A stretch of 64,000 nt of DNA from Spirochaetes bacterium GWE1_32_154. GTDB taxonomy: Bacteria; Spirochaetota; GWE2-31-10. The position numbers were made by a program, and so were the translations under genes. The notes under the pieces are model-generated. The model worked only from the letters and a program-made list of their open reading frames with translations. It made no database searches and was not told where the DNA came from. The first letter of the stretch is position 1, and each line of letters opens with the position of its first letter. The stretch is taken from NCBI GenBank assembly GCA_001829315.1, contig MIAY01000043.1, positions 1 through 64,000 on the forward strand, written 5' to 3'. This document shows positions 1-64,000 of the stretch, one piece after another.

Positions 1-603
1 TTAAATATATGGACAATTCAAGAGAATAATAAAGAAAAATTGACGTTGATACTACCGGTGATATTTTATCATGGGGCTACAAAATGGGAAAGAAAATATC
101 TCCTGGAATACTTTGATGATATAGACGATCCTGATTTACAACAGTTTATTCCGGTTATTGAGTATATACTAACGGACATAACTAAGTATAGTGATGAATT
201 GATAAATGATCAGATTTTTAAAAGAGAGTTTAATAAGGCTTTAGCGATACTATTTAAATACATCCATAATGATGTAAAATTGGAAGGGAAATTACCCGAG
301 ATATTTGAGCATCTTAATATGTATATTGAAGATGAAAAGATAAACTTACTCGTTGTAAGTTTTGTAACTTATATAATGGAACTAACTGAAATAGAAGCTA
401 CAATTATTCAAAATATTGTCAGCTCAAAATCAATAAAGGGGGGTGAAATAGTTATGACAACAGCAATGAAATTAAGAACAGAAGGCAAAACAGAAGAAGC
501 CAATGAAGCTGCAAGAAGAATGCTTGCCGATAATTTATCTGTTGAAAAAATATCTAAATATACCGGATTATCAATAGAAGAAATACGAAAATTATCGAAA
601 TAA
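1..603 (+). CDS. Rpn/YhgA-like PD-(D/E)XK nuclease, 5' end outside window
   Basis: The reading frame is open from the first base of the window, so the start and the N-terminal nuclease core are missing; about 200 codons remain. The visible part begins with a stretch of the type ILPVIFYHG followed by W, which is characteristic of the Rpn (recombination-promoting nuclease, transposase_31) family just after its PD-(D/E)XK core. The C-terminus is a charged helix followed by a small helical motif (LSVEKISKYTGLSIEEIRKL) that recurs at the end of many family members and also ends the Rpn gene at 23721. Family members are DNA endonucleases linked to RecA-independent recombination and are often multicopy. 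The family call is firm; activity cannot be judged without the 5' part. Confidence 0.8.
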   Translation, partial: LNIWTIQENNKEKLTLILPVIFYHGATKWERKYLLEYFDDIDDPDLQQFIPVIEYILTDITKYSDELINDQIFKREFNKALAILFKYIHNDVKLEGKLPEIFEHLNMYIEDEKINLLVVSFVTYIMELTEIEATIIQNIVSSKSIKGGEIVMTTAMKLRTEGKTEEANEAARRMLADNLSVEKISKYTGLSIEEIRKLSK

Positions 604-939
604 GATTTACCGTGTATTGAAATCATTTAATTTCTTAGCGTGGGTGAAAAATTGAGTTTTTCAGATTTTGTGTACTTAGCGTACGTTTTGATTAAAAATC
701 TGGCTGTACCCTATTAATAATAACAACGAAAGCTAATCTTCTTATGGAAGGTTATATAATTTAAGATTTATTTTTTAAGAAAAGTGTTGAGCGAAATAAG
801 ATTGATTTATTAAGAGAATATTATTATAGAGAGTTGGACTAATAAATATTTATTTAGAATGATAATAACCAGATTTTAAAGAAAAAGAAATTGATTTAAA
901 ATCAAAGAAAACTTATAAGTAACAACGAGAAATATTTTA
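604..939. other. Intergenic, AT-rich, one imperfect stem
   Basis: No convincing gene is seen on either strand. An imperfect stem pairs CAGATTTT (662-669) with AAAATCTG (about 695-702) and could end transcription of the Rpn gene, but its T-tract is poor. The rest is AT-rich and would contain the promoter for the reading frame at 940. Confidence 0.4.
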
Positions 940-1697
940 ATGAAGAAATATATTTCAATTCTATGTTTTCTATTATTAACTTCACAGGTGTTTTCATCCG
1001 AAAATTTAATAAAAAATACCAATTCACATGGAAAAATATTTTATTCTAAAACGATTGAGCAAGAAAGTATATCAAGCATTAGTTTACTATTTTCAGGTTC
1101 AAATTTATTAACAGTTTCACAATTTTTTTTATTATCAGAAATAGGGTATATTTTTATCAATCAATCTGTAAAAAATCAAGTAGGATGGTTTAGTCCTGCT
1201 GCTTTTTTTACTTTTAGTAGCTTTAACTTTGTATGTTTAGCTTCTACTTTAATTCCAGGTTTAATTCTTACTATATCTGGATCATATAAATATAATTCTC
1301 GAAAAAAAAGTCTTAATAATCAGATTTTACTTCCTTTAATGGAGGCAAAAATAAATAGATTTAAAAAGATTTTCTTATATTCAGGAATTGTCACTAGTAT
1401 TGGTTTAACACTTTCCGGTGCAGGTGCCGGTATGATTTATTGGGCGATAAATTACAGTAGCTTTTCCACTTATTTTGGATGGGCAACATCCCTATCTTTT
1501 ACTTTGGGAGGACTTGGTCTTGTAGTTTCTTACCACTTACTTTCACTTCCCTCGGTATGCTTGCCTATTTAAAAGGTGAAGTTAGCCGGATTACACCTGA
1601 AATCTCATTGGTTCCAGGTGATTTAAAGAAAGGTAACAGTGTATTAGATGCATTATCAAAAAGCAACGTTTCACTGGCTTTGCGGGTAAGTTTTTAG
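940..1697 (+). pseudogene. Frameshifted membrane protein, unknown family
   Basis: The first frame (940-1572) starts with a signal peptide (MKKYISILCFLLLTSQVFSS) and has about four hydrophobic segments with short basic loops such as YKYNSRKKS. It stops at 1572 after residues that no longer look like the rest. The third frame, entered near 1530-1550, continues with F-T-S-L-G-M-L-A-Y-L-K-G-E-V and runs to a stop at 1697, ending in SLALRVSF. The simplest reading is one protein of about 250 residues broken by a single frameshift, caused by mutation or by a sequencing error. The 5' neighbour is an Rpn nuclease and the 3' neighbour a decayed IS66, so this is a degenerating region. I do not recognise the family. 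Confidence 0.55.
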
Positions 1698-1747
1698 TAG
1701 AAAAGTCGGATTTTGGTAATATCACATATGTGCTTAATATTATTGCG

Positions 1748-2072
1748 TAAGATGTAGCCTAATTGTAAGAAGAGGTTTTCTGCCGGCATTCTTTTTGCTA
1801 CGCTCATATGTTATCGTAGTCGTTTCCTATGGCTCTTCTGCCTGAGGATTTTCCGCCTCAAATTCTGCTTCGTTAAAAAGTGAAGGGGTTTCATCGTCAT
1901 CGGTAAAGCGTTCACTCTTTTTGCAGAATAGACGTTGTTTATATATCTCAAGTGTTGCGTTTGTTTTGATTAGTTCAGATTGAAGAACTGCATATTCATT
2001 TTTTAGATTGGTATTTTCATTTTCAAGAAGAACATATCGTTTATATATATCATCGGTCGGATCAGTATTCAT
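1748..2072 (-). pseudogene. tnpC: IS66 transposase TnpC, N-terminal remnant
   Basis: About 80 codons from the ATG at 2072 give a leading coiled coil (heptad-like ENENTNLKNEYAVLQSEL) and then LFCKKSER, the counterpart of the LFGRKSEK motif that opens the IS66 transposase. The frame stops at a TAG (1827-1829). Read through, it continues with TITYERSKKNAGRKPL, which matches the next conserved block (basic GRKPLP motif), so the TAG is a nonsense mutation within the original gene. After about 1750 similarity is lost, and the DDE catalytic core (about 400 residues) is absent. Non-functional. Confidence 0.75.
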
Positions 2073-2126
2073 AATGCTGTTTATATCATTTTAAAGACTT
2101 ATCCGGGAGTTATTTACAGATAAAAT

Positions 2127-2474
2127 TCAGTTTACTGAAGAATAGTTTAATGTTTTATGTGCATGAAAAAAATCTATTCCAAACAGTAGCATACGCAATT
2201 CTGTATGAGAGATTGTTCGTACCTGAGTGGTAGTGTCAGGCCATGGAAACTTGGCTTCTTCAAGGCGTTTCTGCCAGAGGCAAAATCCGTTTTTATCCCA
2301 GTAGAGTATTTTGACTTTTCTGCAGTCGCCGGAGTAGAATATGAATATGGTGTTTGAAAATATATTTTGCTTCAATTCATTTTCAATAATCAGCGCAAGT
2401 CCGTTTACCTGTTTTCTGAAGTCCGTCCTACCTGGTTTAAGCATGATGGTTACTTGTGATAAATCAATGATCAC
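2127..2474 (-). CDS. tnpB: IS66 accessory protein TnpB
   Basis: A 115-residue protein of full family length. It contains the IS66 Orf2 signature: an opening IDLSQVTIMLKPGRTDFRKQVNG, followed by VFIFYSGDCRKVKILYWDKNGFCLWQKRLE. TnpB is one of three proteins needed for IS66 transposition; its biochemical role is not settled. It overlaps tnpA by four bases, as is usual for translational coupling in these elements. The gene looks intact, although tnpA and tnpC beside it are broken, so it is a stranded survivor. Confidence 0.85.
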   Translation of the reverse strand: MIIDLSQVTIMLKPGRTDFRKQVNGLALIIENELKQNIFSNTIFIFYSGDCRKVKILYWDKNGFCLWQKRLEEAKFPWPDTTTQVRTISHTELRMLLFGIDFFHAHKTLNYSSVN

Positions 2475-2773
2475 AGAGCACCTCCAAGACTGATTACTAC
2501 TTTCCGAAGCAGTTTCAAGTCAGTTGCAGAAGTAACGTCAACCTTCACATTTCCCGGAAGATGAATAATGAGTATGTTGTCATCAGTTATTACGGGGGGA
2601 ATGGGATGAACTTTCACAAATGACTGATCTGCATCCGGATTTAATCGTTTCATCCACAGATAAAAATTACTTTTATCAAGTTTGTTTTCTTTACAGAAAA
2701 CAGCAATCGATTGTCCAGACTCCTTCCAGGTATTCATGATCTATGTCCATTTTTCTAGTACTTCCTGCCACAT
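2471..2773 (-). pseudogene. tnpA: IS66 TnpA with in-frame TAG
   Basis: The likely original start is an ATG at 2773, preceded on the minus strand by GAGGAG; it reads MWQEVLEKWT and then meets TAG at 2741-2743. Two codons later an ATG at 2737 reopens the same frame with WKESGQSIAVFCKENKL, the helix-turn-helix typical of IS66 Orf1 proteins, and runs 88 codons. W-Q-E-V-L-E-K-W matches the family's opening helix, so the stop lies inside the gene. A shortened product from 2737 remains possible. The last four bases overlap tnpB. Confidence 0.7.
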
Positions 2774-2884
2774 TATTGACTCCTCATCTTTTTTGTAAGT
2801 GAGGTATATCATATTTATTGTTTTATGTTAGTATGGGGAGATTTGACGGATACAAAAGACCTTTAACTTTAAGTATTAGTATAA

Positions 2885-2925
2885 AAACTTCAGGTATATT
2901 TTTATTAAAATTGTACCTGAAGTTT
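2885..2925. terminator. Hairpin terminator, bidirectional
   Basis: AAACTTCAGGTA (2885-2896) pairs perfectly with TACCTGAAGTTT (2914-2925) around a 17-base AT-rich loop. It is followed by a T-run on the plus strand and preceded by an A-run, so it could stop transcription from either side. It lies upstream of the IS66 remnant and has no obvious dedicated gene. Confidence 0.6.
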
Positions 2926-3156
2926 TTTTTATAGTGTATCTAAAATACAGAATAGCATTGTTATTACGAAAAAAAGATTTTGGAGGGTATCAAGATGTAA
3001 TATACAAATTCTACAACTATTTCTTAAAAATATGTTGATGCTTTCAGGCAAAATATGACGTTTTTTTATACGAATCGTTGCCGTATACCTAGTGCAAATG
3101 GTTTTAAGATATTTGTATGTGGCGGTATAATAGATAAAATTAAAAGTTATATAAAT

Positions 3157-3326
3157 GAGTCTCTTGCAAAAATCAAGGGTTCTTGATGAAAAAAAGGGTA
3201 CTTTTTTTTATGCTTTCGCAAGGATTTTTCAGTACCCTGAAAATATCCATATGCGATTATATCGCATTAGAGGTAGCTTATTGCAAAAATCAGAGATAAA
3301 AAGAGTATTTTGCAAGAAGCTCTTGA
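3157..3326 (+). repeat. Dispersed palindromic repeat, copy A (enlarged)
   Basis: The ends are GAGTCTCTTGCAAAAAT and its inverted counterpart near 3305-3325. The centre has the palindrome ATGCGATTATATCGCAT followed by GAGGTAGC, as in the other copies (30996, 32015, 37154, 45433). This copy is about 50 bp longer because of an extra segment with its own stem (GGGTACT with AGTACCC). It lies immediately after the 3' end of the minus-strand FAD oxidoreductase gene and may act as its terminator. The short frame across it is an artefact of the repeat. Confidence 0.7.
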
Positions 3327-3328
3327 TA

Positions 3329-4384
3329 CTATTTCTTAAAATACATACTTAAAAATAAGTCTTTTTGTTTTATAATTATCATTAAATCCAAACGTAATTT
3401 AGGTAAAATTGCAATTCCTGACTTTTTTCCAAGTGTTATAAATCCCATATTACCAGTTGTTGGTTTATATGGTACTGTTTTTTTATTATTTAAAATACGC
3501 TTCATATTAGATACAATATTTTCAGCTTGCAATTTAGCAAATGCCCCTAATTTAATTTCAGGTGTCGAATTTATGTCACCAAGTGCCCATATATTATTAG
3601 ATCCTTTAATTCTCAAATAATCATCAACAACAACTTGATTTTTTTCGTTTATATTCTCGCTAAAATTACGTTGCAAAAATGAGGTTTCATTTAAAACACC
3701 TAAAGACATATATACAACATCTGCGGGTAGTATTTCTCCAGATTTTAATTTAACATAATATCTTCCACTATCACCTTCAACTTGTGCCATCTCATTAAAA
3801 ATAAACTCGACTCCAAGCTTCTTCAAGACTCTTTCAGCCTTCATGCCTACAGATTTTGATAAAGCAGGTAAAAGCCTATTTGTGGAATGTATTAAAGTCA
3901 CTTTTTTTTCAGGATAAACTTCACCTATTTCACCTGCAAGCTCTACCCCAACAGGTCCACCACCTATTATCACAATATTTTTTGATTGCTCTAGTTTTTC
4001 AGACTCTTCAACCCACTGTAATTCTCTTTGTTCAAAAGTTTGAGCATAATTTACTTTTAACTCACTAAAACCTCTAATTTGCGATCCTGTAGCAACAACT
4101 GCATAATCAAACTTTATTTCTTCTCCATTATCTAACAATGCGCTATTTTTATTTAAGGTAGTAAGTTTAGCGTTCACATGCTTATATGAAGTTAAATCGA
4201 TAATACGCCTTCTAATTGTTTTACCAAACTTTTTATCAACAAGCCCCCTCAACGTGGCGTATGGCACTTCAACATAATCTTTTGGCTCGACTATTATAAC
4301 TTCGACATCTAATTTTAACTTTTGTAATTTTTGTATTAATATCAAACCACCCATTCCAACACCAAATACTACTAATTTTTTCAT
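3329..4384 (-). CDS. FAD-dependent NAD(P)H oxidoreductase, NDH-2/FSP1-like
   Basis: This 351-residue protein has two Rossmann folds of the pyridine nucleotide-disulphide reductase class. The FAD-binding motif GVGMGG lies at residues 8-13, the NAD(P)H-binding motif IIGGGPVGVELAGE near 140-153, and the second FAD motif ALGDIN near 267. There is no redox-active CxxxxC pair, which argues against a thioredoxin- or glutathione-reductase role and fits type II NADH dehydrogenase or AIFM2/FSP1-like quinone reductases. No C-terminal membrane anchor is obvious. The start is supported by TAGGAGA upstream. It is the first of several oxygen-response genes on this strand. Electron acceptor unknown; a quinone is an inference. 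Confidence 0.75.
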   Translation of the reverse strand: MKKLVVFGVGMGGLILIQKLQKLKLDVEVIIVEPKDYVEVPYATLRGLVDKKFGKTIRRRIIDLTSYKHVNAKLTTLNKNSALLDNGEEIKFDYAVVATGSQIRGFSELKVNYAQTFEQRELQWVEESEKLEQSKNIVIIGGGPVGVELAGEIGEVYPEKKVTLIHSTNRLLPALSKSVGMKAERVLKKLGVEFIFNEMAQVEGDSGRYYVKLKSGEILPADVVYMSLGVLNETSFLQRNFSENINEKNQVVVDDYLRIKGSNNIWALGDINSTPEIKLGAFAKLQAENIVSNMKRILNNKKTVPYKPTTGNMGFITLGKKSGIAILPKLRLDLMIIIKQKDLFLSMYFKK

Positions 4385-4521
4385 AACTATATCTCCTAAA
4401 GAATCAGCTTTATTAACTTTATGAATAAGATTCGCTCACGAACGACTTGATGCTTTATTGATTTTGTAAGCATATATGATATAGTATTAATCAGAGTATC
4501 CCTTTATAATCTTTTTTTTTA

Positions 4522-4944
4522 CTATTTTCCCAAGGCTTGTTTGATGTCCATGGCATGTTCCTGCTCCATAGCAAGAATAGACCGTAACTGTTGACTCAAG
4601 GCAAACTCTTTAAGCTCTTCGGCCTGATCGATTCGTTCTTTATATCGCTCTATAGCGTCTTCTTCACCTGCGAGATCTTGCTTTAACATTTCATCATTTT
4701 CATCAGCTGTATAAATTTTTCCTACATCAACACTTGGTTTTCCACCTAAAAAATCAATTTGGTCAGCTAAAATCACTGCATGTTGAATTTCTTCAATAGC
4801 GTGAATTTTAAGTTCTTTAATAATATCTCCATAAGCTGCACCAGTCATAACAGCACCATGGTTGATATATTGAATAGCCGCTGAGTATTCAAGTGTTAGA
4901 TCATGATTCAAATTTTCGATAAGTTCTTTCTTTGTAGTTGCCAT
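4522..4944 (-). CDS. Bacterioferritin-type ferritin-like protein
   Basis: A 140-residue four-helix protein. The predicted diiron ligands are E19, E52, H55, E95, E127 and H130, which match the bacterioferritin ligand pattern in type and spacing (ExxH after helix B and after helix D). It would oxidise and store iron or scavenge peroxide in the cytoplasm. The ribosome-binding site AAGGAGG before the ATG is the strongest in this region, suggesting high expression. Neighbours (FAD oxidoreductase, rubrerythrin-like protein, superoxide reductase) fit oxidative-stress defence. Whether it assembles the 24-mer cage and binds haem cannot be read from the sequence. Confidence 0.8.
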   Translation of the reverse strand: MATTKKELIENLNHDLTLEYSAAIQYINHGAVMTGAAYGDIIKELKIHAIEEIQHAVILADQIDFLGGKPSVDVGKIYTADENDEMLKQDLAGEEDAIERYKERIDQAEELKEFALSQQLRSILAMEQEHAMDIKQALGK

Positions 4945-5229
4945 TTGTGGCCTCCTTTTTTGTTAAACTTTAGTAAAATTAGTTCTTAAAATTGTTTATC
5001 AATTCATTCTATTTATTTAAATCTGTGGTTTTTTCAAATAATAGCCTTTTGTCAGATTTATAAATTGTTAACTACATTTCAAATATGGGTTTGTCATTCT
5101 AAATGTAAAATATCTCTAAGATCAATTTATCTATTTCATTTACTATTATTATTTAATTCTTCAAATTATCACTATTAATATCCGGAAAAATATTTAGTTA
5201 TTTTTATTATCGTTCATAATACATACTTC

Positions 5230-5568
5230 TTATAATATTTCGTTAATCTTAGCCGCCATAATAAAATCATTTTGTGAAAGGCCGCCAATCGTATGTGTAC
5301 TTAATTCAATTTTGAGAAACTTATAATTAATCAAGTGTAAATCCGGATGATGGCCTTGTTCTTCGGCGATTTTGGCAATCATATTGATGAAATCAATAGC
5401 TTCCATAAAGTTTTTCATCTTGTATTCACGATACAATAATGTTTCTTCATTCGTTAGTACCCACCCTTCTAGAGAATTAAAAAAGTTTGTCACTTCTATC
5501 TTGCCTAAAGGTTTTTCAGTACCTTCACAAGGCTTGCATGTTTTTGTTGATAAATTATTTTCTTTCAT
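5230..5568 (-). CDS. Pterin-4a-carbinolamine dehydratase
   Basis: A 112-residue protein with the family signature EEQGHHPDLHLINYKFLKIE followed by STHTIGGLSQNDFIMA. The HHP motif, the later tyrosine and the TH..GGL..ND stretch form the active site that dehydrates 4a-hydroxytetrahydrobiopterin. The N-terminal 25 residues contain CKPCEGT, common in the family. Classically it recycles the cofactor of aromatic amino-acid hydroxylases; no such hydroxylase is present in this window, and the family also occurs in organisms lacking one, with proposed roles in pterin or molybdopterin metabolism. It sits between a ferritin and a rubrerythrin-like gene. The start is supported by AGGAGA. Confidence 0.85.
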   Translation of the reverse strand: MKENNLSTKTCKPCEGTEKPLGKIEVTNFFNSLEGWVLTNEETLLYREYKMKNFMEAIDFINMIAKIAEEQGHHPDLHLINYKFLKIELSTHTIGGLSQNDFIMAAKINEIL

Positions 5569-5675
5569 TATTTTTTCTCCTATAGATAATCTTGCAGGGA
5601 CTGTAAATATTTTTTGTTACACGGAACAACAAGATTTTTATGGGAAAAATAACGGTTCAAGCCATGGGCGTCCCC

Positions 5676-6167
5676 TTAATACTCTTCTCTTGTTGTAAAT
5701 TCTGCACTCTCAACCCAGGTTTCCGATCTTGAAACATGAATAATAATATTATCCAGAAGATTATAATGCTTTTCTTCTTCAAGCGCTAACCATTGCAATA
5801 ATGATTTATGTTCCGGCAAACTGGCTTCATCTGCTTTTTCCTGATAAAAGTTTTTGGATTTTAATTCTATTTGCTGAGCTTTTTTGTAAATTGTTAACTG
5901 TTTTTGAGAAATACCTATATCATCATTGTTGATACTAAATTTTTTAATAATATTAATACCACTTTCCAGAACTTTGGTATCTGCAAATGAAGTGTTGTCC
6001 AGATTTTTCACAGCATTCTGAATCGCCTTATAATGTTTTACTTCATCATCAGCCAACATATTTAGAATATTTTTCATCCCTATATTATCAGTTTCATTCA
6101 TTAATTCTCGATATAAGTTCTCGGATTCTTTTACCATGTCTAGTGCAAAATCAAATATATTCATCAT
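5676..6167 (-). CDS. Rubrerythrin-like ferritin-fold diiron protein, no rubredoxin domain
   Basis: A 163-residue helical protein with two related helix pairs. The first carries ESENLYREL and DDEVKHYKAI, the second ELKSKNFYQE and LEEEKHYNLL. The repeated E...ExxH pattern is that of the rubrerythrin-type diiron site. There is no CxxC rubredoxin module, so it resembles the rubrerythrin N-terminal domain alone; electrons for peroxide reduction would have to come from another protein, possibly the rubredoxin-like head of the neighbouring superoxide reductase (inference). A GGAAG ribosome-binding site precedes the ATG. Confidence 0.75.
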   Translation of the reverse strand: MMNIFDFALDMVKESENLYRELMNETDNIGMKNILNMLADDEVKHYKAIQNAVKNLDNTSFADTKVLESGINIIKKFSINNDDIGISQKQLTIYKKAQQIELKSKNFYQEKADEASLPEHKSLLQWLALEEEKHYNLLDNIIIHVSRSETWVESAEFTTREEY

Positions 6168-6224
6168 TTCATACTTCCTAATTCAAACAAAAATTTATAA
6201 CCTGTTACTTACATTAATCAAAAT

Positions 6225-6256
6225 TGATAGTTGTTTAGCTGGCCAAACAACTATCA
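6225..6256. terminator. Hairpin downstream of superoxide reductase gene
   Basis: GATAGTTGTTT (6226-6236) pairs perfectly with AAACAACTATC (6245-6255) around an 8-base loop, just beyond the stop of the minus-strand gene at 6271. The following T-tract on the minus strand (AATTTTGATT) is modest. It probably separates the superoxide reductase transcript from the rubrerythrin-like gene. Confidence 0.65.
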
Positions 6257-6270
6257 GTTAAAAATTTAAA

Positions 6271-6705
6271 TTACAGTTTTTCCTCTTTCATCCAATGACC
6301 GTGAAGATTACACATCTCTACGATCTGCACTTTTGATCCTGTCTCTTTGAGGTGAAATACCACAGAAGGATTAACCATTGGCGTTAACATAATCCGACTC
6401 ACATATTTATGATCAACATAACAATCAATAAATTGGATAAAGTGTTTGTCTTCCATCGGATGCAGAGTTTCACCGATTCTAACCAAAATATCGGTACAAG
6501 GTTTTTCCGGTACCAATCCACATTCTTGCACAACCTGAACTACCGGAATATGTTTTACTGCTCCCTCTTTGCTTTTTTCCATGGCATCAGTAAAAACCGT
6601 ATTATTATTGTCAAATTTATCCTTTGGGGCAAAACAAACTGGACAATTTTCCGGTGCGGCTTCAAACTCAATGTGACCACAAACTTTACAAACATAAATA
6701 CTCAT
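6271..6705 (-). CDS. Superoxide reductase with rubredoxin-like N-terminal domain
   Basis: Residues 1-30 form a short rubredoxin-type zinc or iron knuckle (C6, C9, C21, C24). Residues about 50-140 form the neelaredoxin/desulfoferrodoxin centre II domain: KHIP with H52, HPMEDKH with H82 and H88, and CNLHGHW with C132 and H135, i.e. the four-His one-Cys iron site that reduces superoxide to peroxide. The glutamate that usually precedes the KH pair and serves as sixth ligand is replaced (AVKH); the lysine is kept. The head differs from the desulforedoxin domain of classical desulfoferrodoxin, whose last two cysteines are adjacent. AGGAGA precedes the ATG; the gene is followed by a hairpin. Confidence 0.88.
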   Translation of the reverse strand: MSIYVCKVCGHIEFEAAPENCPVCFAPKDKFDNNNTVFTDAMEKSKEGAVKHIPVVQVVQECGLVPEKPCTDILVRIGETLHPMEDKHFIQFIDCYVDHKYVSRIMLTPMVNPSVVFHLKETGSKVQIVEMCNLHGHWMKEEKL

Positions 6706-6824
6706 ATAACTCTCCTTATAAATTAATTTCTATTGATAATTTGCCAATCTTTATCCCATTCTTCCTCTCAAGCCGATAAAAAAATAACAAATATTAGCCT
6801 AAGTTCCACATTCAACATTATTGT

Positions 6825-7685
6825 TTATTTCATGCTTTCCATGATTTCCTTGATAACACTACTATCACGGTTTCGTCTGTACAAAGGTGTGTTGTCGTTT
6901 TCAAACATCGGAATGTTTTTATTGTATGACACTTTTGAATCTGACTTATAGATTAAGCCCAGTGGCCATGGTTCTCTTTCTAATGACTTTTCAAATGCTT
7001 TTATTTTGTTGGTTGGATCATAATCATTGCCAAGTATGTAAGTATTATCTCTGAACCACTGATTAGTATTTATCTTATTAAACGATACGCACGATTGAAA
7101 AACATCTACTAATGCAAAACCGTCATGTTGTATTGCCTGCTTAATCAGTTCTTTGGTGAGTTCTTTTTCATGGACTGAACTCTTGGCTACAAAAGTTGCT
7201 CCCAGTGAAATAGCCACAGCCAATGGGTTAAAAGGTTCTTCAATTACTCCATCAACTTGTATTGGCGTTTTATGTCCTAATTGCGAAGTAGGAGATGCTT
7301 GACCTTTAGTGAGTCCATATATCATATTATCATGAACAATAACGGTGATATCGGCATTTCTACGGATGTTATGAATAAAGTGATTACCACCTTCTCCATA
7401 CACGTCTCCGTCACCGCTTTGTACTAAAACTTTTAGTTCAGGATTTACCATTTTAATTGCTGCAGCTGCCGGTAAAGCTCTGCCATGTAGTCCATTAAAG
7501 TAACTTGTATTGTAATATTGGGGAGATTTCGCAGCCTGCCCAATACCTGACACCATGCAAAGCTCCTCTTTCTTAAGACCTAAATCAGCATAAGCTTCTG
7601 CTACTATATTTCTCAGTCCAAAATCTCCGCATCCCGGACACCATGCAATATCAACTTCGTTATTCAACCAGTCCTTTTTATCCAT
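6825..7685 (-). CDS. 2-oxoacid:ferredoxin oxidoreductase, beta subunit
   Basis: The 286-residue protein contains CPGCGDFG (residues 16-23), the GDGD...GGNHFIHNIRRN thiamine-diphosphate/Mg2+ motif, and the following MIYGLTKGQASPT segment typical of KorB/PorB. It binds TPP and transfers electrons from oxidative decarboxylation of a 2-oxoacid to ferredoxin, giving an acyl-CoA. Its ATG overlaps the stop of the alpha gene (TAATG) and has GGAGGTG upstream, so the two are co-translated. Substrate (2-oxoglutarate, pyruvate or branched-chain) cannot be fixed from sequence; the two-subunit layout with a fused gamma-alpha chain resembles 2-oxoglutarate enzymes. Confidence 0.88.
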   Translation of the reverse strand: MDKKDWLNNEVDIAWCPGCGDFGLRNIVAEAYADLGLKKEELCMVSGIGQAAKSPQYYNTSYFNGLHGRALPAAAAIKMVNPELKVLVQSGDGDVYGEGGNHFIHNIRRNADITVIVHDNMIYGLTKGQASPTSQLGHKTPIQVDGVIEEPFNPLAVAISLGATFVAKSSVHEKELTKELIKQAIQHDGFALVDVFQSCVSFNKINTNQWFRDNTYILGNDYDPTNKIKAFEKSLEREPWPLGLIYKSDSKVSYNKNIPMFENDNTPLYRRNRDSSVIKEIMESMK

Positions 7686-9370
7686 TATAACACCTCCTTG
7701 ATAGAGTCCATTAACTCTTCAACGGTAAACATCATCCCGTTATATTTTAATATTTTGTGATCAAAATTAATACCTGTTTCCAGTTTAATCAGATCCCCAA
7801 ACTGTCCGGTCTGATTATTTTCAACAAGGATGAGTTTTTTTGATTTTTTCAGTAGAGATTCGGTGTCTTTATGCAAAGGATATACTTGTGAAAAATGAAG
7901 CATTGCCGTTTTTGAATTATTTATTTTATCAATAGCCTCGGCAATCATGTGATAGGTGGATCCCCATGCAACAATTAAGTTTTCATAATTTTCGGGTCCA
8001 TATAATTCGGGTCTGCATGAGTTTTCTTTGATAAGTTCAATTTTTTTGAATCTTTTGTTTTTCATTGCTATGCAGATTCCATCTAAGTCCTCAGTTATTC
8101 TGCCATTCTCATCATGTTCATCTGAATCAGAACAAACAAAACCGGAACCAAATCCAGGAATTCCTCTCGGAGAGACACCTGAATCAGTAATTATATATCT
8201 CTGATAGTTATCATTTGTTTTGACTATGTGTCTGTCGATTTTTATTTTATCAAGGTCAAATGCTGGTGTATCGTAAAAAGTATCAACAAAATACTGATCT
8301 GTGAGGATTATAACAGGAATCTGATATTGATCGGCGTGATTAAACGCTCTGCATGCAAGTTCAAATGCCTGTTGTGTTGTACCCGGTGCATATATGGCTC
8401 TTGGAAATACTCCGTGACCTGTATAAAGTGCAAGATTTAAATCTCCCTGTTCGGTTCTGGTTGGAAGCCCTGTCGCCGGACCCGGTCTTTGTGCAATATG
8501 GATTACCAGTGGAGATTCAGTCATACCCGCAAGACTCATTCCTTCTGTCATAAGGGCAAAACCGCCTCCTGAAGTTGAAACAATAGGACGGGCACCTGCA
8601 TACCAGCCTGCTACTGCCATATTTACAGCTGCTATCTCATCTTCTGTTTGCTCAATCAATATGCCTGCTTTGTGTGAGTATGTCGCCAAGGCGGTAAATA
8701 CACTTGTTCCAGGTGACATCGGATATGCAAATGCACAGTCGCATCCACCAGCTATAGCACCAAGGGCTATTGCGTCGGTGCCTGAAATCATGAAGTTATC
8801 AAGTTTTGTCTCCGGCTTGCATACATCAAGAGTGATAATTTTTTTAGAAACCAGATTTGTGCCAATCTCGTATCCACTTTCTGCGGCCTGTGCATTTTTA
8901 TCTGCTATTTCATCGCCTTTTTTAGCAAATATATCTTTTATAAAATTTAAAACTTCATTGCGATTCAGATTCATCAGTCCACTCACAAGTCCAACGGCAA
9001 CTGAATTTACATACAATGCATTGCCAAATTCTGTAGCAATCTGTTGAAAAGATACATCAATGACTCTTTCGTTCTCAAGTTTCTTTTTGTCACCAATTAT
9101 AATGGTTTCATCTGAAATCCTGTCTTTTAAGTGTGAAAAAGCAGCTTTTTCAAATGGAATTAATATATCAATATGTTTAACAAATGCTTTCACTTCATCA
9201 CATGACACTCTGATTGAAATTGAATTTACACCACCCCGTACACGTGACATGTATTCTTTAGTAGCGTACACGCGATATCCTGTTTTTTTTAATAAAGCCA
9301 GGAGAACTTTTTCTACTGAGTTAATACCTTGTCCCGCTTCTCCTGACAGTACAATAGATAGGTCATTCAT
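7685..9370 (-). CDS. 2-oxoacid:ferredoxin oxidoreductase, fused gamma-alpha subunit
   Basis: The 561-residue chain starts with the gamma domain (residues 1-180; GEAGQGINSVEKVL and SRVRGGVNSISIR). The alpha domain follows: SGTDAIALGAIAGGCDCAFAYPMSPGTSVF, then EDEIAAVNMAVAGWYAGARP, and a TPP-fold PYR-like region ending in a C-terminal transketolase-like segment (VAWGSTYHMI). With the beta subunit it makes low-potential reduced ferredoxin or runs in reverse as a carboxylating enzyme. No ferredoxin-like cysteine clusters are seen in either chain, so an external ferredoxin is needed. The ATG has GGGGGT upstream. It is the first gene of a two-gene operon. Confidence 0.88.
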   Translation of the reverse strand: MNDLSIVLSGEAGQGINSVEKVLLALLKKTGYRVYATKEYMSRVRGGVNSISIRVSCDEVKAFVKHIDILIPFEKAAFSHLKDRISDETIIIGDKKKLENERVIDVSFQQIATEFGNALYVNSVAVGLVSGLMNLNRNEVLNFIKDIFAKKGDEIADKNAQAAESGYEIGTNLVSKKIITLDVCKPETKLDNFMISGTDAIALGAIAGGCDCAFAYPMSPGTSVFTALATYSHKAGILIEQTEDEIAAVNMAVAGWYAGARPIVSTSGGGFALMTEGMSLAGMTESPLVIHIAQRPGPATGLPTRTEQGDLNLALYTGHGVFPRAIYAPGTTQQAFELACRAFNHADQYQIPVIILTDQYFVDTFYDTPAFDLDKIKIDRHIVKTNDNYQRYIITDSGVSPRGIPGFGSGFVCSDSDEHDENGRITEDLDGICIAMKNKRFKKIELIKENSCRPELYGPENYENLIVAWGSTYHMIAEAIDKINNSKTAMLHFSQVYPLHKDTESLLKKSKKLILVENNQTGQFGDLIKLETGINFDHKILKYNGMMFTVEELMDSIKEVL

Positions 9371-9383
9371 CGTTTACCCCCTT

Positions 9384-9797
9384 TTAATATTTCGATATAT
9401 TTAAGTTATTTCTGAGGTTCGAATAGTTTACGTAATAATTTGATAAAATTTCTTTTTTTAAAAGCTTCCACATTCTTTCAATTAAATTGAAATTTGGGGA
9501 GTAAGTAGGTAAAAATATTTTTCTATGATTGATATTTGCGTTATATAAAAATAAGATTATTTTCTTCAGCTGAGAGTTATCTTCGATAATTCTTTCTATT
9601 CTTCCTATTTTATATTTACTAATAATTTCACTGATATAATGATGACTTACTAATAAGGTTACTCTAATCTTGAGCCAAGACCACCCTTTACCCCATAAAA
9701 GAAGAGATTTAATTATGTCTTCTACGGCTTTTTCCTTCATCACAGAATGAAATCGAGTTAAATATAAAATTTCTTCCTCTGTTAATTTATTTTCCAT
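9384..9797 (-). pseudogene. IS630-type transposase with internal deletion
   Basis: The 137-residue frame joins two ends of an IS630/Tc1-like transposase. Residues 1-75 resemble its N-terminal helix-turn-helix region (WSWLKIRVTLLVSHHYISEI). Residues about 90-137 carry the C-terminal block FLPTYSPNFNLIERMWKLLK, which holds the last catalytic glutamate. The middle, with the first two catalytic aspartates (about 200 residues), is gone and the joint is in frame. It is inactive as a transposase, although the DNA-binding part could still be made. It ends 14 bp before the oxidoreductase alpha gene. Confidence 0.75.
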
Positions 9798-10101
9798 AAT
9801 TAAATGGTAACAAAATATTTTTTCATGTCAAGGATAAACTTTAAATAAAAAATATTACTATATTTTATTATATCTACAAAAAACAACCTCCATTAGGTAC
9901 AATATAATTATAGTTCTTTTTTCTATATACTAACCCACATTATTAAATATGAATATTACATGGTTTTTAAGAAAGCGCAAGTAGAGAGGCACGGAGGTTA
10001 GGAGCTTTTTTACCGTAAAATTTGTTGAAGTTAATCCATTATTGCAATTATATTTAATATATATTAAACTTATTTATGTTTATATTGAATATGGAGCTTT
10101 T
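9798..10101. other. Intergenic region, no gene seen
   Basis: An AT-rich stretch between the IS630 remnant and the FAD monooxygenase. No inverted repeats of the insertion sequence, RNA gene or conserved frame were recognised. It must contain the monooxygenase promoter; GGAG at 10092-10095 is that gene's ribosome-binding site. Confidence 0.4.
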
Positions 10102-11340
10102 ATGAAAATTATCAATACATCTGTTATAATTATAGGTGCAGGTCCAATCGGACTTTTACTTGCTAACCTTTTAGGTAAAGAGAATATAGAAACTGTAATT
10201 ATAGACAAAAAAAAAGAGTTTGATAAGTACTCAAAAGCTATTGGTATTATGCCCCCAAGCTTTAAAATCCTAAAAGATTTAAATATTCTGGATAAATTTT
10301 TAGATCATGGTGTAAAAGTAAAAAGAGCTGTAATACATGGGTCTAAATATACTTTAGGTGATATCACTTTTAAAGGTATAAAAAAATTTGAGTGCATTTT
10401 ATCAAATCCACAAAATTTAACAGAGAATATTCTTTTTGATAATCTAAAAACATACAAGAGTGTTACAGTCTGTTTTGGCCATGAACTTAAAAAAGTAATT
10501 AATAATGATAATAATGTTGAAATGTCAGTTTTAGATATTGATAAGAATGAAGAAGTTATTATAAAAGCTGATATTGCAGTCGCATGTGATGGTGGTAAAA
10601 GTACTACTCGTAATGAATTAAATATAGACTTTATTGGCAAGCGATACAAAGACACATTTGTTATGGGGGATTATATTGATAAATCAGATTTAGGAAGTGA
10701 TGCTCATTTATTTTTTACAAAACATGGTGCTGTTGAGTCATTTCCGCTCAATGATGGTAAAAGACGGTGGGTTGTGCAAACAGAACAATTTATGTCTGAA
10801 AGGGAAAATGATTTTATCGAAGAAAAAGTTCTTGCAAGGACTGGAATTAAACTTGAGGTTAAGAACCGGATATCAGACAGTCCCTTTGGAGTGCAGCATT
10901 ATATAATAAAATCATACTCAAAAAACAGGGTAATATTTTGTGGAGATGCGGCACATTTAATGTCACCAATAGGCGGACAGGGAATGAACACCGGTTTTGC
11001 TGATGTTGAGTTTACTTTTAAAATTGTAAAGCGCTTTTTAAAAGATAAAGATCAAGAAGTTTTTAACTTACTCTTAAAACGTTACGATTTTTACCGTAGA
11101 AAAGCAGCAAAAGAGGCTATCTTAAGAGCTTCATTATCAATGTGGATTGGGACTATAAAGGGAGGAGTGAGATCTTTAATCAGGAATATAAACATTTTCA
11201 TGTCGCTTCATAGCCCTTTAAAGCTCTATATTCCTATATTTTTTGCAATGATGACAATAAAATATCACAATGTAGCTAAAATAAATAAAAAAGACTTACA
11301 ACTTCTCGAATGTTATGATCTCGATGAAACCGAAAAATAG
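10102..11340 (+). CDS. FAD-dependent aromatic monooxygenase
   Basis: The 412-residue protein is a group A flavoprotein hydroxylase of the p-hydroxybenzoate hydroxylase fold. It has the N-terminal GAGPIG dinucleotide motif, the internal ACDGGKSTTR (DG motif) near residue 170, and CGDAAHLMSPIGGQGMNTG (GD motif plus FAD ribityl contacts) near 280. Such enzymes use NAD(P)H and O2 to hydroxylate activated aromatic rings. The ATG at 10102 is preferred to an upstream in-frame start because of GGAG just before it and because it begins right before the Rossmann strand. It faces a UbiE-like methyltransferase and lies near a type III PKS, which suggests ring hydroxylation of a polyketide phenol (inference). 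Its 3' end overlaps the convergent gene by 45 bp. Confidence 0.8.
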   Translation: MKIINTSVIIIGAGPIGLLLANLLGKENIETVIIDKKKEFDKYSKAIGIMPPSFKILKDLNILDKFLDHGVKVKRAVIHGSKYTLGDITFKGIKKFECILSNPQNLTENILFDNLKTYKSVTVCFGHELKKVINNDNNVEMSVLDIDKNEEVIIKADIAVACDGGKSTTRNELNIDFIGKRYKDTFVMGDYIDKSDLGSDAHLFFTKHGAVESFPLNDGKRRWVVQTEQFMSERENDFIEEKVLARTGIKLEVKNRISDSPFGVQHYIIKSYSKNRVIFCGDAAHLMSPIGGQGMNTGFADVEFTFKIVKRFLKDKDQEVFNLLLKRYDFYRRKAAKEAILRASLSMWIGTIKGGVRSLIRNINIFMSLHSPLKLYIPIFFAMMTIKYHNVAKINKKDLQLLECYDLDETEK

Positions 11341-12036
11341 AATTTTTGACTTTAAATTTTTAAACCCGGTTCCTTCTATTATTTTTTTTAGTTCTTCTCT
11401 CTCTGGATAAAGTTGTAAACTATCTGCAATATAAGCATATATTTCACTGTTACCGTGTAGAATAACCCCCCATAGACTACCCCAAAATCGTAAGAAAAAA
11501 AGTTGCATTTTTTGTATTAATCTAACTTTTGATTTAGAGAAATCAAGGAATGCACATTTCCCCCCCTGCTTTGTGACTCTATATATTTCTTTTATTACAT
11601 TAGGTATGTTTGGTGCATTACGAAGTGCGTAACTTCCTGTAACGATATCGTATGAATCATCTGGTTTTTTTGTATTACACATATCGCCTTTCTCAAAAAA
11701 CATATTTCCTGAAAAGACCTTATATCTTTTTAAAGATATTTTTAGCATTTCGTCATTTAAATCAAAACCAGTAATATTAGCATTGTTATAGTTATTATAA
11801 AGCATATATGTAATATCGCCTGTTCCGCATGCCAGGTCAAGGCATGTTTCTACACCGCTTGCAGGTAATTCTTTAATAAGTAATTTCTTCCAAGCGATAT
11901 CCCGGCCAAAAGAGAGGACTCTAGTTACAAAATCATATCTAGGGGCAACTATATCAAATAATTTTTCATTGTACTCTTTTTTACTAATACTATCTTTGAG
12001 GTTGAAATTTTTTACTTTTAATTTATTGTTTTGCAT
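11296..12036 (-). CDS. UbiE/MenG-like C-methyltransferase
   Basis: A class I SAM-dependent methyltransferase with the motif LDLACGTGD (motif I), a following GFDLNDEML and the family pattern Y-D-IVTGSYALRNAPN, then VTKQGGKCAFLDFSKS. This is the layout of UbiE/MenG/COQ5, which C-methylate the ring of demethylmenaquinone or benzoquinols. The start at 12036 has AAAGGA upstream, unlike a further ATG at 12081. It may be the housekeeping menaquinone enzyme, but its place between a ring hydroxylase and ACP/ketosynthase genes suggests a tailoring role on a polyketide ring (inference). The 3' end overlaps the monooxygenase gene. Confidence 0.75.
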   Translation of the reverse strand: MQNNKLKVKNFNLKDSISKKEYNEKLFDIVAPRYDFVTRVLSFGRDIAWKKLLIKELPASGVETCLDLACGTGDITYMLYNNYNNANITGFDLNDEMLKISLKRYKVFSGNMFFEKGDMCNTKKPDDSYDIVTGSYALRNAPNIPNVIKEIYRVTKQGGKCAFLDFSKSKVRLIQKMQLFFLRFWGSLWGVILHGNSEIYAYIADSLQLYPEREELKKIIEGTGFKNLKSKILFFGFIEIITFEKL

Positions 12037-12238
12037 TTTTAATCCTTTTTTGAATTTGTATAACACATCGCTTAATTTCATATGATAATGTTAGGTAATG
12101 GTTTTTTTATGTCCTTAATAGCCATTATAAATTTATATAATAATAAATATAGTAAAAAATAAAAAAATCATATTTTTTTTTATTAATTCATTTTTTTATA
12201 TATAATATAAATGGTAAAAAAATAAAAAAGAGGTTTAT
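12037..12238. promoter_or_regulatory. Divergent promoter region of the biosynthetic cluster
   Basis: A 202-bp, very AT-rich spacer between divergent methyltransferase and ACP genes must hold both promoters. TATAATATAAA just upstream of the ACP gene (near 12201-12211) is a good -10-like sequence. AAAGAGG precedes the ACP ATG. No clear operator palindrome was seen. Confidence 0.4.
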
Positions 12239-12487
12239 ATGTCAGAAAAAAATAGTGATACATTTGAGAAAGTAAAAGAGATAATCTCTCAGGTATTACG
12301 TGATGATTTGGATATAAAATATGAAAGTCACTTACAGGAAGATCTAGGTGCTGAATCCATTGATATAATGTCATTATTAATAGAATTTGAAGATCAGTTT
12401 GGTAAAGAGATTCCGGATGAAGATATTCCCAAGTTATTAACTGTCGGAAATATTGTCCAGTATATAGATGCGAACTTAAAAGATTAA
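12239..12487 (+). CDS. Acyl carrier protein, cluster-dedicated
   Basis: An 82-residue acidic helical protein with the phosphopantetheine site DLGAESID (Ser40) in place of the commoner DSLD/DSLE form. The four-helix pattern and the C-terminal TVGNIVQYIDANL match the ACP family. It lies 56 bp upstream of a ketosynthase and near a type III PKS, so it most likely carries the acyl starter or intermediate of that pathway rather than bulk fatty-acid synthesis (inference). No phosphopantetheinyl transferase gene is present in the window. Confidence 0.85.
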   Translation: MSEKNSDTFEKVKEIISQVLRDDLDIKYESHLQEDLGAESIDIMSLLIEFEDQFGKEIPDEDIPKLLTVGNIVQYIDANLKD

Positions 12488-12543
12488 TAAAGTATAGTAG
12501 GGCACTTTATCTCTAGATTAGTCAGTATCAAAAAAGGTGAAAA

Positions 12544-13905
12544 ATGAACCGAAGAGTAGTTGTAACAGGATTAGGTGCTGTTTCTTCAAATGGAATAGGT
12601 GCTGAAGAGTTTTTTAATAATTGTTTAAACGATAAAGTAAATGTACAGTATATTCCCGATCAATGGAGAAAGTATTCTAGTTTTAACTGCGGTATTTGGT
12701 CTCCTTTAATTGAGCCTGACTATTCAAAGTATGGTATTACAGATATTGAAAAGAAACAATTTGATAAAACGACATTACTTGCTCTTTATTCGACATTTGA
12801 GGCTTTAGATCATGCAGGTGTAAAATACAGTTTAGTTGATAAAAAACGAGGGTCCTATAGTATTGATAATGTAGATCCATTTAAAGTTGGAGTTGTTATT
12901 GGTACTGGTATTGGCGGAGTAGAAAGTCTTATTAGCTCATATTCGTTTCAGATTTTAAATAATGCAAAAAAAAAGCTTAATGATATCAAAAATGACAATC
13001 CGGGTATTGCAGATGATGTACAAAATGTCGATGACCTTTTAATTAAAGCCAAGCGTTTTAGTCCATTTGCAGTCTCTATGATTATGGGAAATGCTTCTGC
13101 TGCTAATATAGGGATTAGATTTGGATTAAATGGTATGAATAAAACAGTATCAGCAGCATGTGCATCAGGTACAGCTGCAATAGGTTATGCTTATGAAGCC
13201 GTTAAGAGTGGTAAATTAGATATGGCAGTGTCAGGTGGTGTTGAATATTTATATGATGAATACGGAGGATTGTACTTTGGTTTTGATTCATTAAAAGCCT
13301 TATGTAGGGCAGGTGATATTATAGAAGAGGCTAATAGACCATTTGATAAAGCGAGAACTGGTTTTTTATATAGCCAGGGAGGCTCCGGCATCTTAATCCT
13401 CGAAGATTATGATAGTGCAATAAAACGTGGTGCAACAATCCATGCAGAGATAAAGTCTTTTGCAGAAACAAATGATGCACACAATATAATGATGATAGAA
13501 AAATCCGGTAAATGTATCGAAAGAGTAATTGTTGATGTTATGAAGCAGGCCGGAATTCAACCAAAAGAAGTGGATTATATAAATACTCACGGTACAGCAA
13601 CTGAGCTTAATGATGAGGTAGAGTCAGCTGCAATAGAAAAAATTTTTGGGGATAAAGTATTAATTAACTCAACAAAATCACTTATAGGGCATAGTTTTGG
13701 AGCATCTGGTGCATTAGAAGCAGTCATAAGCGTGATGTCGATTACAAAAAAGAAAGTTCATTTAAATAGAAATATTAAAGACCCGGTAAGAGATTTAAAT
13801 TTTGTAAGAGAGTCAACAGATGCTCATATAAAAACGGTGTTAAGTGAATCATTTGGTTTTGGTGGTCATAATACTGCAATTATTTTTACTGAAGTACAAA
13901 GCTAA
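12544..13905 (+). CDS. Beta-ketoacyl-ACP synthase, FabF-like
   Basis: A 453-residue thiolase-fold enzyme. The catalytic triad is Cys206 (SAACASG), His349 (NTHGTAT) and His383 (IGHSFGASG), with the C-terminal FGFGGHN loop. These are the residues of condensing KAS II type enzymes, so it should be active. An insert of about 40 residues after residue 130 makes it longer than housekeeping FabF (about 410). It is co-directional with the ACP and meets the next gene tail to tail with a 4-bp overlap of stop codons. It probably elongates or primes the acyl chain handed to the type III PKS. Confidence 0.85.
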   Translation: MNRRVVVTGLGAVSSNGIGAEEFFNNCLNDKVNVQYIPDQWRKYSSFNCGIWSPLIEPDYSKYGITDIEKKQFDKTTLLALYSTFEALDHAGVKYSLVDKKRGSYSIDNVDPFKVGVVIGTGIGGVESLISSYSFQILNNAKKKLNDIKNDNPGIADDVQNVDDLLIKAKRFSPFAVSMIMGNASAANIGIRFGLNGMNKTVSAACASGTAAIGYAYEAVKSGKLDMAVSGGVEYLYDEYGGLYFGFDSLKALCRAGDIIEEANRPFDKARTGFLYSQGGSGILILEDYDSAIKRGATIHAEIKSFAETNDAHNIMMIEKSGKCIERVIVDVMKQAGIQPKEVDYINTHGTATELNDEVESAAIEKIFGDKVLINSTKSLIGHSFGASGALEAVISVMSITKKKVHLNRNIKDPVRDLNFVRESTDAHIKTVLSESFGFGGHNTAIIFTEVQS

Positions 13906-14618
13906 GTTTTGCCAACAACACACAATCTGGCAGGAAGATGTTGCTTAACAAACAGTTTTGCTTTACTTTTTTGTATATGATTGGTTAGTTCATGTTTCGT
14001 AAAACCTTTTTGGATTGATAGTCTGCCATCATAAAATGCAAAACTCTTTTTTATAAAAAGAGCAGTAAAAAGTGTATATCCAAAGTATGCTAAATTAGAT
14101 CTTTTTAAATCATTTAATACCATGACATTGTTACAAGATTCTGAAATTATACTTAATAATGATGGAATAGATTGATCATCTATATGGTGCAAAAAGTGAT
14201 TTGTAAAAATATAGTCAAACTTACCGTGTAATTTTAAATCAAATGCGTTACCGTGTATTACTTTTATATCCGGAAAATTTTTGCAAACTTTTATCGCATA
14301 CTCAGTAATTCTTTCATCAGAATCAATGCAAGTAATAGAAGCTTTAATGCCAATTTTTTTGCATTTTTTTAAAAACCATATAGGTATGTCACAGCCGCCC
14401 GCCCCAATATCTAAAAAGTTGACTTCACTTATTTTTCTTTTTTTTATATCTGTAAAAATATATTTGTTTATTAAAGAATTTGATGAAGAAAATAACATAT
14501 TTAAAAGTCTAAATTGCGCAACAGTTTTAATCAATTTTTCTGTATCACAGTCTTCAAAGTCCATAAGTTCTTTTTTTGTTGAGCGAATTTTCATGTTTGG
14601 AAATAAAAAACTAAACAT
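13902..14618 (-). CDS. Class I SAM-dependent methyltransferase
   Basis: A 238-residue protein with motif I as FLDIGAGGCDIP, an acidic CIDSD end of strand 2 and HGNAFDLKL before TNHFLHHIDD. Methyltransferases of this kind frequently sit next to type III PKS genes in bacteria, as in the Streptomyces srs operon, where the partner methylates the alkylresorcinol product. The start overlaps the PKS stop (TAATG), implying translational coupling and a shared pathway. Whether it acts on oxygen or carbon cannot be told. The 3' end overlaps the ketosynthase stop. Confidence 0.8.
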   Translation of the reverse strand: MFSFLFPNMKIRSTKKELMDFEDCDTEKLIKTVAQFRLLNMLFSSSNSLINKYIFTDIKKRKISEVNFLDIGAGGCDIPIWFLKKCKKIGIKASITCIDSDERITEYAIKVCKNFPDIKVIHGNAFDLKLHGKFDYIFTNHFLHHIDDQSIPSLLSIISESCNNVMVLNDLKRSNLAYFGYTLFTALFIKKSFAFYDGRLSIQKGFTKHELTNHIQKSKAKLFVKQHLPARLCVVGKT

Positions 14619-15721
14619 TATACTTTTTCCATTATTGCTGTTTCTATTGTTAAACCAGGGCCAAAACCTGCTGAAAATATTTTGCCTGATTTGCTACTAT
14701 TTAAAACTTCATTTAATACAAACATAATAGTACTTGAGCTCATGTTTCCATAATTCCAAAGTATATCGTAAGAGTGTTGCAAATCTGTTTTTTTTAAATC
14801 CATAGTAGCACTAAATTTCTCGAGTATAGCTTTTCCGCCTGGGTGCACGGCCCAAATGCTAATATCTTTTTGTGTTATATTTGCTTTATTAAATAAATCA
14901 TCCATTACTCCACCAATATGCTGGTCTATTATTTTAGGCACGTAACTGGAGAGTTTCATATCAAAACCGTGTTCACCGATCTTCCACGCCATATCACTTT
15001 CACTATTATCAGTATAATGGGAGTGGAATGTATTAAATATAATTTTAGAACCTTCGGAGTCACTTTCATTTGATGATATAAGGTACGCTGCTACACCATC
15101 TGCAAATAATGCATTTGCTACAATTGTATCGGTATCAAACTTCTTTTGATAGTGCAGTGAGCATAGTTCAACATTAACAACCAAAACTCGAGCTTCAGGA
15201 TCGGCTTTACAGATACTGGAAGCAAGTTTCATTGCAGGGAAAGCAGCGTAACATCCCATAAAACCTATATTAAATCGATCAACACTCTTTTTTAATTGCA
15301 ACTCTTTTACAAGATGGAAGTCAAATCCCGGAGCTGCAAAACCAGTACAACTTACTGTAATAACATGAGAGATCTTATCTTTTACTCCAAAAGCACATGT
15401 ATCAAGTAATTTTTTTACTGCTTTAAGAGAAAGTGAATTTGATTCAGTAATAAATAAATCATTTCTTTTCATGGTAGAAGGTTCTGGTTCCAAGTCCTCA
15501 CTTTGAGGATAAAATTCGTGTTCGGAATAGTGTTTATCAAAATCAGAAATTACAGAATGACGTTTATGTATTGCTGTATCTTTATAAATTTTATCTAAGA
15601 AAAGTTTTTTCTTAGATGTGTCGCATAAAAGTTTAGTTTGATATTTAAGAGCAAAATCTTGTGTGTAATAAAAATCAGGAACCACTGTTGCTATTTTATG
15701 TAAATATACTTTATTATTCAT
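14618..15721 (-). CDS. Type III polyketide synthase
   Basis: A 367-residue chalcone/stilbene synthase-fold homodimeric enzyme. The complete Cys-His-Asn triad is present: Cys157 (GFMGCYAAF), His293 (AVHPGGKAIL) and Asn326 (NYGNMSSST), together with the C-terminal signature GFGPGLTIE. The enzyme condenses an acyl starter with malonyl-CoA to give a pyrone, resorcinol or phloroglucinol. A dedicated ACP and KS nearby suggest a long-chain acyl starter, as in the Azotobacter ars system (inference). The start has AAGGAAA upstream, and the gene is translationally coupled to the methyltransferase after it. Product unknown. Confidence 0.9.
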   Translation of the reverse strand: MNNKVYLHKIATVVPDFYYTQDFALKYQTKLLCDTSKKKLFLDKIYKDTAIHKRHSVISDFDKHYSEHEFYPQSEDLEPEPSTMKRNDLFITESNSLSLKAVKKLLDTCAFGVKDKISHVITVSCTGFAAPGFDFHLVKELQLKKSVDRFNIGFMGCYAAFPAMKLASSICKADPEARVLVVNVELCSLHYQKKFDTDTIVANALFADGVAAYLISSNESDSEGSKIIFNTFHSHYTDNSESDMAWKIGEHGFDMKLSSYVPKIIDQHIGGVMDDLFNKANITQKDISIWAVHPGGKAILEKFSATMDLKKTDLQHSYDILWNYGNMSSSTIMFVLNEVLNSSKSGKIFSAGFGPGLTIETAIMEKV

Positions 15722-15730
15722 TTAATTTCC

Positions 15731-16528
15731 TTAGTTGTATTTAGTTAAAAGATTTTTGATTTTATCAAATTGTTCAATGTCTCTCGCAGATGGATCAGTT
15801 AAGCTGTTAAATACTTTAACTCCATTATCCAAAATAGACTTAACAAGTTCTCGGTCGTCTAATTTAATTGATTCGTAGCCGTTTATTCCTTGTTTTTTTG
15901 CAAGTACTTCTTTATTAGAGGCTTTCCAATTGCGTTTATATAATGCGTCTGCGGCATCATGTATAAAAGTTAAATTATTAGGATCATATTTTAATGCATC
16001 ACTATAAAAAAGCCCCATTTTAAATTTATCTCCACCAAATAACGAAGGTACTTCTTCTTCAATCTTTGCTTTTAAAAGATAAGCTAAACTTAAAGATGGG
16101 TCTAATTGAAGTGCTCTATCAGTGAGTTCTTTTAATCTGGATAAATTCCCCAAAGACTCTATAATTCCGATCGCTCTGCCTCTTGATCCAAAATTTGCTG
16201 CGTAAAAAAATATAATCTTAGCCTGATCATTTTTATTTCCATAAGTAATATTAAGATAGGGTTCTACAATATCCATAGCTTTTGTGTAAGCCTCAATTTT
16301 TTCTGATCTTTTTGTTTGAGGTATTAACTCCGCAACTTCAAAAAGCTCTCTTGACATTCTCCATAAAATTTGTGGATCAGGATCATTAATATCAAATGCT
16401 TTTTGTAATGAATCATGAGCTTGTGTGTGTTGCCCTTTGTGATTTAACACGTCAATTATATTAAGATCAATCGAAAACAAATTAAATGCAATAGTAAAAC
16501 ATATAAAAAAATATATAATTTTATTCAT
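15731..16528 (-). CDS. Exported helical-repeat (TPR-like) protein
   Basis: The 265-residue protein begins with a signal peptide (MNKIIYFFICFTIAFNLFS) without a lipobox cysteine. The rest is made of helical hairpins resembling TPRs (for example PDPQILWRMSRELFEVAEL and LSLAYLLKAKIEEEVPSLFG). The WRMSRE...A pattern and the later FYAANFGSRGRAIGI stretch resemble the bacterial relatives of the RMDN TPR family. It lies 9 bp before the PKS gene in the same direction, so it is probably co-transcribed and could help move or place the lipid product in the periplasm (inference). No enzymatic motif is seen. Confidence 0.6.
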   Translation of the reverse strand: MNKIIYFFICFTIAFNLFSIDLNIIDVLNHKGQHTQAHDSLQKAFDINDPDPQILWRMSRELFEVAELIPQTKRSEKIEAYTKAMDIVEPYLNITYGNKNDQAKIIFFYAANFGSRGRAIGIIESLGNLSRLKELTDRALQLDPSLSLAYLLKAKIEEEVPSLFGGDKFKMGLFYSDALKYDPNNLTFIHDAADALYKRNWKASNKEVLAKKQGINGYESIKLDDRELVKSILDNGVKVFNSLTDPSARDIEQFDKIKNLLTKYN

Positions 16529-16603
16529 AAAATATCCTGATTTTTTTTTATTTATTTATTTAATTATATGCAAAATAAGTAAAAAATAGTAGATAAATTT
16601 TGA

Positions 16604-16876
16604 TTAAAAATCTAATATCTTTATTAAATATATTAGTTCTGAACAAAATTTTGAAGAATTTTCATAAATTACATTAAATATCTTTTTTGCCATTTCATAA
16701 TGAAAGTCATCTACAACTTTAGTAAAGTTTTTATTATCATGAATGATAATTGCTCCCTTATATGGTTTAATATCCTCTCTATTTTCTATTGAATTTCCTG
16801 CACCTGCTGTCAAATAAGATATAAATCCCATTTTCAGGAATATCCTGTTTATCAAATCGAAATGTGATTTTTTCAT
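16604..16876 (-). CDS. Small hypothetical protein in cassette-like zone
   Basis: A 90-residue frame; no family recognised and no clear ribosome-binding site before the ATG. It has no signal peptide and ends in a hydrophobic LIYLIKILDF. It starts 34 bp downstream of the DUF6884-like gene in the same direction, so the two may form one unit. It could be the end of a cassette or a spurious frame. Confidence 0.4.
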   Translation of the reverse strand: MKKSHFDLINRIFLKMGFISYLTAGAGNSIENREDIKPYKGAIIIHDNKNFTKVVDDFHYEMAKKIFNVIYENSSKFCSELIYLIKILDF

Positions 16877-16910
16877 TTTATTAAATCATTGATGAATTGT
16901 AACACAATTG

Positions 16911-17330
16911 TTACTCATTTATAATCCTCTTAGATAACCATTGAAGCTGTTTTCCAATACTTAAACCTAACATTGGAATTTTATAATATTTAAGATGTGA
17001 GAGTAAAAATTTTCTGTAATTATTTCCAGCCAAAAAGATGAATTCATCATGTTCAATTTCTGTCGATTTCTTAAGTTGGTTTAATACGAAATTTGCCCGC
17101 TCTTTTTTTTCATTAGAATGCATTTTATTGAGAGTCATATCATAAGGTTCAATTATTTCATTTAATCTCAACAAACCATATTTAGCAGAAAGAATGAAAA
17201 TTTTATCAGGATTTTGAGATTTTGCATATTGAAGATTCTTCTGGAAGAGTGGGCTTACATACAAATCTTGAGCTTTTGTTTTGTAATTAAGTTTTTTACT
17301 GACACATGAAATCAATATTATAGTTCCCAT
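16911..17330 (-). CDS. DUF6884/YaaA-like protein
   Basis: A 139-residue protein opening with ISCVSKK and followed by AQDLYVSPLFQKNLQYA, then ILSAKYGLL and EPYDMTL. This combination defines the DUF6884 group, distantly related to YaaA-type proteins. Members are common in mobile islands and cassette arrays; some sit near DNA-modification genes. Its function is unproven. The start, with AAAGGG upstream, lies only about 24 bp after the right-hand end of the attC-like site, as expected for the first gene of an integron cassette. Confidence 0.7.
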   Translation of the reverse strand: MGTIILISCVSKKLNYKTKAQDLYVSPLFQKNLQYAKSQNPDKIFILSAKYGLLRLNEIIEPYDMTLNKMHSNEKKERANFVLNQLKKSTEIEHDEFIFLAGNNYRKFLLSHLKYYKIPMLGLSIGKQLQWLSKRIINE

Positions 17331-17353
17331 AATAACCCTTTGCAGGGCATGGT

Positions 17354-17481
17354 ACCTAACGCCCTGCCCATATCTCGACGTTTTTCTCTTTGCCGAAAAA
17401 GGCGCATGCCAGACAAAGAGAAAAATGTGGCTTTAGCCCAAGAATGGTACTCCGTTCACAGCAGATATGGGCTTGTTATGA
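17354..17481 (-). repeat. attC-like recombination site (integron cassette end)
   Basis: Read on the minus strand the element runs from CATAACAAGCCCATATCT to AGATATGGGC and then GGGCGTTAGGTACC. GTTAGGT fits the integron core-site consensus GTTRRRY, and the opposite end carries the complementary AAC. Between them are an outer 10-bp pair (GCCCATATCT/AGATATGGGC) and a second perfect 12-bp pair (TTTTTCTCTTTG at 17391-17402 region with CAAAGAGAAAAA) separated by unpaired bases, i.e. an imperfect bulged hairpin of attC type, about 128 bp long. It overlaps the 3' end of the membrane-protein gene at 17433 and is followed within 24 bp by the next gene, as in cassette arrays. Folding has not been computed. 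Confidence 0.55.
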
Positions 17482-17951
17482 GAAGTTTCGGTATTTTTTA
17501 TAGTAAAATTTTTTAGCGCTTTTATATCTTTAAACCAGTCGTTAGTATCTTTCATTAATAATAGAATAAATCCAATTAATTGTAATATATATTGCATAGT
17601 TGATACTGAACCCAAAATTACATTTAATCTAAAATTTAATATAATAGAAAAGATATAAAATATTAACCCAGGTGCAACTAAAATTAAATAAATCAATCTT
17701 GCCCAATTTTTACCTTTTCTCATAAAAAATGGAATCAAACAACAAATTGTCATTAATAAAGTCATTCCAATGATTGATATAATATTTATTACGTTAGAAT
17801 CATTAAATTTTGTATACTTAATTAATAAGAAATTTAAAACACCAAGATAAAATGAAGAGATTATTAAAATTGTCGCTAAATTTACTGTAAAAGGAATTTT
17901 ATTTCTTAAACTATCTAATTTCATTTTATAATTATCAATTTCATTTTCCAT
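17433..17951 (-). CDS. Four-helix integral membrane protein, cassette-borne
   Basis: A 172-residue protein with a short charged N-terminus (MENEIDNYKMKLDSLRNK) and four hydrophobic segments near residues 20-45, 55-75, 85-110 and 118-135, then a polar tail. I recognise no family with certainty. AAGGA precedes the ATG. Its last codons lie within the attC-like site, a layout often seen in integron cassettes where the site forms the end of the gene. The sequence is AT-rich like its neighbours. Confidence 0.6.
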   Translation of the reverse strand: MENEIDNYKMKLDSLRNKIPFTVNLATILIISSFYLGVLNFLLIKYTKFNDSNVINIISIIGMTLLMTICCLIPFFMRKGKNWARLIYLILVAPGLIFYIFSIILNFRLNVILGSVSTMQYILQLIGFILLLMKDTNDWFKDIKALKNFTIKNTETSHNKPISAVNGVPFLG

Positions 17952-18186
17952 ACTAAATCCTTAGTGCCGAAAATTTTCATAATTCGAAATATATGTATTT
18001 CGCTTTTACTCATATAATATATACTACAATAAACAATAAATCAATACCAATGTATAAAAATAAATTAATTCCTAAATTATTATCCCATAACTATAAAACA
18101 CATATCAACTTGCATTGAGTATGCAAAAAGTTCACAATTAATGACAATACCCACCCTTTTATGAACTTCACTTTTTACACCAAATA

Positions 18187-18502
18187 TCACCTCAAACCAA
18201 TACTCTCATTCGCCTGCAATATAGCTCTATCAAATTCTCTATAACTATACTTCAAATAAATAAGCGTATTCTGAATAGATGAATGCCCCAAAAATTTCTG
18301 CACCTTGACTATATCCACACCGGATTCCAATAATTGAATAGCCCTTGTATGTCTCCAAGCCCTGGTCGTAATGAGTACATTACTGCCCGGGTATGCCTCA
18401 TAAATGACAATGTGTCTACTCCCTGGCAATTCCTAACCTGTCACAATCCACTTTCAACATTTTATCAAACGACTGCCGAATTAATGGTTTCGCACTTTCA
18501 AT
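18187..18502 (-). pseudogene. Tyrosine recombinase remnant, frameshifted
   Basis: One frame (about 18502-18433) reads SAKPLIRQSFDKMLKVDCDR and ends at a TAG; it resembles the start of a phage-type integrase catalytic domain. A second frame (18429-18187) contains WRHTRAIQLLESG and LGHSSIQNTLIYLKY, i.e. the catalytic arginine, the LGH motif and the nucleophilic tyrosine region. The two parts look like one recombinase broken by a frameshift, with the N-terminal DNA-binding domain lost. The histidine of the usual HxxR is not evident (RAWR). It is not recognisably an IntI integrase. Inactive; it marks past mobility beside the attC-like site. Confidence 0.65.
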
Positions 18503-18567
18503 CTAATTTCAAACATAGTTTTTCCCCGCTGTAAATCTTCTATTCTCCATGTTTCAAATTACTAAAC

Positions 18568-19161
18568 TTATTTGAATCTAATCAGAATATAAGACCCTAA
18601 TCCACCCATAAATTTTGCTGATAATGCTATGTCATTACCCGGTAAAAATGATGCTACAAGATTCAAAAGAAGATCAGCATTTAAGGATATCGGGGAAAAA
18701 GTTATCAAATCATTTATTTTAATCTCAAATGAAATCCGGTGCGATATACCAAAGTATATTTGATCAAAAAGCTCAATACTTTGACGACTCCATTTATAAT
18801 ATTCTGTTTCTCTCCAAAAATATCTATGTACAAACGGTATTATTTTAAAAGTAGGAGCCGGTGATGAAAATGTAAAAAACGCCCTGCCCTTTCCAAACCT
18901 GAAAGTCGGATAAAATGTATGTGAAAAAATCATTCCCTGATCGTAAATTGAACTCGAATACATCATTGTGTACCCGGCATCAATAACATTATCAAAATAA
19001 AAATACTCGGTCACTTTATGCCGTAAAATAAAACCGGCAGTTCCATTCGCCTGAAAAGGAAGTCCTGAATTAAAGTCAAGTTTAAAACCGGCATGGACAT
19101 CTTTTGCTGATAAAGATAGCGTAAAAACAAGTATAAATAACAAAAACATTAATTTTTTCAT
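18568..19161 (-). CDS. Small outer-membrane beta-barrel protein
   Basis: A 197-residue protein with a cleavable signal peptide (MKKLMFLLFILVFTLSLSA) followed by alternating polar and hydrophobic strands rich in Phe, Tyr and Gly (HAGFKLDFNSGLPF, AGFILRHKVTEYFYFDN) and a strand-like C-terminus ending in IRFK. This is the look of an 8-stranded barrel. No family recognised. It starts 25 bp after the PD40 lipoprotein gene and shares its direction, so the two are probably co-transcribed. AGAGG precedes the ATG. Confidence 0.6.
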   Translation of the reverse strand: MKKLMFLLFILVFTLSLSAKDVHAGFKLDFNSGLPFQANGTAGFILRHKVTEYFYFDNVIDAGYTMMYSSSIYDQGMIFSHTFYPTFRFGKGRAFFTFSSPAPTFKIIPFVHRYFWRETEYYKWSRQSIELFDQIYFGISHRISFEIKINDLITFSPISLNADLLLNLVASFLPGNDIALSAKFMGGLGSYILIRFK

Positions 19162-19185
19162 AAATAACCTCTGATGTATATAATA

Positions 19186-20232
19186 TTAGAAACCTTCCGG
19201 CATTACAGATAAAAACAAATCAACCCCGCCTTTTGATACGGATGGTAAATTGCGAAGAAATTCTCTATTTGATGAAAAAATAAGTATCTTATTTTTTGAA
19301 ACATTACCGGTAAAAGACATAAACTTATCGCCTGATTCATATAATGTCGGTCTATACTCATCACTTTCAGTATTCATTTTTTCAAAGTATGTTCTATCAA
19401 ACTTATCCGGTTCATGGGTTTTAATAACATTGTTGATATTATCTGGAGTTCCCCATCCGGTTGCGGTTTTTATTGAATAATAAATATCATACCCGCCATA
19501 GCCGCCTTCTCTGTCTGAACTGAAAACCATATAATTACCATGAATATAAGGGAATTTATCATTACCTGATGAATTGACTATGTCAAGTTTTTTAATATTA
19601 CCTTCATCAATCGGTTCGGATAGCCATGTTTTAAAATCCAATTTACTGGCATTGGTATTTTCATAATAATAAATATTATAAACATTATTACCAGCTCTAT
19701 TTGAACAGAAATATAAAATATTAGTTTCATAATCATACACAGGATACGCATCATCGGCATTTAGATCATTTCCGCCAAAGAGTTTTAGTTCCAACCCGTC
19801 ATAGAAATAAATATTTAATTTACCATTAGCTTCTCTATCTGATGCAAAAAGATAGACATCAGTAGTGACATCCTGCTTCCGGTTAGCGGGAAATACAATT
19901 GGCCCAAACTCATTGGCATCTGAATTACACGCCTTATGTAAATAAGGCCCCCCTGCATCTGAATTAACGCTTATAGAATCATTTGAAGAGTAACCGCATT
20001 CAAATGAAATATTGCCGGTCCACACATCAAAATTATCACCGGCACTTCCGCGATTTGTTGAAAAAATAACATTTGATCCAAAACTGAATGTCGGCGGTGC
20101 AGCCATATTATAATCATCATACTCTGAAGATATACCGCTCAAATGAAATACACCATGTTTCATAGTTATTGTTACCGTCGGATAACATGACATTAAAATA
20201 AGCGGTATAAGAAAAATTGCATACTTTCTCAT
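19186..20232 (-). CDS. Lipoprotein with PD40/TolB-like beta-propeller repeats
   Basis: The start at 20232 gives a lipoprotein signal (MRKYAIFLIPLILMSC) with the lipobox cysteine at residue 16. The mature part has several WD40-like PD40 units recognisable by F-S-S-N/D-R motifs: FSTNRGSAGD, FASDREANG, FCSNRAGNN, FSSDREGGYGGYDIYYS and FSSNREF. Such repeats form a six-bladed propeller as in TolB and occur in OmpA-associated envelope proteins. It probably sits in the periplasm, anchored to a membrane. It is the leading gene of a two-gene unit with the small barrel protein. A longer frame from 20280 exists but lacks the signal-peptide logic. Confidence 0.75.
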   Translation of the reverse strand: MRKYAIFLIPLILMSCYPTVTITMKHGVFHLSGISSEYDDYNMAAPPTFSFGSNVIFSTNRGSAGDNFDVWTGNISFECGYSSNDSISVNSDAGGPYLHKACNSDANEFGPIVFPANRKQDVTTDVYLFASDREANGKLNIYFYDGLELKLFGGNDLNADDAYPVYDYETNILYFCSNRAGNNVYNIYYYENTNASKLDFKTWLSEPIDEGNIKKLDIVNSSGNDKFPYIHGNYMVFSSDREGGYGGYDIYYSIKTATGWGTPDNINNVIKTHEPDKFDRTYFEKMNTESDEYRPTLYESGDKFMSFTGNVSKNKILIFSSNREFLRNLPSVSKGGVDLFLSVMPEGF

Positions 20233-20288
20233 TTTTAATCCTTCTTTACTATTGTATTTTTTATAGAGACAAATATACAATTTACTGT

Positions 20289-20303
20289 GTTATTGTCAAT
20301 AAC
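20289..20303. promoter_or_regulatory. Perfect 15-bp palindrome between divergent genes
   Basis: GTTATTG-T-CAATAAC is a perfect inverted repeat with a one-base centre, placed 57 bp upstream of the PD40 lipoprotein start and 82 bp upstream of the aminotransferase start. The size and position suit an operator for a dimeric repressor; the regulator is unknown. Confidence 0.35.
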
Positions 20304-20385
20304 TTTTATGCCTGGATTTAATGACATTTTTTTAAATAAATGATATACCTTACTTTCTATTCATGATCGTATATTAAGGAATAAA

Positions 20386-21603
20386 ATGAAAAAAATACCG
20401 TTTTCTCCACCGGATATTACCGAAGAAGAAATTGCTGAAGTTGTTGATACACTCCGGTCAGGCTGGATTACAACAGGACCTAAAACAAAACGTTTTGAAG
20501 CAATGATTTCTGAATATTGCGGTGTTGAAAAAACGATTTGTTTAAACAGTGCAACGGCAGGTCTCGAACTGGTTCTGCGATTATTTGATATTGGCCCGGG
20601 TGATGAGGTTATTACAACTCCGTATACGTTTGCAGCTACTGCAAATGTGATTATTCATACGGGAGCAACACCGGTATTTGTTGATGTAAAACCTGATCAA
20701 TTTAACATTGATCCCGATGCGATTGCCCGTGCAATAACCCATAAAACAAAGGCTGTTATACCGGTTGATTTTGCCGGTTTTCCGTGTGACTATAAAGAAA
20801 TATATACAGTACTGAATGATAAAAAGCATGTATACCATCCCAAGCCGAAGACTCTTCAAGAGTTAATTAACAGACCACTTGTTTTAATTGATGCAGCTCA
20901 TTCGTTTGGTTCATCATATAATGGTAAGAAATCGGGGAATCTGGGTGATTTTTCAGTTTTCTCATTCCACGCGGTTAAAAACCTTACCACTTCTGAAGGT
21001 GGTGCCATAACATTTAATGCAATCGGCGACGCAACATCAGATGAATTATACAAAAAACTTCAGCTTTTATCTCTTCACGGACAAAGTAAGGATGCGTTTA
21101 CAAAAATGAAAGCCGGTGGCTGGTTTTATGATATTGCGATAGCAGGCTACAAATATAATATGACTGACATCGCGGCATCTCTGGGTATTGTTCAGTTAAA
21201 ACGATTTAATGATATGCAAGTTGTTAGAAAATCACTCTATGAAAAATACATATCGCTTCTTTCAAATGACTCACGAATTATATTGCCTGACTTTAATGCA
21301 AAAGACAAAGTATATTCATATCATCTTATGCCGATACGAATTAAAAATGCCGATGAAAAAATGCGTTCTTCAATCATTGAATTTGCTGCTGAAAAAAACA
21401 TTGCTTTGAATGTTCATTTTATACCGGTAACCATGCATCCTGCGTATACATCACTCGGTTATTCAATTACCGGTACGCCTCACGCTTATAACTCATACCA
21501 CAATGAAATAACGCTTCCATTATATTCAACAATGACATTAGATGATGTCGATTGTGTTGTTTCAGTGCTTCACGATGCGTTAGAAAGTATTCTAAATCAA
21601 TAA
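20386..21603 (+). CDS. DegT/DnrJ/EryC1-family sugar aminotransferase
   Basis: A 405-residue fold-type I PLP enzyme. The PLP lysine is in FHAVKNLTTSEGGA near residue 205, and the PLP-phosphate and ring contacts are seen in NSATAGLEL near residue 50 and DAAHSFG near 165. It begins with the family's typical PFSPPDITEEEIAEVVDTLRSGW. These enzymes transaminate nucleotide-linked keto-sugars to amino sugars for surface polysaccharides. Two glycosyltransferases follow co-directionally, so an O-antigen or glycan pathway is likely. An insert of about 20 residues before DAAHSFG is unusual. AAGGA precedes the ATG. Confidence 0.85.
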   Translation: MKKIPFSPPDITEEEIAEVVDTLRSGWITTGPKTKRFEAMISEYCGVEKTICLNSATAGLELVLRLFDIGPGDEVITTPYTFAATANVIIHTGATPVFVDVKPDQFNIDPDAIARAITHKTKAVIPVDFAGFPCDYKEIYTVLNDKKHVYHPKPKTLQELINRPLVLIDAAHSFGSSYNGKKSGNLGDFSVFSFHAVKNLTTSEGGAITFNAIGDATSDELYKKLQLLSLHGQSKDAFTKMKAGGWFYDIAIAGYKYNMTDIAASLGIVQLKRFNDMQVVRKSLYEKYISLLSNDSRIILPDFNAKDKVYSYHLMPIRIKNADEKMRSSIIEFAAEKNIALNVHFIPVTMHPAYTSLGYSITGTPHAYNSYHNEITLPLYSTMTLDDVDCVVSVLHDALESILNQ

Positions 21604-21649
21604 CATTAATTCTAAATTTGACGATAGTGTTTATGAGGTCAATTGAATA

Positions 21650-22855
21650 ATGAAAATAGTACATATAACACAATACGATGTAAAAGGATTTATTGAAAGT
21701 GCTGCATATAAAATTCATAAATCACTGATAAAGGCCGGCTTTGAATCCCGGATGCTGGTTATTGAGAAAAATACAACTGATCAGAATGTTACAAAGATTA
21801 AAACAAATGCAATTATTAATTCGATACAAAAAAACTTAAATAACCGGCTTTGCAAACCGGAAATTATACCGGACAGTTCGTTCAGTTTTGGTATTTTCGG
21901 GATTGATATTTCGGGTCATTCACTTGTTAGAAATGCTGATATAATCCATTTACATCAGATGAGTGAAAAACCGTTTGGCGTGGAATCAATTCAGAAAATC
22001 ATAAGACTAAAAAAGAAAATTGTCTGGACATTGCAGGACTCGTGTGCGTTTACCGGCGGATGCCATTATACCGGAGCGTGTGAAAATTTTAAAATTGAAT
22101 GTAAAAACTGCCCGCAGCTTGATTTTCCTGGTGAAAATGATATATCGTTTAAAATATTTACGAAAAAAGCAGGATTTTTGCAGAATGCACATATGTGCGT
22201 GATTTGTTCAAGTGATGCACTTCGTAACCAGACTCAGGAAAGTGCCCTGTTAAAAAAACAGATTATTACAACAATTCAAAATCCGGTTGATACTTCAATT
22301 TTCAGGCAATCAGTACGAATGCAGGGAAAAAAGAAATATATTCTGTATGGAGGCGAAATTCATCATACCAACGGGGGATGGAATGACTTTCTTTCTTCTA
22401 TAACATTGTTTGAACAATCGCAACCTGAACTCTCATCATTTTGTGAAATAATTATATTAAGTGATCAAGAAATACCTTCGGTTCCTGATGTTAAAATGAA
22501 GATTAACAGTGCCGGAATTGTCAGCAACACCAATCAGTTAGCTGGGATTCTTACGATGTGCAGTATTTTTGTTTTACCTTTATTAGAAGAGAATACAAAT
22601 ACAATACTGCTTGAAGCACTTTCATGCGGATTACCTTCTGTCACCTTCTTCGTTAATGGAATTAATGAAGTAATAATCCACAAGGAAAATGGTTATGTAG
22701 CTCAGTTTAAAAATAACACCGATCTCGCAGCGGGTATTGAATGGTGCCTGAATAACAGAGAAACTGCCGGTAAAAATGCAATTGAAAGAATGAACAAAAT
22801 CAATAAAGATGAAATAGTCAGTTCTTTATACATTGAAACTTACAAAGGAATATAA
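21650..22855 (+). CDS. Group 1 (GT4-like) glycosyltransferase
   Basis: A 401-residue GT-B fold enzyme. The N-terminal half has the cysteine-rich segment WTLQDSCAFTGGCHYTGACE followed by CKNCP, typical of a GT4 subgroup acting in capsule or O-antigen synthesis. The C-terminal half has the donor-binding EENTNTILLEALSCGLPSV (the E-x7-E motif). The stop overlaps the next gene's ATG (TAATGG), implying coupled translation. Donor and acceptor cannot be predicted. Confidence 0.85.
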   Translation: MKIVHITQYDVKGFIESAAYKIHKSLIKAGFESRMLVIEKNTTDQNVTKIKTNAIINSIQKNLNNRLCKPEIIPDSSFSFGIFGIDISGHSLVRNADIIHLHQMSEKPFGVESIQKIIRLKKKIVWTLQDSCAFTGGCHYTGACENFKIECKNCPQLDFPGENDISFKIFTKKAGFLQNAHMCVICSSDALRNQTQESALLKKQIITTIQNPVDTSIFRQSVRMQGKKKYILYGGEIHHTNGGWNDFLSSITLFEQSQPELSSFCEIIILSDQEIPSVPDVKMKINSAGIVSNTNQLAGILTMCSIFVLPLLEENTNTILLEALSCGLPSVTFFVNGINEVIIHKENGYVAQFKNNTDLAAGIEWCLNNRETAGKNAIERMNKINKDEIVSSLYIETYKGI

Positions 22856-23646
22856 TGGATAAAAATAGTACGGTATCAATAATAACAGTTTGTTTTAATT
22901 CTGCAAAAACGATTGAAAAAACTATTCAATCAGTATTAAACCAGACTACTAAACCTTTTGAATATCTGATAATTGACGGTAATTCTAAAGATGAAACGCT
23001 TTCTATTATTGACCGTTATTCAAGTCAATTTGAAAATAAGGGTATACGATTCGTTGTTATCAGTGAAAAAGATACCGGTATTTATAATGCGATGAATAAG
23101 GGAATTAAGCTATCTCAAGGTGAATTACTCGGCATAATTAATAGTGATGATTATTATGAACCTGATGCGATTTCATCAATTATAGAAATGTATACTCATT
23201 CGCAGTCACCGGATATTATTCATGGCAACATCAATATACTTCATCCTGACGGGTCAATAAGAAACGTCAGAACCTCTTTTACCGTCAATGATTCACGCTC
23301 CGTTACAGAAGATTACTCACTACTAAAAAAACGTATGATACTCAGTCATCCTTCGTGTTTTATTAAAAAATCATCCTACGAACACTTTGGCTTATACAAT
23401 GAAAATTATGCAATTGCTGCAGATTATGATTTAATAGTCAGATATTACAAAGCCGGAGCACGATTTGTATATGTAAATCACATAATTACCAACATGACAA
23501 TCGGCGGGATAAGTCATTCAAATAAAATTAAAGTGATTCTTGAAACATTACGCGTACAAAGGGAACATCATATTGTTTCACTGAGCTCATTGACACGCAG
23601 TTTTTATGAATTATCAATTGCGATAGTTAAGAAAATTATCGGGTAG
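22855..23646 (+). CDS. Family 2 glycosyltransferase
   Basis: A 263-residue GT-A fold enzyme with the opening VSIITVCFNSAKTIEKTIQS, the acidic LIIDGNSKDET and the nucleotide-metal binding NSDDYYEPDA (DxD equivalent). A later SHPSCFIKKSSYEHFGLYNE is typical of WcaE/colanic-acid-like members. No membrane segment. It is the third gene of the sugar cluster and ends it. Confidence 0.85.
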   Translation: MDKNSTVSIITVCFNSAKTIEKTIQSVLNQTTKPFEYLIIDGNSKDETLSIIDRYSSQFENKGIRFVVISEKDTGIYNAMNKGIKLSQGELLGIINSDDYYEPDAISSIIEMYTHSQSPDIIHGNINILHPDGSIRNVRTSFTVNDSRSVTEDYSLLKKRMILSHPSCFIKKSSYEHFGLYNENYAIAADYDLIVRYYKAGARFVYVNHIITNMTIGGISHSNKIKVILETLRVQREHHIVSLSSLTRSFYELSIAIVKKIIG

Positions 23647-23720
23647 AGGATTTAATACTTTTTAGCTGTTTTATGTAATAAAAAAGAACATAGAAAGACC
23701 TCTATTCCGGGCAACGAAAT

Positions 23721-24563
23721 TTAGAGTTTTTCAATATCAACAATTGAAAGTCCGGTAGCTTTGGAAATAATATCTACAGTTACACCAAGTCTCTTGAAGT
23801 TTTTAGCATCTTCAATTTTACCTTCAAGCTTGCCTTTTTGAATGCCTTCCTGCATTGCTTCGTCAAGACCAGTATTGTAATCGAGTTGCCATATTTCGCG
23901 ACGTAGTGCTTTATCCCGAAGTCTTTCATCATTGTTAAATTTTTTGAAAAGTGAATGTGCCTTACGAATCTCAGGATCATTATTAAGTAGTAATGTCATT
24001 TTGTCCTCCTCTTTACCTTCATATTTAAAAAAGGTAAGCCATTTGTCGAGATGTGCTTCCACAAGTCCCGGCTGAATATATTTTTTCAGTTCAATAAAGT
24101 GCATTTCAAGATGATCGGTTAGTAGATATTCCGGATTGTCTTTTTCGAGGAGCATAAAGCAACTATGAATTTTTGTAGCATCAGGGAACATTTTAAAGTT
24201 AACAAGATTAATGCATATCACCGGATGAAGAGTAGTATATGTTTCTTTTTGTTTAATTTGTGTTGCATACAGTCGTGCCCAGTAGTACAAAGATCGTTGT
24301 GCAAAAGATTTTTCATCCCTCACTTGTATTTCTATGTCGTACAAGCGGTTGTTGTTATCAACAGCTTTGATGTCGAGCACCGTTTCTTTATCAAACCGGT
24401 ATTTTTTTATGTTTACAAGGTTTTTAACTTTTGCAGAATGAATCGTTGTAAACTTTGAGTCTAAAAGAACGCCATTAATAAATGAAACAAGGAGATCCTC
24501 ATTTTCTTCATTACCAAGAAGATACAGTATAAAAAGGTCATTGAGTGCCGTAATTGATTTCAT
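23721..24563 (-). CDS. Rpn-family recombination-promoting nuclease
   Basis: The start at 24563 gives a 280-residue protein opening with KSITALNDLFILYLLGNEEN. The PD-(D/E)XK site is seen as VLDIKAVDNNNRLYDIEIQV, with D and E-x-Q as metal ligands, followed by QRSLYYWARLYATQI. The C-terminus has the helical TVDIISKATGLSIVDIEKL motif seen at the end of the Rpn gene at the window start. A TTG at 24599 could extend it by 12 residues. It lies next to the single CRISPR repeat. The core looks intact. Confidence 0.85.
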   Translation of the reverse strand: MKSITALNDLFILYLLGNEENEDLLVSFINGVLLDSKFTTIHSAKVKNLVNIKKYRFDKETVLDIKAVDNNNRLYDIEIQVRDEKSFAQRSLYYWARLYATQIKQKETYTTLHPVICINLVNFKMFPDATKIHSCFMLLEKDNPEYLLTDHLEMHFIELKKYIQPGLVEAHLDKWLTFFKYEGKEEDKMTLLLNNDPEIRKAHSLFKKFNNDERLRDKALRREIWQLDYNTGLDEAMQEGIQKGKLEGKIEDAKNFKRLGVTVDIISKATGLSIVDIEKL

Positions 24564-24641
24564 AAAAAAAATAATACTGTAAAATGGAGATAAAGGCAAG
24601 ATTATTTTTATCCTATAATACCGGGAATCAGCACTTGCAAG

Positions 24642-24680
24642 GTTTCAATCCTTATTTTAATGGAAGAACGGTTAAAAGAC
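24642..24680 (-). CRISPR. Solitary CRISPR repeat downstream of cas genes
   Basis: On the plus strand the 39-base segment opens with GTTTCAATCCTTATTTTAAT and ends with GGTTAAAAGAC. On the minus strand it therefore ends with ATTGAAAC, the common 8-nt crRNA 5' handle of type I/III repeats. It lies 222 bp beyond the end of the minus-strand cas4, where an array would be expected in the same orientation, with 24681-24901 as the leader. No second copy is found within 200 bp on either side, so the array is reduced to one repeat or the match is a remnant. The exact 3' boundary of the repeat is uncertain. Confidence 0.6.
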
Positions 24681-24901
24681 GTCATTGAAGCTAACTATTT
24701 TACCAGTAACAAATTGCTGGTTTTTTTGAAAAAATAAAACGGTTCTTAGCATCAAAAAAACAATACATAAAATGGTAAAATGGTTAAAAATCCGCAACTA
24801 ATACACCCTCTAACTTTATTTATATCATATAGATACATATCATGCAAGGAACAAATTCAATAAATTATACATATCAAAAATTGTAATGTCAAAGATCTCT
24901 T

Positions 24902-25486
24902 TTATTTAGAACAAATATTTCGGTAACAACAATCATTACATCTTGATTTACAAGAAGTTGCTTTTGGATATTTATTCATTGTTATTATCATATTAATTTC
25001 ATTAATATATTTTAAAAGTTTAGCGTAATCAGATTTTTTAAATACTATCTCCTCTATATGATTTTTTGATCTGGTATACACTATATAACCTCTACTTACC
25101 TCAATATTATAATTTGTTTTTATCATTAGTCCATACATCAAAGATTGAATCTTATATGTTTTAAATACTTTATTCTTAAAAACTGCAAATTTATAATCTA
25201 AAGGAGCTGCGGTTCCATCTTTCAGAAATAAAATCTCATCAATTTTTCCATAAATGGAATTTATTTCATCATATACTTCCTGCTCAATCAATTTCTTCTT
25301 CACCAATATTTTTTTTCTGGTATAATCAGTATTCTGCAAACTTTTAATTTTATGAATCCGTCGTCCTTCTTCTACTTTAAATCGTTTCGCTTCATTTTGA
25401 GGAATATCTAAAACTTTCATATAGTAGATAAATCGCGGACAATATAGATATTCAAGCATTATTGATGGCGTTATATTCAGTATCAT
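24902..25486 (-). CDS. cas4: CRISPR-associated exonuclease Cas4
   Basis: A 194-residue RecB-fold nuclease. One cysteine lies in YLYCPRF (Cys16) and a cluster occurs at the C-terminus (CKSRCNDCCYRNIC, residues 179-192), together binding the 4Fe-4S cluster. The nuclease motif is GKIDEILFLKDG followed by PLDYKF, with the usual acidic residues and lysine. Cas4 trims and selects PAM-bearing prespacers for Cas1-Cas2. The start overlaps the Cas2 stop by four bases. It is the last gene of the cas1-cas2-cas4 unit. Confidence 0.88.
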   Translation of the reverse strand: MILNITPSIMLEYLYCPRFIYYMKVLDIPQNEAKRFKVEEGRRIHKIKSLQNTDYTRKKILVKKKLIEQEVYDEINSIYGKIDEILFLKDGTAAPLDYKFAVFKNKVFKTYKIQSLMYGLMIKTNYNIEVSRGYIVYTRSKNHIEEIVFKKSDYAKLLKYINEINMIITMNKYPKATSCKSRCNDCCYRNICSK

Positions 25487-25773
25487 AAAAATAGTGCCTT
25501 GATTTCATCATTAACCATTGCTTTATCAAATGCCTGACCTTTTAAGACTACAGATTTAAAATCTTTTTCGCACATCGGAAAAACATATAATGAATCAGTA
25601 GCCGGATCAATCAATTGTTCACTCTGAATAACTATTTCATCTACACGTGAGTGATCTGCCTGCCCCAGAAAAACAGATTTCTGCACACGATATAATCCGC
25701 ATCGAAGTGCAAGTTTTGCGATTTTAGTTCTGGCTTTGTCAGAAGTAATGTCATAAATAAACCAGGTAAGCAT
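25483..25773 (-). CDS. cas2: CRISPR-associated protein Cas2
   Basis: A 96-residue ferredoxin-fold protein. The N-terminal strand ends in the conserved aspartate (TWFIYDITSDKARTKIAK), and RCGLYRVQKSVFLGQ follows in the normal place. Cas2 forms the scaffold of the Cas1-Cas2 integration complex. It overlaps cas1 by one base and cas4 by four, so all three are translated together. Confidence 0.9.
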   Translation of the reverse strand: MLTWFIYDITSDKARTKIAKLALRCGLYRVQKSVFLGQADHSRVDEIVIQSEQLIDPATDSLYVFPMCEKDFKSVVLKGQAFDKAMVNDEIKALFL

Positions 25774-26753
25774 TATTCCCCCTTTTTATCGATAAGACGA
25801 TTTGCAACTTTATGAGCATCATGAAGAATAGTATCTGCTAAAACGATATTCCTGCCATCATAATGTATCGTTTTATTTAATTTATCTGAGAAATGTTGAA
25901 GAAGGATTTTCTTTCCTTCCTTGTTAAGTGATAATCCGTTTTTTATTGTATCAAAATAATTTTTATTAACCATTTTTTTAGAAAATAAACTAAAAACACA
26001 TGAAACTGCATGATGGCGAAAATTTTCAATAAAGTCGAATACAAAAGATTTTTTATTATAATTATCTGTATGAAGAATCCCGACAAACGGATCAAGTCCG
26101 GCAATTACAACCGCTTTTTCTACTTTTCCATACAGCACACCAAAAGTATAATTTAACATACAGTTGAATTCATCTTTTGCAGGTTGAGAACTTCTTCCGT
26201 CAAATTTAAATGGATCAGGAATAAGATGAGATAATATCCCGTAATAATGTTTTGCGGCGTTACCTTCATAAGCCATTATTGTATTACGTTTTTCATCCAG
26301 AGTTCCTGAAACAGAAGCAAGTTTTTCAATATATTTTTGAATATGTGCAATCTCAGATTCAATCAACTCTGCCTTTGCGTGACGTTTATATTCCAGCTCT
26401 TTTAAATGTTCAATATGATTAGTGATTTTATTTACTATCCATTCAACAGCGAATGAAAGCCCTTCATCCGATTCAAATATTTCAAGCTGTCGTCGTCTGA
26501 TAAAAGCCGTTGAACCAAACTTTGAATGCCAGAATCGACCGTACGGATCTCCAAATTCATCGAGTAGTACAACATCGATATTATTGTCTACTGCAAGTTT
26601 TATAACATCAGTTGTCAATCGTATTGAAGTTGACATGATTATTGACTGCACTTTTGCCGGTGCCACCATTGTTTTTTTTCCATCAACTTCGATCTCAAAC
26701 ATACCGTCTTTCTGATGAATAAATGAACCATACGAATTAAGATATAAATCCAT
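25773..26753 (-). CDS. cas1: CRISPR-associated integrase Cas1
   Basis: A 326-residue protein with the N-terminal beta-domain (LNSYGSFIHQKDGMFEIE) and the helical catalytic domain. The three metal ligands appear intact: glutamate in NTIMAYEGNAAKHYY, histidine in DPFVGILHTDNYNKKS, and the acidic residues in FVFDFIENFRHHA. Cas1 inserts new spacers at the leader-repeat junction. The size suits subtype I-B/III-like Cas1. No interference gene (cas3, cas5-8, cas10) is found in the 12 kb on either side, so the module is orphaned here. It begins immediately after a winged-helix gene. Confidence 0.92.
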   Translation of the reverse strand: MDLYLNSYGSFIHQKDGMFEIEVDGKKTMVAPAKVQSIIMSTSIRLTTDVIKLAVDNNIDVVLLDEFGDPYGRFWHSKFGSTAFIRRRQLEIFESDEGLSFAVEWIVNKITNHIEHLKELEYKRHAKAELIESEIAHIQKYIEKLASVSGTLDEKRNTIMAYEGNAAKHYYGILSHLIPDPFKFDGRSSQPAKDEFNCMLNYTFGVLYGKVEKAVVIAGLDPFVGILHTDNYNKKSFVFDFIENFRHHAVSCVFSLFSKKMVNKNYFDTIKNGLSLNKEGKKILLQHFSDKLNKTIHYDGRNIVLADTILHDAHKVANRLIDKKGE

Positions 26754-27038
26754 TTATTCACCATCCTTTTGTATTATCCATTTACCATTTTTTGTCGACC
26801 CGATTCGCTGAATTACACCTGATTCTTTCATTTTATCAAGATGATATTTCACCCCGTCAGCTGTAATATTTCCTAATTTCTCAGAAATCTCATTTCTCGT
26901 TATTGAAGGATTTGTATATATAAGTTTCAGAATTTGTTCTTGGGTAGTTTCTTGGGTAGTTTCTAATAAAACAAGACTGCCATCAATTATGATGCAGCCT
27001 TGTTTTATTAGAAACAATATTTTATCTCGTAGACGCAA
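26754..27038 (-). CDS. Winged-helix protein, C-terminal fragment of a RecG-like/Schlafen ATP-binding protein
   Basis: A 94-residue frame from a TTG. Residues 30-90 form a winged helix (ETTQEQILKLIYTNPSITRN then EISEKLGNITADGVKYHLDK) that matches the C-terminal domain of COG2865-type (AlbA_2/Schlafen-like) regulators; the N-terminal ATPase part is missing. It ends exactly where cas1 begins, so it may now serve as the leader gene of the cas operon, possibly as a regulator (inference). It could equally be a fusion scar from the gene whose remnant lies upstream. Confidence 0.55.
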   Translation of the reverse strand: MRLRDKILFLIKQGCIIIDGSLVLLETTQETTQEQILKLIYTNPSITRNEISEKLGNITADGVKYHLDKMKESGVIQRIGSTKNGKWIIQKDGE

Positions 27039-27279
27039 TAAATATCTTCGATGTATTTGTTAATACAATAATTTTATTAGCATCTATACTGACATCTTTT
27101 ATTCCTAAAGGAGAGTTAAAAACTGCCATCAATTTTTTACTTTCATGAGAAACGATAAAAAGTTTATTTTCAGATATGAGACAGCTATAATTTGAGTTGT
27201 ATACATGATCTATTATTTGTTCGAAATCTTTATCTTCTATTAGAATAGAAGCTGCATCTGTGATATGAGCCGGATTTTA
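27022..27279 (-). pseudogene. Startless coding remnant, beta-rich
   Basis: About 85 codons on the minus strand are open from just after a TAA at about 27280 to a stop at 27022, with no usable start. The translation is strand-rich (YSCLISENKLFIVSHESKK, IDANKIIVLTNTSKIFIAS) and looks like blades of a propeller. It overlaps the winged-helix frame by 17 bp. I do not recognise the family; it may be a tail cut off when the cas module arrived. Confidence 0.35.
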
Positions 27280-27373
27280 AACAAAAAAGAATAAACAATA
27301 TTTTTTACAAAAACTACATAAAATATCTTTAAAAATGAAACAAAATAAACTATAGTACAACTCAGGATAATAT

Positions 27374-29704
27374 ATGAAATATAGAAACAAAATACTTCTC
27401 GGGTTTGGATTTTTAATCTTCTTTTCAATCGTAACGATATTAATAAACGTATTTATCATACAGGAAACTGCAAAAAAAATACGTGATATTACAGAAACCC
27501 GATTTAAAATTGATCGCGAAGTAGAAGAATCTTCACGCCTGATCTATAAAATCAGTGCAGATGTATGGAATGCAATGTTGTATGATGAAGCAAATCGTGA
27601 ACCGTTTATTGAATTATTAAATAGTGATGCAAAAACATTTTACAAAAATATACGAACTATTATTGAATTAACTGATAAAGCTCATGAATATGAAATATTG
27701 AATATTAACTTTAAAGCATATTACGGCTATTCAATGTCAATTTTGTCAACATACAATCTCCAGATCGTTTCGGGTAAAAAAGAGACATTAGACCATTACA
27801 ACAAAATCAGAGACAGATTAAATGATCAACTGAAAACAACAGTTATTGAATCAAAAATGCAACTTGAAAATGCATTGCATAAATTAAATAATGATCTTAC
27901 TTCAACAGTTTTATTTCTCATACTATTTGGTTTCTTTTCTATTTTACTATCTATTGTTCTTTCATTTATTCTTGCTGAAAAACTTACTCACCCGATAGAT
28001 TACCTTATAACACTCTCAAAAAATATAAGTGATGGTAATTACTCTATAAAAGTAGATTATTCCAATCTACCCGGTGAATTCAGTCATCTCGCAACTGCCT
28101 ATGAAACAATGATAAAAAACATTGAAAAAGCAGTTACATCACTGAAACTTGAGTCAGAAAATAGAATGAATGCAGAAAAAAACATATCATATCAGGAAAT
28201 ATTTCTTGATAATATTATAAATTCATTATCTGTCTCTCTTTTTGCAATTGATACCTTCGGAAAAATTACACTTCAAAATATCAAGGCGTCACAACTGCTT
28301 GAAAAATATAACAAAACTGAAAGTGAATTTGTATGGGGGCAACTCCCCTTTCTAGCTGATTATCATAAAGTCATTAATGATGTGATGACTGAAAAACAGG
28401 AAATTATTCTTGAAAAGGTCAGATTCAAAGAAGAAAAGAATTTTTATTTTGACATTAAAATATTCCCATTAACCTCCTGCGATACTTCAGGGGCCGTTAT
28501 ACTCATTGAAGATATTAGCACCTCAATCAAAAAAGACGAGCAACTTATTCAGATGCAAAAAATGGAAACGGTTAATATACTTGCCGGTGGGTTTGCACAT
28601 GATTTTAACAATATATTATCAATAATCATGAGTTCCAATTCATTAATGAAACATTATCTTGAAAAGGGAGAATTAATTCAGGAAAAACTACTTGATCTGT
28701 CAATCACAACTTATAATGCCGGGGTTCGGGCATCGGATCTTGTAAAAAATCTTCTATCACTCACTAAAAAACAGGAAAGTGTTTTTAAAATGAGTGATCT
28801 CAATACAATTACTCAAGAAACCATTACCATGTGCAGAAGAACTTTTGATAAAATAATTACCATACGATTTTCTCCATACCCTGAAAATGTTCCGGTGTAT
28901 TGCGATGCAACTCAGTTATCACAAGTGATACTTAATCTTTGCATAAACGCACTTCATGCTATGACTTTTATGCGAGACGAAAAAGAAGAAAGCGGAGGGT
29001 ATCTAACCGTTGAAATCAATCATATCACCTGTGATCAGATTTTTTACTCAAGCCATCCTAATGCATACGAAAAAAGCTATTGGGTTTTATCAATAAAAGA
29101 TACCGGTATCGGAATGACAAAAGAAACTATTGATAAAGTATTTGACCCGTACTTTACAACTAAAGATAACGGGAAAGGTACGGGTCTCGGACTTTCTATT
29201 GTTTACAATATAATTTCACTGCACCATGGATATATTGATGTTTATTCTGAAATCAATGTTGGAACTGAATTTAAAATTTATCTTCCGGCTTCAAATACAA
29301 CCAAGGAACGAAAAATATCTGAAGCCAATCGTACTAAAATATTATCGGGTACTGCACTTATTATTGATGATGAAACAGATATTACCAAATCTGTAGGTAC
29401 GATAATGTCAGTCTTCGGGTTTTCTGTGCTTACTGCAAAAAATGGGAGCGAAGGTATTGATTTATTTAAAGAAAATCACAATACTATCAATATTGTGATA
29501 CTTGATATGTCAATGCCGGGATTATCAGGTTTTGAAGTTTTTTATAAATTGAAGGAGATAAATCCAAAAGTTAAAATCCTGCTTCACTCCGGGTTTAAAG
29601 ATGTTGAAAAAGTTGAAAAACTTCTTGCGGACGGGGCAAGTGGCTTTCTCAATAAACCGTACACAATGGATGAACTTTTTTCTAAACTTAAAAAAATTTT
29701 ATAA
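27374..29704 (+). CDS. Hybrid sensor histidine kinase (HAMP-PAS-HisKA-HATPase-REC)
   Basis: The 776-residue protein has a membrane segment at about 8-28, a helical periplasmic sensor to about 175, a second segment at 178-200, HAMP (200-252) and a PAS-like domain (about 270-380). HisKA carries the H-box GGFAHDFNNILSI near 410. HATPase_c carries the N-box (LNLCINALHAM), G1 (KDTGIGM), F-box (FDPYFTTK) and G2 (GKGTGLGLSIV). The C-terminal receiver has the acidic pocket, VILDMSMPG, SG and NKPY. All catalytic residues look intact. AGGA precedes the ATG. The next gene, 23 bp on, is a Cache-like lipoprotein, suggesting a paired sensor. Confidence 0.88.
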   Translation: MKYRNKILLGFGFLIFFSIVTILINVFIIQETAKKIRDITETRFKIDREVEESSRLIYKISADVWNAMLYDEANREPFIELLNSDAKTFYKNIRTIIELTDKAHEYEILNINFKAYYGYSMSILSTYNLQIVSGKKETLDHYNKIRDRLNDQLKTTVIESKMQLENALHKLNNDLTSTVLFLILFGFFSILLSIVLSFILAEKLTHPIDYLITLSKNISDGNYSIKVDYSNLPGEFSHLATAYETMIKNIEKAVTSLKLESENRMNAEKNISYQEIFLDNIINSLSVSLFAIDTFGKITLQNIKASQLLEKYNKTESEFVWGQLPFLADYHKVINDVMTEKQEIILEKVRFKEEKNFYFDIKIFPLTSCDTSGAVILIEDISTSIKKDEQLIQMQKMETVNILAGGFAHDFNNILSIIMSSNSLMKHYLEKGELIQEKLLDLSITTYNAGVRASDLVKNLLSLTKKQESVFKMSDLNTITQETITMCRRTFDKIITIRFSPYPENVPVYCDATQLSQVILNLCINALHAMTFMRDEKEESGGYLTVEINHITCDQIFYSSHPNAYEKSYWVLSIKDTGIGMTKETIDKVFDPYFTTKDNGKGTGLGLSIVYNIISLHHGYIDVYSEINVGTEFKIYLPASNTTKERKISEANRTKILSGTALIIDDETDITKSVGTIMSVFGFSVLTAKNGSEGIDLFKENHNTINIVILDMSMPGLSGFEVFYKLKEINPKVKILLHSGFKDVEKVEKLLADGASGFLNKPYTMDELFSKLKKIL

Positions 29705-29727
29705 CAAGCGGGATGAAGGGGAAAAGT

Positions 29728-30720
29728 ATGAAAAAGCTACTTATTTTATGTATTATTTCAATTACAGTTTCATGCTCTTTTATTGATAGAATTATAATGA
29801 AAAAAGATGTGGTTGCAATTACTCAAAAAATCAATACAAAAATTGTATCAGTTAAAGAATCACTCATTAAACTTACTACCGAAATAGAAGAAGTATATAA
29901 TAACCCCACGAAATATGACCTTTCTATCGATACTCTTGATAAAAAAGATGGCGGAGTATTTGATTCTCACAATGATTATACCTATTACTATAAAACGGTG
30001 AATACAGGTGCATCTTATTATTTTACACCAATGAAGCCAATAACTGATGATATGAAAAAGGAAATAAAAAAAGCAACATACATCGAAAACTATATGATTG
30101 AAGCATATGACTCATCCATAGTTCGTGTCGTTAATGTTGATTTTTGTGTTCCTTATACAATAGGGTTACTCTATCCGTGGTTTGATATGATATCAGCATT
30201 TCCTCCGGGACTTGACTTTAAAATGTTTGAATGGTTTACCAGAGGGTTTGAATCTCCGCAAGATCCGATATGGTCAGAAAACCCCTTTGCCGATCTGTAT
30301 GCCGGATGGGTAATTGACATATCTATGCCTATAAAAGTGAATAATACATCCATCGGAGCATCGGTTATTAATATGGAAATTTCTAAACTTGTACGATACG
30401 GTCTTTCCAATGTTACATCTCATGTAATGATAATCGGTAATGATATGTCACTCCTTGGTGCAACTAATAAAGTTAAAGACTACTTTGATATAAAAGTGAT
30501 TGAAGATGATGATTATCTTGGTCTGATAAAAGAAAATAAATTTGTTCCTGAAAAATATAAAATCACTAGTGAATCTCAGGCCGATTCTATCCGGAAAATC
30601 GGAAGTGAAATCAACACCGGAAAAAAAGATTTTACGATTATTTCAAAAGGGAAAAAACTTATTTTTCATGTTGAGAAAATTGATGAAATCAATTATTTTG
30701 TTGCGGGTTTTTCTGAGTAA
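29728..30720 (+). CDS. Lipoprotein with Cache-like sensor domain
   Basis: From ATG 29728 (AAGGGG upstream) the protein has a lipoprotein signal (KKLLILCIISITVSC) with the lipobox cysteine, then a helical stretch and a domain with WSENPFADLYAGWVIDISMP followed by VNNTSIGASVINMEI. This G-W-V-I-D-I-S-x-P...G-A pattern is the core of extracytoplasmic Cache/PDC ligand-binding domains, normally fused to chemoreceptors or kinases. Here it is anchored alone to a membrane. It overlaps no signalling domain of its own, so it could feed ligand state to the adjacent hybrid kinase (inference). Confidence 0.65.
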   Translation: MKKLLILCIISITVSCSFIDRIIMKKDVVAITQKINTKIVSVKESLIKLTTEIEEVYNNPTKYDLSIDTLDKKDGGVFDSHNDYTYYYKTVNTGASYYFTPMKPITDDMKKEIKKATYIENYMIEAYDSSIVRVVNVDFCVPYTIGLLYPWFDMISAFPPGLDFKMFEWFTRGFESPQDPIWSENPFADLYAGWVIDISMPIKVNNTSIGASVINMEISKLVRYGLSNVTSHVMIIGNDMSLLGATNKVKDYFDIKVIEDDDYLGLIKENKFVPEKYKITSESQADSIRKIGSEINTGKKDFTIISKGKKLIFHVEKIDEINYFVAGFSE

Positions 30721-30822
30721 TAGACCGGAGAAAAAAGCAGATTTTCCTGTTTTTTACAAATTTCGCAGGTTTTCTTTGTTAATAAAAATAACGCTACTCA
30801 CTTATAATTCGTTATAGATGAT

Positions 30823-30998
30823 CTATAGTATATCAACAACAAGAAGTGCGATATCATCATTCACCGATGCTGAATTTTTAAACATCATCAAATCAGATAT
30901 TATATTTTTTAAAAAATCGTTACCATTTTCATTACGATTCTCTACTATTTCAGAAATAAACGCATTCATCCCATACATTTCATTTTTTTCATTACGAG
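30823..30998 (-). pseudogene. C-terminal remnant of a SpoIIE-type PP2C phosphatase
   Basis: The fragment reads EARNEKNEMYGMNAFISEIV, then about 20 residues, and ends with VNDDIALLVVDIL. This is the end of a PP2C/SpoIIE domain, where YTDGLTEARN...G..YG and DDIALLVV are conserved and the last aspartates bind metal. The 5' part ends exactly at the palindromic repeat copy B (30996-31116), beyond which patatin begins. The rest of the gene is gone, so the repeat marks a breakpoint. Confidence 0.65.
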
Positions 30999-31116
30999 CC
31001 TCATGCAAAAATACTCTTTAAATCTCGAATTTTAGCATGAGGCTACCTAAAATGCAATTTTATTGCGTATCGGCTCTTGCAAAAATAATGCACACATGAT
31101 TTTTTGCAAGAACCTC
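30996..31116 (-). repeat. Dispersed palindromic repeat, copy B
   Basis: The element is bounded by GAGCCTCATGCAAAAATA and GCAAGAACCTC in opposite orientation. It carries the central GCAATTTTATTGCGTAT palindrome and the GAGGCTACCT block. 121 bp. It abuts a truncated phosphatase gene at its left end and lies 7 bp past the patatin stop at its right end. Confidence 0.75.
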
Positions 31117-31122
31117 AACAAA

Positions 31123-31989
31123 TTACTTACTGTTAAGTTTATTTTTCACAAAAAGCTCTCCGGCTTGTAAACCCATAGCATAACCTTCATCAAGAAGTTT
31201 TTTATTTTTTGTAGTTCTGCCGACTTTAAATGTATCATCAGGAATTATAGTGTTGATAATACAATCACTTGGCGGATTATTTATAAAATCAAGTGATTCA
31301 TTATAATTTTTTCCACGATTGTCCATTGCATTAATAAGCTCAGGGTAAGACAAGATGTCTTTACGTATAAACCAGGGGATTTTTTTCTCTTTTTTTCTAT
31401 AACCATCAGGTTGTGACAATATAACAGTTATTTCACGTGCACCCATTTCATATGCTTTTTTAACAGGAATAGAGTCAGCAACGCCACCGTCTGTCATAGA
31501 TATCTCGTTAAATGGCGGAAACCCCCGGTAAAAAACCGGTATTGCACATGATGATTTCATTAAAGTTTCCAGATTGTCAGCCGTCGCAGTATAATATTCA
31601 GCTTTACCAGTATCTACTCGGGTTGTAACAATATAAAGCGGAATACCCGATTTTTCCATAGCTTCAACATCTATACCAATTTCTCTGATAGTTATTTCCC
31701 ATAACCAGTCAAGGTCTAGTAAATGACCGCCAAATAAAAATTTTAAAGGAACTATAAATTGCGGTCGGCATGAATAATCAGTTATAACTTTATAATTTCT
31801 GTCACGTTGTCCGGCTAACCAGGCTGCAATATTTGTTGAACCGGCTGATACTCCGATGCAAAAATCAAAAGGATTAAAATTAAAATCAAGAAATGCGTCA
31901 AGAACACCTGCGGCAAAAATACCTCGCATTGCACCGCCTTCGACAATAAGTGCATGTTTATTTTTATTTTTCACTTCATTTTCTATCAT
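31123..31989 (-). CDS. Patatin-like phospholipase
   Basis: A 288-residue alpha/beta hydrolase-like protein of the patatin/RssA type. The oxyanion loop GGAMRG is at residues 18-23, the nucleophile is Ser48 in GVSAGS, and the dyad aspartate is in DGGVADS (about 165). These Ser-Asp dyad enzymes hydrolyse phospholipid acyl esters. There is no signal peptide, so it is cytoplasmic. AAGGA precedes the ATG. It is flanked on both sides by copies of the dispersed repeat. Confidence 0.88.
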   Translation of the reverse strand: MIENEVKNKNKHALIVEGGAMRGIFAAGVLDAFLDFNFNPFDFCIGVSAGSTNIAAWLAGQRDRNYKVITDYSCRPQFIVPLKFLFGGHLLDLDWLWEITIREIGIDVEAMEKSGIPLYIVTTRVDTGKAEYYTATADNLETLMKSSCAIPVFYRGFPPFNEISMTDGGVADSIPVKKAYEMGAREITVILSQPDGYRKKEKKIPWFIRKDILSYPELINAMDNRGKNYNESLDFINNPPSDCIINTIIPDDTFKVGRTTKNKKLLDEGYAMGLQAGELFVKNKLNSK

Positions 31990-32014
31990 TGATAAGTCCT
32001 TATAAATTACAATA

Positions 32015-32133
32015 GAGCCTCTTGCAAAAATACTCTTTATATTTCGAATTTTTGCATGAGGCTACTTATAACGCAATTATATTGCGTATAGCGGAAGCAA
32101 AAATAATGTACTCATGTTTTTTGCAAAAGCTTC
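32015..32133 (-). repeat. Dispersed palindromic repeat, copy C
   Basis: A 119-bp copy starting GAGCCTCTTGCAAAAATACT and ending GCAAAAGCTTC, with the central ACGCAATTATATTGCGTAT palindrome. It lies just upstream of the patatin start and upstream of the barrel gene at 32246, in the divergent space. Confidence 0.75.
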
Positions 32134-32245
32134 AACAGTATATACAAAACGATATATATCGTCAATGTTTTACAATTTTTTAGTTAAAACATCTATACAT
32201 ATAATTTAAAATAGTAGTAAATCATTAATATAGGATTTAACAAAT

Positions 32246-34936
32246 ATGAATAGAAAAATCAAAAATCTTTTAATACTATTGCTTTTAATGACAAATGTAT
32301 TCATTTATTCTGAATCAGATATTTTTAAACTAACCTGGGATTCGTTTTTTCAGGGAATTGCAAATACAGAAGAATGGACTGCAACAACAGATAATAATGG
32401 TTTAATACTTTTTAATTTTCCTGATGGTTATACGGTAAAAGTTGATGAAGCATCGGTTTTTTTATCAGGTAAAAAAATAAAATCCTCAATTCGCAGAAAT
32501 ATAAATAAATATATAATTAAAACTGATATAAAACCAGGATTAGAAGTTAGAGTAAATATTCAATATAAAATTCTTAGTTTTTTTAATAAATCATTAATTA
32601 TAAATGATACATGTTTTTATTTCCCTTTAGATCTTGTTGAAAAAATTAACCATATTAAAAGTGAAGTAATTACCATACATTGTTCAATGAATAAAAACTG
32701 GCAACTTCTTGAACCGGGAAATATTGAGTATAAAATACAAAATAGAACTAAAATTTATCAATTTAATTTGAAAAACAATAGAAATCAGGTATTATTATTA
32801 TCACGAAATATAAACATTATTTCTGATAAAATGATCGATAATGTAGATTATAAAGTAATTATCAATAAAGAATATTTCTTTATTCCATCTTTATTGAAAA
32901 GTAATAAAAATATCAAAACGTTGATTGAAAGAATTGATAATTATAAAAAATTTATCATATATTTATATGGTATGCCGGATACTATAGATTATATTCAGGT
33001 GCTTACTGTTCAGCTTGCTTTTATGTCATTACCCGTTGGTAATACAATTGTTTTGAATGAAATGTATTTGCAATCTATTTTAACACCTCAATTCGGTTCA
33101 CCTTCGGCTTATCATGTATTAAAGTCAATTGCAATGCTCTATTTACAAACTAAATTTAAAGATCTTGAGGTTGATCAATGGTTACTTGAGGCTTTGTCAC
33201 ATTATGCAGCAGCAGAATACATGAGAATTAATTATGGCAAGGAAATAGGGGAATTACCTTCTATCCCTATTGCAAGTTTTTTTGCCGGAAAAAAAAGTTC
33301 TCAATATTCATCAACCGGTGCCAAATTTAGAGATTTTTACCGTTTCGGATCATTAGATTCAATAGATACCTATAATAAAGATCCCTTAATTGAATATAAT
33401 TATAGAACTCAGGCGGTTTATATTCATTATGGATTACAGGTTATAGAACATTTAAAAAACATTACAGGAAATGATGTTTTTAATAATACATTACGACATT
33501 TTCTCAATTCATCCAAAAATCTGACCGGTAAAGATTTATTTGAATATTTTAAACTGGAAAACAATGACACTTTATCCGGGCTTGAGAAATTTACAAAAAA
33601 CTATCCCCAGACTGACTATGTTTTGTCAATTAGAAAAGGTGCTGCATATTTAAAAATAATTGGTGATATACCGGAACTTCCTATTGCAATTGAGTTTACT
33701 GATCAAAACAATAAAAAAGAAAGAATTATTATCAAACCGGAGAACAAGCTACTATTAATAACTGATAAAGTACGTGATTACAAAAATATACGAATAGATC
33801 CTGATAATATTGTAGAGGAATTAAATGAAGCAAATAATACTCTTATTTTAGATTTTCACTTTTCTATAATCGCGCCTCCAATCGTTCAAAATGCGTATGC
33901 TATTGCTTTAAATCAATCTTTTATGTCTTACAAAGGCTCAAATTATACCGGGCTCAGTCTGTCAGGCGGCTGGAATTTAAAATCATTTAATTTCAATTCG
34001 GCAAATAGACCGTTTCTATTCTGGTCACTCGATGGCGGTTATAGTCCCGAATTCTTAAGTAAACTTGGACGTGATGATTTTTATTTTAATACATCCTTTG
34101 AAACTACTTTATATCCAAAATTTTTGTTTAGCCCTCAAGGGTATTTGTTAACATTTGCAAATAGTGAAGGAATGATTCATAAATTAGGATTTCAGGGTTT
34201 CCTCCCTCCGTTTATTAATACAGAATATGATAATTTCTTTTTTAATCAATCAGTTGATGTTTGTTCTGATTTAAGATTTAATTATCTAAATACAAAAGAT
34301 ATGATTTTTTCAATTAGTTCAGGATATAAAAATTTTTACAAAGTATGGTTTTTTAGTGTTGAAACCCTCAATGGATTTAATGTAAATTTTAGAAATCAGA
34401 GAATAAAAACAATCGATGCAGGTGGAACTTTACATTCTATAATAAATTTGGATTTCATTATAATTGAAAATATTACAGGTATAATAAAAACATTCTATAT
34501 TGAAAATGATTTTTTTGATAATAAAGTGCCTTCCTTAAATAGAGGAAATACTGTTATTCATACATCTTCATATTTTGATAAAATAGTTTCTAAACTATCA
34601 TTCCCTCAGGGTATTGGAGTCGATTTTAACGTAAACGGCTATGATTATATTTTCAATTCATTCAATATTTCATTTAATTTCCCATTATTTAAGGAGCCGT
34701 TTATGGATCCGATGATAACCCAAGGGTTGGGTTTTAGTGAAGATACGTACTTCTCTTTCAGCAGAAATGATTATCCGGTGTTCAAAACTGATCTTCTATC
34801 AGCCTCATTTGTAATGGGGATTCAAAGAAGAATAATGTTATCGTTAAAAATACCGGTTTTTTCTTCAACATTCATTTATAATGGAACATTTAATTATAAA
34901 CCCGGGTTTTCATTTGAAGTTCGTTCTTATTTATAA
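32246..34936 (+). CDS. Outer-membrane protein: inactive M1-peptidase-like domain plus beta-barrel
   Basis: An 896-residue protein with a signal peptide (KIKNLLILLLLMTNVFIYS). Residues about 230-480 resemble the gluzincin (M1 aminopeptidase) catalytic fold: VLKSIAMLYL stands where VAHELAHQWF is expected, and WLLEALSHYAAAEYM matches the following WLNEGFA.Y helix. The zinc residues are replaced (HExxH becomes KSIAM), so it should not be a metallopeptidase. Residues about 540-896 form amphipathic strands rich in Phe/Tyr/Asn/Gly and end in SFEVRSYL, as in an outer-membrane barrel. The pairing of a dead peptidase with a barrel suggests a binding or transport role (inference). I know of no named family. 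Confidence 0.6.
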   Translation: MNRKIKNLLILLLLMTNVFIYSESDIFKLTWDSFFQGIANTEEWTATTDNNGLILFNFPDGYTVKVDEASVFLSGKKIKSSIRRNINKYIIKTDIKPGLEVRVNIQYKILSFFNKSLIINDTCFYFPLDLVEKINHIKSEVITIHCSMNKNWQLLEPGNIEYKIQNRTKIYQFNLKNNRNQVLLLSRNINIISDKMIDNVDYKVIINKEYFFIPSLLKSNKNIKTLIERIDNYKKFIIYLYGMPDTIDYIQVLTVQLAFMSLPVGNTIVLNEMYLQSILTPQFGSPSAYHVLKSIAMLYLQTKFKDLEVDQWLLEALSHYAAAEYMRINYGKEIGELPSIPIASFFAGKKSSQYSSTGAKFRDFYRFGSLDSIDTYNKDPLIEYNYRTQAVYIHYGLQVIEHLKNITGNDVFNNTLRHFLNSSKNLTGKDLFEYFKLENNDTLSGLEKFTKNYPQTDYVLSIRKGAAYLKIIGDIPELPIAIEFTDQNNKKERIIIKPENKLLLITDKVRDYKNIRIDPDNIVEELNEANNTLILDFHFSIIAPPIVQNAYAIALNQSFMSYKGSNYTGLSLSGGWNLKSFNFNSANRPFLFWSLDGGYSPEFLSKLGRDDFYFNTSFETTLYPKFLFSPQGYLLTFANSEGMIHKLGFQGFLPPFINTEYDNFFFNQSVDVCSDLRFNYLNTKDMIFSISSGYKNFYKVWFFSVETLNGFNVNFRNQRIKTIDAGGTLHSIINLDFIIIENITGIIKTFYIENDFFDNKVPSLNRGNTVIHTSSYFDKIVSKLSFPQGIGVDFNVNGYDYIFNSFNISFNFPLFKEPFMDPMITQGLGFSEDTYFSFSRNDYPVFKTDLLSASFVMGIQRRIMLSLKIPVFSSTFIYNGTFNYKPGFSFEVRSYL

Positions 34937-34972
34937 TGGTGGGCAAACCTCAAAATAAATGAAATAAACAAT

Positions 34973-35023
34973 GAGGCACTTACAAAAAAACTCTTTTTTA
35001 TCTCAAATTTTTGCTAGAGATTC
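34973..35023 (-). repeat. Dispersed repeat, right-half fragment (copy F)
   Basis: GAGGCACTTACAAAAAAACT through GCTAGAGATTC equals one hairpin half of the 120-bp repeat, without the central palindrome. It adjoins the TGA stop of the glycosidase gene (35022-35024), and may serve as its terminator. Confidence 0.5.
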
Positions 35024-36557
35024 ACGAAATAACGATTATACAAAATGAATACGCCGGCAGAGACTGTTCAGATTGCAAAATCTCTGAATGGTCCAATTTT
35101 CTGCCGTTTATTATTTCATGTTGTATTGTTACTCCGCCATATTTCAACGGATCGATATCGATTGTTTTCATTTTACCGGTATAATTAAAAAGAAAAACAA
35201 TCCTCTTACCACTTCCAATTCTTACAAATGATAAAATGCCTTTATTTGCACCATGAAATGCAAAATCAATATCTTCAAAATCATTCAATATGGTATTGTA
35301 AACAGAACACAATGCATTGTATGATTTAAAAACTGCATTGTCATTTTGTTGTTTTTCCCATTCCATTTTACTTCGTAATTTCATATCCCCTTTGAGATTT
35401 GCATTGTGCATACCAACTTCATTCCCATAATACACAAATGGTGTTCCGGGCAGAAAAAATTGAATTGCAGCAGCGAGTGCCATCTTTTTATGATCATTTT
35501 TAAATTCGGTAGCAGGTCTATTCCCTGCAAGATCATGATTAGTCAAAAAAATACCGCCAAGATATTTTTCAGGATAATGAGTCAGTTGATATTCTATCAA
35601 TCCGTTAATTTTAGTCTCTGCATGTGCTACGTTATTAATTAAATCAGGTATCAGTTGTGTCAGCGGAAAATTAAAACAGGAGTGAAATTCATCATTATTT
35701 CCATAGTAGTTTCTAATTATTTCTTTTTCACCCCAGGCTTCTGCGATAAGAAGTTTACTGTATCCGGTTTCGGAGTATTTATCGAATATGTCCTTTCTGA
35801 TTGTCTGAAATAATAGATGTGTTCGTTGTGTATCTGATATTTTTTCCGGTCCGTCTTCATAAATATACCGCGCTCCATCAATTCTGACCCCATCAAACCC
35901 CATATTAAGCCAATACGTAATAATTCGTGCCATTTCATTTCGTACTTCATTATTAACAAAGTTCAGATCAGGCATATACCCGGAAAATACTCCATAATAA
36001 TGTGAATCTGAATGAGAATGCCACGTTTTTTTTGCACGCGCTTCATCCCATATAATATGCCAACCGTCACCGGGTGCTTCATTCCAAATATACCAGTCTT
36101 TATACGCACCGCCTTTTTTTGAGTCAATAAACCAGGGGTGAGCATGTGATGTATGATTCATAGGTAAATCAAAAAGTATCGAGATTCCTTTTGTATGAGC
36201 CGTATGAAGTAAGTTTTTAATATCTTCTATTGTACCTAATCGAGGGTTAACACTGTAAAAATCAGTTGTGTCATACCCGTGCATATTGTCACCCTTATAA
36301 TCACATTCAAAAAAAGGTGACAACCATATTCCTTTGATGCCAAGTGATGCTAAATAATCAAGTTTGATGGTAATACCATTAATATCACCGGTTCCGTCAT
36401 TGTTTGAGTCATAAAATGCAGGAATCCATATATGATAAAATAGTTCATTTTTTAATACACAGGCTTTTTTCTTCAGTGATAATTCTGCATCCGGTTTAAT
36501 CTCAAAGTCTGATATAGTGCAATCAGCGTGTATCATCGTTGTCGTTTTTAGTTGCAT
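35022..36557 (-). CDS. GH13 family alpha-glucan hydrolase
   Basis: About 511 residues, without a signal peptide, so cytoplasmic. The (beta/alpha)8 motifs are intact: region I DLPMNHTSHAHPWF, region II GFDGVRIDGARYI with the nucleophile aspartate, region III LLIAEAWGE with the acid/base glutamate, and region IV FLTNHDLAGNRP with the third acid. It opens with FYHIWIPAFYDSNNDGTGDI, the oligo-1,6-glucosidase/trehalose-synthase-like start. Specific substrate (maltodextrin, isomaltose, trehalose) is not determinable. The ATG at 36557 has GGAG within 10 bp; an ATG 12 bp upstream lacks a site. It probably degrades stored or imported glucans. Confidence 0.88.
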   Translation of the reverse strand: MQLKTTTMIHADCTISDFEIKPDAELSLKKKACVLKNELFYHIWIPAFYDSNNDGTGDINGITIKLDYLASLGIKGIWLSPFFECDYKGDNMHGYDTTDFYSVNPRLGTIEDIKNLLHTAHTKGISILFDLPMNHTSHAHPWFIDSKKGGAYKDWYIWNEAPGDGWHIIWDEARAKKTWHSHSDSHYYGVFSGYMPDLNFVNNEVRNEMARIITYWLNMGFDGVRIDGARYIYEDGPEKISDTQRTHLLFQTIRKDIFDKYSETGYSKLLIAEAWGEKEIIRNYYGNNDEFHSCFNFPLTQLIPDLINNVAHAETKINGLIEYQLTHYPEKYLGGIFLTNHDLAGNRPATEFKNDHKKMALAAAIQFFLPGTPFVYYGNEVGMHNANLKGDMKLRSKMEWEKQQNDNAVFKSYNALCSVYNTILNDFEDIDFAFHGANKGILSFVRIGSGKRIVFLFNYTGKMKTIDIDPLKYGGVTIQHEIINGRKLDHSEILQSEQSLPAYSFCIIVIS

Positions 36558-36638
36558 ACAATACTCCATCTATGATATAAATATACTTTAAATACAAAAA
36601 TTTCAGTGATTTATATCACATATAAAAGGATATGCACT

Positions 36639-37085
36639 ATGATACTTATAAGAAAAGCAGTTCACAATGATTTAGAGAAACTGGTACAATTGATTGGTGA
36701 TTTATTTTCTATGGAACCTGATTTTATCGTTGCCCCTGAAAAACAATTAAAAGGGTTACAAATGATTCTTGATACGCCAGGTGCTACAATATTAGTTGCT
36801 GTTGATAATGACAAAGTTATCGGAATGGTGTCATGTCAAATGACAATTTCAACGGCTGAGGGCGGATACTCCGGTTTAGTTGAAGATATGGTGATCGAAA
36901 ATGGTTATAGAGGAAAAGGGATTGGCACATTGTTAATACAAAAAATTGTTGAATGGTGTCTATCAAATGGAGCAAGCCGGGTTCAACTTCTTGCTGATAA
37001 AAATAATAGCGATGCTCTATCGTTCTATAAAAAAAATAAATGGACATTAACAAATATGATTTGTTTACGGGCACCACGAAATTAA
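36639..37085 (+). CDS. GNAT-family N-acetyltransferase
   Basis: From ATG 36639 (AAAGGA upstream) a 148-residue GNAT fold. The acetyl-CoA-binding motif is VIENGYRGKGIGTLLIQKIV (R-G-x-G-I/x-G), and the C-terminal SFYKKNKW is the motif B pattern common in small-molecule acetyltransferases. Substrate unknown. It reads divergently from the glycosidase gene. Confidence 0.85.
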   Translation: MILIRKAVHNDLEKLVQLIGDLFSMEPDFIVAPEKQLKGLQMILDTPGATILVAVDNDKVIGMVSCQMTISTAEGGYSGLVEDMVIENGYRGKGIGTLLIQKIVEWCLSNGASRVQLLADKNNSDALSFYKKNKWTLTNMICLRAPRN

Positions 37086-37153
37086 AACAATGATTGCACT
37101 CATCCAATTATTTCTTGCAAAAGTACTCTATTTAAGATATATTCTGCTTGATA

Positions 37154-37273
37154 AAGGCTTTTGCAAAAATTATGAGTACATATTTTTTGCTTTCGCCATA
37201 CGCAATATAATTGCGTCATAGGTAGCCTCATGCAAAAATTCGAGATAAAAAGAGTATTTTTGCAAGAGGCTTG
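37154..37273 (+). repeat. Dispersed palindromic repeat, copy D
   Basis: The copy runs from AGGCTTTTGCAAAAATTATG to GTATTTTTGCAAGAGGCTT, with the central ATACGCAATATAATTGCGTC and the block TAGGTAGCCTCATGC. 120 bp. A partial second left end lies just before it (CTTGCAAAAGTACTCTATTT at 37112-37131). It sits 36 bp upstream of the GtrA-like gene and could affect its expression. Confidence 0.75.
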
Positions 37274-37309
37274 ATAGAATCATACAAAAAAGTAACTTCA
37301 GGTTCAAAT

Positions 37310-37765
37310 ATGAATAAAGAATATTTTTTTTACATTTTATTTGCCGTTTTATCGACCATTTTAAATTATCTCGTTCAAATTTCAATTGATTTTTTCTTTA
37401 CCATCATAAACATTCCCATTTTCCTACATTATTTCTACGGTTCAATCAATACAGCTTTTTGTATTAAAATTTTTAGTGCGACCTTAATTGCATTTGTATT
37501 TAAATATTGTGTTGATAAAATAATCATTTTTAAAATTAAGAACGATTCCGCTGTAAATACCAATTCTACTATGATACTATTATATACAATCTTTGCCGTA
37601 TTCACTACGTTGATATTCTGGACTACTCAGCTTCTTTTCAGATTATATATCGGATTTGAATATATCGGTATGATTATCGGGTTAACAATCGGGTATACAA
37701 TTAAGTTTTTACTCGATAGAAAGTATGTTTTTGTAAGGGGAAATTATGGAAATGAAAATGAGTAA
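37310..37765 (+). CDS. GtrA-like membrane protein
   Basis: A 151-residue protein with four hydrophobic helices (near residues 5-25, 40-62, 80-105 and 112-130) and a final basic KFLLDRKYVFVRG, the typical end of GtrA/flippase-type proteins (F-x-x-x-R-x-x-V-F). GtrA-like proteins are thought to help move lipid-linked sugars across the inner membrane. The start at 37310 is the ATG that begins the first helix. It overlaps the activase gene by 20 bp. Confidence 0.75.
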   Translation: MNKEYFFYILFAVLSTILNYLVQISIDFFFTIINIPIFLHYFYGSINTAFCIKIFSATLIAFVFKYCVDKIIIFKIKNDSAVNTNSTMILLYTIFAVFTTLIFWTTQLLFRLYIGFEYIGMIIGLTIGYTIKFLLDRKYVFVRGNYGNENE

Positions 37766-40700
37766 TAAAACAATTGTTTCGGTCGGTATCAGTCTCGGTT
37801 CAACAACATTTACAATGACAGAGCTGGGTCTTGATGCACATGAAAAACCGTATGTTATAAATGTAGTCAGTGAAGAACATCAGGGAGATCCGAAAGGTTT
37901 ATTTTCAAAATACATAGATGATTATGATTTTACTGATAAGTTTGTATGTATAACAGGCAGAAAATTCCGCAATATATTAAATTTCAAATCAATAATTGAA
38001 CCGGAAGCAGTTGAATATGCGTATGAATATTTCAATAAAGACAATAAAAAATACGACGCAATAGTTTCAGCCGGTGGTGAAACTTTTATGATTTACGATA
38101 TTGACAATAAAGGTAAAGTATCCGGTATCAGTTCAGGAAATAAATGCGCTTCGGGGACCGGTGAGTTCTTTATGCAGCAGATAAAAAGAATGAATATCGG
38201 TATTGACGAAGCGATTCATTTAGCACAGGAATCTTCGTCTCCCCATCACTTATCCGGCCGGTGTTCTGTATTTTGCAAATCTGACTGTACTCATGCACTT
38301 AATAAAGGTGAATCAATTTCAGATGTAGCTGCCGGGCTTTCAAAAATGATTGCCGGTAAAATAGAGGATTTACTGATAAAAGTTGAAGCAAAAGATATCA
38401 TAATCGTCGGTGGAACAGCGCGTAATCCGGTCGTTATTAACTTCCTCAGTAAAAAGTTTAATTCGGTAGTCGTACCTGATTCGTGTTATTATTTTGAATC
38501 ACTCGGTGCAGCATTATGGGCGTTAAAAAACCAACACAATGAAATACCTGCAAAAGATGATTATTACCGCCCGAGAAAAGCCTCTTTTGACACACTTAAA
38601 CCTATTCATACCTTTTCAAATCTTGTACGATTTGAAAAAACACAATACGCCACCCCGAAACCGGGGGAAAAAGTTATTATAGGGCTTGATGTAGGTTCTA
38701 CTACAACTAAAGCGGTATTAATCCGTACAAGTGATTTAAAAATAGTAAAATCAATCTATCTTCGTACAAACGGAAGTCCTGTGACTGCTTCACAAAATTG
38801 TTATAAATCATTAAAAGAACAACTAGCCGGTATTGATGTCACAATAATTGGTCTGGGCGTAACCGGCTCAGGGCGATATATCGCCGGTTTACATGCGGAC
38901 ACAAGTGGAATCATTAATGAAATAATCGCTCACGCAAGAGCTGCCAGTCACTTTGACAGTGAAGTTGATACCATTTTTGAAATAGGCGGACAGGATGCAA
39001 AATATACCTTTTTAACCAATGGTGTTGCCTCTGATTACGCAATGAATGAAGCATGTGCCGCAGGAACAGGCAGTTTTCTTGAAGAATCCGCATACGAACA
39101 GCTTGGTGTAAAAATGGAAGATATTTCCGCCATAGCCTTAGCTGCCACTAACCCTCCGAACTTTTCAGATCAATGCTCTGCATTCATCTCATCTGACATA
39201 AACACTGCTTTTCAGGAAGGCGTTATAAAAGAAGATATTATTGCAGGTTTAGTATACTCTATTTGTATTAACTATATGAACCGGGTTAAAGGTGCAAGAC
39301 AAACCGGTAAAAAGGTTTTTATGCAAGGCGGTGTTTGTTATAATCAGGCTATTCCGATTGCCATGGCAGGGTTACTCGGCCGTGAAATTATTGTCCCGCC
39401 GGAACCTGGTTTAATGGGTGCTTTTGGTGTTGCACTTGAAGTCAGCGAAATGATTAACTCAGGTTTACTGTCAAAAAAAGAGTTTAACCTCGACGAACTG
39501 ATAAATCGACAGGTAAAACAGTTAAAACCATTTATTTGTCAGGGAGCTCAGGAACAATGTGACCGACGGTGTGAAATTGCGATGATTGAAATAGATTCTA
39601 AAAAAATCCCGTTTGGCGGTGCCTGCAATAAATATTATAATCTTGTTAAAAACATTCATGTTGACATTAAAACATTAAATCATGTTGAAAAACGAAAAGA
39701 ACTTCTTTATAAAGAGTGGGATAATGCTCCCCGGAAAAACAAAGAAAATGCGCCTGTTGTCGGACTGAATCCTTCATTTCAAATTAATACATTTTTACCT
39801 ATGTTTTTCACTTTTTTTAATGAATTAGGATGCAAGGTCATAATGAGTGATACGGTTATTGATGATGCAATTTCTAAAGGCACGACAAGCTATTGTCTTT
39901 CCGCCCAAATTGCATTGGGTTTATTCGCTGATTTGATTGATAAAAAACCTGATTATATTTTCATGCCGCAAATCATGGAAGTACATGTTTCAAAACAGGA
40001 TGATTATAGAAAAGAATTTCAGACCGTTTGTATGTTTGTCCAAGGTGAACCATTTTATCAAAAACAGACTTTTTTACGGGATAAAGAAAATGCCCCGATA
40101 ATGGTTACACCGGCGATTAATTTCATGCGTGGTATTGAAACAGAAGAAGCAGTTTTTGTAAAAACAGCACAAGACATGGGTTTTTCCGCAAACGCAGCAA
40201 AAAAGGCATATTCAATTGCAGTTGCAAAACAAAATGAATTCTTTCATTCAATGAAAGAAGAAGGTAGAAAAATTCTTCTTGAATTGAAAAGTAATCCAGC
40301 TAAAACAGCAGTCGTTTTATTCGGCCGTCCTTATAATGCTTTTGACGATAGAGCAAACAAGGGAGTTCCATTTAAGTTTGCCTCACGAAATATAGAAATA
40401 ATTCCTTATGATTTTCTGGAATATGAAAATGAAGAGAATTACAAAGATACATATTGGGAAATGGGTCAGCGAATAATAAAAGCAGCACGAATAGTCGAGC
40501 GTAATCCTCAACTATTCGGTTGTTATCTGACAAACTTCTTATGTGCCCTTGATTCTATGATGATATCACACTTTAGAGATCTTCTGGGAACAAAACCATC
40601 GTTAACTATAGAAGTCGATACTCATACCGCTGATGCCGGAGTTAATACCAGAATTGAAGCCTTTATGGATGTGGTTAAAAATTATCTTATAGTAAAAAAT

Positions 40701-42119
40701 AGAATTGTTATAGAGAAAAATAATTTTAAACGTGCTGAAGCTCTAATCGATTCAAAAGGGAAAGCATGGTATATTGATTCTGACGGTAAAAAATTACCGA
40801 TTACCGATACGTCAATTAAAATTGTCATTCCGTCTATGGGTGATTTTTTCAATACAGCATGTGCTGCATCATTACGGGGTGCAGGCTGGAATGCACACGC
40901 CCTTCCCGAATGTGACAGAGAAGCCCTTGATCTTGGTCGGGCTGTTACAACAAATAAAGAGTGTCTTCCAATTTTAAATATTGTCGGTGAAATGCTTAAA
41001 TATTTAAAATACAGAACAAATCCTGACGAACGCCTTGCAATTTTTCTCGTGTCTGCAGGCGGATGTTGCAGGGTTGGCCAATATCACATACTGACAAAAA
41101 CGGTCATTGAAAAACTTCAATTAAAAAATGTTGCTGTTATAACTCTTGCCAATGATGACGGATATGCCGGACTCGGGGTTAATTTCAGATTGAATATTGC
41201 TAAACTGATGTATGCCGGTGATATATTTGATGATATGCGAAGTGCAATTAAAGTGCTCGCTATTAATAAGGAAACCGGAATAGAAACACTAATGAATGAA
41301 TGGGATAACGTTTTATCAGCCATTGACGGTAGAAGTACTACTAATTTCTGGTCACAGCTCTCATTATCATCCAAAAAATTATCTCAGATACAATTAAAAG
41401 ATACTATAAAAAATGCTCAATACATAGGAATTGTCGGTGAAATCTTTGTACGCAGAGACCATTTTTCATTAATGGGCATTCCCGATAAACTCGCCGATGA
41501 AGGTTTTATCATGCTTGATTCACCGGTTATGGAATGGATTCGTTATGTTGACTTTCTAAAAAAAATGAGAATGTTTGACGCAAGGGTTTCTTTTACCGGC
41601 AAAATGGAAGAGATTGCTTCAAATGCCATTCAGGTATATTATGAGAGAAGAATAAAAAAAATACTTGCCAAATCCGGATTATATGAGTATGAGTTAATTG
41701 ACATTCAAAAATATATGGAACATTCTAAACATGTTTTACCATATACGCTTACAGGAGAACCGGGCTTATCAACCGGAGCCTCATTGTATAACATAGGCAC
41801 AAAATACGCAGGTGTTATAAATGTGGGTCCATTCGGTTGCATGAACTCGCGACTTACTGAAGCAGTTGCACCTTTTGAAATGACAATAGATGGTAAAATA
41901 CGGGCTGTTAAAGAGGCCGGCGGAAAGATTGACTATACATATTTAAAGGAAAATATTGATATTCTTCCATTTCTAAGTGTAGAAAGTGATGGTAATCCTT
42001 TTTCACAAATAATGGATGCGAGGTTTGAGACATTTATACTTCAAGCAAATAGATTAGCAGAAGAGATGAAAAAAAACACAACAAAGTACGGCAGTACCGG
42101 TAAACGGTCAGCCACTTAA
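37746..42119 (+). CDS. Giant HgdC/BadF-type 2-hydroxyacyl-CoA dehydratase activase
   Basis: A 1457-residue protein. Two ASKHA domains (residues about 8-265 and 315-575) each carry the nucleotide-binding GST motif (ISLGSTTFT, DVGSTTTKAV) and cluster cysteines (GNKCASGTGEFF...CSVFCKSDC; NEACAAGTGSFLEESA). A DUF2229-type region follows from about 660 (VVGLNPSFQINTFLPMFFTF), then the C-terminal COG3581-like part with the CAASLRGAGW and SAGGCCRVGQY cysteines. Such activases hydrolyse ATP to send one low-potential electron to a 2-hydroxyacyl-CoA dehydratase or a benzoyl-CoA-like reductase. The long fused type occurs widely in anaerobes and its target is unknown. AAGGGG precedes the ATG. Confidence 0.85.
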   Translation: MEMKMSNKTIVSVGISLGSTTFTMTELGLDAHEKPYVINVVSEEHQGDPKGLFSKYIDDYDFTDKFVCITGRKFRNILNFKSIIEPEAVEYAYEYFNKDNKKYDAIVSAGGETFMIYDIDNKGKVSGISSGNKCASGTGEFFMQQIKRMNIGIDEAIHLAQESSSPHHLSGRCSVFCKSDCTHALNKGESISDVAAGLSKMIAGKIEDLLIKVEAKDIIIVGGTARNPVVINFLSKKFNSVVVPDSCYYFESLGAALWALKNQHNEIPAKDDYYRPRKASFDTLKPIHTFSNLVRFEKTQYATPKPGEKVIIGLDVGSTTTKAVLIRTSDLKIVKSIYLRTNGSPVTASQNCYKSLKEQLAGIDVTIIGLGVTGSGRYIAGLHADTSGIINEIIAHARAASHFDSEVDTIFEIGGQDAKYTFLTNGVASDYAMNEACAAGTGSFLEESAYEQLGVKMEDISAIALAATNPPNFSDQCSAFISSDINTAFQEGVIKEDIIAGLVYSICINYMNRVKGARQTGKKVFMQGGVCYNQAIPIAMAGLLGREIIVPPEPGLMGAFGVALEVSEMINSGLLSKKEFNLDELINRQVKQLKPFICQGAQEQCDRRCEIAMIEIDSKKIPFGGACNKYYNLVKNIHVDIKTLNHVEKRKELLYKEWDNAPRKNKENAPVVGLNPSFQINTFLPMFFTFFNELGCKVIMSDTVIDDAISKGTTSYCLSAQIALGLFADLIDKKPDYIFMPQIMEVHVSKQDDYRKEFQTVCMFVQGEPFYQKQTFLRDKENAPIMVTPAINFMRGIETEEAVFVKTAQDMGFSANAAKKAYSIAVAKQNEFFHSMKEEGRKILLELKSNPAKTAVVLFGRPYNAFDDRANKGVPFKFASRNIEIIPYDFLEYENEENYKDTYWEMGQRIIKAARIVERNPQLFGCYLTNFLCALDSMMISHFRDLLGTKPSLTIEVDTHTADAGVNTRIEAFMDVVKNYLIVKNRIVIEKNNFKRAEALIDSKGKAWYIDSDGKKLPITDTSIKIVIPSMGDFFNTACAASLRGAGWNAHALPECDREALDLGRAVTTNKECLPILNIVGEMLKYLKYRTNPDERLAIFLVSAGGCCRVGQYHILTKTVIEKLQLKNVAVITLANDDGYAGLGVNFRLNIAKLMYAGDIFDDMRSAIKVLAINKETGIETLMNEWDNVLSAIDGRSTTNFWSQLSLSSKKLSQIQLKDTIKNAQYIGIVGEIFVRRDHFSLMGIPDKLADEGFIMLDSPVMEWIRYVDFLKKMRMFDARVSFTGKMEEIASNAIQVYYERRIKKILAKSGLYEYELIDIQKYMEHSKHVLPYTLTGEPGLSTGASLYNIGTKYAGVINVGPFGCMNSRLTEAVAPFEMTIDGKIRAVKEAGGKIDYTYLKENIDILPFLSVESDGNPFSQIMDARFETFILQANRLAEEMKKNTTKYGSTGKRSAT

Positions 42120-42133
42120 ATTGGAGGAAACCA

Positions 42134-43915
42134 TTGAGTACATTAGCGCACAGTTTTCATGTTCCTGTATTGGGTATCGGATTTTCAGTTGATATGCCTT
42201 TTAAAACAGCACAATATGGTATATCTTCAGTAATTTCTCTGGTAAATGATAATTTAGTCGAAAAAATGAGAGAATACTATTCAAAAATCTCGGGACAGAC
42301 TTATATTCCAATTTCAAAAGCGGTAGAAGATCACAGAGCGTTACGAATTACCGAATACCTTAATTTAATGCAGAATGTTGTCGGTAAACAAATTGAAGAT
42401 TTGAGGAATTCTATTAGCGTAAATACTCATGAAGTTAAAAAATATTTCTCATTATTACCGGATGGTTCTATATTAAAAAAGAGGTTTCTTGACTTCTGTT
42501 CAGAAAAATCGGATTCGGTAAAAAAAGATATTCTTGATTTTATCAAAAGCAGCATTGTTGCCGGTGAAATTTGTGTAAACATTATGACAAAAGTTGATCG
42601 TGATAATTATAAAGACGGTGTAAAACTTGATAAAGAGTATTCTGATGCATTAGCTGCTTTACGCGGTTTTGCAAATAGCCGGGGAAAAGCTGCGATTGTA
42701 TTTTCAGCCGGTTTTAACAGACGATTATATTCATACCTTGAAAATTTTGACTGTTTTTATCCTAAAGAAGATGGAAGTCTTGAAAAAAAGATTATACTTA
42801 AAATTTCAGATTACCGGTCAGCACTTACTCAAGCCAAATTTCTTGCATCAAAAGGCATCTGGATTTCAGAATATAGAGTTGAATCAGGTTTAAATTGTTC
42901 AGGTCATGCATTTCCAATAGAAGGTAAATCAGCCGGCATGATTCTTGAGGAATTAAAAAACAACAGACAGGAATTAATCGATACACTTTTTCCGGTTTAT
43001 AAAGAAGCTGTTAAAACAAAAAAAGGTATTGAAATTCATACACCACACGAAATAAAATATACCTATCAGGGTGGAGTTGCAACAGCAGAAGAACACGCTT
43101 TTCTGATGAAATATTATACATTAGACAGCATTGGCTGGGGTGCTGCATTTATGTTTGTTCCTGAAGTAACAAATATTTATGAAAAAACACTTACTAAGTT
43201 AATCAATGCACGATATGAAGATTTATATATCAGCGGAGCATCTCCATTAGGCGTTCCATTTAATACATTGCGTGAAAATATCAATGAAGAAAAAATGTAT
43301 GAACGATATAAAAATGGTGATTACGGTTACAATTGTGTTTTAGGTTATTTATCAAGTAATAAAGAATTCACTGAAAAACCAATTTGTACAGCATCAAAAC
43401 AGTACATGGATTTAAAAATTGAATCATTAAAAAATGAAGGTTTAACAGGCGTTGAACTTGAAAATGCAATTAAACCATTATTGATTAAATATTGTCTTTG
43501 TGCTGACTTATCAAAAACAGAAGTCACACCGTATAAAGTTGAAAAAAATGACGACGGTCGTGATGTAAAAAGTGTGTGTTCCGGTAAAACTGCTGCATTT
43601 TTTAACAAAAAGATGTCACTTGAAGAAATAGCTGATCATATTTACGGTAGAAACGACCACCTTGATCACTCCACCAAAAGACCTTCACTTTTTATTACCG
43701 AACTCAATATAACGGTAGATTATTTGAAAAAAATGATTAATGAAAAAGCTTCGTCGAAAGAAGTTACTGCCTATATTTCAAATATCATGGAAGGTATACA
43801 ATATTATACAGAACGAACAAATGAATTAGCAATTGGTATGACTCCTGATGAAATGAAATCTGAATTACTCAGAATACAATCAGAAGTGACTGCAATACAA
43901 ACATCGGTTCTCTAA
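42134..43915 (+). CDS. Conserved hypothetical partner of the giant activase
   Basis: A 593-residue soluble protein from a TTG with GGAGG six bases upstream. It opens with HVPVLGIGFSVDMPFKTAQY and continues with GISSVISLVNDNLVEKM, which I recall as a conserved protein found next to long HgdC-type activases in anaerobes. It has scattered motifs (EDHRALRITEYLNL, SGLNCSGHAFP, GRNDHLDHSTKRPSLFITEL) but no recognised cofactor site and no clear signal peptide. It follows the activase by 14 bp, so they are an operon. Biochemical role unknown. Confidence 0.65.
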   Translation: MSTLAHSFHVPVLGIGFSVDMPFKTAQYGISSVISLVNDNLVEKMREYYSKISGQTYIPISKAVEDHRALRITEYLNLMQNVVGKQIEDLRNSISVNTHEVKKYFSLLPDGSILKKRFLDFCSEKSDSVKKDILDFIKSSIVAGEICVNIMTKVDRDNYKDGVKLDKEYSDALAALRGFANSRGKAAIVFSAGFNRRLYSYLENFDCFYPKEDGSLEKKIILKISDYRSALTQAKFLASKGIWISEYRVESGLNCSGHAFPIEGKSAGMILEELKNNRQELIDTLFPVYKEAVKTKKGIEIHTPHEIKYTYQGGVATAEEHAFLMKYYTLDSIGWGAAFMFVPEVTNIYEKTLTKLINARYEDLYISGASPLGVPFNTLRENINEEKMYERYKNGDYGYNCVLGYLSSNKEFTEKPICTASKQYMDLKIESLKNEGLTGVELENAIKPLLIKYCLCADLSKTEVTPYKVEKNDDGRDVKSVCSGKTAAFFNKKMSLEEIADHIYGRNDHLDHSTKRPSLFITELNITVDYLKKMINEKASSKEVTAYISNIMEGIQYYTERTNELAIGMTPDEMKSELLRIQSEVTAIQTSVL

Positions 43916-43924
43916 ATATAACAC

Positions 43925-43960
43925 ATAGTCAACTCAAAATCGATTTTTTGAGTTGACTAT
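43925..43960. terminator. Perfect hairpin after the activase operon
   Basis: ATAGTCAACTCAAAA (43925-43939) pairs perfectly with its complement (43946-43960) across a short TCGATT loop, 10 bp after the preceding stop. No strong T-tract follows, so it may work as a weak or bidirectional terminator. Confidence 0.55.
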
Positions 43961-44076
43961 AATTATCTAATCTTAATTGATATGACCATATTTTTTTCTA
44001 AACTATAATTTTTTACAAGAACCTCTATTGACATTAAACATTAAAAGCATTACCTTGAATTAAAGAGGAAACTAAT

Positions 44077-44352
44077 GTGTGTAATACACTTGTTTTTAAT
44101 GATATATTAATTATTCCCCGGTCGGTTAAAACATTTTTCCAGATTAAAAGTTTTAATGTCTCTTGCGTTTCAATCGGGTTTGAAATCTATACCGGTATAA
44201 AGAAAAACAAAATTATTCAACTGATCCCCTATGATAAAAAAGGTCTCTGGGAAAAATTACTTGGTATATTAAGAAATCTCAAAAATACTTTAAACCCGCT
44301 TTTAACCTCCACAAAAGAAAATCACTACTATCACGTTCAATATTATACATAA
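44077..44352 (+). CDS. Small hypothetical protein
   Basis: A 91-residue frame from GTG 44077 with AAGAGGA eight bases upstream. No signal peptide or known domain. The sequence is basic near the end (YDKKGLWEKLLGILRNLKNT). It lies in a gap between the activase operon and a signalling operon. Coding is plausible but not proven. Confidence 0.35.
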   Translation: MCNTLVFNDILIIPRSVKTFFQIKSFNVSCVSIGFEIYTGIKKNKIIQLIPYDKKGLWEKLLGILRNLKNTLNPLLTSTKENHYYHVQYYT

Positions 44353-44508
44353 TCAAGGTAACCCTGACTTGACTACTTTACGAAATGAATTCTAAACCCA
44401 ATTTGACCACTTCATACGTAATAAAATTATATGCAGGAAATACGATAACTATTGCATTGCAAATCTTTCAGGTAATAGGCAATTGAGACTAAACACGGGG
44501 GAAACAGA

Positions 44509-45795
44509 ATGAATGACAAAGTAAAAGAAATAAATATTGATGATAAAAAAAAAGTAACGCCGGATGAAGATAACGTAATTATTAGTATTGATAGATATAA
44601 ATCAATAGTAAATAACACCCAGGAAGTAATTTTATTATTTAATAAGAATCTAAAAATTATATATATGAATTTAAAAGCAGAAAAAATAACCGGAACGTTT
44701 CTATCTAAAATAACTGGAAAAACACCTTCACAAGCCGGTTTTACCAGAAATTTTTGTACCAGGATAGATTATTTTTCTTCAATCATTACTGATAAAAACT
44801 CAATACATACAGAAATACTTCATGTGTATGATAAGGACTGGGATACTATATTTATTCCTGAATTTAATACAAATCAGAATATTACAGGATTTCTTATGTA
44901 TATGTTTGATATTTCTATAATTAAAGAGAATAAATATACTCAGTTAATGAAAGAAAATATGACACTAAAAGCACAACGTTTGATATCACAGAAAACTCTC
45001 TACACAGCAATTGCTCATGAAATAAAACAGCCACTTCAACTTATTAAAATGATAACAGATACTATTATATTGCGTTTAAATAAAGAAAATGACAATTCTG
45101 AAATAATAGAAAAAAATTTGTTAAATCTAAACGAGTTGCATAATGGAATTGATCAAATAGATTCAATTATTAATGCTATGAGAACAACAATTAATAATAA
45201 TAAAAATGATATTCTTTTAACCAAATGCGACATAACAATCCTCATTGAGAATATTGTTTTTATGTATCACAATCGAATGTCGAGTCAAAATATACATTTT
45301 ACACAAGATCTACCGATTCATAATATCTTTCTACAATGTGAAGATACATTAATTCATCAGCTCATTGGCAATATTCTTAACAACTCTATTGAAGCTTTTG
45401 ATAATAATAATAAAAATAAACAGATATCTGATGCTCTTGCAAAAATAATGAGTACATTTTTTTTGCGTCCGCCTTATGCGATAAAATCGCATTATAGGAA
45501 GCCTCATGCAAAAATTCGAGATAAAAATAGTATTTTTGCAAGAGGCTCATCTATAAAAACTTTTTTGAAGAATGATAATTTTTGTATTGATATAATAAAC
45601 AATGGAAACGAATTAAATGAAGAAATAAAGAAATATATATTTAATCCCGATGCCTCAATGGATATTATTTGGGATTCGCTCAGCATGGGACTTTTTATTG
45701 TTCAAACGATTTTATTATTAATAAACGGTTCTATTGAAATATTTCAAAATCAAAAAGATGGTACTCATTCAAAAATATCAGTAAAAGTAGAGTAG
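44509..45795 (+). CDS. PAS sensor histidine kinase with in-frame repeat insert
   Basis: The 428-residue soluble protein starts at an ATG with GGGGG upstream. A PAS-like domain (residues about 25-140) comes first, then HisKA with H-box AIAHEIKQPLQLIKM (about 170) and HATPase_c with N-box GNILNNSIEAFDN. Residues 309-346 are encoded by a copy of the dispersed palindromic repeat, giving an insert between the strands KQI and FCIDIINNGN of the ATPase domain. The G1 box is NNGNELN, and the G2 box (SLSMGLFIV) departs from GTGLGL, so ATP-binding is doubtful. The following gene is a lone receiver. The kinase may be weakened or regulatory-dead, yet the frame is preserved. Confidence 0.75.
   Translation: MNDKVKEINIDDKKKVTPDEDNVIISIDRYKSIVNNTQEVILLFNKNLKIIYMNLKAEKITGTFLSKITGKTPSQAGFTRNFCTRIDYFSSIITDKNSIHTEILHVYDKDWDTIFIPEFNTNQNITGFLMYMFDISIIKENKYTQLMKENMTLKAQRLISQKTLYTAIAHEIKQPLQLIKMITDTIILRLNKENDNSEIIEKNLLNLNELHNGIDQIDSIINAMRTTINNNKNDILLTKCDITILIENIVFMYHNRMSSQNIHFTQDLPIHNIFLQCEDTLIHQLIGNILNNSIEAFDNNNKNKQISDALAKIMSTFFLRPPYAIKSHYRKPHAKIRDKNSIFARGSSIKTFLKNDNFCIDIINNGNELNEEIKKYIFNPDASMDIIWDSLSMGLFIVQTILLLINGSIEIFQNQKDGTHSKISVKVE
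45433..45547 (+). repeat. Dispersed palindromic repeat, copy E (in frame within kinase)
   Basis: GCTCTTGCAAAAATAATGAG through GTATTTTTGCAAGAGGCTC, with the central TATGCGATAAAATCGCATTA palindrome and the block GGAAGCCTCATGC. The copy lies inside the kinase coding region and has no stop in that frame. Its ends match copies C and D. The size is such that downstream codons stay in frame. Confidence 0.8.
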
Positions 45796-45798
45796 AAA

Positions 45799-46158
45799 AT
45801 GAATATATTAATTGTTGATGATAAAAAAGAACTTTGTGATATTCTTGAAGATTTCTTAAATGAATTAAATTTTTATAAAATTGACAAAGTGTATAACGGA
45901 TTGGAGGCATTAAAAAAAATAGAAGAAAAAAAATATGACTTAATGATTAGTGATATAAAAATGCCAATAATGGATGGCATTGAATTAGTTAAAAACATAA
46001 AAAAACTTAATATATCACTTCATATTATTCTTATTTCAGGACAAAGTGATTTAATTGAATCATTACAAAATCGGAATTTAGGAAAATATGATTTTCTTAT
46101 TAAGCCAATTGACACAAAAAAGCTCACTGAAATACTAAAAAGTATTTGGGTTTTCTAG
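45799..46158 (+). CDS. Single-domain response regulator
   Basis: A 119-residue receiver domain alone. The acidic pair is D7-D8, the phosphoacceptor D52 (LMISDIKMPIMDG), the switch residue S80 (ILISG) and the lysine K102 (FLIKP). It starts three bases after the kinase stop, so both are co-expressed. There is no output domain; it would act through protein contacts or relay a phosphate onward. It converges on the diguanylate cyclase gene. Confidence 0.9.
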   Translation: MNILIVDDKKELCDILEDFLNELNFYKIDKVYNGLEALKKIEEKKYDLMISDIKMPIMDGIELVKNIKKLNISLHIILISGQSDLIESLQNRNLGKYDFLIKPIDTKKLTEILKSIWVF

Positions 46159-46183
46159 TACACACTATTTATGCACCTGAATA

Positions 46184-47272
46184 TTATTCTTCTACTTTTA
46201 CAATAGTTCCATCAATAGTGTTTATATGTATACAATTTCGACCTGATTCTTTTGATTTATATAATGCATTATCGGCCTCATTGATTAATTCATCCATGCT
46301 CTTTCCTCTACTGTATCTTGAAACCCCGATACTTAAAGAAATCTCATGTTCAGGAGGTATAACAACATTATCAATATCGAGAATCTCTTTAATGATAGTT
46401 TTAATTTTTAAATCATCTCTAATGGCATTTTTTATTCGCAAACCTGCGGTTACAGATTCTTCATACGTTATTCGAGGGAATAAAATAATAAATTCATCAC
46501 CACCGTATCGTGCTACATAATCAATTCTTTTTACAGATCTGGCAAGTAAGCGACCGATACCTTTAATAACTTCATCACCAATTCTGTGACCGAATGTGTC
46601 ATTATAATATTTAAAATGATCGGCATCTATCATCATCAATGATAAATATCTGTCATTTTTTGCATCGGGTTTACTGAGAATTAAATCAATTTCCATTGTT
46701 AATATTTCTCTGAATTTCCTGATATTTAAAAGATTTGTTAATGTATCTCTTGTTGCAAGTTTTTCAAGCATTTCATTTTTTTTCTGAAGCTCTATTGTTT
46801 TTTCCTGAACAAGCAGTTCAAGATTTTCTGTTATTTTAAAAAGTTCCTGTTCAAAAAACTTTCTGTCAGTAATATCTCGTAAAATTAATAATAAATACTC
46901 TACACCATTATACACAATTTTTCGAGCTTGAAAGTTCGCCATCATTATTTTAAGATTTGTGTCTTTACTGATTAATATAAGATCCTGATATCCGATAGCC
47001 TCTTTTATTTTAGATAAATCAATATTTGAACTGCTGAATCTGTCTTTTGTTTTATCAGAATCACCAGCTGATGATATAATAGTATCAAGAATTTCAAGGA
47101 ATTTATCAGATTCAAAGAGGATTTCATTTAAATTCATTTTATTAAATTCATCTTTTGAATAAAATAAATTTTCTTCTGCAGAATTATTAGCGAATTTAAT
47201 ATAACCTTTTTTATCAATAATAAAAACCATATCGTAGGTAAGATTGATAAGATCTATCGATTCAAACTCCAA
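46184..47272 (-). CDS. PAS-GGDEF diguanylate cyclase
   Basis: A 362-residue protein from a TTG with CGGAG upstream. It has PAS-like sensing at residues 1-150 (VFIIDKKGYIKFANNSAEEN; NFQARKIVYNGVEYLLLILR), a coiled coil, and then a GGDEF domain with RDTLTNLLNIRKFREIL, IDADHFKYYND and the intact catalytic YGGDEFIIL. It makes cyclic di-GMP. No transmembrane segment and no RxxD inhibitory site is evident immediately before GGDEF. It lies tail to tail with the response regulator. Confidence 0.9.
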   Translation of the reverse strand: MEFESIDLINLTYDMVFIIDKKGYIKFANNSAEENLFYSKDEFNKMNLNEILFESDKFLEILDTIISSAGDSDKTKDRFSSSNIDLSKIKEAIGYQDLILISKDTNLKIMMANFQARKIVYNGVEYLLLILRDITDRKFFEQELFKITENLELLVQEKTIELQKKNEMLEKLATRDTLTNLLNIRKFREILTMEIDLILSKPDAKNDRYLSLMMIDADHFKYYNDTFGHRIGDEVIKGIGRLLARSVKRIDYVARYGGDEFIILFPRITYEESVTAGLRIKNAIRDDLKIKTIIKEILDIDNVVIPPEHEISLSIGVSRYSRGKSMDELINEADNALYKSKESGRNCIHINTIDGTIVKVEE

Positions 47273-47411
47273 TAGTAAACTCCGTCTAATAATTGTAATT
47301 GCATTATTATATCAACTTTTGATTTTAATATTATTAAACTAAAAAATCAAATATTATTTGATATTTTTTTAAAACAATAATTACATAAATACGATAAATA
47401 TGATAAAAAGA

Positions 47412-47458
47412 AGAGGCTCTTACAAAAGTCAAAATTACTTGATTTTTGCATGAAGCTC
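47412..47458 (+). repeat. Dispersed repeat fragment (copy G)
   Basis: GAGGCTCTTACAAAAGTC and TGATTTTTGCATGAAGCTC form a 47-bp inverted pair matching one hairpin half of the family. It lies in the 231-bp gap upstream of the barrel gene at 47513. Confidence 0.45.
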
Positions 47459-47512
47459 AGAATAACTAAATCAGTAATGACAACAGATATTAAATAACTA
47501 CCGGTGGTTTTT

Positions 47513-49006
47513 ATGCGATTAATTTATATGCTTGTATTTACAATTTTTCAATACTCATTATTTTCAATAACAATTCAAGTAACAGAGATTAATGACTATC
47601 CATTAAAACTTCAGTTTAATCTTGAGGCTGGTGTAAGTGTTGAAGGAAAGGTAAATTCAAAAACAGGAAGAATGGATTATAATACAATTTTTTTAAAACC
47701 TTCATTTTATATCGATAAATTTGGTATAGGATTTGACTTAAAATTTCGATTTTCACGATTTCCCGAATTACTTACATTTAATGAACGGGATTGGATTATA
47801 TACAAAGACACTAATAAACTAATGTTTTCTCTTATAGATAAACTTGATTTTGTTCGATTTGGTAGCAAAAAATATCCAATTTATTTTACAACGGGTACTA
47901 TTCCAACAATACATGCAGGAAGTGGTTTACTTATTAATTCAATGAACAATGAAACATTCTCTCCCGGCTTTAAAGAACATGGTGTTTACTCTGTATTTAA
48001 CGGAATGCTATTTAAATATCCAATTCCGTTTAAAGGTTATTTTTTTATGCCGGACATTGCAGACCCTGATATAATTATAGCAGGTGGCACTCTGGATGCT
48101 TCGTATTTTATCAATAGTGATTTTTTTTCATTAAATACAGGTTTTTATACTGTTCTTGATTTTGATTCTACCGAGTCAAATTTTTTTAGTGCACAAACTC
48201 CTGATAAAATTGATTATTACCGGAATACTGATTTCAATAACCATACAATAGGTTTTACATTTCCCGTAGAATCTAAATTCGATTTTAAAATTGCACAATT
48301 ACAGGTTTTATCAGAAACTTCTTTTGTTCTAAAAAACAAAATAAACCCAACGATTGACGGTGCTCAGTTTTTTGGAATCCGTGGAAATTTTGTTAATCTG
48401 GAGAGTTCCGGTTATCTGATTGGTATTCCATTTGGTATTACAATAAAATCAAAAGGTTTTTATCCCGGCTATTTTTCCAGTAATTATCAGATTACACGAA
48501 AAGATCAATTTGAAAATGAAACTGATTATACTAATTTTTTATTTAACTATGGTTTTTATTTAACAGCTTTTGACGATACTATAGTATTCTCGTTTTTATT
48601 ATACTCTCCTTTTACAATGGAATGGTATAAAGCAGGTTATGAGGGTACATTTCATTTTGATGGAGAAGCCAGCGGATTAATGAAAGGACTTGATATTGAT
48701 ATAAAATATCGCAGTAGTCTGGAACAACTTAACACACAGGGTGATGGCGGTTTTTTTCTATATACGATTACAAAAGATTTCCGATTTTCAATAGAAATCG
48801 CCTATAATATTTACAGTACACGAATAAGTTTGTTGGCCGGTGTTCAGAGAGCACACTGGGTTTCTTCATTATTCAATGATTTTAAATATGTATACACAGG
48901 TAATGATCCAAATGGTAATGAGCAAATAATAATTAATGTTGTTACTGACAATTTTGGAAAATTGCTTGATAAATTTATACGTCTGGAGGTTTCATTTGCG
49001 TTGTAA
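47513..49006 (+). CDS. Outer-membrane beta-barrel protein
   Basis: About 497 residues from ATG 47513 (GGTGG upstream), with a signal peptide (MRLIYMLVFTIFQYSLFS) and then amphipathic strands rich in Phe, Tyr, Gly and Asp ending in RLEVSFAL. The architecture suggests a barrel of 16 or more strands. Segments such as KLDFVRFGSKKYPIYFTTG resemble DLFLKTGYVSFGYKESPFYL in the next gene, so the two are paralogues in tandem. The 3' end overlaps the next start by 11 bp. No named family is recognised. Confidence 0.65.
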   Translation: MRLIYMLVFTIFQYSLFSITIQVTEINDYPLKLQFNLEAGVSVEGKVNSKTGRMDYNTIFLKPSFYIDKFGIGFDLKFRFSRFPELLTFNERDWIIYKDTNKLMFSLIDKLDFVRFGSKKYPIYFTTGTIPTIHAGSGLLINSMNNETFSPGFKEHGVYSVFNGMLFKYPIPFKGYFFMPDIADPDIIIAGGTLDASYFINSDFFSLNTGFYTVLDFDSTESNFFSAQTPDKIDYYRNTDFNNHTIGFTFPVESKFDFKIAQLQVLSETSFVLKNKINPTIDGAQFFGIRGNFVNLESSGYLIGIPFGITIKSKGFYPGYFSSNYQITRKDQFENETDYTNFLFNYGFYLTAFDDTIVFSFLLYSPFTMEWYKAGYEGTFHFDGEASGLMKGLDIDIKYRSSLEQLNTQGDGGFFLYTITKDFRFSIEIAYNIYSTRISLLAGVQRAHWVSSLFNDFKYVYTGNDPNGNEQIIINVVTDNFGKLLDKFIRLEVSFAL

Positions 49007-51272
49007 AAGAATTTTAAGTGTATTACTTTTTATACCTGTCATTATCCTTCATGCCAATGAGTTATCATTTGACATACATAGAATAAACGGAAATTCTATG
49101 ATTAAAATCAGAAAATCTGATAATTCAAGTATTGATATTTCAGAATTAACAATAAATGATACAAGGCTTTCAGTTTTTGCCGGCAAAGACTCTGACGCAC
49201 AAATAATTATATATAAAGACAATATACCATTAAGTCTTGTATTATTAAAAAATGGTACTGATGCCGATATATTTTTATCACCTGCTAATGTTTTAACAAT
49301 CACCTCAAATTATGGACTTATGAGAGTTATAACAGCAGATGAAACGTTAATTTTGAAGTCAAGCAAAGTATCAATGATCATTCAACCAGACTCTGATCTT
49401 TCATTTAATCAATTTATTAATAATACTTCACTGTTACAGAATGAAATTGCTTTATTTAACGGTAGTGCATCCATAACTAATACAATAACCTACAGTAAAG
49501 AATCAATACTACCACTTGAAAAAAAGGTTTATTCCGGAAAAAATAGCAATACAGCAAAACTCAACGATGAATCAATCCTTTTGTACAAGAATACAATTTC
49601 TTTAAATACCACTGAATTATCAGTACCGATTATCACTTATTTAGAAAGTCTTAGTATTAATACATTAACAGACACTATTCCCAATTCAAATACCGATTCA
49701 GCCCCCATGAATTCTTCACGAATTTATTATGAAATTAACGACCCGAATATCGAAAGTGAAGCTGAAATAATAATTAAAAAGAAAAAAGAAAAAAAAAGAA
49801 AAAAAGAAAAAAAAGAAATTGATAAAAATTATATCAATCAGATGCTTCTCAACTTAATTTATTTTGAAGGTGCATTTTCTTATCACAATCCAAACTTAGG
49901 TGCTCGATTTGGCTGGTATCCTGAAATAGAAATGTTCGGAAATAAGTTTTTTATGTCATTTTTTTTCAATGTTCATATTGTACCTGAAGAAATAATCAAT
50001 GGTAGAGATCCTTTTTATAAAGTCAACGGTACTAACAATGAATGGAGTTTTGGTTACGAATATACAGAAAATACTTCCCTTATGGTTTTTGACATTATTG
50101 AGGATCTTTTTCTTAAAACAGGTTATGTTTCTTTCGGGTATAAAGAGTCTCCTTTCTATCTTCAAGCAGGTAATATAAAGGCAAAAAATGATTTTGCTTC
50201 ATTACGATACTTCAACTACTCACCAAATATTCTATTTCCATTTTATCGAACCACTTCATTTGATATACTATATCAATATTTGTTTTTTAAAGGCTCTTTG
50301 TATGTTGAAAATGTTGCGACCGGCGGACTTTTTGACATTAGTCTTGAATGTATGACACCATCAGAGAATTTTCGTCTATCTATCGAAACTTCTTTTTCAT
50401 TGGAAACATCCGATATGCGAAAAAGTGTCGGTTTAACAAATTATGAAATGATTGCCCCGCTCAATTTTAATAACATTTTTAAATTTACAATATTTAATTT
50501 ACCATCATTTGGATACCAAATATACGCATCTGCCGGAATTCTTTTTCCATTTACTCTAAACAATAATGACTTCACATCACAGTTTTCCAATCTTTTTAAT
50601 GTCAAAGCTGATAATCTTCTCCGATTTATAAACATTACAATTGGTCAAATCTGGAGATTTCAAAATTTCAATATTAGCGCAGATACTAATATAAATTCAC
50701 GATATTCAAAAACCTCACTCTACTCACCAACATACTTTTTATCTCGTGAAGATACAATTTCCAGTATAAAATCATGGTATAATAGTAATACACTTGAAAG
50801 TTCTACATCGTTATTAACGGACCTGCTTTTTAGTTTGCGACTTGGAATGCAATATAAAATGCTCGAAAACATTCAATTTCAATTGTACTATTCTCCGGGT
50901 TTTAATTATGATGCAAAATCTGCATTCACTTTTATTGATACGTTACTAATGAATTTAAAAATAAACTACAAAATAAATAAAAACTTTCAGATTCTATATC
51001 AACTAACTATCGACTGGCCGGAAGTTGCCTTAAGTATACTAAACGGAGTAACTAATTCAGATTATATTGCAATACTTAATAATGTTTTTGTAACAACAAA
51101 TTTAGAATTTAAATTGCAGGAACAAGTTTATTGTGGCGGTTCATTTTCTTTATTACCTGCTCATATAAAAAATTCAGGTACTATTGACTTCAACGCTCAA
51201 GCATATATCGGGTTTAATTTTCAAACCAAGAAAATAGTTAATGATATTGAATCTGAGAAAAGTAAATTATAA
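48996..51272 (+). CDS. FecR-like N-terminal domain fused to an outer-membrane barrel
   Basis: From TTG 48996 (GGAGGT upstream) about 758 residues. A signal peptide (CKRILSVLLFIPVIILHA) precedes a domain with NVLTITSNYGLMRVITADET and VSMIIQPDSDLSF, which resembles FecR-type domains. A lysine/glutamate-rich linker (KKKKEKKRKKEKKE) near residue 270 separates it from a C-terminal barrel-like region with YGFEYT/FGYEYTENTS strands and an FNFQ ending. The FecR part could sense or bind cell-wall or outer-membrane material (inference). It is coupled to the preceding barrel gene and leads into mutL after 11 bp. Confidence 0.6.
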   Translation: MRCKRILSVLLFIPVIILHANELSFDIHRINGNSMIKIRKSDNSSIDISELTINDTRLSVFAGKDSDAQIIIYKDNIPLSLVLLKNGTDADIFLSPANVLTITSNYGLMRVITADETLILKSSKVSMIIQPDSDLSFNQFINNTSLLQNEIALFNGSASITNTITYSKESILPLEKKVYSGKNSNTAKLNDESILLYKNTISLNTTELSVPIITYLESLSINTLTDTIPNSNTDSAPMNSSRIYYEINDPNIESEAEIIIKKKKEKKRKKEKKEIDKNYINQMLLNLIYFEGAFSYHNPNLGARFGWYPEIEMFGNKFFMSFFFNVHIVPEEIINGRDPFYKVNGTNNEWSFGYEYTENTSLMVFDIIEDLFLKTGYVSFGYKESPFYLQAGNIKAKNDFASLRYFNYSPNILFPFYRTTSFDILYQYLFFKGSLYVENVATGGLFDISLECMTPSENFRLSIETSFSLETSDMRKSVGLTNYEMIAPLNFNNIFKFTIFNLPSFGYQIYASAGILFPFTLNNNDFTSQFSNLFNVKADNLLRFINITIGQIWRFQNFNISADTNINSRYSKTSLYSPTYFLSREDTISSIKSWYNSNTLESSTSLLTDLLFSLRLGMQYKMLENIQFQLYYSPGFNYDAKSAFTFIDTLLMNLKINYKINKNFQILYQLTIDWPEVALSILNGVTNSDYIAILNNVFVTTNLEFKLQEQVYCGGSFSLLPAHIKNSGTIDFNAQAYIGFNFQTKKIVNDIESEKSKL

Positions 51273-51283
51273 TAGAGGATTAC

Positions 51284-53047
51284 GTGAAAATAAACATTCT
51301 TGATGAAGCAGTCTATTCAAAAATTGCTGCAGGTGAAATAATTGACAAACCGGCATCAATTGTAAGAGAACTCGTTGATAATTCAATCGATGCCCATGCA
51401 ACAAAAATAGATATTCGATTAAAAAATGGCGGGATTAATCAAATCACGATTACCGATGATGGTGACGGGATGAGTAAGGATGACCTTGAGTTATCCACTT
51501 TAAAACATACAACAAGTAAAATAAAAACAATTGATGATATTTATACCATAAAAAGCATGGGTTTTCGTGGCGAAGCATTATATTCAATAAAGACTGTATC
51601 AATCGTTACTATTACAACAAGTAATTCATCAAGCGGGACAACACCAGGGTACACATTGTCATTTGTAGATACGATTCAAAAAACTGAAGAAACAGCTTGC
51701 AATAAAGGAACAAAAATAGACATTAAAGATTTATTCTATAATCTTCCGGCTCGTAAAAAATTTCTTAAATCGTCAACAACCGAATTAAATAGCATAAAAT
51801 CTACACTCATTGAAAAAATATTTTCAAATCTTCATATCGCATTTACCGTCTACAATGATGATAAATTAGTATTTCGAACAAATGGAAACGGTAATTTTCA
51901 TGAAGCATTTTTTTCAGTATATAAAAATGAAAATCCATTTGAAATTTCACCGTTTACCTATCAGTACAATGATTCGCTTTCAATTACGTTATATCACTCA
52001 GAAAAAGAAATCTTTTTTAACACAAAAAAATATCAGGTAGTATTTGTCAATAAACGCCCAATAAACTGCCCTTTTTTTTACTCAGCAGCATCTAATGGAT
52101 ATTCTGATTATATTTCACCGGGAAGAAACCCGCTTATTTACCTATTTATCGATATTGATCCGCAATTACTTGATGTTAATATTCACCCGGCAAAAAGAGA
52201 AGTGAAATTTTACGACCAGCAGATTATATACAACGCGATAATGAATGCTGTTAAAACTGCATTTAGTAATTCTGTTAAATCAGGAATAACCGGCACCACT
52301 TCAAATGATTATAGTTCTTTCTTTATTAAAGAAAATCACACTGTTGATTACGGTTCAAAAAATAGCTTTATTCCCAAGCAACATAATTCAATTGAAGGGG
52401 ATTTATTAGATTTATACCATTCTCACAAATCGTCTATTATTTCAGAACGAAGTAACATACCATTTGCTCATGAAATGAGTGTAAGTGATTTTAAAATTAT
52501 TGGAACATTATTCAGCACCTATATAACTGTTGAAAAAGACAATAAAGTTTACTTCATAGATCAGCATGCAGTAGAAGAAAGTCATATATTCAAAAAGAAA
52601 AAAGAATTGTTTGAAAAAAACCCGGGGATTGATAATTTACTGATTCCATTTATACTTGAATTAGATACCACCAATGACTTTATTAACAAAAAAATAGTTC
52701 TACTCAATGAAGTCGGTTTTAGTATCGAAGAAAATGAAGGTAATACCTATACTATTAGAAGTCTTCCTTCTATTTTGAATGCTATGAATATTTCTATTGT
52801 AAAACAAATACTAAAAGAATGGCTTGAAGAGTCAGAAATATCAGATAGAACTATCATTGATGGTATTTTAATTAAAGCATCCTGTAGAGAAGCTGTAAAA
52901 AAAGGCGATTCATTGTCTCCATTAGAAATAAGAAACCTTGTAGAAATATTTTTTAATGAAGAAATTACAAATTGTCCTCACGGACGACCGGTTTTTTTTG
53001 AAATATCCAAAGATAATTTTGAAAAAAACTTTCAAAGAAAAAAATAA
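51284..53047 (+). CDS. mutL: DNA mismatch repair protein MutL
   Basis: A 587-residue protein from GTG with AGAGGA upstream. The N-terminal GHKL ATPase is intact: KIAAGEIIDKPASIVRELVD, DDGDGMSKDDL, TSKI and GFRGEALYSI. The C-terminal dimerisation domain carries DQHAVEESHIF, SCREAVKKGD and CPHGRPVFF. The endonuclease motif DQHAxxExxxxE is only partly matched, because lysine stands at the last glutamate, so latent nicking activity is uncertain. MutL links mismatch recognition by MutS to strand removal. It lies in a run with the barrel gene upstream and the cyclase gene downstream. Confidence 0.9.
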   Translation: MKINILDEAVYSKIAAGEIIDKPASIVRELVDNSIDAHATKIDIRLKNGGINQITITDDGDGMSKDDLELSTLKHTTSKIKTIDDIYTIKSMGFRGEALYSIKTVSIVTITTSNSSSGTTPGYTLSFVDTIQKTEETACNKGTKIDIKDLFYNLPARKKFLKSSTTELNSIKSTLIEKIFSNLHIAFTVYNDDKLVFRTNGNGNFHEAFFSVYKNENPFEISPFTYQYNDSLSITLYHSEKEIFFNTKKYQVVFVNKRPINCPFFYSAASNGYSDYISPGRNPLIYLFIDIDPQLLDVNIHPAKREVKFYDQQIIYNAIMNAVKTAFSNSVKSGITGTTSNDYSSFFIKENHTVDYGSKNSFIPKQHNSIEGDLLDLYHSHKSSIISERSNIPFAHEMSVSDFKIIGTLFSTYITVEKDNKVYFIDQHAVEESHIFKKKKELFEKNPGIDNLLIPFILELDTTNDFINKKIVLLNEVGFSIEENEGNTYTIRSLPSILNAMNISIVKQILKEWLEESEISDRTIIDGILIKASCREAVKKGDSLSPLEIRNLVEIFFNEEITNCPHGRPVFFEISKDNFEKNFQRKK

Positions 53048-53058
53048 CTGGAGAAAAA

Positions 53059-54963
53059 ATGGAATTCAAAAAATTAATACCCGCTAGGACGAAACAAAAT
53101 AATCAAAAGAAAAAAACCGTATTAAAAATCCTTGATTTTTTTTATTCTATTTTCGTTGGTAAAAAATATGACATCAAGAATGTAAGAAGAGTATATTTCG
53201 GACTATCTATCAGAATGACATTTTTGATAAGCATCATATTGATAATAATTCTTTTTATAACAGGAACTACATTTTTCCTTTTTCAAAGACAGGCATTATT
53301 CAATGAAAAAAACAACAAAGCTGCCTCTTTAACACGAATTTTAAGTGATCAGGCTGAGTATTATCTGGATAAAGATATTAATACATCAAGTCTTGATAGA
53401 AAAAACAAGTTAATCTACATCAAAGAAAATAGTGAAACATTCAAAAAATTCAATGAAGATATAATCAAAATTGTTCTTGTTAATGAAAAAGGAACTATTG
53501 AATACTCCACATACGCACCTGATATTGGTAGAATTACAAACGGTTCTTATCTTTTTAAATGTTTAAAAGAGCGGGAACTTCAACGGTATGATTTTAAAGA
53601 GAATAAAAAAAAATATCGAGCTGTTGCCTATCCGGTTTTTTTATCAAAAGGGATCATTCTTGAAGTTACAACTGATTTTAAAAAATATTATACAAAATAC
53701 CATGCATCAAAATTAAATGAAAAGAAAAAAATTTATAATGCACTCTGGAAAAAATATAATACATATTTAGATAATTCACTCGCTCCAAATGCAACACCAA
53801 TATATGCTATACAAAAAAATGATATTGATTTTCTCTTTCACTCACTCTTTACACACTTATTAAAAGAAAGAATGAAATCAGCAAAACCAAAAGAAAGTTA
53901 TTTATGGAATGAAAAATGGATTGTAACCGAAAAAAATAAAATCATTTCAGCATATCAAAACAATCTCCCTAAAAGCGCTGTTGAGTCTCTTGAATTAATT
54001 CAATCAAGAATAATCTATATGTCAGAACAAATTAATGATATAAAATTGCTCGGTGGTATTGCAATCCTTTTTGATCTCACTATGATTGCACAGGAAATTA
54101 ATAAAAATATTAAAGTGTTTACTATCATCTCATTAATTATTGCTCTTCTTTCATTGATAATTTTCTATATTATTATAAGGCATCTTGTAAAAAATATAAA
54201 AACTCTTGAGGAAGGTGCACTACAATTCGGATTGGGAAATCTTGAAAACCGCATTTTTATCACTACAAATGATGAAACCGGTCGACTCTCTGATATTCTT
54301 AACAATATGGCTAAAGACATCAAAGAGAAAATTCACATGGAAAAATTCATTTCAAAAAGCACCCAGTCTATGATTAAACAATCAAATTCTAAAGGTTTAG
54401 ATGTCACTCCCGGTGCCATCAGCCGGGTTGAACTTAGTTTTATCTTTGCTGATGTTCGTGGTTTTACAGCTTTTTCAGAAAGTCATACACCGGAAGAAGT
54501 TATTAAAACATTGAATGTTTATTTTGAGATTCAACATAAAATTGTTCAGAAAAATAAAGGAGATATTGATGATTATGTAGGTGATCAAATTATGGCTCAC
54601 TTTGGCGGTTTAAATCATAAATCCCGTGCCTGCAAGGCGTCACTGGAAATAAAAAAATCAATCGATTTGTATAATGAAAAAAGAAAAAAGCAAAATCTCG
54701 ATGTGTTTGATGTCGGTATTGGCGTCCATTCAGGAGTTGTTGTCGTAGGAAATATTGGTGCTGACGTTCGAATGGACTTTGCTTGTGTCGGTGACGCCGT
54801 TAACACAACATCAAGACTTTGCAGTAATGCAAAGGCCGGTGAAATACTGGTAAGTGAATCACATATTGCAGATTTTACTACTCAATACAAACTTTCACAA
54901 CCGGTAATGATAGAAGCAAAAGGAAAAAAGAATAAAATAAAAGCATTTATATTAATGGGGTAA
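53059..54963 (+). CDS. Membrane-bound class III adenylate/guanylate cyclase
   Basis: A 634-residue protein. A membrane helix at about 50-75 (MTFLISIILIIILFITGTTF), a long extracytoplasmic sensor domain, a second helix near 355-375, HAMP (VKNIKTLEEGALQFGLGNLE) and then the cyclase domain: FIFADVRGFTAFSE (metal aspartate), DDYVGDQIMAHFGG (second metal aspartate), and FACVGDAVNTTSRLCSNA with the transition-state Asn and Arg. The catalytic set is complete; ATP or GTP preference is not decided. It starts 12 bp after mutL with GGAG upstream, and converges with the next cyclase gene. Confidence 0.85.
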   Translation: MEFKKLIPARTKQNNQKKKTVLKILDFFYSIFVGKKYDIKNVRRVYFGLSIRMTFLISIILIIILFITGTTFFLFQRQALFNEKNNKAASLTRILSDQAEYYLDKDINTSSLDRKNKLIYIKENSETFKKFNEDIIKIVLVNEKGTIEYSTYAPDIGRITNGSYLFKCLKERELQRYDFKENKKKYRAVAYPVFLSKGIILEVTTDFKKYYTKYHASKLNEKKKIYNALWKKYNTYLDNSLAPNATPIYAIQKNDIDFLFHSLFTHLLKERMKSAKPKESYLWNEKWIVTEKNKIISAYQNNLPKSAVESLELIQSRIIYMSEQINDIKLLGGIAILFDLTMIAQEINKNIKVFTIISLIIALLSLIIFYIIIRHLVKNIKTLEEGALQFGLGNLENRIFITTNDETGRLSDILNNMAKDIKEKIHMEKFISKSTQSMIKQSNSKGLDVTPGAISRVELSFIFADVRGFTAFSESHTPEEVIKTLNVYFEIQHKIVQKNKGDIDDYVGDQIMAHFGGLNHKSRACKASLEIKKSIDLYNEKRKKQNLDVFDVGIGVHSGVVVVGNIGADVRMDFACVGDAVNTTSRLCSNAKAGEILVSESHIADFTTQYKLSQPVMIEAKGKKNKIKAFILMG

Positions 54964-54976
54964 TTTCACAAAAAAC

Positions 54977-56044
54977 TCATAACTTGATTTTATATAACTC
55001 AACTTCATTTTCAATGCCTTTTAAAGTAGCGAGTGAACGATGAAGAGTATCTGTATATCCTTTTAACAGTTTTTGATTTTGTACATTATTAAATATTTTT
55101 TCTGTAAAAACAACCTCATTGGGCAATGCCTTCCCCTGCACCCTTGCTGCAAGATTTACTGTAGAACCAAAATAATCAATTTTCCCGTTAAGAGTTACAA
55201 CAATTACCGGACCTGAATGTAAACCAATTTTAACTTCTATTATTTCACCATCATCTTTTTCATTATAAAACTCTTTTAGACGCAATTGAGTTTCAATTGC
55301 AGCTTTTAAACATTCTAATTCATTAGAGAAAACCCCCATAACAGCATCACCGATAGTCTTAACAGGAACTCCATTATTTTTTAAAATCTCTTTGAATATA
55401 ATATCAAAATGTTCCTTCACTAATTTAAATGCAGCAACATCACCTAATCTCTCATACAACGCTGTTGATTCACGAATATCGGTAAACAAAAGGGTCACAA
55501 ATGACATTTCAAGACTCTGATCAAGCGGAAGTGTATCATCACCAAAAAGAGATCTGAAAATAGCATTATTTAAACAATCTGCACCATAAATTGTGGTCGA
55601 TTTTCTCCATTCATATCGTTTATTATGCGTTATATCATGAATTATTTCATTATTATATTCTTTCTTAAAATGAATTGGTATAACGCGGATATCAGGACTT
55701 ACCGAAAAAAAGACTTCTATGTTCTGATCCAGCTGGTTGTTAAAATCTATAACACATATTGGACAGTGATCCTCTCTTGATGATTCATCTAATTTAAGAA
55801 TCTCACGTGCAACCCCACCACAAGAAGGACAATGAAACTCCCATTGCATTGTAAAAATACCATGTTTAACACCTTTTATAAAAATATCAAGCATCACTTT
55901 TCTTTCTATGCTCCATTTATCAGCTATCCCATAAACATCTATATGAAAAAGATCCTCATCTCTTCCGGTATTAACTAACTCAATTACAATTTCAGCGGTT
56001 TCCTGTTCCCCAAAATGAGCTGCTCTTTCTTCTAATAACCCCAT
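54977..56044 (-). CDS. Soluble class III nucleotide cyclase with zinc-ribbon N-terminal region
   Basis: A 355-residue protein. The N-terminal 130 residues are an unusual module with CPSCGG and CPIC separated by about 20 residues, i.e. a zinc-ribbon-like four-cysteine site. The cyclase domain runs from VTLLFTDIRESTALYERLG to the end, with KTIGDAVMGVF and FGSTVNLAARVQ carrying the second metal aspartate and the Asn/Arg pair. No membrane segment. It meets the membrane cyclase gene tail to tail at 13 bp, so two cyclases with different inputs lie side by side. Start AAGGGG. Confidence 0.82.
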   Translation of the reverse strand: MGLLEERAAHFGEQETAEIVIELVNTGRDEDLFHIDVYGIADKWSIERKVMLDIFIKGVKHGIFTMQWEFHCPSCGGVAREILKLDESSREDHCPICVIDFNNQLDQNIEVFFSVSPDIRVIPIHFKKEYNNEIIHDITHNKRYEWRKSTTIYGADCLNNAIFRSLFGDDTLPLDQSLEMSFVTLLFTDIRESTALYERLGDVAAFKLVKEHFDIIFKEILKNNGVPVKTIGDAVMGVFSNELECLKAAIETQLRLKEFYNEKDDGEIIEVKIGLHSGPVIVVTLNGKIDYFGSTVNLAARVQGKALPNEVVFTEKIFNNVQNQKLLKGYTDTLHRSLATLKGIENEVELYKIKL

Positions 56045-56055
56045 ATTAAGACCCC

Positions 56056-57000
56056 TTAATTATTTTTAATTCTATAATAAAAATCATCATTATTCGATAC
56101 TGACTCAATAAAATCAATATCAAGCAAATGCGTGATATATTTACTGATTTCATTTACATGTCTTGACAAACCTGAGCATAAATCACTCATTGTTGCAGGA
56201 CGCCGTTTAAGATATTCAATTATACCAAATTCAACATCAATATTATAACCTGAATCAATAGGTTTTTTATTAAATTTTGCAATAATTTCTACTTTCTGAG
56301 GAGCAAAAGATAACGCTATTTCATCTAGACGTTCTTTCGTTGGTTTATGTACCCACGACTCGGTACCAGGCCTGTCTAGTGTATTTAATTGAACAACATC
56401 AGGTTTAATCTTAGAAACAGCATTAATTAATAGTTTAAGTTCATCATCACTGTCATTTAATCCGGGAATAATAAATATTTCCAATAAAATGACACCGGAA
56501 TATTCATGACGAAGCTTAATAAGCCCGTCAATAATTGTTGAATTCTGAAGTAACGAATCAGGTCTATTTATTGTATGGAATATTGACTCACTAACAGCAT
56601 CAAGCGAAGGTAAAATACAATCAATGTTTTTCACTGCGGCTCGCACTTCAGGTAAATAAAAAAGTGTTCCATTTGTTATTAATGCTAATTTATATTGAGG
56701 ATATTTTTGTTTTATCTGATTTGCCATATATTCAAGCCCTGAATGCAATGTCGGTTCACCTGCACCGGAAAAAGTTATATAATCTAATTTTGGTGAATCG
56801 GCAAGAAAAAACTCCAACTCATCCAGTATTTCAGACGTTGGAATATACTCCTTTCTTTCCAGAGTTAAACAGGTGGTTTTACCTACTTCACAATACACAC
56901 AATCAAGAGTACAAATTTTATGTTTTACCAGATCAACACCTAAAGAAATACCCAGCCGTCTTGAAGGTATCGGCCCGAATATATATTTATATGTATTCAT
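56056..57000 (-). CDS. Radical SAM protein (COG0731-like) with C-terminal winged helix
   Basis: A 314-residue protein. The radical SAM cluster is C30, C34 and C37 in CTLDCVYC, after FGPIPSRRLGISLGVD, which is the signature of the wybutosine-type COG0731 group; GAGEPTLH is the SAM-binding GGE equivalent. The last 60 residues form a winged-helix-like segment (RRPATMSDLCSGLSRHVNEI) after YLK. The exact reaction is unknown. It ends 11 bp from the cyclase start and is probably co-transcribed with it. GGAG precedes the ATG. Confidence 0.85.
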   Translation of the reverse strand: MNTYKYIFGPIPSRRLGISLGVDLVKHKICTLDCVYCEVGKTTCLTLERKEYIPTSEILDELEFFLADSPKLDYITFSGAGEPTLHSGLEYMANQIKQKYPQYKLALITNGTLFYLPEVRAAVKNIDCILPSLDAVSESIFHTINRPDSLLQNSTIIDGLIKLRHEYSGVILLEIFIIPGLNDSDDELKLLINAVSKIKPDVVQLNTLDRPGTESWVHKPTKERLDEIALSFAPQKVEIIAKFNKKPIDSGYNIDVEFGIIEYLKRRPATMSDLCSGLSRHVNEISKYITHLLDIDFIESVSNNDDFYYRIKNN

Positions 57001-57073
57001 TCAAACTCCAAATTATAATGCCTAAACAAATAAGTAATAATAAAATAATTTAGTATTTATTGCAATAAATTTA

Positions 57074-57505
57074 TTACACGTTTTTAGATAGTATTATTTC
57101 ACTTTTCATTAAATTATTCTGACCTTCAGTTGAAATCTGTGTTTTATCATAATCAAATTTTTTTACAACATCACTATTTGCAATAGGATTTAATGAAATG
57201 ATTAACGCTAATTTAACTTGTTCAGAATGAATCTTATCTAAAGGAGCAAATGAATAACAAATTTTTTGTCGATCACCCTGATATTTTTTAAACTCTCCAG
57301 AAGTCTCATGTTGAAGCACACTGGTACGGGCATTTTCTGAAAAACCAATAAAAATCAATTTATGGATTGTTAGTTTTTGTTTTTTATTAATCTCATTTAT
57401 AGTATATGTGTACACACAATAAATTCCTGTTTGTTCGGGAACATTAATAATATTCTTTTCTTTCCAGTAACCATCAAAAACCAGTTTACATTTCAATTCA
57501 GACAT
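57074..57505 (-). CDS. GIY-YIG-like hypothetical protein
   Basis: A 143-residue protein. TGIYCVYTYT followed by KLIFIGFSENARTSVLQHE resembles the GIY...YIG core (G-I-Y-x-V-Y and L-I-F/Y-I-G) of GIY-YIG nucleases. The catalytic arginine and the later glutamate are not clearly placed, so it may have lost nuclease activity. The end (LALIISLNPIANSD) resembles the second half of small GIY-YIG proteins. It has its own AGGAG. Confidence 0.55.
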   Translation of the reverse strand: MSELKCKLVFDGYWKEKNIINVPEQTGIYCVYTYTINEINKKQKLTIHKLIFIGFSENARTSVLQHETSGEFKKYQGDRQKICYSFAPLDKIHSEQVKLALIISLNPIANSDVVKKFDYDKTQISTEGQNNLMKSEIILSKNV

Positions 57506-57624
57506 AAAAACTCCTTTTTAACTCACGTAACAATTTATTATAGTGTATTTTATAAAAATATCATATTGATATTTTATTATAAATCAAATAAAATGAATAT
57601 AATTATTATAAAATGGAGTTTACA

Positions 57625-58053
57625 ATGGGATTTAGATTTTTTTCTTCTGTAAAATTTTTGCGAATTGCACTCGGTATTTTTTTTCTTGTTCTCGGGTTTT
57701 ATGGTATTTCACAAAGTATTAACGAAGGTATTTTCGGATTAAACAATCCGGTACACAAAGATAATCAGACAATTGAGATTATTTTTGGAATCATTGAATT
57801 ACTATGCGGTTTTTTACTTCTTTCCGGATTATTCGTTTTTGGTTCAAGTAGCGCTGTTCATCTTGGGGGGCTGATAGTTCTCATTTTCTGGTTAGCTCGA
57901 ATTGTTTTGCAAAGCTTTATCTGGGGCATCATCATCAGTGATAGAGGAATCAGTTTCAGACCAAATATTTATCAATGGATATTAACATTTGTAACCAGCT
58001 TACTCATCGCTTCAGCGATTAATGTTGTTGTTAATCGATACGATAACAGATAA
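57625..58053 (+). CDS. Four-helix membrane protein of unknown family
   Basis: About 142 residues from ATG 57625 (GGAG seven bases upstream). It has four hydrophobic segments: near residues 8-28, 48-72, 76-98 and 115-135, with short charged loops. No motif suggests a function. It ends at a strong terminator shared with the convergent parvulin gene. Confidence 0.65.
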   Translation: MGFRFFSSVKFLRIALGIFFLVLGFYGISQSINEGIFGLNNPVHKDNQTIEIIFGIIELLCGFLLLSGLFVFGSSSAVHLGGLIVLIFWLARIVLQSFIWGIIISDRGISFRPNIYQWILTFVTSLLIASAINVVVNRYDNR

Positions 58054-58056
58054 TCA

Positions 58057-58086
58057 AAAAGAGAGGTTAAAAACCTCTCTTTTTTT
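58057..58086. terminator. Bidirectional intrinsic terminator
   Basis: AAAAGAGAGGTT (58057-58068) pairs with AACCTCTCTTTT around a three-base loop and is followed by a T-run on the plus strand and an A-run before it. It separates the convergent membrane-protein and parvulin genes. Confidence 0.88.
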
Positions 58087-58088
58087 AA

Positions 58089-59126
58089 TTATATTTTCCA
58101 GTATCGTAAACCATATTTAGCAATTACACGATCTGTATCTTCTTTTACTATATCTTCCCGTTTCATATATGATAAAATATTACCAATAGTCTCAACAATA
58201 TCATTATATTCAACTACACCTTCACTATCAATTTTTTCAACTTTAATTATCTGAAACGAATTAGGCAACTCAACAATATCACTTACTTCACCAATTGGAG
58301 TGCTAAACGCAACTAATTCCAAGGCAGGTTCTAAATCCCCTCTTGAAACAAAATCACCCATCATACCACCGGCATTCCTGGTATTAGCATCATCAGACAT
58401 TTTTGTTGCTACTTCAGCAAAATCTTTACCTTTCTTTATGTCATTTAGAATTTTAGTAATTTTAACCAATGCTTTATCTTTACTTGAACCCGGTTTAAAA
58501 TTCACCGTAATATTTCGTAAAGTAACTTTTGGATTTGTTTTAGAAATTGTAGGATCTTTTAAAAAATACTCTTTTTTCTCTTCTTCAGATACTGTAATAT
58601 CTGTGATTAAAGATTTCTCATATTTTCCAATTAAAAGACTCTGTTTTGTATCCTTTAAATAAAAATCATAACTTAACGCTGTTGTACCAATAAATTCTTT
58701 AAACTCATCCAATCTACCTTGAGTATTCATTGTAATTGAATTTTCAACTTCTTCGTCAGAAACAACAATACCTTTTTCAATTGCTTCACGAGCAATTATC
58801 TCATTCTTTGCAAATATATATGCATATAAATACATAAACTCTTCAATTCTTTCTTTGGTAATATCAGCAGAATTGACATTATTAAGAGACAATTGATAAT
58901 GCAAAAAAGGGATAACAAATTTATTAGTTACTGAGAAATCATTTGCTGTAACTAATACAATTTCATTATCAATCGAAGCTAATTTAGACAATGCTTCTAA
59001 TGGTTTCATATAATCTACAACTTGAGTTGAGAAATTAAAAAGGTTTGTTGACAACTTCTCTGTAGACACTTTTTTGCATGATATTAATGATATAATAATC
59101 ATGATTGAAATTACTAATTTTTTCAT
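58089..59126 (-). CDS. Parvulin-type peptidyl-prolyl isomerase lipoprotein
   Basis: A 345-residue protein with a lipoprotein signal (KKLVISIMIIISLISC), a SurA/PrsA-like helical N-terminal chaperone region, and a PPIC domain at about 205-300 with ITVNFKPGSSKDKALVKITK, KKGKDFAEVATKMSDD and GGMMGDFVSRGDL. It should assist folding of exported proteins, many of which are barrels in this genome. GAGG precedes the ATG. It is followed by the shared terminator and separated from the STAS gene by another. Confidence 0.85.
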   Translation of the reverse strand: MKKLVISIMIIISLISCKKVSTEKLSTNLFNFSTQVVDYMKPLEALSKLASIDNEIVLVTANDFSVTNKFVIPFLHYQLSLNNVNSADITKERIEEFMYLYAYIFAKNEIIAREAIEKGIVVSDEEVENSITMNTQGRLDEFKEFIGTTALSYDFYLKDTKQSLLIGKYEKSLITDITVSEEEKKEYFLKDPTISKTNPKVTLRNITVNFKPGSSKDKALVKITKILNDIKKGKDFAEVATKMSDDANTRNAGGMMGDFVSRGDLEPALELVAFSTPIGEVSDIVELPNSFQIIKVEKIDSEGVVEYNDIVETIGNILSYMKREDIVKEDTDRVIAKYGLRYWKI

Positions 59127-59142
59127 TATTACTCCTCTAAAA

Positions 59143-59178
59143 AATAAAAAAAATCCTCAACTAATTAATGTGTTGAAG
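59143..59178 (-). terminator. Intrinsic terminator after the STAS gene
   Basis: On the minus strand CTTCAAC and GTTGAGG (one G-T pair) enclose an 11-base AT loop and are followed by a run of eight T. It ends the STAS/HATPase operon before the parvulin gene. Confidence 0.7.
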
Positions 59179-59213
59179 ATCTAAAGACAAAATTGTGTGA
59201 ATAATTCAATAAA

Positions 59214-59600
59214 TTACTGTATTTGTATTTCAATTAAACCGGGCGCTAACATAGATAGCATCTTTAATGAAGTTTCCTGCCATGTAATTTGTGAATTTGC
59301 TATTATTTTAAAATTATATTTCTGATCAGCCGGTAATGGAGTTACTTTTGTAATCCATTTAATTAATGTTTTAATACCACTTGAGTTTAAAAATGTTAAT
59401 TTAGAAAAGTCCAATTCAACATATTTAACACCATTTGCTATAACATTAGAATGTATTTGTTCAAAAAATGGAACAAAAATTGGCTCAGGATTTTGTACAT
59501 CTATATCACCTGAAAATGTAACTTTAACACCTTGTGGTATATCAAGAAGCTCAACAGTTGCTTTTTCTGTAATTACACTGCTTAATCCAAATTTATTCAT
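59214..59600 (-). CDS. STAS-domain anti-sigma factor antagonist-like protein
   Basis: A 128-residue protein. KYVELDFSKLTFLNSSGIKT is the STAS pattern where the serine of SSG would be phosphorylated by a cognate HATPase kinase. The preceding part has the expected strand-helix order. It follows the HATPase gene by 17 bp and has AGAGGGG upstream. The pair forms a partner-switching module like SpoIIAA/SpoIIAB; the target is unknown. Confidence 0.75.
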   Translation of the reverse strand: MNKFGLSSVITEKATVELLDIPQGVKVTFSGDIDVQNPEPIFVPFFEQIHSNVIANGVKYVELDFSKLTFLNSSGIKTLIKWITKVTPLPADQKYNFKIIANSQITWQETSLKMLSMLAPGLIEIQIQ

Positions 59601-59617
59601 AACTAAATCCCCTCTTC

Positions 59618-60100
59618 CTATTTTAAGTCAAAAATAACAGTAACTCTAATTAAATCACCTTCTACAACCATATTAATCGCAGCATTACTTTCATACCTGA
59701 TTCGTGCAAGACCTAACTGACTGCCACCATCGGTTCTTAAAGCAGCTTCCTGCATTTTTTGCAGATACACTTCCTGCGGGTCACCGGTGCTTATTTTTTC
59801 TATTTCACCAGCGAGTACTTTTGAATTTTCAGGTGTAGCAAAATTTTCAACATTTAAATATAGCTTTGCTTCATCTTTACTATGTTCAACGGAAATTTTC
59901 GTTCCTTCCTCGGATGCATATTTAACAGCATTTTCCAGCAACTCACTTGCTGCCATAGAAATCACATCAGCCCATTTATTATCAGCCAGGGTAATAGACA
60001 AGAAATTTTGAAGAAATGTTCGTACCGTTGCAATGTAAGTCCATCGCGGACCAAAAACCATTTCAATAAAACCGTTTCTAACATTTTTAAAAAGTTTCAT
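59618..60100 (-). CDS. HATPase_c-like anti-sigma/serine-kinase-like protein
   Basis: A 160-residue GHKL-type protein. The N-box is SELLENAVKYASEE. The G1 box (DxGxG) is replaced by NVENFATPENS, so ATP binding is altered. The C-terminus has QLGLARIRYES, which is the usual G2-like motif. It is the first gene of a two-gene unit with the STAS protein. Its partner may be switched by a different chemistry than SpoIIAB (inference). Confidence 0.65.
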   Translation of the reverse strand: MKLFKNVRNGFIEMVFGPRWTYIATVRTFLQNFLSITLADNKWADVISMAASELLENAVKYASEEGTKISVEHSKDEAKLYLNVENFATPENSKVLAGEIEKISTGDPQEVYLQKMQEAALRTDGGSQLGLARIRYESNAAINMVVEGDLIRVTVIFDLK

Positions 60101-60124
60101 AAAATCTCTCTTTATTCAAATTTT

Positions 60125-60141
60125 ATTCTAATCATTAGAAT
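60125..60141. promoter_or_regulatory. Perfect 17-bp palindrome upstream of HATPase gene
   Basis: ATTCTAAT-C-ATTAGAAT lies 25 bp upstream of the HATPase ATG in the minus-strand promoter region. Its size and perfect symmetry suit an operator. The 5' end also falls beyond the GatB stop by about 100 bp, so it is not a terminator of GatB, whose gene reads away from it. Confidence 0.35.
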
Positions 60142-60238
60142 CATACTACAATATATTTTTTTATGCAATAGCTTTTAAGAAAAAACATAAAAACTTCAAT
60201 TGCCGATATTTTTTTCAAAAACATCAAAAACTACAAAC

Positions 60239-62008
60239 TTAACTGGTCAATCCATTTTTTAATAATGTATTAACAATCGCAGGATTTGCTTTTCCCTTTG
60301 TTTTTTTCATCATTTCACCAACAAAAAAACTGAATAATTTTTCTTTTCCACCTTTATATTCAGCAACTTGAGCAGGATTTGCACTAATAACATCATCAAT
60401 CATTTTCTTCAATTCTTTTTCATCGGTAATTTGTTTATAACCGTCTTTTTCAATTATTTCAACAAGTGCCCTTTTGGTTTCAAAGGACTTTTTAAGAACC
60501 TCTTTAGCGATTTTACCGCTAATTTCATCACTATCTATTTTTCCAAGAAATTCTACAAAGTTTTCAGGACTGATATGAATATCTTTAAGATCATTTGTAT
60601 ACGAAATAAGCTCATTAAAAAACCAGTTTGATGCATTCTTATGATCTTTATAAATACTTACTAACTTGTCAAAATACGCTGTAAAAGCAGAGTTATTAAT
60701 CAATAATAAAGACTGTTCTTCTGAAAGATTATATATATTCATATAGGTATATTTCTTTTTCAATGGATATTCAGGAACAAATTCTTTTAATTCTTCTATA
60801 TAATCTTCATCAAGAATTATTGGCAATAAATCAGGATCAGGAAAATATCTGTAATCATGAGATTCTTCTTTTGATCTCATTGAAAAAGTTTTCTGGCTAT
60901 TTTCATCCCACAATCTTGTTTCCTGAATAATAGCTTTTCCTGTTTTTTTCAAAACAATTTGTCTTTCTATTTCAAACTCGATTGCTTTTTCGATAGCTTT
61001 AAATGAGTTCATATTTTTAACTTCGGTTTTAGTACCAAGTTTTGTTTCACCAACTTTTCTGATAGAAATATTAGCATCACATCGTAAACTGCCTTCCTCA
61101 AGATTTCCATCACAAATACCCAGTTGAACAAGCACTGAACGCAACATAATTACATAATCTTTCGCATGTTTTGCACATTTAATATCAGGTTCTGTAACGA
61201 TCTCGATTAGCGGAACACTTGTTCTGTTAAAATCAACGGCACTGGCTTTTGACCCCCAAATACCAGGCGCACCAACATGAACCATTTTACCTGCATCTTC
61301 TTCCATATGAATTCTATTTAACTTAATAGCAAGAGGTTTTCCGTTATCATCAATTTCAACAAAACCGCCTGAACAAATCGGCTCTTCAAATTGTGAAATT
61401 TGATACCCTTTCGGTAAATCAGGGTAAAAATAATTTTTTCGTGCAAAAACACTTTTCTTATTAATCTTACAATTTAATGCAAGTCCCGATAAAATCGCCA
61501 TTCGTACTGCTTCATGATTTAAAACAGGTAAAACACCCGGATGCCCGTTACAAACAGGACAGGTGTTGTGATTAGGTTCACTTCCGAATTCTGTAGGGCA
61601 ACTGCAGAATAATTTTGATTTCGTTTTTAAATGAGCATGAACCTCAAGACCGATTACGGCCTCGTATTCATCGTGAGAACCTGCAATAATTGCCGTGGAA
61701 GCAGACTCTTTCTCTTCTCCCGGTCTTGCTTTCTGAGGCGGAACCAGATATGCTGATTTATCTCTAACCGGAGCATTTATAAGAATTCTTTCTAAATCAT
61801 CCCACTCAACCTGATTATCCATTCTCATTTTTGCACTTGATTCAGTCGGATGTGCCGAAGGCGTTAAATCATTGCAGTCTGCACTGTTTATAATTTCCGC
61901 ATATTTCAGGAAATCATCAATCTCTTTCTCATATCCGGCTTTTTCACTCGCACTCACTTCAAAAGAACTTAATTTTATCAAATCATCTATATTAAACTTT
62001 CCACTCAT
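60239..62008 (-). CDS. gatB: GatC-GatB fusion, tRNA amidotransferase
   Basis: A 589-residue chain. Residues 1-95 are a GatC-like helical domain (KFNIDDLIKLSSFEVSASEK then FLKYAEIINSADCNDL and a DNQVEW box). Residues 112-589 are GatB: YEAVIGLEVHAHLKTKSKLF, CPVCNGHPGVLPVLN, and a C-terminal YqeY-like tail. The cysteine set C...CP...CPVC can bind zinc. GatB binds Asp- or Glu-tRNA and phosphorylates the acyl group; GatC holds GatA to GatB. The gene starts 45 bp after the GatA-AspRS stop, so both are in one operon. AGGAG precedes the ATG. Confidence 0.9.
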   Translation of the reverse strand: MSGKFNIDDLIKLSSFEVSASEKAGYEKEIDDFLKYAEIINSADCNDLTPSAHPTESSAKMRMDNQVEWDDLERILINAPVRDKSAYLVPPQKARPGEEKESASTAIIAGSHDEYEAVIGLEVHAHLKTKSKLFCSCPTEFGSEPNHNTCPVCNGHPGVLPVLNHEAVRMAILSGLALNCKINKKSVFARKNYFYPDLPKGYQISQFEEPICSGGFVEIDDNGKPLAIKLNRIHMEEDAGKMVHVGAPGIWGSKASAVDFNRTSVPLIEIVTEPDIKCAKHAKDYVIMLRSVLVQLGICDGNLEEGSLRCDANISIRKVGETKLGTKTEVKNMNSFKAIEKAIEFEIERQIVLKKTGKAIIQETRLWDENSQKTFSMRSKEESHDYRYFPDPDLLPIILDEDYIEELKEFVPEYPLKKKYTYMNIYNLSEEQSLLLINNSAFTAYFDKLVSIYKDHKNASNWFFNELISYTNDLKDIHISPENFVEFLGKIDSDEISGKIAKEVLKKSFETKRALVEIIEKDGYKQITDEKELKKMIDDVISANPAQVAEYKGGKEKLFSFFVGEMMKKTKGKANPAIVNTLLKNGLTS

Positions 62009-62053
62009 TTTGTACTCCTAACAGTATTTTTTATACAAAGCAAAAAAACATGA

Positions 62054-64000
62054 TTACGGCTCAAGTCTGCCTATATCTCTCGGGAATAAAGTCGCTTCAC
62101 GTACATTACCTAAACCAAGTAATTTCATGGTAACCCTTTCCAGTCCCATTCCTAAACCACCGTGAGGCGGCATACCGAATTTGAATGTTTCCAGATAATC
62201 TTTATACGCTGCCGGGTTTAAACCGAAAGCAATCATATTTGCCTTTAACGCTTCGTAATTATGAATTCGCTGTCCTCCGGTTGTTATTTCCAAACCTTTA
62301 TAAAGAAGATCAAATGATCTTGTATAACCCGGTAACCGTTCATCCTGCATTGTATACATTGGTCTTTTCTTAACCGGATAACCGACTATATAAACAAACT
62401 GAGAACCATATTGTTCTTCAATATACTTACAAACAACCTTTTCACCTTCAGGTGATATATCACCATCCATATCTTTTACACCAAGTTTATCAGCGATTTC
62501 TAACGCTTCAATAAAATGAATTCGCGGAATTGATGTTGGTATAATGATTTCCTGACCAAAATATTCCAACACATCAGAATATTTTGCTTTAATATTTTTT
62601 AATATATGAATAAGCAATGCTTCCTGCATATCGATTAAATCCTGCTCATCTTTAATGAATGCCATTTCAAAATCCAAACTTGTATATTCATTTAAATGTC
62701 TGACTGTATTATGTTTTTCAGCTCTGAAAACAGGACCTATTTCAAAGACTCTTTCTAACCCTGAACCAACCATCATCTGTTTATAAAATTGTGGTGATTG
62801 AGCTAAAAATGCCTGTCTGTCAAAATATTTAATTTCAAAAATATTTGACCCGCCTTCAGTTTCATTTGAAATTATTTTTGGTGTTTTAATTTCTGTAAAA
62901 TTATGTAATCGCAAAAATTCTGCAAAAGAACCTGCAATTTCTGACTGCACTTTAAATACTGATAATATTTCAATATTTCGTAATGATATCGGCCGGTTAT
63001 CAAGTAAAGTCGGTAGATTTAAATTGGATAAATTACCTCCGACAGTAAAAGGCACATCAGATGCTGCCTCTGACAATATGGTTAACTCAGTAACCTTTAA
63101 CTCAATCCCGTTATAAGGGGATCGCTCTTCTTTCGTTACCATACCTTTTACCTGTACTATTGACAACGGTGTTAATTTAACCCTGGCAATTTCACCTTCT
63201 AAAACAAGTTGCGTTAACCCGGTTCTATCCCGTAGTGTATAAAACTCAATACCGCCAAGATTATTAATTTTATAAATCGAACCGGACATTGTTATTGTTT
63301 TACCAAGCTGTTCTGATAGATTAGTACAAAAAACTCTGTCTGATGTATTTTTTTCTCTATTTGAATATGAATCTGAAACTTTCTTAATATCTTCTTTTGA
63401 ATACACGGAAGACATTTTTTTCGTTTCTTTAGCATCTTTCTTTGAACTGCTGTTGCTTTGTGAAACATCAATTTTTGATAAATCGGGATACATGGAAAGT
63501 GATTTTTTCTGCTCAAATTTATATCCCACATTGAATAATAAATCTTCGCTTAAAGGTTTTCCGATTAATTGTAAACCCACAGGCAACCCTGAAACCATTC
63601 CTGATGGTACAGAAATAGCCGGTAAACCGGATAAATTCGGTATTACAGTCGTTACATCGCTTAAATACAATTTCATCGGATCAGTTGTTCCTTCACCAAA
63701 TTTAAATGCAACTTCAGGTGTTGTCGGTGTTGCAATAACGTCATATTTCATAAAAATTTTCTGCATTTCTTTCATTATAAAGGTTCTTAATTTCTGTGCT
63801 TTAAGATAATACGCATCATAATATCCTGATGACAGAACAAAGTTTCCGAGTAATATACGTTTCTTAACTTCTTTACCAAAACCCTCAGTTCGTGAAGCAA
63901 AAAGCATTTCTTCATAATTTTGTTGTTTTTCACTTCGTAAACCATATTTCACACCATCGTAACGGGACAAATTAGAACTGGCCTCAGCCGTAGCAATAAA
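62054..64000 (-). CDS. gatA-aspS: GatA-AspRS fusion, 5' end outside window
   Basis: The frame is open to the window edge and reads ATAEASSNLSRYDGVKYG, the conserved end of GatA's catalytic domain, so the true start lies beyond 64000. The GatA part ends near 63490 (VGLQLIGKPLSEDLLFNVGY). A Ser/Lys linker of about 50 residues follows (SNSSSKKDAKETKKM). An AspRS of archaeal/eukaryotic-like, non-discriminating type then runs to the end: OB-fold (GKTITMSGSIYKINNLGGIE), motif 2 (FEIGPVFRAEKHNTVRHLNE), and motif 3 (GGLGMGLERVTMKLLG). It has no GAD insertion. AspRS would charge tRNA(Asn) with Asp and GatCAB would amidate it. Confidence 0.9.
   Translation of the reverse strand, partial: FIATAEASSNLSRYDGVKYGLRSEKQQNYEEMLFASRTEGFGKEVKKRILLGNFVLSSGYYDAYYLKAQKLRTFIMKEMQKIFMKYDVIATPTTPEVAFKFGEGTTDPMKLYLSDVTTVIPNLSGLPAISVPSGMVSGLPVGLQLIGKPLSEDLLFNVGYKFEQKKSLSMYPDLSKIDVSQSNSSSKKDAKETKKMSSVYSKEDIKKVSDSYSNREKNTSDRVFCTNLSEQLGKTITMSGSIYKINNLGGIEFYTLRDRTGLTQLVLEGEIARVKLTPLSIVQVKGMVTKEERSPYNGIELKVTELTILSEAASDVPFTVGGNLSNLNLPTLLDNRPISLRNIEILSVFKVQSEIAGSFAEFLRLHNFTEIKTPKIISNETEGGSNIFEIKYFDRQAFLAQSPQFYKQMMVGSGLERVFEIGPVFRAEKHNTVRHLNEYTSLDFEMAFIKDEQDLIDMQEALLIHILKNIKAKYSDVLEYFGQEIIIPTSIPRIHFIEALEIADKLGVKDMDGDISPEGEKVVCKYIEEQYGSQFVYIVGYPVKKRPMYTMQDERLPGYTRSFDLLYKGLEITTGGQRIHNYEALKANMIAFGLNPAAYKDYLETFKFGMPPHGGLGMGLERVTMKLLGLGNVREATLFPRDIGRLEP

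Follow-up and report, generated by a model that had tools for sequence, protein, structure and literature searches.

A cluster of seven genes at positions 10102–16528 of the window (the whole 64,000 nt stretch of spirochaete DNA analysed) is proposed, at a probability of roughly 0.6, to make and place a methylated long-chain alkyl-benzoquinol, 2-methoxy-5-methyl-6-alkyl-1,4-benzoquinol, with its own starter supply and a periplasmic carrier. Most likely the genes make from a fatty acid a ubiquinone-like phenolic lipid of the membrane, by a variation on pathways already known to which a UbiE subfamily, a TPR protein and a ketosynthase (KS)/acyl carrier protein (ACP) pair are added. What the sequence itself shows is that the genes are there, have intact active sites and are conserved together. 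All seven open reading frames are intact at the following positions, and their family matches bear out the gene list of the preliminary description; the profile scores are mostly far over cut-off.

10102..11340, + strand: FAD-dependent aromatic monooxygenase (PHBH/UbiH-like), from PF01494, motifs and PKS neighbourhood
11296..12081, − strand: UbiE/Coq5-like C-methyltransferase of a PKS-linked subfamily, from TIGR01934, the Coq5 4obw match and subfamily motifs
12239..12487, + strand: free-standing acyl carrier protein, from PF00550 and identity to the G004/L050 ACP
12544..13905, + strand: FabF-like ketosynthase, from PF00109/PF02801 and identity to the L050 KS
13902..14618, − strand: class-I SAM methyltransferase (PRK06202-like), from NF004851 (below cut-off), DIGAG and its position after the PKS
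14618..15721, − strand: type III polyketide synthase (PKS), from PF00195/PF02797, PKS18 as nearest solved sequence, a model and a residue survey
15731..16528, − strand: exported TPR/RMDN-like helical protein, from homologues beside the PKS, PTPIP51/BstC matches and a model

Gene layout and conservation

Because the strand alternates between genes, the set comprises several transcription units and not a single operon; a scan for promoters and terminators gave no excess over shuffled sequence. The monooxygenase, UbiE-like, PKS and class-I methyltransferase genes stand together as a conserved block in some 30 contigs of spirochaete type, and its order (monooxygenase forward, UbiE-like reverse, PKS and methyltransferase forward) is found over 31 contigs with few losses. 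The clustering exceeds chance, the set being found again in about 30 separate contigs. Conservation of the gene set elsewhere, which the preliminary description had named as a check, thus holds for the four-gene block, but not for KS and ACP, which occur together in 2 of the 31 contigs (this cluster and one sister lineage). All seven genes are present both here and in the related cluster L050, though in a different order, and the two are sisters in the tree (support 0.92), where UbiE is carried in both halves of the spirochaete clade. The core of PKS, methyltransferase and monooxygenase is also found in Balneolaceae, Actinobacteria and Deinococci.

The type III PKS

The PKS matches both Chal_sti_synt models (N and C, PF00195/PF02797, 81.2 and 97.7 bits) and has the CHS fold with the Cys-His-Asn triad of a type III PKS. 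That triad (C157/H293/N326), previously noted as intact, proves to be unchanged in all 80 relatives. PKS18 is the nearest solved sequence, and the fold neighbours of the model (pLDDT 94.7) include PKS18, a M. marinum PKS and Steely1. The likeness of the tunnel to that of PKS18 is partial, a point against the proposed reading: A24, C125 and C187 match its A52, S143 and C205, while Y191 and H190 differ from its A209 and N208.

The closeness of PKS18 in both sequence and fold would favour alkylpyrones, the products of that enzyme, but this is highly unlikely given the residue at a switch position (Trp281 in ArsB, Gly284 in ArsC) where Trp directs ArsB to resorcinol (PMC6274091). PKS18 has Leu there and the cluster enzyme has W246, the Trp of an alkylresorcinol synthase carrying out aldol closure; moreover, its neighbours are tailoring enzymes of kinds acting on phenol or quinol rings. 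The residue at this position (CHS-256/ArsB-281, the equivalence being set via CHS/PKS18 numbering and not via alignment of ArsB itself) is Trp in 80 of 80 relatives. M255, at the CHS-265 position, is Met in 78 of the 80, a feature common to the spirochaete PKS and the HidC clade, for which use of acyl-ACP has been proposed. On these residues the PKS is predicted to be a long-chain alkylresorcinol synthase.

Monooxygenase and class-I methyltransferase

The monooxygenase (412 aa counted from its ATG) matches FAD_binding_3 (PF01494) at 169.8 bits, has the motifs GAGPIG, DGGKS and GDAAH, and adjoins the PKS in 24 of the 25 spirochaete-type contigs with enough sequence on that side. It is predicted to be a ring hydroxylase. 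Enzymes of this class require O2, yet two terminal-oxidase families were looked for in the genome and neither was found, which counts against the reading. The class-I methyltransferase, with a DIGAG motif and 152 bits to NF004851 (under the model cut-off of 243), directly follows the PKS in 29 of 31 spirochaete-type contigs and is a predicted phenol O-methylase. Against that assignment counts the G. maris methyltransferase, which is probably a C-methylase (PMC10896814). We infer both the division of O- and C-methylation between the two methyltransferases and the site of hydroxylation.

The UbiE-like enzyme and the quinone context

The second methyltransferase has the features of the UbiE/MenG family, with 138.2 bits to Ubie_methyltran and 176.7 to TIGR01934 (cut-off 158.35), and the equivalog cut-offs of UbiE and MenG proper are not reached. 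Coq5 (4obw) is the only PDB sequence match at E≤1e-10, and the proposed catalytic Arg of Coq5 (RN motif) is retained in the subfamily. Relative to Coq5, the PKS-linked members have signature positions altered in common (N to T, H to D and FG to YA), changes which fit a dedicated substrate. The gene adjoins the PKS in 24 of 31 contigs and is absent from the other seven, which counts against the reading. In Alkalispirochaeta alkalica (L096), genes for the PKS, the monooxygenase, the methyltransferase and the TPR protein are present but no UbiE was found, so that the product there is expected to be without the C-methyl group. By its sequence, the enzyme belongs to a distinct PKS-linked subfamily, and it is predicted to be a quinol ring C-methylase: an O-methylated, para-hydroxylated alkylresorcinol is the substrate of Coq5/UbiE with alkyl in place of polyprenyl.

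A menaquinone function needs to be weighed here. Neither MqnA nor a MenD above cut-off was found in the genome (a 76-bit match carries general TPP-enzyme domains), and a role of the UbiE-like gene in de novo menaquinone synthesis was rejected on that ground. The same absences would suit a demethylmenaquinone methyltransferase acting on scavenged precursors and lying beside the PKS for other reasons. The cluster gene is the genome's best UbiE-type match (138 bits), and contig 36 has an operon with a MenA-like prenyltransferase, an NDH-2-like protein and a polyprenyl diphosphate synthase, so that menaquinone salvage through the MenA-like gene may occur. Such a function for the UbiE-like gene is nevertheless very improbable in view of the signature changes and the recurrent adjacency to the PKS.

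Cytochrome bd and COX1 were likewise not found in the genome, and these absences together with those of MenD and MqnA make a role of a polyketide quinone as redox lipid plausible but unproven. In relatives L070 and L080–L082 an NDH-2-like gene stands beside the cluster. This genome's own cluster has no NDH-2 gene of that type, and a Pyr_redox_2 protein at 3329–4384 was rejected as its counterpart, being weakly alike (21–24% identity to cluster-linked NDH-2). The NDH-2-like neighbour of relatives, the dedicated UbiE subfamily and the lipid-transfer-like character of the TPR protein had gone unremarked in the preliminary description.

The product could instead be an alkylresorcinol or its ethers, serving the envelope structurally, as such lipids do in the cysts of Azotobacter, and having no quinone redox role. 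The conservation of monooxygenase and UbiE-like enzyme with the PKS, the action of UbiE/Coq5 chemistry on a quinol ring and the NDH-2-like neighbour in relatives make this unlikely, even though Azotobacter alkylresorcinols are, according to PMC4824345, membrane and cyst lipids, an exported TPR protein adjoins the genes here, and the planctomycete oxidoreductase gave no quinones in the test host (PMC10896814).

KS and ACP

The ACP (PP-binding, PF00550, 45.8 bits; Ser40 within GAESI) is 44% identical to the PKS-adjacent ACP in G004/L050. The KS matches the ketoacyl-synt N and C models (PF00109/PF02801) at about 102 bits each, retains C206, H349, K378 and H383, and carries an insert of about 40 aa ahead of residue 169. 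It is 48% identical to the L050 KS, against 29–34% to the genome's other KSs. Bulk fatty-acid synthesis is ruled out for the pair: the genome has a separate FabF (C34, 549.5 bits, over cut-off) and other ACPs such as C20, and the concern raised at the outset, that these might be its sole fabF and acpP, falls away. A type II PKS is also ruled out, there being a single KS with an active Cys206 and no KS-beta/chain-length factor.

Since the pair is absent from 29 of 31 contigs it is dispensable in general, and it is a lineage-specific accessory. Other lineages run the pathway without it, and no reductive partners (KR, DH, ER) accompany the KS; both points would fit unrelated passengers, or a separate small fatty-acid function, with the PKS drawing on general acyl-CoA or acyl-ACP. 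This is somewhat unlikely, for the subfamily of the KS is confined to 2 of 393 spirochaete genomes, each time adjoining the PKS with an adjacent ACP, and has been kept despite cluster rearrangement. The different supply route that had been suggested stands as regards the separateness of KS and ACP from bulk synthesis, but it would be confined to this and one sister lineage and is no new principle, because other type III PKSs fed by an ACP are on record (ArsA–ArsB/C, germicidin synthase, CylB–CylI).

The exported TPR protein

Searched by itself against Pfam, the protein encoded at 15731–16528 gives no match at E≤0.001. Its family alignment is that of TPR, 6 of 14 members match RMD1-3, and its best natural PDB sequence match is PTPIP51 (7cc7), with BstC (7t1s) also matching. 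The model is all helical (pLDDT 91.8), its N-terminal helix (residues 2–18) being hydrophobic, and gives TM 0.58–0.68 to BstC/PTPIP51. A homologue adjoins the PKS in 18 distinct contigs, in keeping with the earlier inclusion of an exported helical-repeat protein in the set. By its similarity in fold and profile to the lipid-transfer TPRs RMDN3/PTPIP51 and BstC, it is predicted to be a periplasmic lipid carrier.

Comparison with known systems

In gene layout the adjacent PKS, methyltransferase and FAD oxidoreductase resemble hidABC (hierridins, cyanobacteria) and planctomycete operons, which make long-chain alkylresorcinols (PMC10896814, PMC8086630), C15/C17 ones being made in a heterologous host by operons of this layout (PMC10896814). 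The spirochaete set differs in its alternating strands and in adding the UbiE-like C-methylase, the exported TPR protein and, here, ACP and KS. This core layout and the Trp of the PKS uphold the alkylresorcinol/alkylquinone type of chemistry first suggested.

The Streptomyces griseus srsABC precedent holds for the logic of PKS, methyltransferase and flavin hydroxylase leading, here by prediction, to a quinone end product, but not for the methyltransferases: SrsB is an isoprenylcysteine carboxyl methyltransferase and the spirochaete has class-I and UbiE-like enzymes, so membership of the srs type is ruled out. Actinoplanes missouriensis agq (alkyl-O-dihydrogeranyl-methoxyhydroquinones) hydroxylates a PKS-derived alkylresorcinol (PMC10896814), as is predicted here, but Agq prenylates its product and the spirochaete cluster has no prenyltransferase. 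In Azotobacter arsABCD an acyl-ACP can pass its chain directly to a type III PKS, as would happen here, and the Trp switch for resorcinol is common to both; there, however, the chain comes from a fatty acid synthase (ArsA ACP domain), in contrast to the free-standing ACP and single KS here, where no type I FAS subunits lie beside the PKS. In the cyl/cab paracyclophane clusters a chain started on a free-standing ACP (CylB) passes finally to a type III PKS (CylI), but with type I PKS extension and halogenation and no FabF-like single KS. In mycobacteria a type III PKS alkylquinone is reported as a low-oxygen electron carrier (Anand et al. 2015, as cited in PMC10896814); that is another phylum, predicted UbiE-type C-methylation and NDH-2 linkage being spirochaete features. 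With UbiE/Coq5 of ubiquinone biosynthesis the subfamily shares a family match over cut-off, the catalytic Arg and the ring substitution of the predicted substrate, and differs in signature residues and in the alkyl tail in place of polyprenyl. No spirochaete product is known, which counts against the reading; the literature searched yielded neither such a lipid nor a paper bringing together at least four of the subjects Spirochaetes, type III PKS, alkylresorcinol, quinone and UbiE.

Proposed pathway and its meaning

In the proposed pathway the ACP and KS would carry the fatty acyl chain, lengthen it or do both before the PKS receives it, relatives lacking them taking their starter from general acyl-ACP or acyl-CoA. 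The PKS would then, as there is strong reason to expect, add three malonyl units, with aldol condensation closing the ring to yield a 5-alkylresorcinol. Capping of one phenol by the class-I methyltransferase and hydroxylation para to the other by the monooxygenase would give 2-methoxy-6-alkyl-1,4-benzoquinol, and UbiE-like C-methylation, as by Coq5 on the polyprenyl analogue, 2-methoxy-5-methyl-6-alkyl-1,4-benzoquinol. Most tentatively, the exported TPR protein might carry the lipid across the periplasm, the quinol/quinone being an envelope or membrane redox lipid.

A broader and quite doubtful extension is that in spirochaetes with no visible de novo menaquinone synthesis, a PKS benzoquinone with a Coq5-like finish, NDH-2 reduction (linked in some relatives) and an RMDN-like carrier might constitute a quinone pool that serves redox balance or protects against radicals.

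If the proposed pathway is correct, the conserved cluster would be explained and a concrete target mass is given. The KS/ACP pair would offer a compact system for studying how a type III PKS receives its starters from an ACP, and the electron-carrier role that mycobacterial polyketide quinones are reported to have would become testable in a distant phylum. Ubiquinone-type chemistry would then have a second origin by a polyketide route, a fatty acid providing the tail that is otherwise isoprenoid.

Gene set and its conservation

The seven genes of the cluster (window 10102-16528) lie where first placed, all intact, with clear family matches and complete active-site residues, and the cluster is real. 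The window covers bases 1-64,000 of contig 43 in a spirochaete-type genome of 4.03 Mb, 97.6% complete. Strand alternates along the cluster, and convergent gene pairs overlap slightly (11296-11340 and 13902-13905). An IS630-family transposase remnant (9384-9797) is immediately upstream, and further signs of mobile DNA around it are a DUF6884 protein (16911-17330), an integrase-like fragment (18187-18429) and a PD-(D/E)XK transposase-family gene (23721-24599).

A search with a four-sequence type III PKS alignment, one genome per species, gave 80 loci. Conservation was counted in 31 distinct contigs, the window included, a few of which bear other phylum labels and are possibly mis-binned. Near the PKS there is a methyltransferase in 29/31, a UbiE-like gene in 24/31, and a TPR gene, repeatedly adjoining, in 18/31; KS plus ACP is present in two of the 31. 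Of the 25 contigs that extend far enough on the relevant side, 24 have a monooxygenase. The order in spirochaete-type contigs is monooxygenase, UbiE (reversed), PKS, methyltransferase and then, in many, TPR (reversed). The four enzymes form a conserved block, often with TPR; KS and ACP occur in the window and one sister lineage. Runs of PKS, methyltransferase and monooxygenase extend beyond this group to Balneolaceae, Microbacteriaceae/Micrococcaceae and Deinococci. In one Verrucomicrobiota contig the PKS is accompanied by UbiE and an MMPL-family protein. The Verrucomicrobiota loci L106 (8690-13957) and L109 combine a type III PKS with a FAD monooxygenase and an MMPL-family protein, and L106 also has UbiE; these clusters are apparently a separate association of PKS with UbiE and exporter. 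Distribution is patchy, since a close PKS (54–59% identity) occurs in just three others among 198 relatives.

KS and ACP

The KS subfamily (E≤1e-80) is found in 2/393 spirochaete genomes, each copy adjoining a cluster-type PKS. Identity between the two KSs is 48%, and each has the insert and active residues; their ACPs share 44%, while the window KS has 29–34% identity to others of its genome. The tree places the PKSs of these two loci as sisters, which a single acquisition would explain most simply. The genome encodes its bulk FabF (C34, 549.5 bits) and further ACPs at other sites; given this and its occurrence beside PKS, the pair is best read as a dedicated accessory, not bulk fatty-acid synthesis. 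The preliminary description, mostly right about alkylresorcinol/quinone chemistry, put excessive stress on this pair as a different supply route: ArsB/ArsC and germicidin synthase are known to receive ACP-borne chains, as is CylI through type I PKSs. Elsewhere in the genome, contig 29 (L068 1027-11700) encodes a megasynthase (~3,560 aa) in which the KS domains number at least two and the ACP domains at least three. Contig 26 (L066 6963-10460) has a further FabF-like KS beside an apparent short-chain dehydrogenase and an apparent desaturase-like flavoprotein, and may hold a second lipid cluster.

Predicted chemistry

Among solved structures PKS18 is the closest relative of the PKS, and the confident PKS model (pLDDT 94.7) matches PKS18, an M. 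marinum enzyme and Steely1. C187 is the equivalent of PKS18 C205, and Y191 has a larger side chain than PKS18 A209, so that the tunnel may differ in length. Position 246 (PKS18 L266, CHS G256) is Trp in 80/80 relatives. The Trp/Gly choice at 281/284 in ArsB/ArsC sets resorcinol versus pyrone (PMC6274091), and equal spacing would place ArsC 284 and 293 at CHS 256 and 265. Position 255 (CHS 265) is Met in 78/80, as in the HidC clade of proposed acyl-ACP users, though those who made that proposal question whether it determines specificity.

The UbiE-like protein scores above the UbiE/MenG subfamily cut-off, and its sole PDB sequence match at 1e-10 is yeast Coq5, which methylates 2-methoxy-6-polyprenyl-1,4-benzoquinol with Arg201 as proposed general base. 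This Arg is retained in every PKS-linked member spanning the site; relative to Coq5, their first signature has Thr in place of Asn and Asp in place of His, and Tyr-Ala replaces Phe-Gly ahead of the Arg-Asn pair. They are a dedicated subfamily. One O-methylation of a 5-alkylresorcinol, with hydroxylation para to the free phenol, would give 2-methoxy-6-alkyl-1,4-benzoquinol (ordinary ring numbering). No other single argument for the proposed pathway is as strong as the fit of this predicted intermediate to the family substrate.

The TPR family profile has PTPIP51/RMDN3 as top natural PDB match (7cc7, E 1.8e-13), with BstC also among the matches; 6/14 members match the RMD1-3 family, and the model (pLDDT 91.8) resembles both proteins (TM 0.58–0.68). 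The PTPIP51 TPR domain transfers phosphatidic acid in vitro and BstC binds sterols. TatT/TPAT-type transport proteins have a similar fold and offer an alternative identity; the best guess is a lipid carrier. The dedicated UbiE, this carrier-like protein and NDH-2 linkage in relatives are the more telling features of the cluster.

Redox context

An NDH-2-like flavoprotein gene is within about 3 kb of PKS in loci L070 and L080-L082 of other genomes. In the window's genome cytochrome bd, COX1 and MqnA gave no match, and the MenD search found merely another TPP enzyme. Its contig 36 (L160 8573-12396) has consecutive genes for a MenA-like prenyltransferase, an NDH-2-like flavoprotein and a polyprenyl diphosphate synthase-like protein (the latter two labelled partly by eye), for which precursor salvage or another aromatic acceptor is proposed, MenD and MqnA being lacking. 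Ahead of the cluster, at 3329-9370, an oxygen-defence island adjoins a two-gene 2-oxoacid:ferredoxin oxidoreductase; the island has genes for desulfoferrodoxin, rubrerythrin, a ferritin-like protein, pterin dehydratase and a Pyr_redox_2 protein. The monooxygenase class requires O2, which sits oddly with a host that is probably an anaerobe. Mycobacterial polyketide quinones are reported, in work cited in PMC10896814, to be electron carriers in oxygen-poor niches. The lipid might serve a structural role in the envelope; from the NDH-2-like neighbours, the quinone and oxidase gene content, the oxygen-defence genes and the mycobacterial precedent, a redox role is plausible.

Follow-up and report, generated by a model that had tools for sequence, protein, structure and literature searches.

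Two fused genes in Spirochaetota suggest a covalently assembled transamidosome for asparagine

The genome of Spirochaetes bacterium GWE1_32_154 (G000; 4.03 Mb, 97.6% complete) carries two neighbouring fusion genes, gatA-aspS and gatC-gatB (Table 1). The window analysed here is a stretch of 64,000 nucleotides, bases 1-64000 of a contig of 100,840 bases, and the gatA-aspS frame is still open at its edge (62054-64000, minus strand). When the contig beyond the window is included, the frame runs to base 64936, takes in the whole Amidase domain and forms a complete ORF of 960 codons from ATG to stop. The continuous GatA-AspRS frame proposed in the first-pass annotation was thereby confirmed, and the sequence between 63350 and 63560 holds neither a stop nor a frameshift. 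The gene for AsnRS lies directly upstream of gatA-aspS, beyond the window end.

Table 1. Features of the two fusion genes in the window.
Feature	Coordinates	Strand	Description
gatC-gatB fusion gene	60239..62008	-	589 aa; GatC about 1-100, GatB 113-588; gene next to gatA-aspS
gatA-aspS fusion gene, 3' part	62054..64000	-	start at contig base 64936, outside window; 960 aa in total
archaeal-type AspRS domain	62057..63346	-	residues 531-960: anticodon-binding OB-fold plus class II catalytic domain
linker	63347..63505	-	residues 478-530; conserved helix-like motif just ahead of AspRS
GatA domain, C-terminal part	63506..64000	-	domain is residues 1-477; Pfam and NCBIfam matches

Profile searches were employed to assign the domains of both chains. 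In GatA-AspRS, Pfam matches Amidase at residues 26-467 (486 bits), an OB-fold at 549-621 (31 bits) and tRNA-synt_2 at 643-954 (277 bits), and the GatA part reaches 604 bits with NCBIfam gatA TIGR00132 (cut-off 481). The synthetase had been described as archaeal-like, and it passes the cut-offs of both PRK05159, aspartate--tRNA(Asn) ligase (530 bits, cut-off 353), and TIGR00458, aspS_nondisc (409 bits, cut-off 368). The further proposal that the following gene joins GatC to GatB, so that AspRS, GatA, GatB and GatC occupy two chains, holds at the gene level, as Pfam and NCBIfam match both partners in one ORF. The GatB part spans 114-588 in the profile matches. The GatC part is matched by Pfam at 19-89, above the Pfam cut-off, and falls just below the curated cut-off of TIGR00135 (44.8 against 47.1 bits), while the GatA and GatB parts both exceed their NCBIfam cut-offs. 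An archaeal GatDE Glu-tRNA(Gln) amidotransferase was ruled out, since the glutaminase is a GatA amidase, the GatB models outscore the GatE models on GatC-GatB (498-648 against 119-159 bits), and no asparaginase domain was found in either chain with Pfam or NCBIfam profiles.

A database search among 392 genomes sampled from the phylum Spirochaetota found GatA-AspRS in 15, of which 13 encode it complete and free of stops, one (G126) enters an N gap four residues short of the end of the AspRS match and one (G008) has it divided between two contig ends. Although each fusion genome is broken into tens or hundreds of contigs, the same junction recurs in these 15 genomes, which belong to five families, and a frameshift, assembly or annotation artefact, whose probability we put at next to nothing, was ruled out on this ground. 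With 13 intact and two interrupted cases, chance and assembly error are therefore no explanation of the fusion. A frame of 1100 aa in G126 was considered as a triple fusion and rejected, as it reads through the N gap between AspRS and GatB. The fused AspRSs form one group on the AspRS tree with support of 100/100, that is, the GatA-AspRS fusion has one origin on this tree.

The two fusions occur together across genomes. GatC-GatB was found in 14 of the 15 genomes with GatA-AspRS, the fifteenth having an N gap. GatC-GatB fusions had been thought plausible in other bacteria; within Spirochaetota, the phylum searched, none of the matches listed comes from a genome that lacks GatA-AspRS. The two genes do not adjoin in G002, G003 and G006. 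The GatA Lys-Ser-Ser triad and the three AspRS class II motifs are kept in all 15 fusions, the GatB Cys4 motif in all 14 GatC-GatB proteins, and dN/dS in the GatA and AspRS parts is 0.02-0.17 (three genome pairs). In the nearby genome G005 the locus has decayed: GatA is present and the linker reads into stop codons. Glutamine synthetase III lies directly upstream of the fusion in G004 and G008, and also at the decayed locus. No RNA regulatory element was matched in Rfam at gathering score at 10 fusion-region loci of the 15 genomes.

The closest solved relative of the fused AspRS is Thermus thermophilus AspRS2, called non-discriminating in PDB entries 1n9w and 3kfu, the latter of which we take to be the structure of the T. 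thermophilus Asn-transamidosome. Positions 26 and 85 of archaeal AspRS are presumably sites bearing on the discrimination between tRNA(Asn) and tRNA(Asp) (Feng 2003, Charron 2003). Among the 15 fused enzymes, position 26 is His in 11, Tyr in G000, G002 and G003 and Phe in G001, and position 85 is Pro in 13, the exceptions being G001 (Glu) and G008 (Val); in the nine free AspRSs from the same order, position 26 is Gln (seven) or Ser (two). Because of the exceptions in G000-G003 and G008, non-discrimination therefore rests on family resemblance, and family models alone cannot separate the two AspRSs of G000, since the free enzyme also passes PRK05159 (485 bits, cut-off 353) and narrowly misses TIGR00458 (363 against 368 bits). 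To judge by its family and by residues of the anticodon domain, of which one departs from the usual in G000, the fused AspRS would be non-discriminating. In G000, the genome in which the tRNAs were compared, tRNA(Asn) has U1-A72 and tRNA(Asp) has G1-C72. According to PMC9976931, U1-A72 admits and G1-C72 excludes bacterial amidotransferases, and the pairs in G000 agree with what it gives for a bacterial Asn-transamidosome.

Separate aspS and asnS genes were also looked for in G000, and both are present, as a free AspRS and the upstream AsnRS. Asn-tRNA(Asn) is thus not dependent on the fusion, which is not the sole way to charge tRNA(Asn). As for asparagine itself, a profile search of the genome gave no match to AsnA (PF03590) and no AsnB, the one candidate, a weak and only match to PF00733 (E 6e-4), proving to be MnmA. 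Six PF00152 matches were identified, namely two AspRSs, AsnRS, LysRS, an EpmA-like protein and HisRS; this last, the weakest (L006), had been a candidate archaeal asparagine synthetase A. On these searches, the fusion complex would be the only asparagine-forming route found in G000. An AsnA or AsnB-like gene is present in eight of nine genomes of the order, so only G000 looks dependent on the fusion for asparagine. Neither a bacterial-type AspRS nor GlnRS was found in profile searches of G000, where further, unfused copies of GatA, GatB and GatC make up a second set. In seven related, incomplete genomes, a second GatB accompanies GluRS in all three in which no GlnRS was found, against none of the four with GlnRS; the latter include the fusion genomes G001 and G004.

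Sequence and comparative genomics together support assignment of the locus to tRNA-dependent asparagine formation, as first proposed. The two chains would probably constitute a covalently assembled Asn-transamidosome, forming asparagine on tRNA(Asn), and a second GatCAB would serve tRNA(Gln). GatA-AspRS, which would also carry the glutaminase, would load aspartate onto tRNA(Asn), and GatC-GatB would activate the bound aspartate and amidate it, drawing the ammonia from GatA, to yield Asn-tRNA(Asn). Archaeal-type AspRS is a dimer, and the likely particle is therefore (GatA-AspRS)2(GatC-GatB)2. The role of the complex would be asparagine synthesis on tRNA, while AsnRS would recharge free asparagine, the free AspRS would charge tRNA(Asp) and the second GatCAB would process Glu-tRNA(Gln). 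The fusion may keep mischarged Asp-tRNA(Asn) out of protein synthesis.

The linker is 55-65 aa long in 14 fusions and is the fastest-changing part in amino acids (three genome pairs). A structure model of a relative (L166), built from alignment A3 with three single-AspRS rows, one of them that of L165, has about two thirds of the linker disordered, followed by a low-confidence helix; its pTM is 0.54, and the arrangement of GatA against AspRS is not confident. An alignment mixing GatA-only, AspRS-only and fused rows placed GatA onto AspRS and was left out. Fusion may serve stoichiometry, co-translational assembly or amidotransferase stability without channelling, released Asp-tRNA(Asn) being handled as in unfused systems. 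We regard this as quite possible, if somewhat short of an even prospect: the linker is long and largely disordered, fusion of GatC to GatB as well suggests general selection for fixed subunit ratios, and T. thermophilus GatCAB is stabilised by binding archaeal-type AspRS, according to PMC4206432. However, all 15 fusions share a recognisable linker motif just before AspRS (consensus YTxExIxxISxSYxNR), which goes beyond the needs of a simple tether. That the tether channels Asp-tRNA(Asn), over and above fixing stoichiometry or stability, is hypothetical. The fuller picture is of a permanently assembled natural (GatA-AspRS)2(GatC-GatB)2 transamidosome in which Asp-tRNA(Asn) would be handed from synthetase to amidase inside one particle, with the linker helix positioning the modules, and which, having arisen once and then decayed in a relative that possesses asparagine synthetase A, would be a specialised asparagine factory. 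We hold it tentatively, at close to an even prospect.

The fused AspRS could also be discriminating, with its GatCAB mainly for tRNA(Gln) and its link to AspRS in another role. Tyr26 and AsnRS in G000 would fit, as would the missing GlnRS, which means that some GatCAB must form Gln-tRNA(Gln); yet this is improbable given the second GatA, GatB and GatC outside the fusion and the lack of a second GatB in both GlnRS-bearing fusion genomes. Production of the two halves as separate proteins, by internal initiation or linker proteolysis, is rated still lower, as very unlikely. The linker is predicted disordered and changes fastest, and in-frame ATG, GTG or TTG codons occur in or near it at 12 of 14 loci scanned; but such a codon is absent from G001 and G004, and no Shine-Dalgarno match lies 4-12 bases from these codons at the 14 loci, in a weak scan that recovers only 5 of 13 real gene starts. 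No conserved candidate for an internal start emerged, and the fused frame is retained in all 15 genomes.

To our knowledge, the transamidosomes described to date are held together without covalent links. A natural covalent transamidosome would make it testable how tightly mischarged Asp-tRNA(Asn) is retained, by comparing its escape from intact, linker-cut and linker-altered enzyme, and would offer a compact two-gene tRNA-dependent asparagine pathway. Asn-dedicated and Gln-dedicated amidotransferases in one genome would help to find the basis on which GatCAB chooses between tRNA(Asn) and tRNA(Gln). Open-access titles and abstract openings among the matches listed hold no report of a GatA-AspRS or GatC-GatB fusion, and exact phrases gave none.

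The component enzymes are already known, from the Thermus and Pseudomonas transamidosomes and from the AspRS-GatC fusion named by NCBIfam. The latter (NF009460, PRK12820), judged by its model name, also fuses AspRS to an amidotransferase subunit, but there the partner is GatC, whereas in G000 it is GatA and GatC sits on the GatB chain; Pfam found no GatC match in GatA-AspRS. A GatC-GatA fusion in Mycobacterium smegmatis likewise puts GatCAB subunits in one chain, but PMC7541841 describes it as a selected mutant with raised mistranslation, unlike the natural fusions here; in an analysis that its authors term non-systematic, no gatC-gatA fusion turned up among some 500 gatCAB genes from other bacteria. 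Clostridia such as C. acetobutylicum resemble G000 in that, alongside AsnRS, they carry an additional AspRS and a second GatCAB (PMC4206432), but their aspS-gatCAB genes are unfused, in the order aspS-(gatC)-gatA-gatB or gatA-gatB-aspS. Among 78 named loci without the fusion, many on short contigs, at least 29 carry gatA and gatB on the stretch that also holds aspS. The same enzymes as in G000 make up the Asn-transamidosome of T. thermophilus (ND-AspRS2, GatCAB and tRNA(Asn)), whose separate chains gather around tRNA, whereas G000 encodes two fused chains, the link between AspRS and GatA being set by the gene, and a companion free AspRS that is also archaeal-type. In Thermus and Deinococcus, AsnRS coexists with this pathway (PMC4206432), as it does in G000.

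The window covers the opening 64,000 bases of contig C43 (100,840 bases; the 4.03 Mb genome G000 is 97.6% complete). Reading on beyond position 64000 closed the GatA-AspRS frame that the first-pass annotation had left open, yielding a complete gene. Its GatA part (residues 1-477) exceeds the curated cut-off of TIGR00132 (NCBIfam) with 604 bits, and its archaeal-type AspRS part (531-960) exceeds those of PRK05159 (530 bits) and TIGR00458 (409 bits). The following gene, as already annotated, joins GatC to GatB in a single protein, and a separate asnS and a separate AspRS are both present (see table). Two same-strand genes lie beyond gatC-gatB, one with a HATPase_c_2 match (Pfam) and the other encoding a short protein, STAS-like by eye.

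Coordinates of the loci discussed
Feature	Location	Strand	Remarks
gatA-aspS	62054-64936 of C43	-	960 codons; GatA + archaeal-type AspRS
gatC-gatB	60239-62008 of C43, 45 bases downstream of gatA-aspS	-	next gene; GatC-GatB, 589 aa
asnS	89 bases upstream of gatA-aspS, adjoining	-	470 aa; PRK03932, 670 bits
Two genes after gatC-gatB	59214-60100 of C43	-
Free AspRS of G000	contig C8, L003:1480-2817		archaeal-type
Lone GatA of G005	L050:2628-4329		linker remnant with stop codons near contig end
GatB + PF00710/PF17763	L149:3572-5980 (G328); L156:6732-9188 (G202); L212:1894-4380 (Spirochaetaceae MAG)
Class II synthetase paralog	L137:8569-9804; L138:2908-4143; L144:1631-2965
Lysyl-tRNA synthetase with C-terminal HD domain	L002:1072-3180 (contig C38)		702 aa
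EpmA/GenX-like lysyl ligase	L005:1480-2862 (contig C6)		460 aa; N-terminal extension; just below genX cut-off

A first search of G000 and 40 relatives found the full-length fusion in 6 of these 41 genomes (G000-G004 and G006); in G008 contig ends split it, and in G005 it has decayed. Using the linker and AspRS part as query against 392 genomes sampled from the phylum Spirochaetota, fusion-sized or contig-cut frames were found in 15, from families f1, f2, f3, f20 and f37, with GatA confirmed in every one. The fusion is complete in 13; the frame of G126 enters a run of N, and that of G008 is split. In a scan of named genomes, two of the 80 loci listed, L165 and L166, match the fusion loci of G008 and G165, and in the other 78 the AspRS frame contains no GatA. 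Distant phyla may have fusions of independent origin, which the listed matches would allow.

The whole GatC-GatB protein was employed as a second query, matching 231 of the 392 genomes at E 1e-100 or better. Among the strongest matches, which are those listed, 14 extend to the GatC start (query residue 1-6), all from GatA-AspRS carriers, and no other genome has a match starting before residue 54; the lowest are G079 at 54 (across four stop codons) and G040 at 79 (a 532-aa frame). The fifteenth carrier, G126, has a run of N at the expected place of GatC, with GatB after it. Among the matches listed, both fusions are thus found in one set of genomes. GatC-GatB lies directly downstream of GatA-AspRS in 11 of 15, and elsewhere in the genome in G002, G003 and G006.

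The GatA Lys-Ser-Ser triad and three AspRS motifs are kept in 15/15 fusions, and the GatB Cys4 motif in 14/14. Across three genome pairs, dN/dS ranges from 0.02 to 0.17 in GatA and AspRS and from 0.06 to 0.57 in the linker, with dS near-saturated in two pairs. This pattern suggests that the fused enzymes are still working. In 14 fusions, 55-65 residues separate the positions equivalent to 477 and 534. A linker motif with the consensus YTxExIxxISxSYxNR can be discerned in each of the 15 fusions, and none of the unfused AspRSs inspected showed it. When the L166 fusion was modelled (mean pLDDT 73.9, pTM 0.54), residues 479-514 came out as disordered and 516-531 as a low-confidence helix.

In a tree of 61 AspRS rows, a branch with 100/100 support separates the fused domains from the other rows. 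In a tree of 67 GatA rows, the 15 fused GatAs group with the lone GatA of G005 (100/100), which stands beside that of G008, so that the fused rows alone would need two changes; the simplest reading is a single origin with later loss in G005. The G005 locus appears to record loss of the fused system: in this genome (95% complete) GatB and GatC gave no match, and AsnA and GlnRS are present. G007 (93% complete) likewise gave no match to GatB or GatC and has AsnA and GlnRS. The unfused order gatA-gatB-aspS is found in 6 of 12 unfused loci fetched from other Spirochaetota.

To assess specificity, two anticodon-domain positions were read at which we take Trp26/Lys85 to mark discriminating archaeal AspRSs and His/Pro non-discriminating ones. 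Position 26 of the fused AspRS is His in 11/15, Tyr in G000, G002 and G003, and Phe in G001; position 85 is Pro in 13/15, Glu in G001 and Val in G008. In the free AspRSs of the order's nine genomes, position 26 is Gln (7) or Ser (2), and there is an insertion near 85; that of G000 lies close to one found in the human cytosolic enzyme. The best solved relative of the fused AspRS is T. thermophilus AspRS2 (1n9w/3kfu), deposited as non-discriminating. Speaking against a neat division, the free enzyme of G000 likewise scores above the PRK05159 cut-off and falls narrowly under that of TIGR00458. Overall, these data favour, rather than prove, a non-discriminating fused and a discriminating free enzyme; the case is weakest for G000. 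None of the six PF00152 matches in G000 is a bacterial-type AspRS.

A tRNA scan of G000 found 33 genes. ARAGORN, run on 30 of these loci, identified a single tRNA(Asn), which has U1-A72, a single tRNA(Asp), which has G1-C72, and two tRNA(Gln), with U1-A72 in the one read; the set is incomplete, since it contains no tRNA(Ala) or tRNA(Ile). In one study, U1-A72 is the determinant for amidation and G1-C72 an antideterminant (PMC9976931). G000 has GluRS and a second GatA, GatB and GatC, with no match to GlnRS. Among the nine genomes, the second GatB occurs in G000, G002 (cut by a contig end), G003 and G006, exactly those with a second, small GatC; GlnRS (NCBIfam) occurs in G001, G004, G005 and G007, none with a second GatB. 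Neither GluRS nor GlnRS was matched in G006 and G008, which are therefore uninformative on this pattern. AsnA is present in four of the nine (G001, G005, G007, G008), and a full-length AsnB-like protein over the TIGR01536 cut-off in five (G001-G004, G006), these also resembling polysaccharide amidotransferases. G000 alone has neither, and only for this genome is it proposed that asparagine supply depends on the fusion. In G004 and G008 the gene preceding the fusion is that for glutamine synthetase III, which makes the amide donor; in G005 it precedes the GatA remnant.

Several other synthetase and amidotransferase oddities were observed. In other Spirochaetota, gatA-gatB-aspS operons encode a GatB with a C-terminal asparaginase/GatD-like domain (PF00710 + PF17763), perhaps also in G292 and G376, judging by frame length. 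This domain keeps HGTDT and has GGAI in place of GGTI, the first catalytic-Thr motif; instead of acting as an enzyme, it may thus sense asparagine or glutamine. In G202, GatA is spread over two overlapping frames. In G130, G086 and G165, the strand opposite the fusion gene encodes, beside it or close by, a class II synthetase paralog (about 410-440 aa) that resembles archaeal asparagine synthetase A (PRK06462) with a score far under cut-off; G130 also has an AsnB-like gene (PF00733), one gene beyond this paralog. The lysyl-tRNA synthetase with an HD domain is weakly matched in G002 and G003, where the frames measure 702 and 703 aa, and an EpmA/GenX-like ligase was also found.

A non-discriminating AspRS forms Asp-tRNA(Asn), which GatCAB then amidates with ammonia from glutamine; non-covalent transamidosomes for this are already known. 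Here, synthetase and glutaminase sit on one chain and GatC and GatB on a second, an architecture from which we infer that the fusion could channel Asp-tRNA(Asn) from synthetase to amidase. A serious alternative to channelling is that the fusion instead fixes the stoichiometry or confers stability. As for the route itself, organisms that have AsnRS can employ ND-AspRS/GatCAB to make asparagine, as described for Deinococcus and Thermus and shown for Bdellovibrio enzymes, with an E. coli asparagine auxotroph rescued (PMC4206432). Among the titles and abstract openings listed from the open-access literature, neither a GatA-AspRS nor a GatC-GatB fusion is reported. In another paper, a survey of about 500 gatCAB genes that its authors call non-systematic yielded no gatC-gatA fusion (PMC7541841). 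The NCBIfam family NF009460 is, by name, an AspRS fused to GatC, whereas here AspRS is fused to GatA.
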